A DNA stretch of 42,492 nt from Hyphomicrobium sp. (GTDB lineage: Bacteria > Pseudomonadota > Alphaproteobacteria > Rhizobiales > Hyphomicrobiaceae): contig NZ_JADZBI010000144.1 of NCBI RefSeq assembly GCF_020852195.1, forward strand, positions 1 to 42,492, written 5' to 3'. A program made the position numbers and the translations under genes. The notes under the pieces were generated by a model. It was not told the origin of the DNA. It did not search any database and saw only the letters and a list, made by a program, of their open reading frames with translations. Of the stretch, positions 1 through 42,492 are shown piece by piece (the first letter of the stretch is position 1; the number at the start of each line of letters is the position of its first letter).

Positions 1-29
1 CGGGCACGAAACGGAAAGAAGGCAAACAC

Positions 30-845
30 GTGGAGTTAGTCCGCACAATCAATCACTTGCGGGCCGAGGTCGCGCAGTGGCGCGGGGCCGGGCAATCGAT
101 CGCGCTGGTGCCCACCATGGGGGCCCTGCACGCGGGACATATCTCGCTCGTCGGCGCGGGGCTCGCGTCTGCGGACCGGGTGGTGGTGTCGATCTTCGTC
201 AACCCGACGCAGTTCGCGCCGCACGAGGACCTCGCACGCTATCCGCGCGACGAGGCGGGCGACGTGGCCAAGCTCGCGGGGGCGGGCGCGCATCTCGTCT
301 GGGCGCCGGCAGTATCTGAGATCTATCCGGATGGCTTTGCGACGCGGATCGTGCCCGAGGGCGCGGCGCTGCCCCTCGAGGGCGCCTTCCGGCCGCACCA
401 TTTCGGCGGCGTGGCGACGGTGGTGTGCAAGCTGCTGCTCTCGGCCATGCCGGACATCGCCCTCTTCGGCGAGAAGGACTACCAGCAGCTCGCGGTGATC
501 CGACAGATGGTGCGCGATCTGGCACTGCCGGTCGCCATCCACGGCGTGCCGACGGTACGTGAGGATGACGGGCTCGCGCTCTCCTCGCGCAACGCGTACC
601 TCTCCGAGAATGACCGCTACATCGCGCCGATGCTACACAAGGCGCTGTCGGAGGTGGCGCGCGGGCGCGATCCGCGGGAGGCGGCGGACGCCCTTCTGGT
701 CGCGGGCTTCACGAAGGTCGATTACCTCGAGGTCCGCGACGCCGAGACGCTGGCGCCGTTCGATCCCGCCGCGGGGCGGCCGGGACGCGTGCTCGGCGCC
801 GCCTGGCTCGGCTCCACGCGGCTGATCGACAACGTGGGGTTCTGA
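30..845 (+). CDS. panC: Pantothenate synthetase PanC
   Basis: Joins pantoate and beta-alanine using ATP (through pantoyl-adenylate) to make pantothenate, the vitamin precursor of CoA, in the cytoplasm. Family motifs are visible in order: PTMGALHAGH with the nucleotide-binding HAGH at residues 34-37, FVNPTQF at 56-61, GEKDYQQ at 146-152 and SSRN at 184-187. The length (271 aa) is slightly under the usual 280 or so. The start is GTG at 30, with a purine-rich GGAAAGAAGG just upstream; the window edge prevents a wider look for upstream genes such as panB. It ends 4 bases before the convergent DMT transporter gene. Function is near certain; only the start is open. Confidence 0.97.
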   Translation: MELVRTINHLRAEVAQWRGAGQSIALVPTMGALHAGHISLVGAGLASADRVVVSIFVNPTQFAPHEDLARYPRDEAGDVAKLAGAGAHLVWAPAVSEIYPDGFATRIVPEGAALPLEGAFRPHHFGGVATVVCKLLLSAMPDIALFGEKDYQQLAVIRQMVRDLALPVAIHGVPTVREDDGLALSSRNAYLSENDRYIAPMLHKALSEVARGRDPREAADALLVAGFTKVDYLEVRDAETLAPFDPAAGRPGRVLGAAWLGSTRLIDNVGF

Positions 846-849
846 ACCC

Positions 850-1788
850 TTAGCCCGACGCCGGCCTGCGGGTGGCGAGCCAGATACCGAGGGCGATCAA
901 GGCGATGCCGGCGAGGTTGTAGGCGTGCAGGCGCTCGCCGAGCAACAGAACGGCGAGGATGGTGCCGAACACCGGCACGAGATGCACGATCAGCCCCGCC
1001 GTATTGGCGCCGAGAAGCGCGACGACGCGGTTGAAGGCCAGGTAGGACAGGATCGAGGCGAAGATGGCGACGTAGCCGATGGCGAGGATCGAGACCGTCG
1101 AGATGGGCAGCGGGCGCACGAGCAGAGTCTCGCCGATGTAGAACGGCAGCAGCAGGGTGGCGCCGATCGCGAAGGTGGCAAAGGCGAAGCTCAGGCCGTG
1201 CACGGCCGGGCGCAGGCGCAAGAGCGCCGTATAGACTGCGTAGGTCACGATGGCCGCCAGCATCCAGAGATCGCCGCGGTTGAAATCGAGGCCGAGCAGG
1301 ATCGCCGGATCGCCGTGCGAGATGAGCGTTAGCGCACCGGCGAGCGAGAGGGCGATGCCCGCGGCCTGACGGCCCGTCAGCGTCTCGCGGAAGATCAGGA
1401 AGGTGGCGATCACGACCACGATCGGCATCGTGGTCTGCAGCATCACGAGGTTGATGGCCGTCGTCGAGTGGGCGCCGATGTAGAGCAGCGTGTTGAAGAT
1501 GCTGATGCCGAGCGCGCTCAACAGCAGCATGGTCGGCCACTGCCGCACCATGACGGCGGCGTCGCGGCGCAGATGCGGCCAGGCGAGCGGCGCGATCAGG
1601 ACGGCCGCGACCGTCCAGCGCCAGAAGGCGAGCGCGATCGGCGGAATCTCGTCGGCGATGGAGCGCGCGACGATGGCATTGCCGGCCCAGAACAGGCCGG
1701 GCAGCAGCATCAGGAACCGCGGCTCGTCGGCAAGCGCGGCGAACCATGTGGCGCGAGGCGTCGGCGCGCCTTCTTGTTGTTTTTGCAT
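850..1788 (-). CDS. EamA/DMT family transporter
   Basis: Inner-membrane transporter of the drug/metabolite superfamily with two EamA repeats. The 312-residue protein shows about ten hydrophobic segments, starting near residue 30 (FLMLLPGLFWAGNAIV). The pattern FWRWTVAA near residue 55 and the second-half block LVPVFGTILAVLLLGERL are typical of EamA exporters. The family exports amino acids, metabolites or drugs; the substrate cannot be read from sequence. The gene runs convergently to panC and downstream of the ARPP-1-like gene on the same strand, 224 bases away, so co-transcription is uncertain. Family assignment is strong, the substrate unknown. Confidence 0.9.
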   Translation of the reverse strand: MQKQQEGAPTPRATWFAALADEPRFLMLLPGLFWAGNAIVARSIADEIPPIALAFWRWTVAAVLIAPLAWPHLRRDAAVMVRQWPTMLLLSALGISIFNTLLYIGAHSTTAINLVMLQTTMPIVVVIATFLIFRETLTGRQAAGIALSLAGALTLISHGDPAILLGLDFNRGDLWMLAAIVTYAVYTALLRLRPAVHGLSFAFATFAIGATLLLPFYIGETLLVRPLPISTVSILAIGYVAIFASILSYLAFNRVVALLGANTAGLIVHLVPVFGTILAVLLLGERLHAYNLAGIALIALGIWLATRRPASG

Positions 1789-2012
1789 CGCTTGGAAGCG
1801 TCCATTCTCGGCGGGAGGTTCCCGGTTTCAGTCAGGCTGATACCAGAGCCGAGCCTCGTGCGGATCACAAAAAAGCAGCTTTGGCGACGTTTCGGCGCAC
1901 GGAGCTGTGTCGACACAGGGAAAACGGGACTGCGCCGCCCGGCACAATCCCGCATTTGCCTTAGTTTCCATGGATGAGCGGCTCGGGACCGGGGCTTTCC
2001 TGGTCCTCGCAC

Positions 2013-3167
2013 TCACTTCTTCAACAGGTTCATGTGCAGCAGCGCGCCGCCCTTCATGCGCGACGCGAACGCCTCGGTCTTCTCGCCGTCGGTGACCTCG
2101 AGGCTCAAGGCGTCGTTGAGCGCCTGCTCGTGCTTCTTGCCGGTCTCGGCATCCTTCAGGAAGGCCTCCACATCCGCCTTGGCGGGCTCGGCGGCCTTCG
2201 TGTCGTCGCGCCGTGCGATCGCTTCCGTCGCCGCGGCGTTCAGGTGCTTGGTCCAGAACTTCCTGAACAGAGCGTTCGAGGGGTAGATGTCGGCACTCTT
2301 CAGCTCGCCGTTGACCGCGATCACGAGGCCAATGACCTCGCCCTCGCTCTCGCCGCGCGGCTTCAGGGCGTCGACGTAGGCCGCCTGCGCCTTGGCGAGC
2401 TTCTCGTTCTCGAGCGCAAGCTGCAGGCTTGTCGGCGATGCGGCCGCGGCTACTTCCGAGTCGAGATTGGCGCCGAGTGCGCTCTGCATGCGCGCGACAT
2501 TGCGCCAGACCTCGCCCTGGGCGTCGGGGGCGACGGGCTGTCCGGCGTGCGGCAGGGTGTTTCCCCTATTGTTCAACCTGTCCGCGTCGAGCGTCTGCAC
2601 CGGCAGGCTTGCGCTCTGCTCGTCCACGGATCCCGTTACGACCGGCGCACTCGCGGCCGCGACCTCGGTCTTCTGCGCGATGCGCATGGCGCGCTTGCCT
2701 TCGAGGGACGGCATGAAGGTTTTCGAGCTGGCAAAGGTCGCCACCTCCTCGTTGCCGCGCGCCGACCAGCGCCCGCGCTCCACGCAGTAGGAGGAGATCG
2801 GCACGCGGCCGGACTTCGGCGGCACGAGGATCGTCACCGTCAGGACGCGATCCTGCTGGCCGCCCTTGACGATGTCGCCGGCGTGCACGAGCACCGCCTC
2901 CTCGCCGGTGTTCTCGATCTCGAGCTCGCTCACCTGCTGCGTCTCGTGCACCTTGACGCCACCCTTCTCCAGCGCCTCGTCCAGCGTCAGGGGAACGGGG
3001 CCGGTCTCCGACCGGCCTTTGATGAAGTAGATCGCGAGATTCTCGTGGGTGATCGGGTCGGCGACCCGGCGTGCCTCGCTTGCCGGGGGAGCGCCGAGCG
3101 CAGGGAGGGCGACCAGCAGTGCAAAGATCGAGGCGAGAAAGGGGGCAATCAGAGATCGATCGGTCAT
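2013..3167 (-). CDS. Secreted ARPP-1-like domain protein
   Basis: The N-terminus has a clear signal peptide (hydrophobic LIAPFLASIFALLVALPALG, cleavage expected near residue 26), so the 384-residue protein is probably periplasmic. Residues about 40-135 resemble the ARPP-1 domain: a weak strand block, LTLDEALEKGGVKV, ELEIENTGEEAVLVHAGDIV, then GGQQDRVL and VPISSYCVERGRW. ARPP-1 was named from association with other domains and has no established activity. The C-terminal half is charged and helical and unrecognised. A good AGGAGA ribosome-binding site lies 8 bases before the ATG. It is divergent from parE across a 401-base gap. The domain call is from recalled motif similarity and is moderately sure; the function is unknown. 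Confidence 0.7.
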   Translation of the reverse strand: MTDRSLIAPFLASIFALLVALPALGAPPASEARRVADPITHENLAIYFIKGRSETGPVPLTLDEALEKGGVKVHETQQVSELEIENTGEEAVLVHAGDIVKGGQQDRVLTVTILVPPKSGRVPISSYCVERGRWSARGNEEVATFASSKTFMPSLEGKRAMRIAQKTEVAAASAPVVTGSVDEQSASLPVQTLDADRLNNRGNTLPHAGQPVAPDAQGEVWRNVARMQSALGANLDSEVAAAASPTSLQLALENEKLAKAQAAYVDALKPRGESEGEVIGLVIAVNGELKSADIYPSNALFRKFWTKHLNAAATEAIARRDDTKAAEPAKADVEAFLKDAETGKKHEQALNDALSLEVTDGEKTEAFASRMKGGALLHMNLLKK

Positions 3168-3568
3168 GCGTCAAATCTCCTGGATAAAACTTTTGAAACA
3201 ACGTCGTCTGATAGTCCTTGTCTGCGGCGCCTCTGCGGGCGCGCGGTGACCGAACTCCGGCATTGTGGTGACGGGCCTGCAGCGGGACGGCGGCTCCCCA
3301 GTGTCGCACCAAGTCACCGGGCGCCGGGGGGCGGAAATCGTCCTTGCCTGTGGCGGCTTGGCACCCGGGACCATATTTTCGGGGATGAACCGATGCGCTC
3401 GGGGCACGCGCATGGCTCCGCCATGACGTGGAAAAATGCTCCGGTCTTGCCAACCCACGGCCGGCCGTGCCACCTCTCGGCCGACACGACAACCCAGAGA
3501 TTCGGGCCCCGAGTCCGTCTTGCGTTGCGCCGCGGGGCCACGCCTTCCAAGGCACGAGGTGACGACGC
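3168..3568. other. Intergenic gap between divergent genes
   Basis: A 401-base gap between the ARPP-1-like gene and parE, which are transcribed away from each other, so it should hold both promoters. I see the ribosome-binding sites at each edge but no convincing -35/-10 pair, tRNA or repeat. Long open frames cross it only as extensions of antisense shadows. Confidence 0.5.
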
Positions 3569-5584
<2,016 letters not shown>

Positions 5585-5588
5585 GGAG

Positions 5589-6050
5589 CTAGGTCGCGCG
5601 CGCCGGAGCCTTTGTCTCGGACATCAAACGGGCGATGGCCTCGTCCGCCAAGGCTTCCAACTCCGGAAGCAGCACCACGCTCTCCTGCTCGTTGGGGTCT
5701 GTGCGCGCGATGACGGCGGATACCGGCTTGCCGCTCACGTTGATCGGGAGATGCGGCACGCCGGCGGGGATGTAGACCAGATCGCCCGCCCTGGTGACGG
5801 TTTGGTGCTGGAGGCGGTCGCCGTGAAGCGTGATCGCCTCGCCTTCCAGGATGTAGATCGCCGTCTCGTGGCTCTCGTGCAGATGCGCCTTGGCTCGGGC
5901 GCCCGGCGGGATGGTGAGCAGGTGCATGCAGATATGCTTCGATCCGACGGTCTCGGCGGCAATGCCGCAGAAGTAGGTCAAGCCCTGCTTGCCGTCGTAG
6001 GTGTCGGCTGCGCGTACGACCCGACAGGCCGCCTCCGATGCCGTGCTCAT
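5589..6050 (-). CDS. Small cupin-domain protein
   Basis: A single-domain cupin of 153 residues. Both cupin motifs are complete: HLHESHE (His56, His58, Glu62) followed by YILEGEA, and GDLVYIPAGVPHLPIN (His100, Asn104), so it should bind a divalent metal. Members are dioxygenases, isomerases or sensors; no substrate can be named. I moved the start from the GTG at 6089 in the ORF track to ATG at 6050, because GGAGA sits 8 bases upstream of that ATG while nothing like a ribosome-binding site precedes the GTG. It is divergent from the membrane-protein gene at 6185 and convergent with parE. Confidence 0.88.
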   Translation of the reverse strand: MSTASEAACRVVRAADTYDGKQGLTYFCGIAAETVGSKHICMHLLTIPPGARAKAHLHESHETAIYILEGEAITLHGDRLQHQTVTRAGDLVYIPAGVPHLPINVSGKPVSAVIARTDPNEQESVVLLPELEALADEAIARLMSETKAPARAT

Positions 6051-6184
6051 TGAAAGGTCTCCAAGCTCGAACACTTCTTCGAAACGCACCGTATCACGAG
6101 GCGCGGCTCTACGGGCCGTCGTCTGATGATGTTATATTGCCCCGCTTGCCGTGCCACCCGAGTGTGCTCAAGCGAGGTCTTCCC

Positions 6185-6667
6185 GTGCATACGCTTACCA
6201 CCCTGATCGTCCTTGCAGCGGTCGTCTCAGCCGTGGGCGGCCTGATCGCCCTCATCAATTTCGTTATCGCCCGATATTCCGACGATATGGCCGCGATCGT
6301 CGCTGTGTGCGTGATCACTTTCCTCGTCTTGGCGTGGTTCGCACTGACCGAGAGCATCAGCCGCGATCTCGGATGGGGCGGGGTGTCTCAAATGACGTCC
6401 TGGTCGCCGCGGCAGACGCTGATGGCCGCCAGTTTGGCCATCGGCATCAGCGGGCTCGTCACCAACTATCTCACACAGCGCCCACCGCCCGGGCCTGGCG
6501 AAAGCCCTGCCGACCGCTCGCCGCCGCCCGCAGAGCCGAAAGAGGGCGCCAGCCTTGTCGGAACCGTGGTGCGCACGCTCACGTCTCCCGGTGCCGGCGC
6601 GCTGCAATGCGTGATCTCGGTCGTCGGCTTTGTCTGGCCGATCCTGTCCGAGATCCTGCCGCGATGA
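6185..6667 (+). CDS. Hypothetical two-to-three-TM membrane protein
   Basis: Not recognised. From a GTG start at 6185 (GAGG about 8 bases upstream) the protein has 160 residues: a hydrophobic segment at the N-terminus (LTTLIVLAAVVSAVGGLIAL), a second with VAVCVITFLVLAWFAL, a third weaker one near AASLAIGISGLVTNYL, then a proline-rich linker with RPPPGPGESPADRS, and a hydrophobic end CVISVVGFVWPILSEILP. The track start at 6038 adds a 49-residue stretch that overlaps the cupin gene's 5' end and looks non-coding. It is convergent with the next gene, 11 bases away. Likely an inner-membrane protein; function unknown. Confidence 0.6.
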   Translation: MHTLTTLIVLAAVVSAVGGLIALINFVIARYSDDMAAIVAVCVITFLVLAWFALTESISRDLGWGGVSQMTSWSPRQTLMAASLAIGISGLVTNYLTQRPPPGPGESPADRSPPPAEPKEGASLVGTVVRTLTSPGAGALQCVISVVGFVWPILSEILPR

Positions 6668-6678
6668 CGGCGTGCGCC

Positions 6679-7203
6679 TCAGCGTCCGCTGTGGACGTGA
6701 TTCAGGACGGTCGCGTCGTCGAAGCCGAGCCGGCGTCCCAGCTCAACGGCACGCCTCTCGCTCGCATAGGAGGACCAGCGGATAACCCACAGGGCCGCGA
6801 GGCAGGCGAGGATTTGACCGATAGTCGGCCACGCTTCCCTTCCCTCGGTCAGGGATGGGTACTCCCACATCTCCCAGAGGTAGTACCCGTCCCTGAGGAT
6901 GATAATGATGAGGGCGATGTTGGCCCAGGCATAAAGCAGCGATCGCAGGTTGAAGCCGAGCTTCGCGCTGCGGAAGCTGTTGCCGCCGACCAGGAAATCG
7001 ATCGACTTCGCGGTGCGGTACCTCAACGGAGCGTCCCGGCGAAGGGCCATGTCGTTCTGATCCTCGACGACAAGGTGCGTCCCCATGGGAATGAGCGGGA
7101 TGTAGAAGAGGTGAATGAACTGCGTCGCGACGTAGAAGAGGCCGGGAACGCGATCGATCTTGCCGTAAAAATTCTGTCCCCCGAGCATGAACATGACAAT
7201 CAC
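6679..7203 (-). CDS. Hypothetical membrane protein
   Basis: A 174-residue protein I cannot name. Its N-terminus reads GGQNFYGKIDRVPGLFYVAT and then FIHLFYIPLIPMGTHLV, a short conserved-looking block with a membrane segment. A second membrane segment follows (LLYAWANIALIIIIL) and a third (ILACLAALWVIRW). The track uses GTG at 7203; an in-frame ATG nine bases later is an equally good start, and the ribosome-binding site is weak for both. An interrupted inverted repeat lies just upstream of the start (7208-7241). It is downstream of and co-directional with the DUF6894 gene. Confidence 0.65.
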   Translation of the reverse strand: MIVMFMLGGQNFYGKIDRVPGLFYVATQFIHLFYIPLIPMGTHLVVEDQNDMALRRDAPLRYRTAKSIDFLVGGNSFRSAKLGFNLRSLLYAWANIALIIIILRDGYYLWEMWEYPSLTEGREAWPTIGQILACLAALWVIRWSSYASERRAVELGRRLGFDDATVLNHVHSGR

Positions 7204-7207
7204 CCGA

Positions 7208-7241
7208 AGTTAAATACCTGAAGTATGCAGGCACATTAACT
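7208..7241. promoter_or_regulatory. Interrupted AT-rich dyad upstream of membrane gene
   Basis: AGTTAA and TTAACT arms enclose CCTG and CAGG arms around a 7-base centre (AAGTATG). It lies 5-38 bases upstream of the start of the minus-strand gene at 7203, in locally AT-rich sequence. It could be an operator or a leader hairpin close to the ribosome-binding site. The arms are short and broken, so it may be chance. Confidence 0.3.
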
Positions 7242-7322
7242 CCGTGTAGGTACGATTGTCCAGGTGGTGGTTCGGCGGGTTCGAGTGGGCACTTATGGCG
7301 GCGGCGCGGCGGTGGCGGTCGT

Positions 7323-7556
7323 CTAGGATGAGCTGCCGGAGAGGACTGCGTCCACGATCGGCACGCAAATCACCTCGGTGTTATGCGCGTCGATCACCCG
7401 CAGCTTCCAACCCAACCACTTGTCCTCCCTGGCCAGCTCGCGCGCCATCGCAACGGCGTAGGATTTTACGCCTCCGGCATCCGCGAACTCCCTGCCCCGG
7501 TGGTCGAGGTGAATGTTCGTTTCGCTCTCCAAATGAAAATAATAGCGCATGTCCAA
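7323..7556 (-). CDS. DUF6894 small protein
   Basis: A 77-residue protein of the DUF6894 type: it opens MDMRYYFHLESE, continues with DHRGREFADAGGVKSYAVA and an alanine-rich helix (AMARELARED), then a strand-rich end with WKLRVIDAHNTEVI. Such proteins (YFFH opening, D..G.e..d...A..eA) are common and often multicopy in Hyphomicrobiales and have no known function. It has no signal peptide or membrane segment, so is probably cytoplasmic. It precedes the 6679-7203 membrane gene on the same strand with a gap of about 120 bases. Confidence 0.8.
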   Translation of the reverse strand: MDMRYYFHLESETNIHLDHRGREFADAGGVKSYAVAMARELAREDKWLGWKLRVIDAHNTEVICVPIVDAVLSGSSS

Positions 7557-7934
7557 GGCCGATCTCGTCCAGTCGCAATGGAATTATTGGGGTTTCCCTC
7601 GGGACGCGCCGGCATCGCTCGGAAGGAGCCTTGCGGACGTGCCGAAACAGGGTGTTTGAGGGACGCCTATCGCGCGGTCGCGAAGGGCACGGGGGGACTC
7701 GATGGGGGTGTCGCCCACAGTGCCCTTCGCCCGGAACCCCGCTGCGAAGCCGTGCGGGAAGCTAGGCGACAGATCCGACGGCCGATAGTATGACACCGTT
7801 ACTTACCGTTACATCCAGGCGTCGGCCGTCGGCACCCGCGCGAGAAAAGTGTTCTTTGCCAGACGGTTGATTACCTTCCGCCGAGCTGTTGCACGCCTGC
7901 TTCCCCAGGCAGGATTTCGATCGGATCTGGTGAC
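7557..7934. other. Intergenic gap with no clear gene
   Basis: 378 bases between the DUF6894 gene and the divergent FlgO/TPR gene. A 70-codon minus ORF (7584-7796) starts on GTG without a good ribosome-binding site and looks like no known family, so I leave it out. The only structure I see is the ACCGTTAC tandem repeat, annotated separately. Confidence 0.45.
7795..7812. promoter_or_regulatory. Tandem ACCGTTAC direct repeat
   Basis: ACCGTTAC occurs twice, separated by two bases, giving an exact 10-bp period, i.e. one helical turn. It lies about 120-140 bases upstream of the FlgO/TPR gene. Such spacing is typical of tandem sites for winged-helix response regulators, so this may be a regulator site; that is inference. 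Confidence 0.35.
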
Positions 7935-9728
7935 ATGGCTCCCGAGCGCGCCGCCATCGAACGTCAGCTCGACGCGATTTTCGCCTCGGATGAGTTCTCC
8001 TCGGCGCCTAAAATGCGGGCTCTCCTGCGCTATCTGGTCGATGCGACGCTGGCCGGCGATGCGGACCGCCTCAAGGGCTATGCGATCGGGGTCGACGTGT
8101 TCGAGCGCGGGGCCGCGTTCGACCCGGCAACGGACCCCATCGTGCGCGTGCAGGCGGGGCGCCTGCGCAAGCTCCTCGAAACCTACTATCGCACGGCCGG
8201 GCAGGACGATCCGATCCGCATCGAGATCCCCAAGGGCGGCTACGCCGTCGCGCTCACGACCGGCCAGGCCGAGCCGGCAGCGGACGGGGACGGGGTGGCC
8301 GCGGCCCAGGCACCCAGCGCGCTCCCGATCGAGGCGCAATCCGAAACGCTCGGCCGATGGACCCACGGCAGCCGCGCCCAGCTCGCGCTCGCAATTGCCG
8401 CATGCGCGCTCGCGGCGCTCGCCTTCCTTGCGATCCGATCGTTCTCCGATCGCGGCACGCCCGTTCCGCCGGCGCCGATCGCGAGCGGCGCGCCCGCAGC
8501 CATGGACGCCATCACGCTCGCGGTGCTGCCCTTCACGAACATGTCGAACGACGCCTCCAAGGCCGGATTCGCCGACGGCCTCACCGACGCGCTCACAACG
8601 GCGCTGGCGCGGGTCAAAACCATCTCGCTCGCCTCGCGCACGTCGGCGTTCCAGTATCGCGAAGCCACCGACCTGCGCCTCGTCGGGCGGGAGCTCGGGG
8701 TGCGCTATATCCTGGAAGGCGCCCTGCAGCACGACGGCGAGCGCATGCGCATCAACGTGCAGCTCATCGATGCCGCGACGGGCGCACACCTTTGGGCGCA
8801 GGACTACGACCGCCCCGCGAAGGACGAGCTTGCCCTGCAGAGCGAGCTCGTCACGACGCTCGCGGCCGAGATCCGCCCGCAGCTCTTCAGCGCCGCCAAG
8901 CGGGCGATGGCGGCGTATCCGGCCCAGTCGGCAACGGCGTGGCAGCTCTATATGCAGTCGACCTGGATGCCCGGCGAAGCGCGCAACGACCTCGCCTGGG
9001 AGAAGGAGCGCGTCGCGCTCGCGACCCGTGCCCTCGAGATCGATCCGAACCTCGGCCAGGCGCATTCCGTTCTGGCCGACAAGCTGGCCTTTCTCGCCAA
9101 CGTTGATCCGCCCTCGGATACGGAGGCGGCGCGCCGCCACGCGTTCGAGCACGCGCGCCGGGCCATAGAGCTGGCGCCAGGTGATCCCGACGCGATGTTC
9201 AATGTCTCGATCCACCACTGGCACGCGGGGCGCACCCTGGAGTCGCTCGACGCAACGCGGCGCACGCTCGAGCTCGACCCGCACCACGTGCTCGCACGCT
9301 TCCTCGTGAAGGGCATTCCCTACACCTGCGCGGAGGTGCCCCAGGCGGTCATCGACGACCTCGCCACCTTCGACGCCGCGATCTCGCCCGACAATCCGGT
9401 CCGCTGGGTGACGCTGTACTGGATCAGCCGGGTCTACCTCAACAACAACGACCTCGAGCGAGCACACGATGCGGCGCGGCGCGCGGATCAGGTCTTCCGC
9501 TCGCCGGACTCGTTCTACCAGCTTGCCGCCATTCTCGTTCAGCTCGGCGAGCCCGAGGCGGCCGTGGCGCAGATCAACCAGCAGCGCCAGAACTGGCCGA
9601 ACCTCGATCCTCGCCATTACGCCGAGGTGACTATCGCGCGTCGCTGCGGGGGTGCGCCCAAGGCCGCGTTTCTCCGCCGCATCTACAGCGACCTCGCGGA
9701 CGCCGTCGAGGCGGCGCGGGGCGGTTGA
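7935..9728 (+). CDS. DNA-binding-like, FlgO-domain, TPR membrane protein
   Basis: A 597-residue three-part protein. Residues 1-115 form a conserved cytoplasmic module (ERQLDAIFASDEFSSAPKM, LLRYLV, RVQAGRLRKLLETYY, then IEIPKGGYA) seen at the N-terminus of adenylate-cyclase-like and regulator-like proteins. One membrane segment follows near 146-170. A FlgO-like domain starts about residue 195 (LAVLPFTNMSND, FADGLTDALTTAL, YILEGALQ, GAHLWAQDYDR). TPR-type helices fill about 330-590. The layout suggests a membrane-anchored regulator reading a periplasmic or protein signal; no cyclase catalytic domain is present. Start ATG at 7935. It ends one base from the convergent hydrolase gene. Confidence 0.82.
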   Translation: MAPERAAIERQLDAIFASDEFSSAPKMRALLRYLVDATLAGDADRLKGYAIGVDVFERGAAFDPATDPIVRVQAGRLRKLLETYYRTAGQDDPIRIEIPKGGYAVALTTGQAEPAADGDGVAAAQAPSALPIEAQSETLGRWTHGSRAQLALAIAACALAALAFLAIRSFSDRGTPVPPAPIASGAPAAMDAITLAVLPFTNMSNDASKAGFADGLTDALTTALARVKTISLASRTSAFQYREATDLRLVGRELGVRYILEGALQHDGERMRINVQLIDAATGAHLWAQDYDRPAKDELALQSELVTTLAAEIRPQLFSAAKRAMAAYPAQSATAWQLYMQSTWMPGEARNDLAWEKERVALATRALEIDPNLGQAHSVLADKLAFLANVDPPSDTEAARRHAFEHARRAIELAPGDPDAMFNVSIHHWHAGRTLESLDATRRTLELDPHHVLARFLVKGIPYTCAEVPQAVIDDLATFDAAISPDNPVRWVTLYWISRVYLNNNDLERAHDAARRADQVFRSPDSFYQLAAILVQLGEPEAAVAQINQQRQNWPNLDPRHYAEVTIARRCGGAPKAAFLRRIYSDLADAVEAARGG

Positions 9729-9729
9729 G

Positions 9730-10569
9730 CTACGCCTCGGATCGGAAAGCGTGCGTGCCGCGGGTGGCCGCGATGCCGGCTTCGAGCGGGTCGAGCCAGC
9801 GGAGAAGTGCGTCCGCTGCCATCCGCCAATCGGGATCGAGCATCACGGTGTGCGAGAGGCCGGGCCGCCATTCCGCCCCCACGCCGTACCAGAGTGCGGT
9901 TGCCCATATGTCCTGCCGGCGGATGAACCGGTCCTCCGTCGCGCCCATGACCAGCATCGGCGGCGCCTGCCATGCCAGCGGCGCGAAGGGGCGCAGGCCC
10001 TGCAGCTCGAAGCCGATCAGCGCGCTCTCGCCGCCGGCGCGGGCGGCAAAGCGCGCGAACGCCGCGGGGTCGATGCGGTTCGAGAACAGGCCCTCGCGCA
10101 GCACCTCGCTATCGGCCTCATGCACGCCAGCAGCCAGCATGGCCGACAGCTCGCGCCAGAGCCGCGGCTGCGACCACATCATGGCGACGTTCGCGGCCAT
10201 CAGCCCGCCCGGCGGCACGGACATGAGCAACGCGGCTCCTGCAAGGCTCAGGCCCGACCGGATCGCGTTCTGGACCACGGCGCCGCCCATCGAGTGCCCG
10301 ACGGCCACGACAGGCCGGGGGATGGATGACGCCACCTCCTCGAGGTCGGCGGTGTAGTCGGAAAGGGTGAGGCTGTGCAGCCGGTCGCGTCCGCAGCTTC
10401 CTCCGTGGCCGCGCAGGCTCACCGCGTGCACGTTGTAGCCGGCCTCCGCCAGGTACGGCATGACGTGCGGCTCCCACACCCAGGCGCCGACGAAAATGCC
10501 GTGAACGAGCAGGATATCCAGGCTTCTGGGCCTGCCGAGGCCCGAAGCACGCAGGACTTCGAGGCTCAT
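9730..10569 (-). CDS. Alpha/beta hydrolase
   Basis: A 279-residue hydrolase of the alpha/beta fold. The oxyanion motif LLVHGIFVGAWVW is near residue 20. The nucleophile elbow GHSMGG puts Ser93 at the centre, with Asp213 (GATEDRF) and His240 (LSHTVMLD) completing the triad. A helical cap lies between about 110 and 200. Esterases, lipases and non-haem peroxidases share this fold; the substrate is not readable. I use ATG at 10569 because GAGGAG lies 5-6 bases upstream; the track start 12 codons earlier lacks a site. It probably stands alone. Confidence 0.9.
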   Translation of the reverse strand: MSLEVLRASGLGRPRSLDILLVHGIFVGAWVWEPHVMPYLAEAGYNVHAVSLRGHGGSCGRDRLHSLTLSDYTADLEEVASSIPRPVVAVGHSMGGAVVQNAIRSGLSLAGAALLMSVPPGGLMAANVAMMWSQPRLWRELSAMLAAGVHEADSEVLREGLFSNRIDPAAFARFAARAGGESALIGFELQGLRPFAPLAWQAPPMLVMGATEDRFIRRQDIWATALWYGVGAEWRPGLSHTVMLDPDWRMAADALLRWLDPLEAGIAATRGTHAFRSEA

Positions 10570-10688
10570 GAGGCTCCTCAAGACCGACTGACCGCAGGCA
10601 GGCATTACCGACCGGTGTCACGCGTGGTGCAACGGCCAATGCGTCGCATCCGCGGGCGACGCGTTTCGATCCGACGTGGCCCTTGGCT

Positions 10689-10904
10689 TCAATCACCGCG
10701 GCGCTGCTTCCTGGCCCAATAGATGGCGAAGACAGCAATCCAGAATAGGAGCGCGGCCACGTCCATGAGCGTCGAGAGCTCGCGCAGGCTCCGGTTCCAC
10801 GGCTGGTCCGGCGGGCCGAGCAGGGCGAGCACGCCCGCGATCACGCCGACCGTGAGGCACAGGCCGACGCCCACCCAGGCAATCCTGATCGCGCGCTTCG
10901 TCAT
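10689..10904 (-). CDS. Small two-TM membrane protein
   Basis: A 71-residue protein with two membrane segments: IAWVGVGLCLTVGVIAGVLALLG (residues about 8-30) and MDVAALLFWIAVFAIYWA (about 47-64), followed by a basic tail KQRRGD. A GGAGAG ribosome-binding site precedes the ATG by 8 bases, and codon use matches neighbours, supporting a real gene. It resembles no family I can name. The downstream hydrolase is on the same strand 119 bases away. Confidence 0.65.
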   Translation of the reverse strand: MTKRAIRIAWVGVGLCLTVGVIAGVLALLGPPDQPWNRSLRELSTLMDVAALLFWIAVFAIYWARKQRRGD

Positions 10905-11157
10905 GACCGTCGCTCTCCGGCCGCTCTCAGCGTGGGGATACCCACTTGCGAGCTGCTCCGTTCAACGTACCACGAGCGGCCATCCGACGGAAGCACCCGC
11001 AAGGTGTGCTGGAAACTTCCGCCAAGTTCCGGAATTCGGGTGCCTGACCGAACTTACCGGCCGATGACGCGCCTGCCCGCCGGGATCGTCCGTTCTGCCT
11101 CAAATCCGCCCGCAGAGCCTTCGAGAGACGAAGCGCACAGCGGACGAAGGAGCACAT

Positions 11158-12570
11158 ATGTCGGACATAGTTCAGTCGGCAGGGCGGGTGGCTCGCAGCC
11201 CGGCGTTCAAGTTCTTCCTGATCTCGTTCCTGATCCTGCTCCTGCTCATTCCGCTCTTGATCGTGGCGGCGCTGGTCTCGGAACGCGAAGGGCGCTCGCG
11301 CAGCGTGACGAGCGACGTGGCGCGCACCTGGGGCGGCATGCAGGCGCTCACCGGTCCGTTCCTGGTGGTGCCCTACAGCGTGCGCATCGAGACGCAAGAG
11401 GGAGACAAGGTGATCCAGCGCATGCAGGAGCGCCGCGCCGTCTTCCTGCCCGAGGAGCTCAACGTCGCCGGCGACGGGAGGTCCGGCGTGCTGCACCGCT
11501 CGATCTTCGACGTCAACGTGTACACGGCGACGCTGGCCATCGACGGCAGCTTCGCCGTGCCCGACATCGCGGCGGTGGATCCGAACGCGATCTCGGTGCG
11601 CTGGCGCGACGCGACGTTCGTGCTGGCGCTCAGCGACGTGGCGGGGCTCAAGGAGGCGGCAACGGTTCTCATCAACGGACAGGAGACGTTGCCGTTCGCG
11701 CCCAGCGTCGGCGTTCCCGGCAGCAACATGAGCGGCATCCATGCCAAGCTTTCGGCCGCGCCTTCCGCCCTTTCAGGCGACAGCCCACCGAGCGCCTTCC
11801 GGTTCCATGCCGACCTGCATTTCACGGGCTCCTCGTCGCTCAACTTCGCACCCGCGGCGCGCGAGACACGCGTCGAGCTCACATCCGACTGGCCGCACCC
11901 GAGCTTTTCCGGCGCGTTCCTGCCGATCGAGCGCACGATCAAGGCCGACGGCTTCTCGGCCAAGTGGCGCGTGCCCCATCTCGCGCGTAGCGTCCCGCAG
12001 GCGTGGAGCCTGGGGGACGGGGGCCTAGACCGCTTCCTCACGTATCAGTTCGGCGTCTCCTTCCATCAGCCGGTCGATTTCTACGATCTCGTCATGCGTG
12101 CGGTGAAGTACGGCATCCTGTTCCTCGCCACGGGCTTCATGGGGGTGTTCGTGCTCGAGCTGCTTTCGGACAAGCGCGTGCATCCCGTGCAGTATCTGTT
12201 CGTCGGCCTGGCGATGGTGTTCTTCTACGTGCTGCTGCTGTCGCTCGCGGAGCACTTCGGCTTCACGACGGCCTATGTCATCGCGTCCGCGGCGACGGGC
12301 GGCATGCTTGCAACCTATGTCGCAAAGGCGCTTGGCAGTGCGCAGCGCGGACTGATCATGGCAGGGCTGTTCGCGCTCCTCTACGGCTTCCTCTATCTCA
12401 TCCTGCGCCTCGAGGACTACGCGCTGCTGGCCGGCGCCCTGCTCGGATTCGCCGCGCTCACCGTCGTCATGTTCACCACGCTCAAGGTCGACTGGTCAGG
12501 GCTCGGCGGCCTCAGCAATGCGGAAAAACCTGAGGCCGGCGAAGGCACCCCTGCGCCCGGCGTGGTATGA
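11158..12570 (+). CDS. creD: CreD-family inner membrane protein
   Basis: A 470-residue CreD homologue (E. coli CreD is about 450). Residues 18-42 are a membrane anchor. Then comes the family block TWGGMQALTGPFLVVPY, a large periplasmic part to about residue 305 with FHADLHFTGSSSLNF and ELTSDWPHPSFSGAFLP, and a C-terminal bundle of membrane helices beginning MRAVKYGILFLATGFMGVFV. CreD is induced by CreBC in enterobacteria and linked to envelope stress and beta-lactam response; its biochemical role is not settled. No creB or creC is next to it here. GGAG sits 6 bases before the ATG. It is followed 115 bases later by the aquaporin gene, which may be co-transcribed. Confidence 0.93.
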   Translation: MSDIVQSAGRVARSPAFKFFLISFLILLLLIPLLIVAALVSEREGRSRSVTSDVARTWGGMQALTGPFLVVPYSVRIETQEGDKVIQRMQERRAVFLPEELNVAGDGRSGVLHRSIFDVNVYTATLAIDGSFAVPDIAAVDPNAISVRWRDATFVLALSDVAGLKEAATVLINGQETLPFAPSVGVPGSNMSGIHAKLSAAPSALSGDSPPSAFRFHADLHFTGSSSLNFAPAARETRVELTSDWPHPSFSGAFLPIERTIKADGFSAKWRVPHLARSVPQAWSLGDGGLDRFLTYQFGVSFHQPVDFYDLVMRAVKYGILFLATGFMGVFVLELLSDKRVHPVQYLFVGLAMVFFYVLLLSLAEHFGFTTAYVIASAATGGMLATYVAKALGSAQRGLIMAGLFALLYGFLYLILRLEDYALLAGALLGFAALTVVMFTTLKVDWSGLGGLSNAEKPEAGEGTPAPGVV

Positions 12571-12685
12571 AGCGGCGCTGGCACCGCACGATTCGCAACC
12601 GAAAGGAGGCGCGGCGACCTACCTGCCATCCAAGAGCGGCATCGGCGTGCTGCCAGCTTGGGGAAGACGCAGGGAGACAAACAAA

Positions 12686-13354
12686 ATGAATATCAAGGCA
12701 CTCGTTGCCGAGTTCATCGGCACGTTCATGCTGACTGGTGCCGTGCTCGGCGCCGCGTTCTACTCGTTCGGAGCACCGGCAGGCGCGGCCGGCATCATTG
12801 GCGTCGCGCTCTCGATCGGCATCACGGTCTTTGCGACCGCGCGGGCGATCGGGCACATCTCGGGGGGCCATTACAATCCGGCCGTGACACTCGGCCTCGT
12901 GGCTGCTGGACGCTTCCAGCTCGGCGACGCCGTTCCCTACATCGTGGCCCAGTGCCTCGGCGCCATCGCCGTCACCGCCGTGTTCGCGGCGATCGGCAAT
13001 GCGCCCGCGACCTACGCCGCGAACGGCTACGGCAGCCTGTCGATGATCAACGCCAGCCTCACGAGCGTGCTCATCATCGAGGTGGTGCTGACGGCGTTCT
13101 TCCTGATCGTCATCCTGGGCTCGACGCGCGCCAGCGCACCCGCGGGCTCCGGACCGCTTGCGATCGGCCTCACGCTGACCGCGATCCACCTGATGTCGAT
13201 CCCGGTCTCGAACACGTCAGTCAACCCGGCGCGGAGCCTCGGGCCAGCCGTGTTCGCGGGCGGAGAGGCGCTGACGCAGCTCTGGGTGTTCATCCTGGCA
13301 CCCATTGCCGGCGCCGTGGTCGGGGCCTTGATCTACCGTTGGCTCGACGAATAG
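12686..13354 (+). CDS. aqpZ: Aquaporin, AqpZ-like
   Basis: Membrane channel of the MIP family, 222 residues, six helices and two NPA half-helices: GHYNPAVT (Asn64-Pro-Ala) and NTSVNPARS (Asn180-Pro-Ala). Compared with E. coli AqpZ, the selectivity-filter residues His168, Thr177 and Arg183 are kept in AIHLMSIPVSNTSVNPAR, but the Phe43 position is Ile44 (ALSIGITV against ALAFGLTV). It should pass water, possibly small neutral solutes as well because of that change. The track's start at 12518 overlaps creD; ATG at 12686, preceded by AGGGAGA, gives the normal length. A strong terminator follows. Confidence 0.93.
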   Translation: MNIKALVAEFIGTFMLTGAVLGAAFYSFGAPAGAAGIIGVALSIGITVFATARAIGHISGGHYNPAVTLGLVAAGRFQLGDAVPYIVAQCLGAIAVTAVFAAIGNAPATYAANGYGSLSMINASLTSVLIIEVVLTAFFLIVILGSTRASAPAGSGPLAIGLTLTAIHLMSIPVSNTSVNPARSLGPAVFAGGEALTQLWVFILAPIAGAVVGALIYRWLDE

Positions 13355-13412
13355 GCCGTTCGCGGATCACCGCGATCCGCCTCGAAAGGCTTTGAAATTG
13401 CGCCCAAATCGG

Positions 13413-13441
13413 CGGCCGCCTCAACCCGGGCGGCCGTTTCT
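13413..13441 (+). terminator. Rho-independent terminator after aquaporin gene
   Basis: Perfect 8-bp stem CGGCCGCC / GGCGGCCG with an 8-base loop, followed by TTTCTTT. It begins 59 bases after the aquaporin stop and should end the creD-aquaporin transcript. Confidence 0.85.
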
Positions 13442-13722
13442 TTGCGACGTGCGACTTTTACGCCGCTGAAAAGTCCCTGTTTTTTCTTGATTTTTAAGGG
13501 GGTGTGTGCGATCTCGGCGTCGGCTCGGGCGCAGGGGCTTCGATCTCAACGATTCCATTTGTCCCTTTTCGAGCCCCCAATTCTGTATTTGCCCGCTTGC
13601 GGCAATCGCCATTCCCCTGCGCTCTCGTCGTCTTGAAGCTGCGCCCGGAGACCCTTTTGGGTTCGCCTTCCGGCTGCAAGCGCGCGCAAGACCTAAGAGA
13701 TCGTTGATGGAGACTTGGTTTT
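13442..13722 (+). other. Leader region of the DEAD-box helicase gene
   Basis: About 280 bases between the terminator and the helicase start, with T-rich patches and a CTTGATTTTT stretch near 13490 but no firm promoter. Small ORFs here are in frames without family signal. A long 5' leader would suit the cold- or structure-regulated expression known for RNA helicases, but the sequence does not prove it. Confidence 0.4.
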
Positions 13723-15285
13723 TTGGAAACGAAGACGTTCGCTGAGCTGGGGCTCAGCCAGAAGGTGCAGGCCGCGATCACCGCGGCCGGCTACACGAAT
13801 CCGACACCCATTCAGGCTGCAGCCATTCCGGTCGCCGTAACAGGCCGCGATGTGCTCGGCATCGCGCAGACCGGAACCGGCAAGACCGCCTCGTTCGTGC
13901 TGCCGATGATCACGCGGCTCGAGACGGGACGCGCCAGAGCACGCATGCCGCGCTCGCTGATCCTGGCGCCGACGCGCGAGCTTGCCGCCCAGGTGGCGCA
14001 GAGCTTCGAGAAGTACGGCGTCAACCACAAGCTCGACGTGGCGCTGCTCATCGGCGGCGTGTCGATGGACGATCAGGTACGCAAGCTCGACCGCGGCGTC
14101 GACGTGCTCATCGCGACACCGGGGCGGCTGCTCGACCACTTCCAACGCGGGCGGCTGATGCTGATGGGCGTCGAGATCCTCGTCATCGACGAGGCGGACC
14201 GCATGCTCGACATGGGCTTCATTCCCGACATCGAGAAGATCTGCAACCTCTTGCCGCCGCGCCGGCAGACGCTGTTCTTCTCCGCCACCATGCCGCCCGA
14301 GATCACGCGGCTCGTGAACCAGTTCCTGCGCGACCCGGAGCGGGTCGAGGTGGCCCGGCCGGCGACGACGGCCAAGACCATCACGCAGAGCTTCCGCTTC
14401 GTGTCCGACGGCGAGGATTGGGTGAAGCGCGAGGTGCTGCGCGACATGATCCGCAGCGACAACGTCAAGAACGCCATCATCTTCTGCAACCGCAAGCGGG
14501 ACGTGGCGATCCTGCTCAAGTCGCTCCTGAAGCACGGCTTCAACGCCGGGGCCTTGCACGGCGACATGGACCAGAAGAGCCGTATGGAAACGCTCGACAA
14601 GTTCCGCAACGGCGACATCACGCTGCTGGCCGCGAGCGATGTGGCGGCGCGCGGACTCGATATCCCGGACGTGTCGCACGTGTTCAACTTCGACCTGCCG
14701 TGGCAGTCGGACGACTACGTGCACCGCATCGGTCGCACGGGACGCGCGGGCAAGGAAGGCATCGCGCAGTCGATCGTCACGCCGGACGAGCTGAAATCGC
14801 TCAAGGACATCGAGAAGATGCTCGGCGAGCCTGTGGCCTGGATCGGCGAGTCGCCGACCGAGCAGGACTTCGCGGAGTCCGGCAAGCGCCGCAGGGGCCG
14901 TGGGCGCGGGGCGCGCCCCGGTGCACAGCGCGAAAGCGGTTCGCGCGGTCGCGGCGAGCGGCCTGCCGCGAGCAGCCGACCGGAGCATGCCGCCGAAGCC
15001 CGGCCCGGCAAGGGCGCGCGCGAGGAAGGCCGCGAGCAGCGGCGCTCCGAGGGACGCCGCGAGGGTGCAAGAACGCAGGCTCAGCCGCAGCCGAAAGCAC
15101 CGAGACCGGAGCCCCAGGCGACCAAGCGCGAGGAGCGGCCCGCAGCAGCAGCATCGCAGGCGCCGCGTCCGCGGCCCCGGCCTGTGGATGCGGAGCCCGC
15201 GAAGGCCGCCGTTGGCGCGTTCGCCGGCAATGTGCCGGCGTTTCTGAGGCGGCCGGCGCGGCCGGCCAAGGCGGCCGGCGAATAA
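13723..15285 (+). CDS. DEAD-box RNA helicase, RhlE-like
   Basis: ATP-dependent RNA helicase of 520 residues, acting in RNA decay or ribosome assembly. All motifs are present: Q motif (GYTNPTPIQ), I (AQTGTGKT), Ia (PTRELA), II (VIDEADRMLDMGF), III (SAT), the helicase-C block LHGDMDQKSR and VI (HRIGRTGRAG). From about residue 386 a low-complexity Arg/Gly/Ala/Pro tail (RRGRGRGARPG) follows, probably for RNA binding. The start must be TTG at 13723: a stop lies in frame at 13705, the next in-frame ATG is inside the helicase core, and GGAGA is about 10 bases upstream. A strong terminator follows. Confidence 0.95.
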   Translation: METKTFAELGLSQKVQAAITAAGYTNPTPIQAAAIPVAVTGRDVLGIAQTGTGKTASFVLPMITRLETGRARARMPRSLILAPTRELAAQVAQSFEKYGVNHKLDVALLIGGVSMDDQVRKLDRGVDVLIATPGRLLDHFQRGRLMLMGVEILVIDEADRMLDMGFIPDIEKICNLLPPRRQTLFFSATMPPEITRLVNQFLRDPERVEVARPATTAKTITQSFRFVSDGEDWVKREVLRDMIRSDNVKNAIIFCNRKRDVAILLKSLLKHGFNAGALHGDMDQKSRMETLDKFRNGDITLLAASDVAARGLDIPDVSHVFNFDLPWQSDDYVHRIGRTGRAGKEGIAQSIVTPDELKSLKDIEKMLGEPVAWIGESPTEQDFAESGKRRRGRGRGARPGAQRESGSRGRGERPAASSRPEHAAEARPGKGAREEGREQRRSEGRREGARTQAQPQPKAPRPEPQATKREERPAAAASQAPRPRPRPVDAEPAKAAVGAFAGNVPAFLRRPARPAKAAGE

Positions 15286-15321
15286 GGTCCCGCCCACCTG
15301 TTGCATCGATATCTGGTGCAC

Positions 15322-15363
15322 TGCTCCGCAGGCGCGCGGGATTGCGCGCTGCGGAGCATTTTG
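15322..15363 (+). terminator. Rho-independent terminator after helicase gene
   Basis: TGCTCCGCA pairs with TGCGGAGCA, extended by an inner GCGCGC / GCGCGC pairing, then TTTTGT. It starts 37 bases after the helicase stop codon. Confidence 0.88.
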
Positions 15364-15518
15364 TCCGTCGTCGCCTCGGGTTGCCGATCAATCCGCGATG
15401 CGCACGGCGTGCCGAAGCACAGCGCACGCGACGGCAACGCACAAAAGTGGAAGTCAAGAGAATCTTGCGCCGCAGCATGGGGAAGCTGTGGACAGGCGTA
15501 GGCTCTGCCTAATTTCCG

Positions 15519-15533
15519 AGCGTCGCCGACGCT
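15519..15533. repeat. Short palindrome before small gene
   Basis: AGCGTCG-C-CGACGCT, 7-bp arms around one base, ending about 30 bases before the ATG at 15564. It may be an operator or chance in GC-rich DNA. Confidence 0.3.
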
Positions 15534-15563
15534 ACTGTCGTCCGTGCATTGGAGGCGACAGCC

Positions 15564-15866
15564 ATGCTTCATCATCGGCCGACCACACCAGTCAGGACAA
15601 GCTGCCCGAGCCGCGAGCCCGAGTACACGCCGGCTCACGACCTCATCGAGGGCGCGCAGCTTCGGCGCCTTGCCAGCACCGTGCTCGCAAAGTCCCCGGA
15701 GGACCTCGCGGCGCTTGCCGAGACCAATCCCCTGCTGGTCTGGGAGTGGATCGACGCCTTCCGTAAGGAAAGGCTCGCGGCGGAGACCGAGGCGCGGTAT
15801 TGGTCGGCGGCGGCGGCAGCGCTGGCCACGGCCTCGCCGCAGGCGGTGCGCGCGGCCGCCGAGTAA
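15564..15866 (+). CDS. Small hypothetical protein
   Basis: A 100-residue protein starting at ATG 15564, which has GGAGG 8-9 bases upstream (the track's start is a TTG five codons earlier). The N-terminal third is polar and proline-rich. From residue 30 it is helical: HDLIEGAQLRRLASTVLA, LAALAETNPLLVWEWIDAF, then an alanine-rich helix. There are no cysteines beyond one and no signal peptide or membrane segment. I do not recognise it. It precedes the GNAT gene on the same strand by about 40 bases and may be co-transcribed. Confidence 0.55.
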   Translation: MLHHRPTTPVRTSCPSREPEYTPAHDLIEGAQLRRLASTVLAKSPEDLAALAETNPLLVWEWIDAFRKERLAAETEARYWSAAAAALATASPQAVRAAAE

Positions 15867-15907
15867 CGCGCGCCATCTTTGTGCGCTCCCCTTCCTGCGA
15901 CGGTGCC

Positions 15908-16456
15908 ATGCCGGATGTCGAGTTCTGCCGCTGGGACCAGCTCGCGTCGGATCCGGAGCACGAGCGGCTGAGCGCAGAGCTGGATCACGTCTTCTTCTCG
16001 TCCTCCGCCCGGCAGTCCTTCGCCAGCACGGAGGAGCGGGCGGCGTTCCGCGAGCGGTGGCTTGGCCGCTATCTCCTGCATTTTCCGGAGTATGCCCTCG
16101 TAGCGCTCGACGGCGGGCGTCATGTGATCGGCTATGTGGCGGGCAGCCTCGAGGATCCGGCCCACGATCCGCTGTTCGCCGATCTCGACCATTTCGCGCA
16201 TTTCGGCGCGCTCACGGCGCGCTATCCGGCGCAGCTTCACGTCAATCTCGATGCGGGCTGGCGGGGACGCGGCATCGGTGCCCGGCTCGTGGACCGATTC
16301 GCCGAGATGGCGCGCGAAGCCGGAAAGCCCGGCTTGCATGTCGTGACGGCACGCGGCATGCGCAACGTCGGGTTCTATCTCGCCAACGGCTTCGTGGAGC
16401 GCGGCGCCGTCGACATGGGCGAACGCGAGTTGCTGTTCCTCGGCCGCGATCTCTGA
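15908..16456 (+). CDS. GNAT family N-acetyltransferase
   Basis: A 182-residue acyl-CoA-dependent acetyltransferase. The acetyl-CoA pyrophosphate loop is clear in LDAGWRGRGIGARLVDRF, followed by the motif-B region with GLHVVTARGMRNVGFYLANGF, where Asn-Val-Gly-Phe-Tyr is the usual N..a..fY pattern. The N-terminal half has FPEYALVALDGGRHVIGYVAG, the beta strands before motif A. The substrate cannot be told. The track start at 15800 runs over the previous gene; ATG at 15908 gives normal length, though its ribosome-binding site is weak and GTG at 15880 is an alternative. It lies 102 bases before aapP. Confidence 0.87.
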   Translation: MPDVEFCRWDQLASDPEHERLSAELDHVFFSSSARQSFASTEERAAFRERWLGRYLLHFPEYALVALDGGRHVIGYVAGSLEDPAHDPLFADLDHFAHFGALTARYPAQLHVNLDAGWRGRGIGARLVDRFAEMAREAGKPGLHVVTARGMRNVGFYLANGFVERGAVDMGERELLFLGRDL

Positions 16457-16558
16457 CATTACCAGTGGGGCAATGGCGCGCAGTTGCCATCGGAGCATTG
16501 AGCCGGGCGGCAACTCTCGGGCATAAGACGGAAACCGAGACGCAACGCGCCGAGATCG

Positions 16559-17341
16559 ATGACCGACGCTGCTCCGCAACCCTCCGCAAGGAAATCGACC
16601 GACCGAGCACCCGCAGTGGTGCTCGAAGGCGTGCAGAAGTGGTTCGGCGACTTCCATGTGCTGCGCGACATCTCGCTCACCGTCAAAGAGGGCGAGAAGA
16701 TCGTCATCTGCGGCCCGTCCGGCTCCGGGAAGTCGACGCTGATCCGCTGCCTCAACGGACTCGAGACGCATGACGACGGGCGCATCGTCGTCGACGGCAC
16801 GGAGCTGACGCGCGATCTCAGAACGCTCGAGACCATCCGCTCCGAGGTCGGCATGGTGTTTCAGAGCTTCAACCTGTTTCCGCATCTCTCGGTGCTCGAC
16901 AACCTGACGCTGGCGCCGCAATGGGTGCGCGGCGTCAAGCGCGCGGAGGCCGAGCGCGCGGCCATGGCGCTGCTCGAGCGCGTGCGCATCGCCGATCAGG
17001 CGCAGAAGTTTCCGGGGCAGCTCTCGGGCGGACAACAGCAGCGCGTCGCCATCGCGCGCGCGCTCGCCATGAACCCGCGCATCATGCTGTTCGACGAGCC
17101 GACGAGCGCGCTCGACCCCGAGATGGTGAAGGAGGTGCTCGACGTGATGATCGCACTCGCCAAGCAGGGCATGACCATGCTGGTCGTCACGCACGAGATG
17201 GGCTTCGCGCGCGCGGTGGCAGACCGCGTGATCTTCATGGACCGCGGCGAGATCGTCGAGCAGGGGCCGCCGCAGGCGATGTTCGAAGCGCCCAAGCACG
17301 AGCGCACGCGCGCGTTCCTCTCCCAGATCCTCGGGCACTGA
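16559..17341 (+). CDS. aapP: General amino-acid ABC transporter ATPase AapP/BztD
   Basis: ATP-binding subunit of a polar amino-acid uptake ABC transporter, 260 residues. Walker A is [10 protein letters not shown]-loop [11 protein letters not shown], signature [16 protein letters not shown], Walker [15 protein letters not shown] and H-loop VVTHEMGFA, as in the PAAT family. It works with the periplasmic AapJ and the permeases AapQ and AapM encoded directly downstream. In known aap (aapJQMP) and bzt (bztABCD) operons the ATPase gene is last; here it is first. The stop is at 17339-17341 and a repeat element separates it from aapJ. Confidence 0.95.
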
Positions 17342-17372
17342 GATGGGCGCTATGAGACTCATCGGCATCGAT

Positions 17373-17498
17373 CCCCCTCCCCATCTCGCCGAAGGCGAGT
17401 CTTCGACTCGACGTGGGGAGGGGTCAGTGGTGGGGGGAAGCCCAACGGCTACCGTTCTGGAATCCCCCCCTCCTAGCCTCCCCCACAAGGGGGGAGGG
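17373..17498 (+). repeat. Two-hairpin dispersed repeat, copy 1
   Basis: A long hairpin with outer stem CCCCTCCCCA (17374-17383) / TGGGGAGGGG (17414-17423) encloses two overlapping small stems, CTCGCC-GAA-GGCGAG and GAGTC-TTC-GACTC. After a spacer comes a second hairpin, CCTCCCCC-ACAA-GGGGGGAGG (17477-17497). An inverted, diverged copy lies at 35738-35841. It sits between aapP and the probable aapJ start and provides GGGGAGGG as that gene's ribosome-binding site. It resembles the REP/BIME class of palindromic repeats, but I cannot assign it to a named family. Confidence 0.85.
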
Positions 17499-17507
17499 AC
17501 TGCGAGC

Positions 17508-18530
17508 GTGCGCGCGGCCATCGTTTGCGCCATTTCCGCCGTCCTTGCTGTGCTGAGCGTTCTTCCGGCCGCCGCGCAGTCGCCGACGCTCGACAGCGTG
17601 AAGAAGCGTGGGCAGCTCGTGTGCGGCGTCAACACCGGGCTCGCAGGCTTCGCGGCGCCGGACGACCGCGGCAACTGGGTCGGCATCGACGTCGATTTCT
17701 GCCGCGCGGTGGCCGCCGCCATCTTCCGCGACGGCACCAAGGTCCGCTTCGTGCCGCTCAACGCCAAGGAGCGCTTTACGGCGCTGCAGTCGCGCGAGGT
17801 GGACATCCTCTCGCGCAACACGACCTGGACCATGAGCCGCGACACCTCGCTCGGCCTCAACTTCTCCGGCATCCTCTATTTCGACGGGCAGGCGTTCATG
17901 GTGCGGCGCGCGCTCGGGCTCAAGTCCGCCAACGAGCTCAAGGGTGCCAGCATCTGCGTGCAGAGCGGCACCACGAACGAGCTCAACCTCGCCGACTTCT
18001 TCGCCACGCGCGGGCTCACCTACCGCCCCGTCGTCTACGAACGGCTGGTCGAGGTGCTCGGCGCCTACGCCAGCGGACGGTGCGACGCGTTCACGACCGA
18101 TAGCTCGCAGCTCATCGCCGAGCGCACGCGGCTGCCCGACCCCGACGCGCATGAGGTGCTGCCGGACCTCATCTCGAAGGAGCCGCTGGGGCCGGCCGTG
18201 CGCCAGGGCGATGCCGTCTGGTCCAACATCGTGCGCTGGACGCTGTTCGCGCTGATCAACGCCGAGGAGCTCGGCGTCACGCAGGCGAGCGTCGAGGCCG
18301 ACCGGGAGTCCTCCAACCCCGAGATCCGCCGGCTGCTCGGCACGGAGGGCGACTACGGAAAGGGCATCGGTCTCGATCGCGACTGGGCGGTCTCGGTGCT
18401 GAAGGCCGTCGGCAACTATGGCGAGAGCTTCGAGCGTAACCTCGGGCAGGGCTCGCCACTCAAGATCGCGCGCGGTCGCAACGCGCTGTGGAAGGACGGC
18501 GGGCTGATGTACGCCCCGCCGGTGCGGTGA
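17508..18530 (+). CDS. aapJ: Amino-acid ABC transporter substrate-binding protein AapJ/BztA
   Basis: Periplasmic receptor of the Aap/Bzt system. From GTG at 17508 it has 340 residues, close to the roughly 341 of Rhizobium AapJ, and begins with a proper signal peptide (VRAAIVCAISAVLAVLSVLP, then AAAQS). The mature part opens TLDSVKKRGQLVCGVNTGL and has WVGIDVDFCRAVAAAIF, SRNTTWTMSRDTSLGLNFSG and CVQSGTTNELNLADFF, all typical. The track's ATG at 17343 would add 55 residues encoded by the repeat ahead of the signal peptide, so I reject it. The GGGGGAGGG of the repeat is 9-10 bases before the GTG. Followed by aapQ after 8 bases. Confidence 0.93.
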   Translation: MRAAIVCAISAVLAVLSVLPAAAQSPTLDSVKKRGQLVCGVNTGLAGFAAPDDRGNWVGIDVDFCRAVAAAIFRDGTKVRFVPLNAKERFTALQSREVDILSRNTTWTMSRDTSLGLNFSGILYFDGQAFMVRRALGLKSANELKGASICVQSGTTNELNLADFFATRGLTYRPVVYERLVEVLGAYASGRCDAFTTDSSQLIAERTRLPDPDAHEVLPDLISKEPLGPAVRQGDAVWSNIVRWTLFALINAEELGVTQASVEADRESSNPEIRRLLGTEGDYGKGIGLDRDWAVSVLKAVGNYGESFERNLGQGSPLKIARGRNALWKDGGLMYAPPVR

Positions 18531-18538
18531 GGCGGCCC

Positions 18539-19729
18539 ATGGGAGACGCGTTCAAGCGCTGGCTCATGCGCAAGCCCTGGATCGATGCGGCCTACGATCC
18601 GAACGTGCGCGCCGTCGCCTTTCAATTGCTGCTCGTGCTGGCGCTCGTGCTCGTCGCGGTCGAGATCGTGCTCAACACGGCCGCCAACCTGCAGAAGCAG
18701 AACATCGCCTCGGGGTTCGGCTTTCTGGCGCGGACGGCGGGCTTCGACATCTCGCAGTCGCTCGTCCCCTACACGAGCAAGAGCAGCTACGGACAGGCGT
18801 TCCTTGTCGGGCTAACGAACACGCTGCTGGTCGCGGTGCTCGGCATCGTGCTGGCGACGGTGCTCGGCTTCACGCTCGGCATCGCGCGCGGCTCGCCAAA
18901 CTGGCTCGCCTCGCGCCTCGCGCTCGCCTACGTGGAGGTGGTGCGCAACGTGCCGCTGCTGCTGCAGCTTCTCGTCTGGTACGTGGCGGTGCTGCGCGCG
19001 CTCCCCGCGCCGCAAGAGGCGCTGGCGCTGCCCGCCGGCGTCTTCGTCGACAAGCGCGGGCTGCACCTGCCGCGCGTCACGCTCGAGAGCGGGGGCACGC
19101 TGCTGCTCCTCGCGCTTCTGGTGTCGGTGATCGGCGCGGTCTGGCTCTGGCGGACGGGCAAGCGGACACGGGAGGAGGAGACCGTCGAACGCGATCCGGT
19201 GCGGCTCGCCGTCTGGGCGCTCGTCGTGCTGCTGCCGGTGCTTGCGCTGATGATCGCCGGCAAGACGGTAGCCTATCCCGTGCTCGAGCGATTCAACCAC
19301 GAGGGCGGGCTTTCCATAGAGCCCGAGTTCCTGGCGCTCCTGATCGGGCTTTCGACCTATACAGCCGCGTTCATCGCCGAGATCGTGCGTGCAGGTCTTG
19401 CCGGCGTGCCAAAGGGCCAGCGGGAAGCGGCGGCGGCGCTCGGCCTCAGCCGGCGGCATGCGCTGCGCTTCGTCATCCTACCGCAGGCGCTGCGCATCAT
19501 CATCCCGCCGCTCACCAACCAGTACTTGAACCTCACCAAGAACTCGTCGCTGGCGGTGGCCATCGGCTATCCGGACCTCGTATCGGTATTCTCGGGCACC
19601 GTGCTCAACCAGACCGGCCAGGCGGTCGAGGTGATCCTGATCACGATGGCGGTCTATCTCGCCATCAGCCTCGCGACGGCGCTGACCATGAACTGGTTCA
19701 ACGCCCGCACCGCCTGGGCCGAGCGGTGA
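18539..19729 (+). CDS. aapQ: Amino-acid ABC transporter permease AapQ/BztB
   Basis: Inner-membrane permease of the Aap/Bzt transporter, 396 residues, near the 400 of AapQ. The PAAT N-terminal permease block is seen in SYGQAFLVGLTNTLLVAVLGIVLATVLG, VEVVRNVPLLLQLLVWY, and the EAA loop EIVRAGLAGVPKGQREAAAALGLS with ALRIIIPPLTNQYLNLTKNSSLAVAIGY. A long mid-protein loop with extra helices is usual for BztB. I use ATG at 18539 with GAGGCGG upstream instead of the track's 18488, which overlaps aapJ. aapM starts 4 bases after its stop. Confidence 0.94.
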   Translation: MGDAFKRWLMRKPWIDAAYDPNVRAVAFQLLLVLALVLVAVEIVLNTAANLQKQNIASGFGFLARTAGFDISQSLVPYTSKSSYGQAFLVGLTNTLLVAVLGIVLATVLGFTLGIARGSPNWLASRLALAYVEVVRNVPLLLQLLVWYVAVLRALPAPQEALALPAGVFVDKRGLHLPRVTLESGGTLLLLALLVSVIGAVWLWRTGKRTREEETVERDPVRLAVWALVVLLPVLALMIAGKTVAYPVLERFNHEGGLSIEPEFLALLIGLSTYTAAFIAEIVRAGLAGVPKGQREAAAALGLSRRHALRFVILPQALRIIIPPLTNQYLNLTKNSSLAVAIGYPDLVSVFSGTVLNQTGQAVEVILITMAVYLAISLATALTMNWFNARTAWAER

Positions 19730-19733
19730 GGGC

Positions 19734-20813
19734 ATGGCGCACATGAACCCTGTTGCCGGCGGAGACGAAACGTGGACGCAGCGCACCTTGCAGCGCCTCC
19801 GCGATGCGCTCTTCCCGACGCTCGGGCAATCGCTGGTCAGCCTCGTGCTCATCTGGCTCGTGGCGGCCGTCGCTTATGCCTTCATCGATTGGGCATTGCT
19901 GCGCGCCGTCTTCACCGGCAGCGACGGGTCGGCCTGCCGCGTTCCCGATGCCGGCGCATGCTGGCCGTTCATCACGCATAAGATGGGGCTCTTCCTCTAC
20001 GGGCGCTATCCGGAGGCCGAGCTCTGGCGCGTGCACCTCACCTACGCGCTTGCGCTCGCGGGGCTGGTGCCGCTCTTCATGCCGGGCGTGCCGCACAAGC
20101 TTGCGCTGCTCGTCTACATGCTCGCCGTATTCCCGCTCATCGCTTTCGTGCTGCTTTATGGCGGCATGCTTGGCCTCGACATCATCGTGACGGATCTGTG
20201 GGGCGGGCTGCTCCTGACGCTCGTCATCGCCAGCGTCGGCATCGCCGCCTCGTTCCCGCTCGGCATCCTGCTCGCGCTCGCGCGGCGCTCGGAGCTGCCC
20301 TTCGTGCGCTGGAGCGCCACCGTCTACATCGAGCTCGTGCGCGGCGTGCCGCTCGTCACCGTGCTGTTCATGGCGTCCGTCATGCTGCCGCTGTTTCTGC
20401 CGCCGGACGTCACCATCGACAAGCTGGTGCGGGCGCTGGTCGGCGTTGCGCTGTTCTCCGCTGCCTACCTCGCCGAGGTGATCCGCGGCGGGCTGCAGGC
20501 CATCCCACGCGGGCAGTACGAGGCGGCGGACGCGCTCGGCCTCGGCTACTGGCGCAAGACCGGACTCATCATTCTGCCGCAGGCGATCCGACTGGTGATT
20601 CCCGGCATCGTCAACTCATTCATCGCGCTGTTCAAGGACACGAGTCTTGTACTCATCATTGGACTTTTCGACCTGATCGGGATCGTCGAGCAAAGCGTGC
20701 AGGCGGACGCCAAATGGTCGTCGCCGCAAACCGCCGCCACCGGATATTTCTTTGCCGGTGCAGTGTTTTGGCTGTTCTGCTTTGCGATGTCGCGGGCCTC
20801 GTCCATCCTCTAA
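19734..20813 (+). CDS. aapM: Amino-acid ABC transporter permease AapM/BztC
   Basis: Second permease, 359 residues, pairing with AapQ in the membrane. N-terminal helix SLVSLVLIWLVAAVAYAFI, a family-typical segment GSDGSACRVPDAGACWPFI, then the conserved permease core LTLVIASVGIAASFPLGILLALAR, YIELVRGVPLVTVLFMAS and EVIRGGLQAIPRGQYEAADALG with its following LPQAIRLVIPGIVNSFIALF. It is slightly shorter than Rhizobium AapM. ATG follows the aapQ stop closely, with GTGAGGG as ribosome-binding site. It is the last gene of the aapPJQM set; no strong terminator is seen right after it. Confidence 0.94.
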   Translation: MAHMNPVAGGDETWTQRTLQRLRDALFPTLGQSLVSLVLIWLVAAVAYAFIDWALLRAVFTGSDGSACRVPDAGACWPFITHKMGLFLYGRYPEAELWRVHLTYALALAGLVPLFMPGVPHKLALLVYMLAVFPLIAFVLLYGGMLGLDIIVTDLWGGLLLTLVIASVGIAASFPLGILLALARRSELPFVRWSATVYIELVRGVPLVTVLFMASVMLPLFLPPDVTIDKLVRALVGVALFSAAYLAEVIRGGLQAIPRGQYEAADALGLGYWRKTGLIILPQAIRLVIPGIVNSFIALFKDTSLVLIIGLFDLIGIVEQSVQADAKWSSPQTAATGYFFAGAVFWLFCFAMSRASSIL

Positions 20814-20875
20814 TCGAAGCTTGAAAATCGCGCACGTTCATAACGTCTTCATGACGGCTGCATTTAGAAACCGGC

Positions 20876-21403
20876 ATGACAAAGGCAGACCCCTGGTATA
20901 AGGATTACGCGCCATCAAAAACAGAATCCGGGTGGCGCGAAACTGTGGGAATATCCATGTTTTTACCGACCGAATACGCTTGGCTTGAGCCCGTGCTCAT
21001 CGCCGCCGGTGTGGTCTTCGTCGTAGGCTTGATCGGCAACGTGCTGTCCTTCTCTAACCGTTTCGTGAACGCTTTGGTCACGGCTATCGTGTTCGCCGTG
21101 ATCTTCGGCGCGCTCACGTATGTCGCGAGGACCGAGGTTCCTGCGAGCCCTGTGGAGTTCCTGCCCGCAGACTTCGCTTGGCTCCAGCCGGTGTTGATCG
21201 CCGCGGCCGTGGTGTTCGTCATCGATCTGATCGGCAACCTGCTGTCGTTCTCGAGCCGCTTCGTCAATGCGCTCGTGACAGCGATCGTGTTCCTGATCAT
21301 CTTCGGCGGCCTCACCTACGTCGCCAAGGAGCAGGGGCAGCCGATCCCGACCATTACGGTGCCGGCTCCGGAGCCCTCGCCGACCCCGGCGCCGTCGCCC
21401 TGA
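20876..21403 (+). CDS. Membrane protein with internally duplicated 59-residue module
   Basis: The protein contains two tandem copies of one module, FLPTEYAWLEPVLIAAG... and FLPADFAWLQPVLIAAA..., identical at about 44 of 59 positions. Each carries two hydrophobic segments around LIGN-LSFS-RFVNALVTAIVF. It ends with a proline-rich tail (PAPEPSPTPAPSP). The ATG at 20876 gives 175 residues, but its ribosome-binding site is weak; an in-frame ATG at 20957, with GGGAATATCC ahead, begins exactly at the first module and may be the real start. I know no family for it. It is 62 bases after aapM and has its own terminator. Confidence 0.72.
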   Translation: MTKADPWYKDYAPSKTESGWRETVGISMFLPTEYAWLEPVLIAAGVVFVVGLIGNVLSFSNRFVNALVTAIVFAVIFGALTYVARTEVPASPVEFLPADFAWLQPVLIAAAVVFVIDLIGNLLSFSSRFVNALVTAIVFLIIFGGLTYVAKEQGQPIPTITVPAPEPSPTPAPSP

Positions 21404-21427
21404 TAGCGCTCCGGTTTCCGACATCGA

Positions 21428-21455
21428 GAGGGTGGCCCCACGGCCACCCTCTTTT
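21428..21455 (+). terminator. Rho-independent terminator
   Basis: Perfect 10-bp stem GAGGGTGGCC / GGCCACCCTC with loop CCAC and a TTTT tail. It ends transcription from the duplicated membrane-protein gene, just before the convergent oxidoreductase stop. Confidence 0.92.
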
Positions 21456-21470
21456 CGTTTGGGCGGATCG

Positions 21471-22619
21471 CTAGCGCGGCAGCAGCGCGGCGACGTGCGC
21501 GCCGATGGCAAGCGACGAGGTGAGGCCGGGGCTCTCGATGCCGTACAGCGCGACGAGGCGGGCTATGCCGTGGTCGCGCGCGTCGTGCATGGCGAAATCG
21601 CGGGCGGGCTCGCCGCTGGCGTAGATCTTGGGCCGCACGCCCACATAGCCCGGCGACAGCCGGCCTTCAGGCAGCCCCGGCCAGTAGCGGCGGATCTCCC
21701 GCTCGAAGCGCGCGCGGCGCGCGCCGTCCTCCTCGTCGAACACTGTGCTCGGCTCCACCTGCCATTCGAGGTCGGGGCCGAACCGGGCACGCCCGGCGAT
21801 GTCGAGGGTCAGATGGATGCCAAGCCAGGCATCCCGGGGCAGCGGGTAGACGAGGTGGCGGAAGGGTGTCGGGCCGTCGAGCACGTAGTAGTGACCGCGC
21901 GCGGGATAGGTCTTCGGCGGTTCGTAGCGGGAGTCCGCTACCAACATCGATCCGAGCCGCGTCGCGCCGAGGCCGGCGGCGATGACAAGGTTGCGAGCCG
22001 TGAGGGTCGTCCGCTCGCCGGCGCTGACGGTCGCGATCTCGAACGGCGCGCCGTCGCGTGCCTGGAGATCCGCGACGTCAGCGTTGAGCACGATGCTACC
22101 GGCACCCGAGCGGATGTGCCCCTCAAGCGCGACCATCAGCGCATGGCTGTCGATCACGCCCGTCGACGGGGACAGCAGTGCCCCGACGCAGTCGAGATCC
22201 GGCTCGCGGGCCTGCACATCGGCGGCGCTCAGTCGGGCGATGTCGGACACGCCGTTGGCGCGCGCCGTCGCGGCCAGGGCGTCCAGACGGGGCAGCTCGG
22301 CCTCGGCCGTGGCCACGACAAGCTTGCCGTAGCGGGCATGGGGGATACCGTTCTCGCGCGCGAAGGCATAGAGCATGCGGCGTCCCTCGACGCACAGGCG
22401 CGCCTTGAGGCTGCCCGGCGGATAGTAGAGGCCGGCGTGGATGACCTCGCTCGAGCGGCTGCTCGTCTCCTGGCCGATGGCGCCGTGTCGTTCGAGGACG
22501 ACGACCTCGTGGCCCGCCGCCGCCAGGCTCCGCGCTATGGCTAGGCCGACGACGCCGGCGCCGATCACCACGGTCTCGACGTCGGGCGCGTCACGGACCT
22601 GAGCGGCAGGGTTATTCAC
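21471..22619 (-). CDS. FAD-dependent oxidoreductase, L-2-hydroxyglutarate dehydrogenase-like
   Basis: A DAO-fold flavoprotein of 382 residues. The FAD-binding motif is TVVIGAGVVGLAIARSLA with an acidic end at VVVLER. The region SSRSSEVIHAGLYYPPGSLK with ARLCVEGRRMLYAFARENGI and YGKLVVAT matches L-2-hydroxyglutarate dehydrogenase/oxidase (LhgO/L2HGDH), which oxidises L-2-hydroxyglutarate to 2-oxoglutarate. The C-terminus ends in the flavin-contacting LVALYGIESPGLTSSLAIG. Related 2-hydroxyacid or amino-acid oxidases share much of this, so the substrate is likely but not certain. It starts at GTG 22619 with GAGGTGAG upstream and is divergent from the DUF2130 gene. Confidence 0.86.
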   Translation of the reverse strand: MNNPAAQVRDAPDVETVVIGAGVVGLAIARSLAAAGHEVVVLERHGAIGQETSSRSSEVIHAGLYYPPGSLKARLCVEGRRMLYAFARENGIPHARYGKLVVATAEAELPRLDALAATARANGVSDIARLSAADVQAREPDLDCVGALLSPSTGVIDSHALMVALEGHIRSGAGSIVLNADVADLQARDGAPFEIATVSAGERTTLTARNLVIAAGLGATRLGSMLVADSRYEPPKTYPARGHYYVLDGPTPFRHLVYPLPRDAWLGIHLTLDIAGRARFGPDLEWQVEPSTVFDEEDGARRARFEREIRRYWPGLPEGRLSPGYVGVRPKIYASGEPARDFAMHDARDHGIARLVALYGIESPGLTSSLAIGAHVAALLPR

Positions 22620-22724
22620 AATGTTCTCACCTCTGTTCTCTTTTCTAAAATTCCTTTTTATTCAAACTATTAAGTCTACATAGTGCCGAGTTATCCACAG
22701 GCTGAAGTTTTCCGCTGTGGACAA
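22612..22724. promoter_or_regulatory. DnaA-box-like cluster around an AT-rich stretch
   Basis: Three 9-mers fit the DnaA-box form TTWTNCACA: TTATTCACA (22612-22620, plus), TTATCCACA (22691-22699, plus, perfect consensus) and TTGTCCACA (22716-22724, minus). The last two form an inverted pair, GTTATCCACAG / CTGTGGACAAC. Between the first and second is a very AT-rich run (about 22621-22690), striking in this GC-rich window. It also is the divergent promoter region of the oxidoreductase and DUF2130 genes. Confidence 0.5.
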
Positions 22725-22727
22725 CAA

Positions 22728-22742
22728 GAACAAAAATAGAAC
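22728..22742. promoter_or_regulatory. Predicted LexA (SOS) box
   Basis: GAAC-AAAAATA-GAAC, the reverse complement of GTTC-N7-GTTC, which is the LexA operator form of Alphaproteobacteria. It is 62 bases upstream of the DUF2130 start codon, where a promoter is expected. It is a full match to both half-sites with a T-rich spacer on the operator strand. Confidence 0.65.
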
Positions 22743-22804
22743 ATCTTTTCCTGCGAATCATCTAGCTTGGTTTGTCCCCGATGAACCACTCCGGAGACTA
22801 GGCC

Positions 22805-23968
22805 ATGTCCCTGCTGCAGCGGCACGCGGTTCCCGTGTTCGATAACCCGTCCGAGCCAGCCGACGCTCATCCGCATACGGCCGAGGAACGCTGTCCCTGG
22901 TGCGACCAGTCCATCCCGCACGAGAAGTTCTCGGCCATCCGTGATCGGATCGCCCAAAAGGAGCGCGAGCAGCATGCGCTCATGACGGCGCGGCTCAAGG
23001 AGGAGTTCGCGCGCGAGAAGGCGGATCTCGCCGCAAAGGTGCAGGAGGAGGCCAAACGCGCGGCGGAAGCGGCGATGGCGGCTCGCCTCGAGGCAGCAGA
23101 AGCCGAAGTGACGGCGCGCCTCAAGGCTGCCGACGAGGCGCGGCTCGCCGCGGAGGCGTCGCGGCAGGCCGCCGAGGCCACGCTCAACCAGCAGCGCGAG
23201 CTGCTCGAGCAGGAGAAGACCGTGGCCGTGCTCGCCGAGCAGGCGAAGGCCTTCGAGGAGCGCCAGAAGCTCATGGAGAAGCTCGCTCTGCTGCAGAAGC
23301 AGATCGAAAACAAGACCGCGCAGGAGATCGGCGAAGGGCCCGAGGCCGACCTGTTCGAGCTTTTGCGCGAGGCGTTCGAGGGCGACCGCATCCGGCGCGT
23401 CGCCAAGGGTCTCTCGGGCGCGGACGTCATTCACGAGGTGGTCCGCAACGGGCAGGTGTGCGGCAAGATCGTCTACGACTCGAAGAGCCGCAACGCCTGG
23501 AAGAACGATTTCGTCACCAAGCTCAGGGCGGATCAGCTCGCCGAGCGGGCGGAACACGCCATCCTCTCCTGCAACAAGCTTCCGCAAGGCGCGCAGCAGA
23601 TCCACGTCCAGGACGGCGTCATCGTCGCCCATCCGCAGCGCGTGCTGGTGCTGGCGCAGATCCTCCGGCGCCACGTCATCGAGACGCATGAGCTGCGCGT
23701 GGGCAACGATCAGCGCGACGAGAAGACGGCCGAGCTCTATGCGTTCATCACGTCGGACCGATGCAAGCAGCTCCTGGAGCACATCGCGCTGCAGGCGCAG
23801 CGCATGCTCGAGCTCGAAGCGTCCGAGGAGCGCGCGCACCGCATGACCTGGGAGAAGCGCGGCAAGCTGATCCGGTCGGTGCAGAAGGTGCACAGCGATC
23901 TCTGCTTCGAGATCGAGCGCGTGATCGGTACGGGCGAGGCGAACGAACCCGACGCGGACGAGGGCTAG
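22805..23968 (+). CDS. DUF2130 protein with coiled coil, possible nuclease fold
   Basis: A 387-residue protein. The N-terminus has one CPWC pair (Cys30, Cys33), a half zinc-ribbon. A long alanine/glutamate-rich coiled coil covers about 45-170. The DUF2130 domain (about 175-365) has GADVIHEV (Asp207), GKIVYDSKSRNAW (Asp225, Lys227), LSCNKLPQG and LYAFITSDRCKQLLEHI. The spacing Asp-17-Asp-x-Lys resembles PD-(D/E)xK nuclease cores; that is my inference. GGAG precedes the ATG by 8 bases. A LexA box and DnaA-box-like sites lie upstream, suggesting DNA-damage control. The domain call is strong, the function unknown. Confidence 0.82.
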   Translation: MSLLQRHAVPVFDNPSEPADAHPHTAEERCPWCDQSIPHEKFSAIRDRIAQKEREQHALMTARLKEEFAREKADLAAKVQEEAKRAAEAAMAARLEAAEAEVTARLKAADEARLAAEASRQAAEATLNQQRELLEQEKTVAVLAEQAKAFEERQKLMEKLALLQKQIENKTAQEIGEGPEADLFELLREAFEGDRIRRVAKGLSGADVIHEVVRNGQVCGKIVYDSKSRNAWKNDFVTKLRADQLAERAEHAILSCNKLPQGAQQIHVQDGVIVAHPQRVLVLAQILRRHVIETHELRVGNDQRDEKTAELYAFITSDRCKQLLEHIALQAQRMLELEASEERAHRMTWEKRGKLIRSVQKVHSDLCFEIERVIGTGEANEPDADEG

Positions 23969-24097
23969 CGCTTTTCTAGGGCCGCACGGCTTTAGTTTAC
24001 TTAAATCGGAAGGTGGCCAGTCGCGGAAACGATTGCGCGCCCGATCGTTGGACCGGACGCGCAAAAAATCTTCTGCCTGTCGCCCGAAGGCGCGCGC

Positions 24098-24649
24098 TCA
24101 GGAGAGCGGAGGCGGGGTCGCCGGACTGGTGGTGGCGGCCGGTGCAGGTGCCGCCGCGGCGGACTCCGATGGTGCCGCGGCCCGGGAGAGGCCGGCCAGC
24201 GGATCGTCCGTGCGGCGCGACTTGCCCTCGAAGAACGCACCCTGCTCGATGGCCATGGTCTGGTGGTAGACGTCGCCCTCGACGTGCGCCGAGCCCTGCA
24301 GCAGCACGCGGCGTCCGCGGACGGTGCCAAGCAAATGGCCGCGGATGACGCATTCCTCAGCGACCACGCCACCGGTGACGCGCGCACGCTCGCCGATCAC
24401 CACGTGCGTCGCATGGATGTCGCCCTGGACCTCGCCCTCGATCTGGACCTCGCCCTTCGAGGTGAGATTGCCCTGGATCACGAGGTCGACACCGATCACC
24501 GAGGGCGCCGACGGGCCACCGGGACGAAACGAGGGACCTGCGGGCCGAGGGCCTAGCGTGGACGGAGACGGAGATGTGGCGATGTTCTGCATGTGGGGCT
24601 GGGACCTGATGACGCTATCGTTTTCCGGCTTGCGGAACTGAGGCAGCAT
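24098..24649 (-). CDS. Bactofilin
   Basis: A polymer-forming cytoskeletal protein (bactofilin, DUF583) of 183 residues. The beta-helix core spans about 50-145: IGVDLVIQGNLTSKGEVQIEG, EVQGDIHATHVVIGERARV, then GVVAEECVIRGHLLGTVRG and HVEGDVYHQTMAIEQGAFFEG, with the regular G-x-[VI] turns of the family. Both ends are disordered and proline/alanine-rich. Bactofilins self-assemble at membranes and localise cell-wall enzymes. The M23 peptidase gene often found beside them is not next to this one. GGAGG sits 8-9 bases before the ATG. Confidence 0.93.
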   Translation of the reverse strand: MLPQFRKPENDSVIRSQPHMQNIATSPSPSTLGPRPAGPSFRPGGPSAPSVIGVDLVIQGNLTSKGEVQIEGEVQGDIHATHVVIGERARVTGGVVAEECVIRGHLLGTVRGRRVLLQGSAHVEGDVYHQTMAIEQGAFFEGKSRRTDDPLAGLSRAAAPSESAAAAPAPAATTSPATPPPLS

Positions 24650-24951
24650 CCGTTTGAACCTCCGCGGTTACGCTCTTACCCTGCGCGAAATCTTCCGATT
24701 GCCGTTCGGCTTTTTGATGATTGTGGTTCGATGGCCCCCCGAACGGCGTACCGCAAGGCGAGCCGCTCGACATTCCTTCCCCGCAGTCCCTCTACCACGT
24801 TTTCCCCACAGGGTCATCCCGTGATCGGCGCACCAAGTTCATGCATTTGCATATGCCGGAGCGTAGTTTTCGTGCATTCGTCCCGAGCGGAGGACGCCGG
24901 TCGCGCCTGCATCTTGGTAAAGATCCTTCGCTCCCGGCCGGAACTTCCTCA
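24650..24951. other. Intergenic gap, no gene seen
   Basis: 302 bases between the bactofilin start and the peroxiredoxin stop, both on the minus strand. It should hold the bactofilin promoter. Short plus-strand ORFs lack a recognisable protein. I see no tRNA, terminator or repeat. Confidence 0.4.
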
Positions 24952-25425
24952 TTACGCTGAGCTATCCCTTTCGGCCAGCTCGGCCAGCACCGCTTCCGCG
25001 TGTCCTTTCGGAGCCACCTTGCGCCAGATGCGTTCGATGCGCCCCTTCGGCGAGATCAGGAAGGTTGCCCGCTCGACGCCCATGAACTTGCGCCCGTACA
25101 TGGTTTTCTCGACCCAGACGCCGTAGGCCTCGGCCACCGCCTTGTCCTCGTCGGAGACTAGGCGCAGATCCAGCTCATGCTTGCACTTGAACTTGTCGTG
25201 GCTTTTCGGGCTGTCCGGCGAAATGCCGATGACTTCCGCCCCGGCACGCGCAAAGGCGCCGGCCAGGGCGCTGAACTCCTTGGCCTCGATGGTGCACCCC
25301 TCGGTATCGTCCTTGGGGTAGAAGTAGAGGACCACCCAGCGGCCGCGCAGGGCCTTCAAGCCGACCCGATCTCCACCGTCTGACGGCAGGTCGAACAATG
25401 GGGCGCGATCTCCCTCTCTCAGCAT
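24952..25425 (-). CDS. bcp: Thioredoxin-dependent peroxiredoxin, BCP/PrxQ type
   Basis: Reduces hydrogen peroxide and organic hydroperoxides in the cytoplasm. From ATG at 25425 (GAAAGG upstream) it has 157 residues, the family norm; the track's start adds 75 residues of non-coding sequence. The catalytic motif is YFYPKDDTEGCT with peroxidatic Cys44. The resolving Cys five residues later, as in E. coli BCP, is absent (Lys49). Cys81 in DKFKCKHEL is the likely resolving residue, the alternative type known in the family. GVERATFLI and KVAPKGHAEAVL are typical. Divergent from the AsmA-like gene. Confidence 0.93.
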   Translation of the reverse strand: MLREGDRAPLFDLPSDGGDRVGLKALRGRWVVLYFYPKDDTEGCTIEAKEFSALAGAFARAGAEVIGISPDSPKSHDKFKCKHELDLRLVSDEDKAVAEAYGVWVEKTMYGRKFMGVERATFLISPKGRIERIWRKVAPKGHAEAVLAELAERDSSA

Positions 25426-25760
25426 GGCGCTATGCCTTTCTTTCGTCGCTTTTGGTGAGCCTGATCCGGCCGTTGGATTAGGGGGCACGCGGTCTTCCCC
25501 AGCGTCGGTGTCGCAGGCGCTGGACCGGGCCGCGAGGTGCATTAATACGACGTTCAACGATCCGGGGGCCGCCGTCTCGTCACTCTCGGAGGTTAGAGGG
25601 TCGTCCCGAGCCTCGGCGCCACCTGCAATCGGGCGTGATCGGGCCGACAAGGAGTTGGCACGGCTTCGAAGGTTCCGGCAGCTTCATGCGGCCTCCAAGC
25701 CTGTGACCTCCCCGGCCCGATGACCTGGTTCCTTCACCTCGGCCGGAGAACGTTTTGGGG
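25426..25760. other. Intergenic gap between divergent genes
   Basis: 335 bases between bcp and the AsmA-like gene, transcribed apart. A 99-codon plus ORF (25424-25723) overlaps the bcp start and has no family signal, so I leave it out. No firm promoter or repeat was seen. Confidence 0.4.
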
Positions 25761-28700
25761 ATGACGACACACCGCTCCGGCAATACGCGGGCACGGCCGG
25801 TGCCTCCGAGGTCTCCCGGCGAGCTGCCTTACACGGCCTTGCGCAACCCCGCCCCGCGGCCGCAGCGCCCTGTGCGCCAGCGTCTCCTCAAGGTCGCTCA
25901 TCTTGCGGCGTTCATTCTCGGGCCGGTGGTGCTGCTGTCGCTCATCGCCGCCGCCATCGTCTACGTCCGCCTGCTGCACGGGCCGGTATCGCTCAAGAGC
26001 TTCAGTGAGCGCATCGAGGCCAGCATCAACGCGGAGCTCGACGGGTTCCGCGCCGCCATCGAGGACGCGGTGCTCACGCTCGCGGAGGACTACACGGTCG
26101 AGCTGCGCCTCATCAACCTACGCCTCAGCGAGGCGGACGGCGACCTGGTCGCCTCGGCACCGATGGCAGCGGTGGAGCTCAACAGGCGCGCGCTGTGGAC
26201 GCTCGATGCGCGGCCGGAGCGGGTGTTTCTCATCGAGCCTAGCCTCGCCGTCACCTACAGCGCAGCACAGGGCTTCTCGCTCAGCATCTCGAATGCCGGT
26301 GCACCCGAGGGTCCGCCCGGCGAGCAGCCCATCATCCCACCGCGGCCTACGCCGGCGCGACCTCCCGGGGCTGACGCCGGGGCGGCACCCCCATCGTTCC
26401 ATCGCATCGACGTGGCGCGCATTCTCGCCGAAAGCTCGGCGCGCGCGCGACGCGAGGGCGGCTCCTCCCAGCTCAGGGAGTTCGGCCTGCGCAATGCGAC
26501 CGTCTCCGTCACCTATGACGGGCAGACCACGCATATCAGCGTGCCGGAGGCGTCCGTCGACCTCGCGCATATGAAGCGGCGGAGCGTGATCTCCGGGACG
26601 GCGACGATCGCCTCCGACAAGGGCCCATGGTCGCTCACGTTCCACGCCGACGAGTCCGACCGCGGGAACGTCCTCAAGGTAACGACAACGGTGCGCGACT
26701 TCGTGCCGAGCACACTGGCGAAGATCTCGCCGGCGCTCGGCCTGCTCGCTATGCTCGACGCCCCGGTGAGCGGCGAGTTCGCCCTCGACCTCTCGAACGC
26801 GGGCGACCTCAAGACCGCCAACCTTGCCGCCGACCTGGGCCGCGGCTTCATGCGCCTGCCTTCGCTCTCCGACACGCCCGTGCTCATCGACAGCGGCCGG
26901 TTGTCGATGCTCTACGACGCCGAGACGCGTCGGCTCACGCTCGCGCCCTCGACGCTCGACTGGGGCGGCAGCCGCATCACGCTCGAAGGCGCGGTGACGA
27001 GCGATCCCGCGGAGGGCGGCGCGCCGCAGTGGCATTTCGGACTGCAGTCGGTCGACGGCGTGGTCTCCGCGGAGGAGTTCGGCGTAGCGCCCATTGCGAT
27101 CGACGGCTTCACGGCGACGGGGCGCATCATCCCGAGCGAAGGGCTCGTGCAACTCGCCGGGCTCTCGCTCAAGGCGGGCGGCGGCGAGGTGACCGCCAAC
27201 GGCGAGGTGATCACCGGCCACGGCACGCCAAGCACGCGCCTCGAAGCCGCGATCTCGCCGATGCCGCTCGCGACCCTCAAAGCCCTCTGGCCGCGTGCGG
27301 CGGCGCCCACCGCGCGCGACTGGGTCGGAGCGCAAGTGGAGCAGGCGAGCCTGAAATCGGCTTCCTTCAAGCTCCTCTCGGGCCGCTTCCTCGAGACCGA
27401 GCAAGGCATCGACGGCGCGCCTCCCGCCACAGGACCGGAGCGCCTCTCGGGGCGGATAGACGTTGCCGACCTCAGGATGCATCCGCTGCCCAAGAGCCTG
27501 CCCATGGAGGCGGCGGAGGCCACGATCCGCCTCGAGAACAGCTCGCTCGAGGTTACGGTGCCCCAAGCGTCCATCATCGCCAGCCCGACTCGCCGGCTTC
27601 CGCTCAAGGGCGTGCGCTTCACTGTCGTCGACGTCACGCACGAGGCACCGATCGCAGAGCTGGCGCTCGAGTCACAAACCTCGCTATCGGCCCTGATCGA
27701 GACCCTCAACAACAGCGAGCTGCATCTCGCCGGCCAGGGGCCGCTGCCCATCGAGGGCATCGACGGCAAGGTCGATGGCGATATCAAGATCGCGATGCCG
27801 CTCATCGGCTCGGCCAGCGTGGTGAAGGCCGAAGGCAAGGCACGCATCACCGACCTCAAGGGCAAGAGCAAGGAGCACCGCATCGACCTGCAAGGCGGGA
27901 CGATCGAAATCAACGTCTCCGACATCGGCGTGATCGCCAAGGGCGACATGATCGTCAACGGCGTGCTCGCGAAGCTGCAAATGCACCGCATCCTCGATGC
28001 GCCGCCCGAGATGCAGCCGCCGATCCGGCTTTCGGCGACGCTCGACAACTCCGACCGCACGCAGCTCGGCCTCGACGTCAATCACCTGGTGCAGGGCGAC
28101 GTGCCGATCGAGGTGACGGTGACGCCAAAGCCGGACGCGCCGTCGGAGATCCGCGTGCGCGGCGATCTCACCAACGCCGAGCTTCTGTTCCCCAGCCTTG
28201 CATGGAGGAAATCCCCGGGCCGCGTCGCATCGGTCGAGTTCGACGTCGACTCCGCGGATCCGGAGAAGATCAAACTTCAGAACTTCCGCCTGGTCGGCGA
28301 CAACGTCGCCGTCGACGGATGGCTCACGGTCGACGGCCGCCGCGAGGTCAACGAGTTCTCGTTTCCCAACTTCTCGATCAACGTGGTCTCGCGCCTCGCG
28401 GTGACCGGCAAGCTTAACGCGGATCGCGTCTGGAAGATCTCGGCCAAGGGCTCGACCTTCGACGCCAAGGACCTGTTCCGGTCGATGCTCTCGCTCGGCA
28501 ATACCGGGGACACCCAGATCAAGCCGCTGCATCCGGCGGCGGGCGTGGACCTCACGGCCGAGATCGGCACCGTGCTCGGCCATTCGGACGTCTCGCTCCG
28601 CGGCTACAAGACGAAAGTCTCGGAGCGCGGCGACGAGCTCGTCGCCGTGGCCGCCGAGGGCATGCTCGACGGCGGCAAGCCGCTCACGGTGCATCTGAGC

Positions 28701-29477
28701 TCCGACGGCCCGCGCAAGCTCTACGCGGATTCGACGGACGCCGGGCAGGCGCTCAAGCTGGTCGGCTTCTACCCCAACATGCAGGGGGGCCGACTCAGGC
28801 TCGAGGTCGACCTCGAGGGACGGGGCGCGGCCGAGAAGAGCGGCACCCTATGGGTCGAGGACTTCCGCGTGCTCGGCGATCCGGTCATCTCGGAAGTGTA
28901 CTCGAGCGTTGAGAGCAGCTCGGAGAGCGCATCGACCGCTCCCGGCCGCAAGCGCAAGGTCGAGCGCGAGGTGTTCGAGTTCCAGCGCATGAAGGCGCCG
29001 TTCTCGGTCGGGCACGGGCAGTTCGTGCTCGACGATTCCTACCTGCGCGGCCCCCTGCTTGGCGCCTCGATCCGCGGCAAGGTGGACTACAATAACCGGC
29101 GGCTCAGCCTCGGCGGAACCTACGTGCCGCTGCAGGGCATTAACAGCGCGCTGTGCGAGATCCCGCTGTTCGGGCCGATCGTATCCGGCTTCGACTGCCA
29201 GGGCGTGTTCGGAATCACCTATGCCATCCAGGGGCCGATGGCGTCGCCGCAGGTGCTCGTCAATCCGCTGTCGATGTTCACGCCCGGCATCCTGCGCACG
29301 ATCATGGAGATGACCAGCCCAAATCCGCAGGTCCAGGCGCCGCGCGATTCCCAACGCGCGCCGGCCGAGAAGCGCGTGCGCGCCTCGAGCACATCACGCG
29401 AGGACAACTCGCCCATCGGCACCATCGACGGATGGTCCTCGGAGACGACGCCAGCCGGCAAGGGCAAGAAGAAGTAG
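25761..29477 (+). CDS. AsmA/YhdP-like envelope protein
   Basis: A very long protein (1238 residues), similar in length to E. coli YhdP. A short basic N-terminus leads to one membrane anchor (about 42-66, HLAAFILGPVVLLSLIAAAI), and the rest faces the periplasm as repetitive beta-rich sequence of the AsmA/DUF3971 type. The C-terminal AsmA-like block is clear: RLRLEVDLEGRG, VGHGQFVLDDSYLRGP, YVPLQGINSALCEIPLFG and VLVNPLSMFTPGILR. Such proteins are thought to carry phospholipid between inner and outer membranes. ATG at 25761 is used; TTG at 25755 has better spacing from GGAGA and is possible. It is convergent with tyrS. Confidence 0.88.
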   Translation: MTTHRSGNTRARPVPPRSPGELPYTALRNPAPRPQRPVRQRLLKVAHLAAFILGPVVLLSLIAAAIVYVRLLHGPVSLKSFSERIEASINAELDGFRAAIEDAVLTLAEDYTVELRLINLRLSEADGDLVASAPMAAVELNRRALWTLDARPERVFLIEPSLAVTYSAAQGFSLSISNAGAPEGPPGEQPIIPPRPTPARPPGADAGAAPPSFHRIDVARILAESSARARREGGSSQLREFGLRNATVSVTYDGQTTHISVPEASVDLAHMKRRSVISGTATIASDKGPWSLTFHADESDRGNVLKVTTTVRDFVPSTLAKISPALGLLAMLDAPVSGEFALDLSNAGDLKTANLAADLGRGFMRLPSLSDTPVLIDSGRLSMLYDAETRRLTLAPSTLDWGGSRITLEGAVTSDPAEGGAPQWHFGLQSVDGVVSAEEFGVAPIAIDGFTATGRIIPSEGLVQLAGLSLKAGGGEVTANGEVITGHGTPSTRLEAAISPMPLATLKALWPRAAAPTARDWVGAQVEQASLKSASFKLLSGRFLETEQGIDGAPPATGPERLSGRIDVADLRMHPLPKSLPMEAAEATIRLENSSLEVTVPQASIIASPTRRLPLKGVRFTVVDVTHEAPIAELALESQTSLSALIETLNNSELHLAGQGPLPIEGIDGKVDGDIKIAMPLIGSASVVKAEGKARITDLKGKSKEHRIDLQGGTIEINVSDIGVIAKGDMIVNGVLAKLQMHRILDAPPEMQPPIRLSATLDNSDRTQLGLDVNHLVQGDVPIEVTVTPKPDAPSEIRVRGDLTNAELLFPSLAWRKSPGRVASVEFDVDSADPEKIKLQNFRLVGDNVAVDGWLTVDGRREVNEFSFPNFSINVVSRLAVTGKLNADRVWKISAKGSTFDAKDLFRSMLSLGNTGDTQIKPLHPAAGVDLTAEIGTVLGHSDVSLRGYKTKVSERGDELVAVAAEGMLDGGKPLTVHLSSDGPRKLYADSTDAGQALKLVGFYPNMQGGRLRLEVDLEGRGAAEKSGTLWVEDFRVLGDPVISEVYSSVESSSESASTAPGRKRKVEREVFEFQRMKAPFSVGHGQFVLDDSYLRGPLLGASIRGKVDYNNRRLSLGGTYVPLQGINSALCEIPLFGPIVSGFDCQGVFGITYAIQGPMASPQVLVNPLSMFTPGILRTIMEMTSPNPQVQAPRDSQRAPAEKRVRASSTSREDNSPIGTIDGWSSETTPAGKGKKK

Positions 29478-29515
29478 GAGAGAGGCACTGCGGAGCGACT
29501 TCGCCGATGCTGGCC

Positions 29516-30775
29516 TCACACCGGCTTCAGGAGAACGTGCTTCTTCTTGCCGAGCGACAGCTTGATGACACCCTCGGCCGTCAGGTCGCTTTCCGAGAGC
29601 TTGGCCTTCTCGTCGGTCACGAGCTGATCGTTGACCTTGCGACCACCGCCCTTGATCTGACGCCGCGCCTCGCTCGTGGAAGCCACGAGACCAGCCTCGA
29701 CGAACAGGCTCAGGAGGCCGAGGCCCGATTTGAGGCCGGCGCCGCCGATCTCGACGGTCGGCAGGCCCTCGGCGAGCGCGCCCTGCTCGAACGTCCGCTT
29801 CGCCGTCTCGGCTGCCGCCTCGGCCTTCTCGCGGCCGTGCACGAGCGCCGTCGCCTCGGTAGCCAGCACCTTCTTGGCCTCGTTGATCTCGGCGCCCTCG
29901 AGCGCGGCGAGCCGCGCCACCTCGTCGAGGGGAAGCGTGGTGAAGAGCTTCAGGAAGCGCGCCACGTCGGCGTCCTCGGTGTTGCGCCAGTATTGCCAGT
30001 AGTCGTAGGCGGAGAGCTGGGCCTCGTTGAGCCACACGGCGCCGGAGGCGGTCTTGCCCATCTTGGCGCCGGAGGCGGTGGTCAGCAGCGGGCAGGTGAG
30101 CGCGTAGAGCTGGTGCGCGACGCCCATGCGCCGGCCGAGATCGATGCCGGTGACGATGTTGCCCCACTGGTCGGAGCCGCCCATCTGCAGGTTGCAGCCG
30201 TAGCGCCGTGCCAACTCCGCGAAGTCGTAGGCCTGCAGCAGCACGTAGTTGAACTCGATGAAAGAGAGCTCCTGGTCGCGTTCGAGGCGCAGCTTGACGG
30301 AGTCCATCGACAGCATGCGATTCACCGACATGTGCCGGCCGACGTCGCGCAGGAACTCGATGTAGTTGAGCTTGGCCAGCCACTCGGCGTTGTCGAGCAT
30401 GAGCGCATCGTGCCCGCCGTCGCCGAAGGCGAGGAACTTCGAGAAGACCGTCTTGATCTGGTTCTTGTTGTCCTCGATCGTCTCGAGGGTCAGGATCCTG
30501 CGCGTCTCGTCGCGGCCGGACGGGTCGCCGACCCGGGTGGTGCCGCCGCCCATCAGCGCGATCGGCCTGCCCGCACCCGTTTTCTGCAGCCAGTGCAGCA
30601 TCATAATCGAGAGCAGATGGCCGATGTGCAGCGAGGGCGCCGTGCAGTCGTAGCCGACGTAGGCCACGACTTTGCCGGCGGCGGCGAGGCCGTCGACGCC
30701 TTGCGGGTCGGAGCACTGGTGGATAAAGCCGCGCTCGGTCAGGATCTTGAGAAAGTCGGATCGGAAATTCGTCAT
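29516..30775 (-). CDS. tyrS: Tyrosyl-tRNA synthetase
   Basis: Charges tRNA-Tyr with tyrosine; 419 residues, the normal bacterial length. Class I motifs: HIGH at residues 50-53 ([10 protein letters not shown]) and the KMSKS loop as KMGKT at 238-242. SDQWGN (201-206) lies in the tyrosine-binding region. A C-terminal S4 RNA-binding domain covers about 352-419 ([16 protein letters not shown]). ATG at 30775. It is divergent from anmK, with only about 80 bases between the starts, and convergent with the AsmA-like gene. Confidence 0.97.
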
Positions 30776-30858
30776 GATGGGCTGGAAGGACCTTTCGCTG
30801 CGCCGCAGGCTCGGGCGGCGGCGCCGTTTCGGGCAGGAACATGCATGAGGAGGGGCGG

Positions 30859-31980
30859 GTGAGCAAGCGAGAGGGCGAGGTCTGGCGGGCCCTGGGGTTG
30901 ATGAGCGGCACCTCGCTCGACGGCATCGATGTGGCGGTCATCGAAACGGACGGGGAGCGCGTGCTGCGGCGGGGCTTTGCCGCCACCTACCCCTACTCGG
31001 ACGCCTTCCGCGAGAAGCTCGCCGCCGGGCTTCAGGACGCAGCCCAGCTCCGGGACCGCGTCGCGCGGCCGGGCCGGCTCGCGCTCATCGAGCAATATCT
31101 GACGGAGCTGCACGCGGAGGCGGTGGGGCACTATCTGCAGGACCACCAAATCGCCCTCGACAGCATCGATCTCGTCGGCTTCCATGGGCAGACCGTGTTG
31201 CATCGGCCCGAGGCGGGGCTGACGGTGCAGCTCGGCGACGGGCCGCTGCTCGCGCGCCGTCTCGGCCGGCCGGTGGTCTACGACCTGCGCGCGGCCGACG
31301 TCGCGGCAGGAGGGCAAGGCGCGCCGCTGGCGCCGGCCTATCATCGCGCGCTCGCGGCCGAGATCCCCGAGCGTCCGCTCGTGATCCTCAACCTCGGCGG
31401 CGTCGCCAACGTGACTTGGATCGACCGCGACGGAACGCTGCTCGCCTTCGACACCGGGCCGGCGTCGGCGATGATCGACGACTGGTGCAAGGCCAAGCTC
31501 GGACAGCCTTACGACGCAGGCGGAGAGATCGCAGCCTCCGGAACGGTGCACGAGGACATCGTCACTGACTGGCTCGCGCATCCCTACTTCGCGGCGCCGC
31601 CGCCGAAGTCGCTCGATCGCAACGCGTTCGATCTCGGGCCGGTGGCGGGCCTCTCGCCGGAGGACGGCGCGGCGACGCTCACCGCCTTCTCGGCTGCGGC
31701 GGTGGCGGCTGCGCGCGCGCATTTCCCGGAAGCGCCGGCGCTCTGGGTCGCGTCCGGCGGGGGAAGACGGAACGCGACGCTGATGGCCATGATCGCAGAG
31801 CGGGTCGGCGCGCCGGTGCAGCCGGCCGAGGCGTTCGACATCGACGGCGACAGCGTCGAGGCTGAGGCGTGGGCGTTCCTCGCCGTGCGCGCGCGGCTCG
31901 GGCTGCCGATCACGTTTCCGGGCACGACCGGCGTCGCCGAGGCGCTGACCGGCGGCGTGGTCGCAGACGGCAGCTCCTAG
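30859..31980 (+). CDS. anmK: Anhydro-N-acetylmuramic acid kinase
   Basis: Cleaves and phosphorylates 1,6-anhydro-MurNAc to MurNAc-6-phosphate, feeding cell-wall fragments back to metabolism. Motifs of the ASKHA kinase fold: [49 protein letters not shown] and [13 protein letters not shown]. From GTG at 30859 it has 373 residues, near E. coli AnmK (369). I prefer that GTG because GAGGAGGGG lies right ahead; the track's ATG at 30841 is six codons earlier and also possible. Other recycling genes are not adjacent. Confidence 0.94.
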
Positions 31981-32390
31981 CGCCTTTCCGAAATTGGGGA
32001 CAGCCGCTTGGAGCAGTCGGTCGAAGCCCTTTGACGTCGAGCAAGCGGAAACTTGCGTGGGTCCCGACCTTCGTCGGGATGACGGCTGTTATGTGGATGT
32101 CGTCGGCCACCTTATTGACGTCATCCCGGCGAAGGCCGGGATCCACGCCAGCCTTCACAAACGCCACACCGGCAGAATCCTCGTGCCATGGCGCAACTCG
32201 CAGGAGGCCACCGCACGACGCGCCTCTAGCAGGGCGCAATGGTTTCCCGGCGGGACGAGATGAAGATCGCGTCGCCACGTCTCCTGCCCGGGCGGGCGCC
32301 CTTCAGGCTTCGCAAGCCTTGCGCCGGCGTCGCGGATCAGGCCAATCTGACCTGGTTCAGGACGAAAATTCGCGACGGGGGATCAAGACG
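31981..32390. other. Intergenic gap carrying an inverted repeat pair
   Basis: 410 bases between anmK and the DUF808 gene. The only clear structure is the inverted 29-bp pair at 32055-32148. Open frames through here are extensions of downstream frames without family signal. Confidence 0.5.
32055..32148. repeat. REPIN-like inverted pair of 29-bp palindromic units
   Basis: Unit 1 (32055-32083) contains TCCCGACCTTCGTCGGGA; unit 2 (32120-32148) contains TCCCGGCGAAGGCCGGGA. Unit 2 reversed and complemented equals unit 1 except at four positions. Each unit is itself a small hairpin, and the two together can form one long hairpin around a 36-base centre. Palindromes with the GTCATCCCGGCGAAGGCCGG core are common dispersed repeats in alphaproteobacterial genomes. 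Confidence 0.85.
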
Positions 32391-33344
32391 ATGAGCGGCC
32401 TTCTGGCATTGCTGGACGACGTGGTGGCGCTGGCGAAGGTCGCGGCCGCGACGATCGACGACGCGGCGGCGCAGGCGGTCAAGGTCGGCGCCAAGACGGC
32501 CGGGGTGGTGGTCGACGACGCGGCCGTGACCCCGCGCTACGTCACGGGGCTGGCGGCTGCGCGCGAGCTTCCCATCGTCGGCCGTATCGCGCTCGGCTCG
32601 CTCAAGAACAAGATCCTGTTCCTGCTGCCGGTGGCGCTGCTACTTACCGTCTTCCTGCCCCAGGCGATCACGCCGCTCCTGATGCTCGGCGGCCTCTATC
32701 TGGCCTACGAGGGGTTCGAGAAGGTTCTGCATTGGGTGACGCATACGAAACCTGCCACCATCGTGACGGTGGCAGGCGGACTCGATGCGCAGCAGCTCGA
32801 GGACCAGCGCGTCGCCGGCGCCATCCGCACGGACTTCATCCTGTCGGCGGAGATCATGGCCATCGCGCTCGCCAACATCACGGCGCCCGACCTCACGACC
32901 AAGGCGCTCGTGCTGGCGACCGTTGCCCTGCTCGTCACGGCGGCGGTCTATGGCGCAGTGGCGCTGATCGTGAAGGCCGACGACTTCGGAGTCGCGCTCG
33001 CGCAGCGCGGCGGGCCGGTCTCGGGGCCTATCGGCCGGGCGCTGGTCTACGGCATGCCGCCGTTCCTGCAGGTGCTGAGCGTAGTCGGCACGATCGCCAT
33101 GCTGTGGGTTGGCGGCGGCATCCTCGTGCACGGGCTGGCGGAGTACGGGATCGCCGGGCCTGAGCATTGGATCCACGATGTTTCCGAGGCGGTGCGGAGC
33201 GCGGTTCCCGTCGTCAGCGATGCGCTCGCCTGGATCGCCGGCGCGCTCGGGGCGGCCGTGGTCGGCGTCGTTGCCGGCGCCCTCACGGCCTTGCTCGTCA
33301 AGGTCGTCACGCTCCCCTTCGCGAGCAATGCAAAGGCGTCGTAG
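32391..33344 (+). CDS. DUF808 (YedI-like) membrane protein
   Basis: A 317-residue inner-membrane protein of the DUF808 family (E. coli YedI, about 305). The N-terminal block is diagnostic: LLALLDDVVALAKVAAATID, KTAGVVVDDAAVTPRYV, then LPIVGRIALGSLKNKI. Several membrane helices follow, with AYEGFEKVLHW and AIRTDFILSAEIMAIALANI, also conserved. No activity is established. The track's start at 31869 runs through the intergenic repeat; ATG at 32391 with GGGGGA upstream is right. It is convergent with the next gene, 15 bases away. Confidence 0.92.
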   Translation: MSGLLALLDDVVALAKVAAATIDDAAAQAVKVGAKTAGVVVDDAAVTPRYVTGLAAARELPIVGRIALGSLKNKILFLLPVALLLTVFLPQAITPLLMLGGLYLAYEGFEKVLHWVTHTKPATIVTVAGGLDAQQLEDQRVAGAIRTDFILSAEIMAIALANITAPDLTTKALVLATVALLVTAAVYGAVALIVKADDFGVALAQRGGPVSGPIGRALVYGMPPFLQVLSVVGTIAMLWVGGGILVHGLAEYGIAGPEHWIHDVSEAVRSAVPVVSDALAWIAGALGAAVVGVVAGALTALLVKVVTLPFASNAKAS

Positions 33345-33359
33345 CAGCGAGGCGGCACC

Positions 33360-33968
33360 TCAATCGCGCGGCGGATGCGCGGGAAACGTGCCGTCCACGA
33401 ACGCCGAGACGATGACAAGCGCCACGAAGAGAACGTGACCCATGACCTCGAGGTTCTCCTCGAACAGGTCGCGCGTCAGGGTGCCTGTCATGAGGCCATC
33501 CCAGAGGTGGCGATCGAAGGTCTTGGAGACGAAGTAGGTCCAGAGCGCCGTCATCAGCAGCGCCACGATCGTTCGGTTGGAGATAAAGGGCTCCAGACGC
33601 TCTCGCGCGCGGGAGGCCCACCAGATCAGTATGACCAATGCGATGTAGAAGGCGGTGTTGGTGCCCTGGAAATGCAGCTCGCGCAGGAACAGGCAGAGCA
33701 AAAACACGGCCAGCCATTTGAAGTAGATTTGCGGGCGCACGGCCGCCAGCCACGCGCCCACAACGACACCGATGGCCAGGATGACTGGAGAGATGAGCTC
33801 GGCGCGCTCCTTGTCGAGGTAGGGTGCGACGGACGGGATCGTGCTCAGCCATAGAATGACAAGCACGGCAGCCGCGGGGACAAATGGCACCCAGGGTGGG
33901 GTCAGCCGCAGAACCCGCGTTGCGGTGGTCACATGCCAAGCCGCGGTCACGCCCAGTTGCTCCCGCAT
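33360..33968 (-). CDS. Multi-pass membrane protein, unknown
   Basis: A 202-residue protein with about six hydrophobic segments, the first near VPFVPAAAVLVILWLSTIP. Polar residues are kept inside or beside the helices: LCLFLRELHFQGTN, SKTFDRHLWDGL and EENLEVMGHVLFV. Such paired Glu/Asp/His residues in membrane segments can suggest metal binding or an enzyme of the membrane, but I do not recognise the family. ATG at 33968 has a weak ribosome-binding site. The rhomboid gene is upstream on the same strand, about 110 bases away. Confidence 0.68.
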   Translation of the reverse strand: MREQLGVTAAWHVTTATRVLRLTPPWVPFVPAAAVLVILWLSTIPSVAPYLDKERAELISPVILAIGVVVGAWLAAVRPQIYFKWLAVFLLCLFLRELHFQGTNTAFYIALVILIWWASRARERLEPFISNRTIVALLMTALWTYFVSKTFDRHLWDGLMTGTLTRDLFEENLEVMGHVLFVALVIVSAFVDGTFPAHPPRD

Positions 33969-34078
33969 GACGGAGTCCCCGCTGTCATATTGTCATTGTA
34001 GCGTTGTAATCGCCGCGCAGGGGGACCGGGCCTTACAAGTCCCTTACAAAGCGCGACAGGATTGCGGCCGCGATCCCG

Positions 34079-34846
34079 CTAGCGTCGCAACCACCACGAC
34101 AGCCAGCGCATCCAGACGGTCCACGGCCAGAGCGCCGAGCGGGTCGCCGCCGTGGCGTCCTCCAGCGGGTTGGCAGGCGGCGCCGTGCGCGGAAGCAGCA
34201 GCCACCCGGCGACGAAGCCGCCGATGTGCGCCCACCAGGCAATGCCGCCCGCGCCCGCCGGAAGCGCGAGGGAGCCGGCCGCCTGCATGAGCTGGGTCAG
34301 GAACCAGAGGCCGGCGAAGACCAGCGCGGGCATCATGAAGAATACAGGCACGACGACGATCGGCTGCAGGATGTTGACCCAGGCGTAGGGGAAGCGGCGG
34401 GCGTAAGCGGCGATGACGCCGGCGATGGCGCCCGACGCACCGAGCGCCGGCACAGGCGACGAGACGTTGAACACGAAATGCAGGGCCGAGGCGGCCAGGC
34501 CCGAGACCAGGTACAGCGCCAGAAAGCGCCCCGGCCCCAGCCGGTCCTCGAGCGCGGGGCCGAAGACCCAGAGCACCCAAAGGTTCGAGAGGATGTGCAT
34601 CACCCCGCCGTGCAGGAACATGTTGGTGAGGAACGGCGTCAAGTCCCAGCGGCTCAGCCCATGGGCGGCCGCCCAGGCGCCGTCCGTGTATCGCGCGGGG
34701 ACAAGCGCGTGAGCGGAGAGGAACGTATCGGTCGCCGGCACGGAGAGCGTCATCTGAGAGAGGAACGCGGCCACGCAGAGCGCGATCAGCGTCCCGGTGG
34801 CCCAGGGCTTCGCCGTGTAGGGAATCGTGTTGTTGGTCGGGATCAC
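34079..34846 (-). CDS. Rhomboid family intramembrane serine protease
   Basis: Cleaves membrane helices of other proteins inside the membrane. The 255-residue protein has HGGVMHILSNLWVLWVFG (His84, Asn88, the oxyanion-side H..xN motif), the catalytic serine in LGASGAIAGV (Ser138) and catalytic His207 in WWAHIGGFVAGW, spaced as in GlpG-like enzymes. Six membrane segments are visible. The start is GTG at 34846 with GAGGC upstream. The substrate is unknown. It reads in the same direction as the SDR gene upstream, about 85 bases away. Confidence 0.92.
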   Translation of the reverse strand: MIPTNNTIPYTAKPWATGTLIALCVAAFLSQMTLSVPATDTFLSAHALVPARYTDGAWAAAHGLSRWDLTPFLTNMFLHGGVMHILSNLWVLWVFGPALEDRLGPGRFLALYLVSGLAASALHFVFNVSSPVPALGASGAIAGVIAAYARRFPYAWVNILQPIVVVPVFFMMPALVFAGLWFLTQLMQAAGSLALPAGAGGIAWWAHIGGFVAGWLLLPRTAPPANPLEDATAATRSALWPWTVWMRWLSWWLRR

Positions 34847-34931
34847 GGGCGCAGCCTCGAACGCATCGGCGGAGGCGATGGTATGCGGAGCCGGCCCCGT
34901 CCTTCAACGGGGACCGATGGCGCAGACCGCG

Positions 34932-35699
34932 TCAGATCGCCGTGAAGCCGTTGTCCACGAACAGGTGCGCGCCGTTGATGAAGCTCGCCTCGTCGCTGGC
35001 GAGAAAGAGCGCTGCCTTGGCGACCTCCTCCGGCTCGCCGATGCGGCCCTGCTGGGCGGCGATGGCAGCGTCCGACACGTCGACGCCGGCCGCCTGCAGC
35101 TCCGCCACCTCGCGCAGCCCGTGCGGCGTGCGGATAAAGCCCGGGCAGACCGCGTTGCAGCGGATGTTGCGGTCGCGGAACTCGACGGCGATGGCGCGGG
35201 CGAACATGTGGCAGGCGCCCTTGGTGGTGTCGTAGAGCACCTCCATGGGGGTCGCGGCGACGGCGGAGATCGATGACGTGCAGACGATGGCACCGCCGCC
35301 GTTCGCGATCATCTGCGGCAGCACCGCTCGCGTCATCAGGAACATGGAGCGGACGTTGACGGCGTGCAGCATCTCCCACTCGTCGAGCGTGGTCTCGAGG
35401 AACGGTTTGATGACGATGGTGCCGGCGTGATTGAACAGCGTTGTCACGGTGCCGAAGCGTTGAGATACGCCTTTCACGGCCTCCTCGACCTGGCGCTCGT
35501 CGGAGACGTCGGCGGCGAAGACGGCAGCCTCGCCGCCCGCCGCGGCGATGGCAGCGGCGGTCTCCTCGGCTGCGGTCTTGTTGCGGTCGACAATGGCGAC
35601 CTTGGCGCCCTCCGCCGCGAAGAGACGCGAGGCGGCGCCGCCCATGCCGGTCGCACCGCCGGAGATGATCGCAACCTGGCCTTCAAGGCGTCCTGCCAT
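34932..35699 (-). CDS. SDR family oxidoreductase
   Basis: A classical short-chain dehydrogenase of 255 residues. The cofactor motif is GGATGMGG (residues 14-21) and the Asp at VDRN (Asp38) favours NAD(H). NHAG (90-93) replaces the usual NNAG. The catalytic set is Ser143 (TSSIS) and Tyr156-x3-Lys160 (YDTTK). It ends GEPEEVAKAALFLAS and FVDNGF, as usual. I start it at ATG 35699 instead of the track's 35831, which runs into a repeat. Its position behind the TRAP operon suggests it may oxidise the imported acid or alcohol, but that is inference. Confidence 0.92.
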   Translation of the reverse strand: MAGRLEGQVAIISGGATGMGGAASRLFAAEGAKVAIVDRNKTAAEETAAAIAAAGGEAAVFAADVSDERQVEEAVKGVSQRFGTVTTLFNHAGTIVIKPFLETTLDEWEMLHAVNVRSMFLMTRAVLPQMIANGGGAIVCTSSISAVAATPMEVLYDTTKGACHMFARAIAVEFRDRNIRCNAVCPGFIRTPHGLREVAELQAAGVDVSDAAIAAQQGRIGEPEEVAKAALFLASDEASFINGAHLFVDNGFTAI

Positions 35700-35737
35700 C
35701 CGGTCTCTCTCTATCGCGCCTGCGGCCAAGATGGTCT

Positions 35738-35841
35738 CCCTCCCCCTTGTAGGGAGGGGAAGCCCTCTGGCCAGCGTCTGAACTCCCCTCCCAACCTCCC
35801 CCACGTCATGTCGGAGACATGCCTTCGCCATGATGGGGAGG
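35738..35841 (-). repeat. Two-hairpin dispersed repeat, copy 2
   Basis: Inverted and diverged copy of the element at 17373-17498. Small hairpin CCCTCCC / GGGAGGG (35738-35758), spacer, then a long hairpin from CCTCCCCCA (35795) to TGGGGAGG (35834-35841) enclosing CATGTC-GGA-GACATG. It lies between dctP and the SDR gene, where it may end or stabilise transcripts. Confidence 0.82.
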
Positions 35842-35861
35842 AGTGAGCGAGAGAGAGAACC

Positions 35862-36956
35862 TTAGGCGGCGGCGTAGATGCCGCCCGCCTTCTTGAGCAG
35901 CCCGTTGTATTCCCTGAAGACGTCGATGACCTTTTTCTTCACCTCGCTCTCGGCGGCCACCTCGTCCCAGAACTTGAGAGCGGCGGCCTCGACGGTCGCC
36001 CATTCCTCGTTCGGGATGCTGGTCAGCTTCAGCTTGTCGCCCGTGGCGCGCAGCTTGGCCTCGCCGCCCCAGTACCAATAGTTGCGATAGTGGTGGCAGG
36101 CGTCCACGGACGCGAGCCAGAGCTGCTGCAGATGCGGAGGCAGCTCCGCCCACTTCTTCTCGTTCACGAACCACGAGCCGATCCAGGCGCCCGACATGTT
36201 GTTGGTCAGGAAGTGGTCGGTGACGTCCGCCCAGCCCACGGTGTAGTCCTCGGTGATGCCGGACCAGGCCATGCCGTCGAGCTCGCCAGTCTGCACCGCG
36301 ACCTGCACGTCCTCGTAGGGGATCGACACGGGCACGACACCGAACTGCGTCAGAAACCGCCCCGCCGTCGGGAAGGTGTAGAGCCGAAGCCCGTCCAGGT
36401 CCTTGAGCGTGTTCAGCGCCTTCTTGGTGTTGAAGTGGCAGGCGTCCTGACCGCACGCGGACAGCCAGACGACGCCACCGGCCTTCTTGTATTCCGCGCG
36501 CCAGATGTCTCCGAGGCCGTACTGCGCGAAGAGCACGGGCACGTCCATGAGATGCTTGGTCGCGAACGGGAAATAGCCGCCGAAGATCGCGACCTCGACG
36601 GGCGCCGCCATCGAGTCGTCGTCGGAATGGACCGCATCGATGGTGCCCGCCTGCAGGGCGCGGAACAGCTCGCCGGTGGGCACGAGCTGATCGGCGTAAT
36701 AGAGCTCGATCTCGGCCTCGCCCTTGGCGATCTTGTTGAAGTGGTCGACGGCGGGCTTGGTGACGTGGGGGCCGAGCGCGGCGCCGGCGTAGGTCTGCAA
36801 GCGCCATTTGATGGGCGTCGACTGCGCCTTGACGTAGGGGGCACCGATGGTCGTCGCGCCCGCGACGCCGGCCGTCATGGCGCCGGCCTTCTTCAGAAAC
36901 TCGCGCCGGCTGCCGGCCTTCGTGCCCGTCTTCACTTTCGTCTTGTCACCAGTCAT
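35862..36956 (-). CDS. dctP: TRAP transporter substrate-binding protein DctP-like
   Basis: Periplasmic receptor of a TRAP uptake system, 364 residues. The N-terminus has a twin-arginine signal (SRREFLKKAGAMTAG, then APYVKAQS), as many TRAP receptors do. The DctP fold is shown by WRLQTYAGAALGPHVTK, ELYYADQLVPTGELFRALQAG, the ligand-side GLRLYTFPTAGRFL, and VSIPYEDVQVAVQTGELDGM. It looks like the 2-oxoacid group (TakP) but the ligand is not certain. Cys residues sit close together in ACGQDACHF. The 774-codon frame in the track runs on antisense-free into dctM only in a shadow frame. ATG at 36956 has GAGGAG ahead. Confidence 0.92.
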   Translation of the reverse strand: MTGDKTKVKTGTKAGSRREFLKKAGAMTAGVAGATTIGAPYVKAQSTPIKWRLQTYAGAALGPHVTKPAVDHFNKIAKGEAEIELYYADQLVPTGELFRALQAGTIDAVHSDDDSMAAPVEVAIFGGYFPFATKHLMDVPVLFAQYGLGDIWRAEYKKAGGVVWLSACGQDACHFNTKKALNTLKDLDGLRLYTFPTAGRFLTQFGVVPVSIPYEDVQVAVQTGELDGMAWSGITEDYTVGWADVTDHFLTNNMSGAWIGSWFVNEKKWAELPPHLQQLWLASVDACHHYRNYWYWGGEAKLRATGDKLKLTSIPNEEWATVEAAALKFWDEVAAESEVKKKVIDVFREYNGLLKKAGGIYAAA

Positions 36957-36976
36957 CGTCCAAACTCCTCTCTGGA

Positions 36977-38302
36977 TTACTTGGAATAGACGTAGTTCGG
37001 AAGCCACGTGGCGATCTCCGGGAACACTCCGATGATCACCAGCGTCACCAGCATGATTCCAACGAACGGAAAGACGGAGCGATAGATGTCCGGCAGCGTG
37101 ATCTCGGGCGGCGCCATGGCGCGCATGAGGAACAGGTTGTAACCGAACGGCGGTGTCAGATAGGCGATCTGGCAAGTGATCGTGTAGAGCACGCCGTACC
37201 AGACGAGATCGAAGCCGAGCGAGCCCGCGAGCGGAATGAAGAGCGGCGCCACGATGACGAGCATGGCCGTGTCGTCGAGGAACATGCCGAGGACGAGGAA
37301 GGTCACCTGCATCAGGATCAGTACCTGCCACGGCGTGAGCCCGAGATCGGCGAGGAAGAAGCGCTCGATCGATTTCACGGCGCCAAGGCCGTCGAACACC
37401 GCACCGAAGCAGAGCGCCGCCATGATGATCCACATGAACATGGCGCTGATGCCGAGCGTCTTGCGCGTCGTGTCGTGCATCACTTTCCATGTCAGGCGGC
37501 CGCGGAGGGCCGCTGCTAGAACGGACGACAGCGCACCGACGGCCGAGCTTTCGACGAGGCTTGTGACGCCGGTCAGGAACAGGCCGGTCATGGAGAAGAA
37601 GATGACGAGCGGGAGGATTCCGGCACGCAGCAGGCTGAACTTTTCGCTCCACGTGATCTGGTCGCGCTCCTCCTTCGGAAGCGGCGGGCCGAGGCTCGGC
37701 TGCCACCAGCAACGGATGACGATATAGAGAATGAAGAGCGTCGCCATCAGCAGGCCAGGGAAGACACCGGCCATCCAGAGATTGCCGACCGGCTGACGCG
37801 CGATCATGCCGTAGAGCACGAGCACGACGGAGGGCGGCAGCAGGATGCCGAGCGTCGATCCTCCTTGGATCACACCGGTGACCATAACCTTGTCGTAGCC
37901 GCGACTGAGGAGCGCGGGCAGCGCGATCGTCGCGCCGACGGCGAGGCCGGCAACGCTCAAGCCGTTGATGGCCGAGATGATGACCATCATCAGCATGGTG
38001 CCGACGGCAAGCCCGCCGCGCACCGGCCCCATCCAGACGTGGAACATGCGGTAGAGGTCGTCGGCGATGCGCGACTCCGCCAGCATGTAGCCCATGAACA
38101 CGAACATGGGCAGCGTCAGCATCGGGTACCACTTCATCAGCTTCATGGCCGACGAGAAGGCCATGTTCGACGAGCCGTCGCCCCACAGCATCATGGCGGC
38201 CGCGACGCCGACGAAGCCGATGACGGCGAAGATGCGCTGCCCGGTGAGCATCAGCAGCATCATCGTGGAGAACATCATGAGCGCGATCAGATCGTAGCTC
38301 AT
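36977..38302 (-). CDS. dctM: TRAP transporter large permease DctM
   Basis: Membrane transport subunit, 441 residues, about twelve helices, energised by a sodium or proton gradient. Family blocks: IALMMFSTMMLLMLTGQRIF at the start, MLTLPMFVFMGYMLAES, GTMLMMVIISAINGLSVAG, GVIQGGSTLGILLPPSV and, near the end, YGVLYTITCQIAYLTPPFGYN with NLFLMRAMAPPE. Its ATG overlaps the dctQ stop in an ATGA, which indicates translational coupling. dctP follows after 20 bases. The gene order here is Q-M-P. Confidence 0.95.
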   Translation of the reverse strand: MSYDLIALMMFSTMMLLMLTGQRIFAVIGFVGVAAAMMLWGDGSSNMAFSSAMKLMKWYPMLTLPMFVFMGYMLAESRIADDLYRMFHVWMGPVRGGLAVGTMLMMVIISAINGLSVAGLAVGATIALPALLSRGYDKVMVTGVIQGGSTLGILLPPSVVLVLYGMIARQPVGNLWMAGVFPGLLMATLFILYIVIRCWWQPSLGPPLPKEERDQITWSEKFSLLRAGILPLVIFFSMTGLFLTGVTSLVESSAVGALSSVLAAALRGRLTWKVMHDTTRKTLGISAMFMWIIMAALCFGAVFDGLGAVKSIERFFLADLGLTPWQVLILMQVTFLVLGMFLDDTAMLVIVAPLFIPLAGSLGFDLVWYGVLYTITCQIAYLTPPFGYNLFLMRAMAPPEITLPDIYRSVFPFVGIMLVTLVIIGVFPEIATWLPNYVYSK

Positions 38303-38808
38303 GAAAGGGGCTCTCCCTTGGCCGTCGCCCAGTCCTTGAAGAAGATGGCGATCGCCTGCAGCAGCGTGAGCAGGATGCCGAAGGTCATGACCGCCTTGAT
38401 CGGCAGCATGTAGGGGCGCCAGGCGGAGTAGCTGCGCTCGCTGTACTCATAGGCATAATACGTGCTCGCGACGCCCCCGAACAGCAGGACGGCGAGGAAG
38501 AAGATCAGCGTGAGATCGGTAACGACGTCGACCTTGGCCTTCTTGCGCACCGGCCAAGCGCCATAGAGGAGGTCCATGCGCACATGCTCCTCGGTCTGGA
38601 GCGTGTAGGCGCCGCCGAGCAGGTAGTAGGCGACCATGACGAACTGCGCCATCTCCACCGTCCAGTTGGACGGGAGAAAGAACACCTTCATGAAGGAGGC
38701 GTAGAGCAGGATGCCGAGAAGGGCGAAGATCAGGTACATGGCGAAGAGGCCCGTGTACCAACTCGCTGCATCCACCCATCTTACGTAGGTCTTTATCGCA
38801 TTGGGCAC
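38299..38808 (-). CDS. dctQ: TRAP transporter small permease DctQ
   Basis: Small membrane subunit of the TRAP system, about four helices, 169 residues. Starts at GTG 38808 (VPNAIKTYVRWVDAASW), with GGAG 8 bases upstream; the track's upstream extension of 42 residues is Arg/Ala-rich and not like the family. Helices include LFAMYLIFALLGILLYASFM and FVMVAYYLLGGAYTLQ, and the DctQ pattern E-H-V-R-M-D-L near the middle (TEEHVRMDLLYG) is diagnostic. Transcription probably starts well upstream, near a 16-bp palindrome. Confidence 0.92.
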   Translation of the reverse strand: MPNAIKTYVRWVDAASWYTGLFAMYLIFALLGILLYASFMKVFFLPSNWTVEMAQFVMVAYYLLGGAYTLQTEEHVRMDLLYGAWPVRKKAKVDVVTDLTLIFFLAVLLFGGVASTYYAYEYSERSYSAWRPYMLPIKAVMTFGILLTLLQAIAIFFKDWATAKGEPLS

Positions 38809-39050
38809 GCGGGCACTCCATCGTGCGAGGCTCCGCCACCGCGGCACGCGGCCTCGCTTGGACGCTGCCTTGCCGGGCGCGCCTCCGGCAAACGCGCCTT
38901 GCCCTCCGCTCCGGAGGATGCACGGCACCGTCACACCGCGTTTGCGCTATTGCCCTCAATGTCCCTACGGACACCCGTCTACGGCAACATCACCTGCAGT
39001 CGTTCCAGAACCTCAACATCGCTGTCAATGAGGAAAAAGATCACCCGTTG
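38809..39050 (-). other. Long untranslated leader of the TRAP operon
   Basis: About 240 bases lie between the dctQ start and the palindrome at 39051. I see no gene and no clear attenuator. A minus-strand TTGACA (near 39024) could be a -35 element but no good -10 follows. Confidence 0.35.
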
Positions 39051-39066
39051 ATTTGTGATCACAAAT
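39051..39066. promoter_or_regulatory. Perfect 16-bp palindrome, candidate operator
   Basis: ATTTGTGATCACAAAT is its own reverse complement with no spacer. It lies upstream of dctQ in AT-rich sequence. Such TTGTGATCACAA sites fit GntR/FadR-type dimers that control TRAP operons; CRP-type half-sites (TGTGA) also show but without the usual spacer. No regulator gene is in the window. Confidence 0.6.
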
Positions 39067-39141
39067 TCATCACTCCGCGCGCGCTGCGCCGCGAAATTGA
39101 TTAACGAGCGCGCATTCTGATGCCGTCGATGCGCGCGACCG

Positions 39142-39176
39142 AAAAAAGAAGCGGCCGTCCGCTGGCGGACGGCCGC
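39142..39176 (-). terminator. Rho-independent terminator of the hydrolase gene
   Basis: On the minus strand a perfect 12-bp stem GCGGCCGTCCGC / GCGGACGGCCGC is followed by TTCTTTTTT. It lies about 65 bases past the hydrolase stop and isolates it from the TRAP operon. Confidence 0.92.
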
Positions 39177-39240
39177 TCATGCATTGGCCTCAAGGCGTTG
39201 CTGTCCAGGATCGGCGCTCTCGATGAGCGCCCGGACGGCG

Positions 39241-40011
39241 CTACTCGTCGTCGCCCTCGTCGACTTCGGCTGCGCCGCTCGCGGCTTCCTCACGCTCACG
39301 CTCGCGCTCCCGCTCGCGGGCCGCCTCGCGCTCCTTCTCGCGCTCCTTCTGCGTCTCGCGGTCCTTGACCGCCTTCTCGAGCCGCATGTCGAGGTAGCGG
39401 CCGACGACGGCCTCGAGCTCCTGCGTCTTGTCCTCGAAGAAGTGGTTGGCGCCAGGGATGATCTCGTGGTCGATCTTGATGCCGCGCTGCGTCTTGAGCT
39501 TGCCGGTCAGCTCGGCGACCGACGCCGACGGCACGACGCGGTCCTTGTCGCCGTTGAGCATCAGACCCGAGGACGGACAGGGCGCGAGGAACGAGAAGTC
39601 ATAGAGGTTGGACGGCGGGGCGACGCAGATGAAGCCGTCGATCTCCGGACGGCGCATCAGGAGCTGCATGGCGATCCAGGTGCCGAACGAGACGCCGGCG
39701 ATCCAGCAGTACTTCGCATCCGGCTTCACCATCTGCAGCCAGTCGAGAGCCGAGGCCGCGTCCGCCAGCTCGCCCGGGCCGCCGTCCCAGAAGCCTTGGC
39801 TGCGGCCGACGCCGCGGAAGTTGAAACGCAGCACCGAAAAACCCCGCTGCGCGAACGTGTAGTACAGGCTGTAGACGACCTGATTGTTCATCGTGCCCCC
39901 AAATTGGGGGTGCGGATGCAGGATAAGCGCTATCGGGCTATCGGCCGCGGGCTCGTGGTGGTAGCGGGCTTCGATGCGGCCCGCAGGCCCATTGATGATC
40001 AGCTCGGGCAT
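39241..40011 (-). CDS. Alpha/beta hydrolase with charged C-terminal tail
   Basis: A cytoplasmic hydrolase of 256 residues, close to the COG2945 group. LILHPHPQFGGTMNN at the start, FNFRGVGRSQG, nucleophile Ser108 in AGVSFGTWIA, acid Asp157 in NGDKDRVVP and His190 in GANHFFEDK make a complete triad. After residue 212 the protein changes to a tail of nearly pure Arg/Glu/Lys (KEREKEREAAREREREREREE), then a short acidic end. Such a single alpha-helix-like tail is unusual for this family. AGGA precedes the ATG by 6 bases. The substrate is unknown. Confidence 0.9.
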   Translation of the reverse strand: MPELIINGPAGRIEARYHHEPAADSPIALILHPHPQFGGTMNNQVVYSLYYTFAQRGFSVLRFNFRGVGRSQGFWDGGPGELADAASALDWLQMVKPDAKYCWIAGVSFGTWIAMQLLMRRPEIDGFICVAPPSNLYDFSFLAPCPSSGLMLNGDKDRVVPSASVAELTGKLKTQRGIKIDHEIIPGANHFFEDKTQELEAVVGRYLDMRLEKAVKDRETQKEREKEREAAREREREREREEAASGAAEVDEGDDE

Positions 40012-40121
40012 CTAGGTCCTGTTCGTTCGAATTTCGTGGGAGTGCCGGGCCTGAAGCGGGGGCGCATAGGCCCGTGAACACGCGTCATCCAAAAATCACG
40101 GGATCGTGCCTAAGAGAATGC

Positions 40122-40150
40122 TTGATTTCCCCGCTCGGAATTTTCATATT
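40122..40150 (+). promoter_or_regulatory. Sigma70-type promoter of the iscR-suf operon
   Basis: TTGATT and CATATT separated by exactly 17 bases, close to TTGACA/TATAAT. Transcription should start near 40157, about 160 bases upstream of iscR. Confidence 0.65.
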
Positions 40151-40161
40151 CGGGTTACAAG

Positions 40162-40178
40162 TTTAGAACAATTCGAAA
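40162..40178. promoter_or_regulatory. Irr (ICE) box
   Basis: TTTAGAA-CAA-TTCGAAA matches the Irr/ICE consensus TTTAGAA-N3-TTCTAAA with one change (T to G). It lies just downstream of the -10 element, overlapping or following the start point, where a bound repressor would block transcription. Irr senses haem and iron in Hyphomicrobiales. Confidence 0.7.
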
Positions 40179-40314
40179 GAACGCCACCCCTCGGGCGGTC
40201 GACTTTCGGGCTCAGCCCGGCGTGTGAGGCGTCTCTTAGCACACGGGGGGTGGTTCGATGCAAGCGGTAAGCACCCTCGCAGGCCAGGCCTGCGCAACAA
40301 CGCGGTGACGGTAA

Positions 40315-40806
40315 ATGGAACTCAACACACGCGGCCGCTACGCGGTCATGGCCATGGCCGACCTTGCAAAGCATGGAAACGGCGGCTCGGTTCCGCTGTC
40401 GGCGATCGCGCAGCGCCAGCACATCTCGCTCGACTACCTGGAGCAGCTTTTCCTGAAGCTCCGCCGCGCGGGATTGGTCGAAAGCGTGCGGGGCCGGCAT
40501 GGCGGCTACAAGCTCGGGCGGTCGCCGGGCGAGATTTTCGTGGCCGAGGTGATGACTGCGGTCGAGGAGGGCACGCGCATGACGCGCTGCTTCGGAGACC
40601 AGTCGGCCGGCTGCCTCGGCGAGAGCCGGTGTCTCACGCACGATCTTTGGACCGCGCTCGGCGAGCAGATCGAAAGCTTCCTCGGCGGCATCAGCCTCAA
40701 GGACGTGATCGAGGGACTCCCCGGCTCGACGCGGGTCGCGGGCGTGGCGCAGCGCGCGCCGTCCGTCATGCCGTCCGTGGCGACCCTGGAGGGGCCGACG
40801 CAGTGA
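40315..40806 (+). CDS. iscR: Rrf2-family Fe-S regulator IscR
   Basis: Transcription factor that binds a [2Fe-2S] cluster and controls Fe-S assembly genes. The Rrf2 winged helix covers about residues 1-70 (MELNTRGRYAVMAMADLA, SLDYLEQLFLKLRRAGLV, VRGRHGGYKLGR). Ligands Cys92, Cys100, Cys106 and His109 are in RCFGDQSAGCLGESRCLTH, the IscR pattern except that the first spacing is two longer than in E. coli (x7 instead of x5). Length 163, as usual. It is the first gene of an operon and overlaps the next start, so it probably regulates its own operon. Confidence 0.94.
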   Translation: MELNTRGRYAVMAMADLAKHGNGGSVPLSAIAQRQHISLDYLEQLFLKLRRAGLVESVRGRHGGYKLGRSPGEIFVAEVMTAVEEGTRMTRCFGDQSAGCLGESRCLTHDLWTALGEQIESFLGGISLKDVIEGLPGSTRVAGVAQRAPSVMPSVATLEGPTQ

Positions 40807-41918
40807 ACGCGCGCCGCACATACCTCGACTACAACGCGACGGCGCCACTCCGGCCCGAGGCGCGTGCGGCTGTCGTGGCGGCGCTGGACGTGTTCGGCAA
40901 CCCCTCGTCCGTGCACGCCGAGGGCCGGCGCGCGCGGGCGATCGTGGACGAGGCGCGTGAGGCAATCGCGGCGCTGGTCAACGCCGAGGCGAGCGAGGTG
41001 GTGTTCACGAGCGGAGCGACGGAGGCCAACACATGGGCGCTCTCGGCGCCGTGGCAGTGGATCGCCTTCGCGGGCATCGAGCACGATTCCGTTCGCGGCC
41101 CGGCCGTCGAGATCGCGGCGGCGCGCGGGGCGGTTGCGGTTGAGCTTCCGGTTGCGCGCGACGGCGCCGTCGACATTCCGCTGGACGGAGACGGCAACGG
41201 GCTGCTGGTTGCGCTGCAGATGGCGAACAACGAGACGGGCGTGCTGCAGGACGTAGCGACAGCCGGCCTCAAGGCGCTTGCGTACGGCGCGCGCCTCCAC
41301 TGCGACGCGGTGCAGGCGCCGGGCCGCATCGCGATCGATTTCAAGACGCTCGGCGCGTCCACGCTCAGTCTGTCCGCCCACAAGATCGGCGGACCGAAGG
41401 GTGTCGGCGCACTGGTGGTCGGCAGCGGCGTGCCGCTTCCTCCGCTCTTCACGGGCGGCGGGCAGGAGCAGCGCCGGCGCGCCGGAACCGAGAACGTGGC
41501 GGCCATTGCCGGCTTCGGCGCCGCGGCCCGGGCCGCGCTCAAGGACCTCGACGGCGCGCCACGGCTGGCCGCGCTGCGCGACAGGCTCGAGGCAGACGTC
41601 AAGCACGTTACTCCGGAGGCCGTGATCGTCGGCGCCGATGCGCCGCGGCTACCCAATACGTCGTCCATCGCGCTGCCCGGCGCGTCGGCCGAGACGCTGG
41701 TGATCAAGATGGACCTCGCCGGCATTGCGGTCAGCGCGGGCGCGGCGTGCTCGTCGGGGAAGGTCGGCGAGAGCCACGTGCTCAACGCCATGGGTCTTGC
41801 GCCCGAGATCGCGTCAAGCGCGATACGCGTCAGCATCGGGCCGGAGACGACGGAAGACGATATCGCGGCGTTCGTCGCCGCATGGAAACGCATTTGCGGC
41901 GCGTCGCTCGCCGCGTGA
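40803..41918 (+). CDS. Cysteine desulfurase, IscS/NifS-like class I
   Basis: PLP enzyme that takes sulfur from cysteine as a persulfide for Fe-S clusters; 371 residues. PLP Lys194 (SLSAHKIGGPKG), His94 (GIEHDSV), Asp168 (HCDAVQ) and the catalytic Cys316 in SAGAACSSGKVGES are present; the loop and GGGQEQRRRAGTEN are of the class I (IscS/NifS) type, not class II SufS. The start is GTG at 40803, overlapping the iscR stop (GTGA), with GGAGGGG upstream. The track's ORF from 40224 is an extension over iscR. It serves the suf genes that follow. Confidence 0.95.
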   Translation: MNARRTYLDYNATAPLRPEARAAVVAALDVFGNPSSVHAEGRRARAIVDEAREAIAALVNAEASEVVFTSGATEANTWALSAPWQWIAFAGIEHDSVRGPAVEIAAARGAVAVELPVARDGAVDIPLDGDGNGLLVALQMANNETGVLQDVATAGLKALAYGARLHCDAVQAPGRIAIDFKTLGASTLSLSAHKIGGPKGVGALVVGSGVPLPPLFTGGGQEQRRRAGTENVAAIAGFGAAARAALKDLDGAPRLAALRDRLEADVKHVTPEAVIVGADAPRLPNTSSIALPGASAETLVIKMDLAGIAVSAGAACSSGKVGESHVLNAMGLAPEIASSAIRVSIGPETTEDDIAAFVAAWKRICGASLAA

Positions 41919-41971
41919 GCTTCGGTGAAAAGTCGCGGCCTCGGCGGGCCGCACGTCAAAGGTGGATGTGA

Positions 41972-42492
41972 ATGGCTGCAGTTCAGGAGACGATCGACCA
42001 GGTCAAGAAGATCGACGTCGATCAATACAAGTACGGCTTCGAGACCAAGATCGAGACGATCAAGGCGCCGAAGGGCCTCAACGAGGACATCGTCCGCTTC
42101 ATCTCCGAGAAGAAGGGCGAGCCCAAGTGGATGCTCGACTGGCGGCTCGAGGCCTATGCGCGCTGGCGCAACATGGTGGAGCCGACCTGGGCCAAGGTCA
42201 GCTATCCGAAGATCGACTTCGAGAACCTCTACTACTACGCGGCGCCGAAGGGTACAGACGGGCCGAAGAGCCTCGACGAGGTCGATCCGGAGCTGCTCGC
42301 CACGTACGAGAAGCTCGGCATCCCGCTCAAGGAGCAGGCGGTGCTGGCAGGCGTTCAGGGCGCGCGCGTGGCGGTCGATGCCGTGTTCGACAGCGTGTCG
42401 GTCGTGACGACCTTCAAGGATGAGCTGGCCAAGGCCGGCGTCATCTTCTGCTCGATCTCGGAGGCGATCCGCGAGCATCCGGAGCTGGTGAA
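41972..42492 (+). CDS. sufB: Fe-S cluster assembly protein SufB (partial)
   Basis: N-terminal 173 residues of SufB, the scaffold of the SufBCD complex; the window ends inside the gene. It is absent from the ORF track because no stop is reached. Translation from ATG at 41972 reads MAAVQETIDQVKKIDVDQYK, then GLNEDIVRFISEKKGEP, WMLDWRLEAYARWRNM and YYYAAPKGTDGPKSLDEVDP, all typical of SufB. AGGTGG lies ahead of the start. It follows the desulfurase after 53 bases in the same operon; sufC, sufD and others are expected beyond the edge. Confidence 0.95.
   Translation, partial: MAAVQETIDQVKKIDVDQYKYGFETKIETIKAPKGLNEDIVRFISEKKGEPKWMLDWRLEAYARWRNMVEPTWAKVSYPKIDFENLYYYAAPKGTDGPKSLDEVDPELLATYEKLGIPLKEQAVLAGVQGARVAVDAVFDSVSVVTTFKDELAKAGVIFCSISEAIREHPELV

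Follow-up and report, generated by a model that had tools for sequence, protein, structure and literature searches.

What does a short direct repeat in front of a DUF2130 gene of Hyphomicrobium sp. control, and what would the product of this gene do under that control? DUF2130 is widespread and has no assigned function; we found almost nothing on it in the literature and no paper linking it to the SOS response. Hyphomicrobium relatives are soil and water bacteria, and to our knowledge the SOS regulon of this group has not been mapped. The stretch analysed here (the window; 42,492 nucleotides) is a complete contig of a 4.24-Mb draft genome. A search of genome contigs for related loci returned a single relative, the closest named one being an uncultured Hyphomicrobium MAG. 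The features at issue are the following:

22728–22742, forward strand: predicted LexA box GAACAAAAATAGAAC (reverse complement GTTCTATTTTTGTTC); exact match, high matrix score, kept in relatives
22805–23968, forward strand: DUF2130 gene, 387 amino acids, with CPxC, coiled coil and PD-(D/E)XK-like domain (ORF, PF09903 match)
21471–22619, reverse strand: FAD-dependent oxidoreductase gene (PF01266, DAO), head-to-head with the DUF2130 gene across a common intergenic region

An independent matrix recognizes the site as a probable LexA box

The initial annotation had placed GAAC-N7-GAAC 62 bases ahead of the DUF2130 start, and this is confirmed: GAACAAAAATAGAAC ends 62 nt upstream of the ATG at 22805 and is the one match to GAACN7GAAC in the window, with about one expected by chance. 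As an argument for a LexA box the bare motif is weak, its 79 matches genome-wide standing against 75 for the reversed control pattern. Since this is chance level, a stronger test with an independent matrix was needed.

The matrix was derived from the recA and ssb promoter regions of 30 genomes of Hyphomicrobiaceae, DUF2130 promoters being left out; ssb was taken to be divergent from uvrA, as we assume from the usual alphaproteobacterial arrangement. GAAC-N7-GTAC was present at every recA listed and GAAC-N7-GAAC at every ssb region, with mostly A/T-rich spacers. The 59 recA and uvrA/ssb sites score from 18.4 to 33.4. Comparison with the boxes at recA and lexA, which the initial annotation had proposed, and at uvrA/ssb sets the window box at 27.1 against a training median of 27.6; the runner-up site in the window reaches 4.6, and none of 100 shuffles of the region reached 27.1. 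A restrictive consensus picked after the matrix had been seen, GAACAWWNNNRGWAC, hits 8 sites across the 4.24-Mb genome, its reversed control 3. Unlike the bare pattern, the box with its A/T-rich spacer and flanks is far beyond chance.

Boxes at SOS genes of the same genome

The genome encodes LexA and RecA (recA is split over two contigs, L028 and L029, in the draft assembly). Ranked by pattern searches only, its boxes include those of lexA (GAACGATTAGGGTAC, score 19.2), recA (GAACAAAACGTGTAC, 27.4), uvrA/ssb (28.1), imuA-imuB (30.6; genes identified by reading ORF sequences, without a profile match) and two radical-SAM genes (30.8 and 29.4). Like the window box, the last four are among the 8 occurrences of GAACAWWNNNRGWAC. 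Strong boxes of 29.2 and 29.3 were also found at L011 2501–2515 and L018 2501–2515, at genes without assignment to SOS: the first is close to an L,D-transpeptidase gene, the second close to the end of a contig, next to a 151-aa ORF. On the strength of these predicted sites, the linked genes are new SOS candidates.

The LexA boxes of Caulobacter are GTTCN7GTTC, GTTCttgttatGTTC among them (PMC12700426), i.e. the same direct-repeat operator with the same spacer style. The Hyphomicrobium genome has boxes at recA, uvrA/ssb and imuAB, and its box GTTCTTGTTATGTTC (L014) is letter-identical to that of two Caulobacter SOS genes (PMC12700426). Unlike this genome, Caulobacter vibrioides has no DUF2130, as a control search showed.

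The box recurs before DUF2130 genes of Hyphomicrobiaceae

DUF2130 is present in 31 of 103 genomes of Hyphomicrobiaceae and falls into two subfamilies by Pfam score, a canonical one (about 250–315 bits) and a divergent one (about 88–117 bits), which includes the window gene. We considered 32 family genes, counting L010 and L155, apparently one genome, once. With the score of the weakest training site as strict threshold, 18 of the 32 carry a box upstream; a further 6 have one scoring 10–17, so that 24 reach at least 10, and 8 have none. Absence from relatives, which the initial annotation had named as speaking against its own claim, was therefore not what we found. Boxed genes span both subfamilies and unrelated gene neighbourhoods. 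All boxes at or above threshold share one orientation and lie roughly 30–190 nt upstream of the probable start codon.

With 17 of the 18 strictly boxed genes, none of 100 shuffles reached the observed score; for the remaining one, L058, the shuffled region excluded the box owing to a wrong start. Across 116 kb of family DUF2130 loci no further site reached the threshold besides the DUF2130 boxes, and RmuC genes of the same genomes, taken as a control, were boxed in 0 of 10 cases. In the intergenic alignment of relatives no block is better conserved than the box. A tree of 67 DUF2130 proteins shows recurrent gains or losses of the box: at least 8 presence/absence changes are forced by well supported branches, a figure that implies no exact number of gains and that includes boxes at some tips from A/T-rich genomes which may be chance. 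The LexA-box reading is supported by the matrix score, the rarity of the full consensus and this recurrence; as far as predicted sites can tell, the initial annotation was right about SOS control, on stronger grounds than it first offered.

Outside the family the pattern thins out. Mesorhizobium plasmids carry a box 63–65 nt upstream of DUF2130 in the opposite orientation, a Bradyrhizobium plasmid (L074) has an exact box and another (L084) a one-mismatch box. Few DUF2130 genes of other alphaproteobacteria are boxed, and none of the 11 readable copies on viral contigs. Among 25 DUF2130 genes of the wider Pseudomonadota a single strong alpha-type box was found (G790), and no E. coli-type or Gram-positive-type box save one partial match, CTGTCAGCAACTTCAG. 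SOS control of DUF2130 everywhere was rejected, these three groups being mostly boxless: judged by predicted sites, control by the box is a trait of Hyphomicrobiaceae, not of DUF2130 at large. Boxless genes of the divergent subfamily (L067, L068, L073, L221, L159) have a common motif just upstream, like ATTAGGAGAAAATAGGACCTA, perhaps a site for some other repressor.

The box lies in a likely promoter

Around the box, the following elements were recognized by consensus match only:

22718–22723, forward strand: likely −35 TGGACA of the DUF2130 promoter, 5/6 to TTGACA (a score equalled by 3% of random positions)
22742–22747, forward strand: likely −10 CATCTT, weak, 3/6

The window promoter would thus read TGGACA-18-CATCTT, its spacer occupied by the box. 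The clearest case is L047, where the box sits between TTGACT and TATAAT with a 17-nt spacer; it also lies between TGGACA and CATAAT in L036 and between TTGACG and TAGACT in L039. L047 and L036 have a better −10 than the window. In other relatives the box and the −10 overlap, the best −35 being farther upstream; in some, promoter inspection found no good promoter around it. Because the box stands in or beside the −35/−10 spacer, repression by occlusion is suggested: bound LexA would keep RNA polymerase off the DUF2130 promoter, and upon DNA damage RecA-driven self-cleavage of LexA would free it.

The DUF2130 protein is predicted to hold a nuclease core

The genome holds one DUF2130 copy, the window gene, which matches PF09903 with 97.3 bits (E 1.1e-27; curated cut-off 26.7). 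Three parts of it can be delimited:

22892–22903, forward strand: codons for C30-P-W-C33 (alignments)
22919–23314, forward strand: long helix, predicted coiled coil, residues 39–170 (AlphaFold2 model)
23339–23629, forward strand: predicted nuclease core, residues 179–275 (domain model, conserved residues, fold matches)

In an alignment of 22 DUF2130 proteins C30, C33, E180, D207 and K227 are invariant, and position 225 is D or E in nearly all. Modelled at full length with AlphaFold2, the protein shows the long helix, but the overall quality is low (pTM 0.35); the isolated domain is modelled well, with pLDDT 87.7 and pTM 0.83. Its predicted secondary structure, alpha-beta-beta-beta-alpha-beta, follows the order of the PD-(D/E)XK core: D207 opens strand 2, D225-S-K227 close strand 3, and E180 is also present.

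Compared with PDB folds, the best matches of the domain are Holliday junction resolvases, ST1444 (E 1.1e-3, prob 1.00) and A. fulgidus Hjc (4.1e-3), each weak; HindIII, SPARDA, DdmD, BstEII and VRR-NUC follow, and most top matches belong to the PD-(D/E)XK superfamily. A viral structure library gave a best E of 3.4e-6, with several restriction-endonuclease names. A sequence search against solved structures returned coiled-coil and other chance matches only. We provisionally assign the domain to PD-(D/E)XK because the class of matches is consistent and the catalytic pattern complete, no single match being strong; on these models the protein likely works as a nuclease. DUF2130 may have been placed in this superfamily earlier. 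The 2005 PD-(D/E)XK survey names RmuC, not COG4487 (PMC1189080).

Three known systems resemble this architecture. The RmuC family (PF02646, COG1322) combines a coiled coil with a PD-(D/E)XK core (PMC1189080), as predicted for DUF2130, with a membrane helix where DUF2130 has its N-terminal CPxC. A Pfam scan of the window protein gives PF09903 alone, with no RmuC match, and RmuC homology by profile was rejected as not significant (hhalign probability 0.5%; very shallow RmuC profile). Archaeal Hjc and restriction endonucleases have the core fold predicted for DUF2130 and the same catalytic residue pattern, at 18–21% identity over the aligned part; the coiled coil and CPxC are extra in DUF2130. 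SbcCD and Mre11-Rad50 likewise join a nuclease to a long coiled coil with a CxxC, whereas DUF2130 has no ATPase, its nuclease superfamily differs, and its CxxC is N-terminal rather than at the coiled-coil tip.

A proposed role in SOS repair

We consider it highly probable that the site is a LexA operator which makes the DUF2130 gene a member of the SOS regulon, and that the product of this gene is a coiled-coil PD-(D/E)XK nuclease, most likely cutting DNA with branches or breaks in the course of SOS repair. The N-terminal cysteine pair would probably bind zinc and form a dimer, and the C-terminal core, with its complete catalytic set, would cut DNA, acting in the manner of RmuC, Hjc or SbcCD. 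Processing of repair intermediates by an SOS-induced nuclease is, we infer, the best reading. Counted against it are the 8 of 32 family genes without a box, the mostly boxless DUF2130 genes elsewhere in Pseudomonadota, the poor −10 of the window and the individual weakness of the PDB fold matches (best E 1.1e-3).

Its main rival holds that the SOS-controlled nuclease is an effector of defence or programmed damage, like ShdA of Shield with its RmuC domain, and not a repair enzyme. There is a precedent in ShdA, a DNA-degrading protein that blocks phages (PMC10270631), and plasmid DUF2130 genes are found near AbiE, SIR2-DUF87, TrlF, methylases and restriction genes. We nevertheless hold a defence role to be rather unlikely: many family DUF2130 copies adjoin metabolic, not defence, genes; PADLOC profiles give no real match but weak coiled-coil overlap with LmuB and PDC-S06; and SOS control suits repair better, although defence genes can be SOS-induced. 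The plasmid loci (L074–L084, Bradyrhizobium and Mesorhizobium) are often near transfer genes too. Membership in a defence or phage family was tried as well, and none was found in profile searches.

A complete PD-(D/E)XK site and a LexA operator repeatedly gained or kept narrow the role of DUF2130 to post-damage DNA processing. The SOS regulon of this ecologically important group thereby has one more candidate effector. An SOS switch recurring before this gene in many relatives makes a role in repair or defence testable.

The divergent oxidase gene and the shared intergenic region

The same operator might instead serve the divergent FAD-oxidase gene (which we take to resemble L-2-hydroxyglutarate oxidase) alone, DUF2130 being a bystander. 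Every boxed DUF2130 gene of the divergent subfamily is indeed head-to-head with the oxidase gene, and the three family members of this subfamily that lack an oxidase neighbour are all boxless. In G066 and G069 (Hyphomicrobium), moreover, a strong box stands between bactofilin and oxidase with no DUF2130 at the place. Yet in the canonical subfamily 12 of 22 genes are boxed, none with an oxidase neighbour, and several of these have an upstream neighbour reading in the same direction, so that the box there can serve only DUF2130. Nor is the box usual at oxidase genes: of the 24 oxidase loci that lack a DUF2130 neighbour just 4 have a strong one, and 2 of the 4 (G018, G020) have it before an SbcD-like metallophosphoesterase gene head-to-head with the oxidase. 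In the other two, the sequence around the box is, by alignment, similar to the DUF2130-facing side of the window promoter and may be a relic. Control of the oxidase alone is improbable on this evidence. Common control is quite possible: boxes precede the oxidase without DUF2130 in two relatives, and so the window operator may serve both genes.

The SbcD-like genes (L177 2721–3926 and L181 2–1120) have boxes of 24.9 and 20.0, in genomes without a DUF2130 match. In G004 an RmuC gene (L188 2154–3521; PF02646, E 1.3e-96) occupies the DUF2130 place by the oxidase, with a moderate box of 15.2; RmuC genes outside this place had no LexA box (0 of 10). The place beside the oxidase thus seems to take differing nuclease genes, with few genomes behind this impression. 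One could go further and see in it a slot open to SOS-induced nucleases of the coiled-coil or repair kind, where DUF2130, RmuC and SbcD-like genes are swapped under LexA boxes, and in DUF2130 a single-chain, ATP-free counterpart of SbcCD clearing damaged replication or recombination structures; we regard this extension as doubtful.

The remaining alternative, a fortuitous match with a DUF2130 gene outside LexA control, as the chance-level count of the bare pattern would allow, is scarcely credible against the matrix score, the rarity of the full consensus and the recurrence before relatives' DUF2130 genes, conservation having already contradicted it.

The intergenic region holds other sites. 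A perfect DnaA-type box, TTATCCACA, lies at 22691–22699, the chance expectation for the whole window being 0.1. On the opposite strand, TGTGGACAA at 22716–22724 comes close to it. A replication origin at this DnaA-like box was set aside, as there is no clear GC-skew turn within the window. TTATCCACA is kept in several Hyphomicrobium relatives, between the LexA box and the oxidase gene, and DnaA control of the DUF2130/oxidase promoter region is possible, going by these motifs. Just before the oxidase start, GTTC-N8-GTTC is found at 22623–22638, with a spacing unlike that of the LexA box, and GAGAACA half-sites reappear at the oxidase-start position in relatives.
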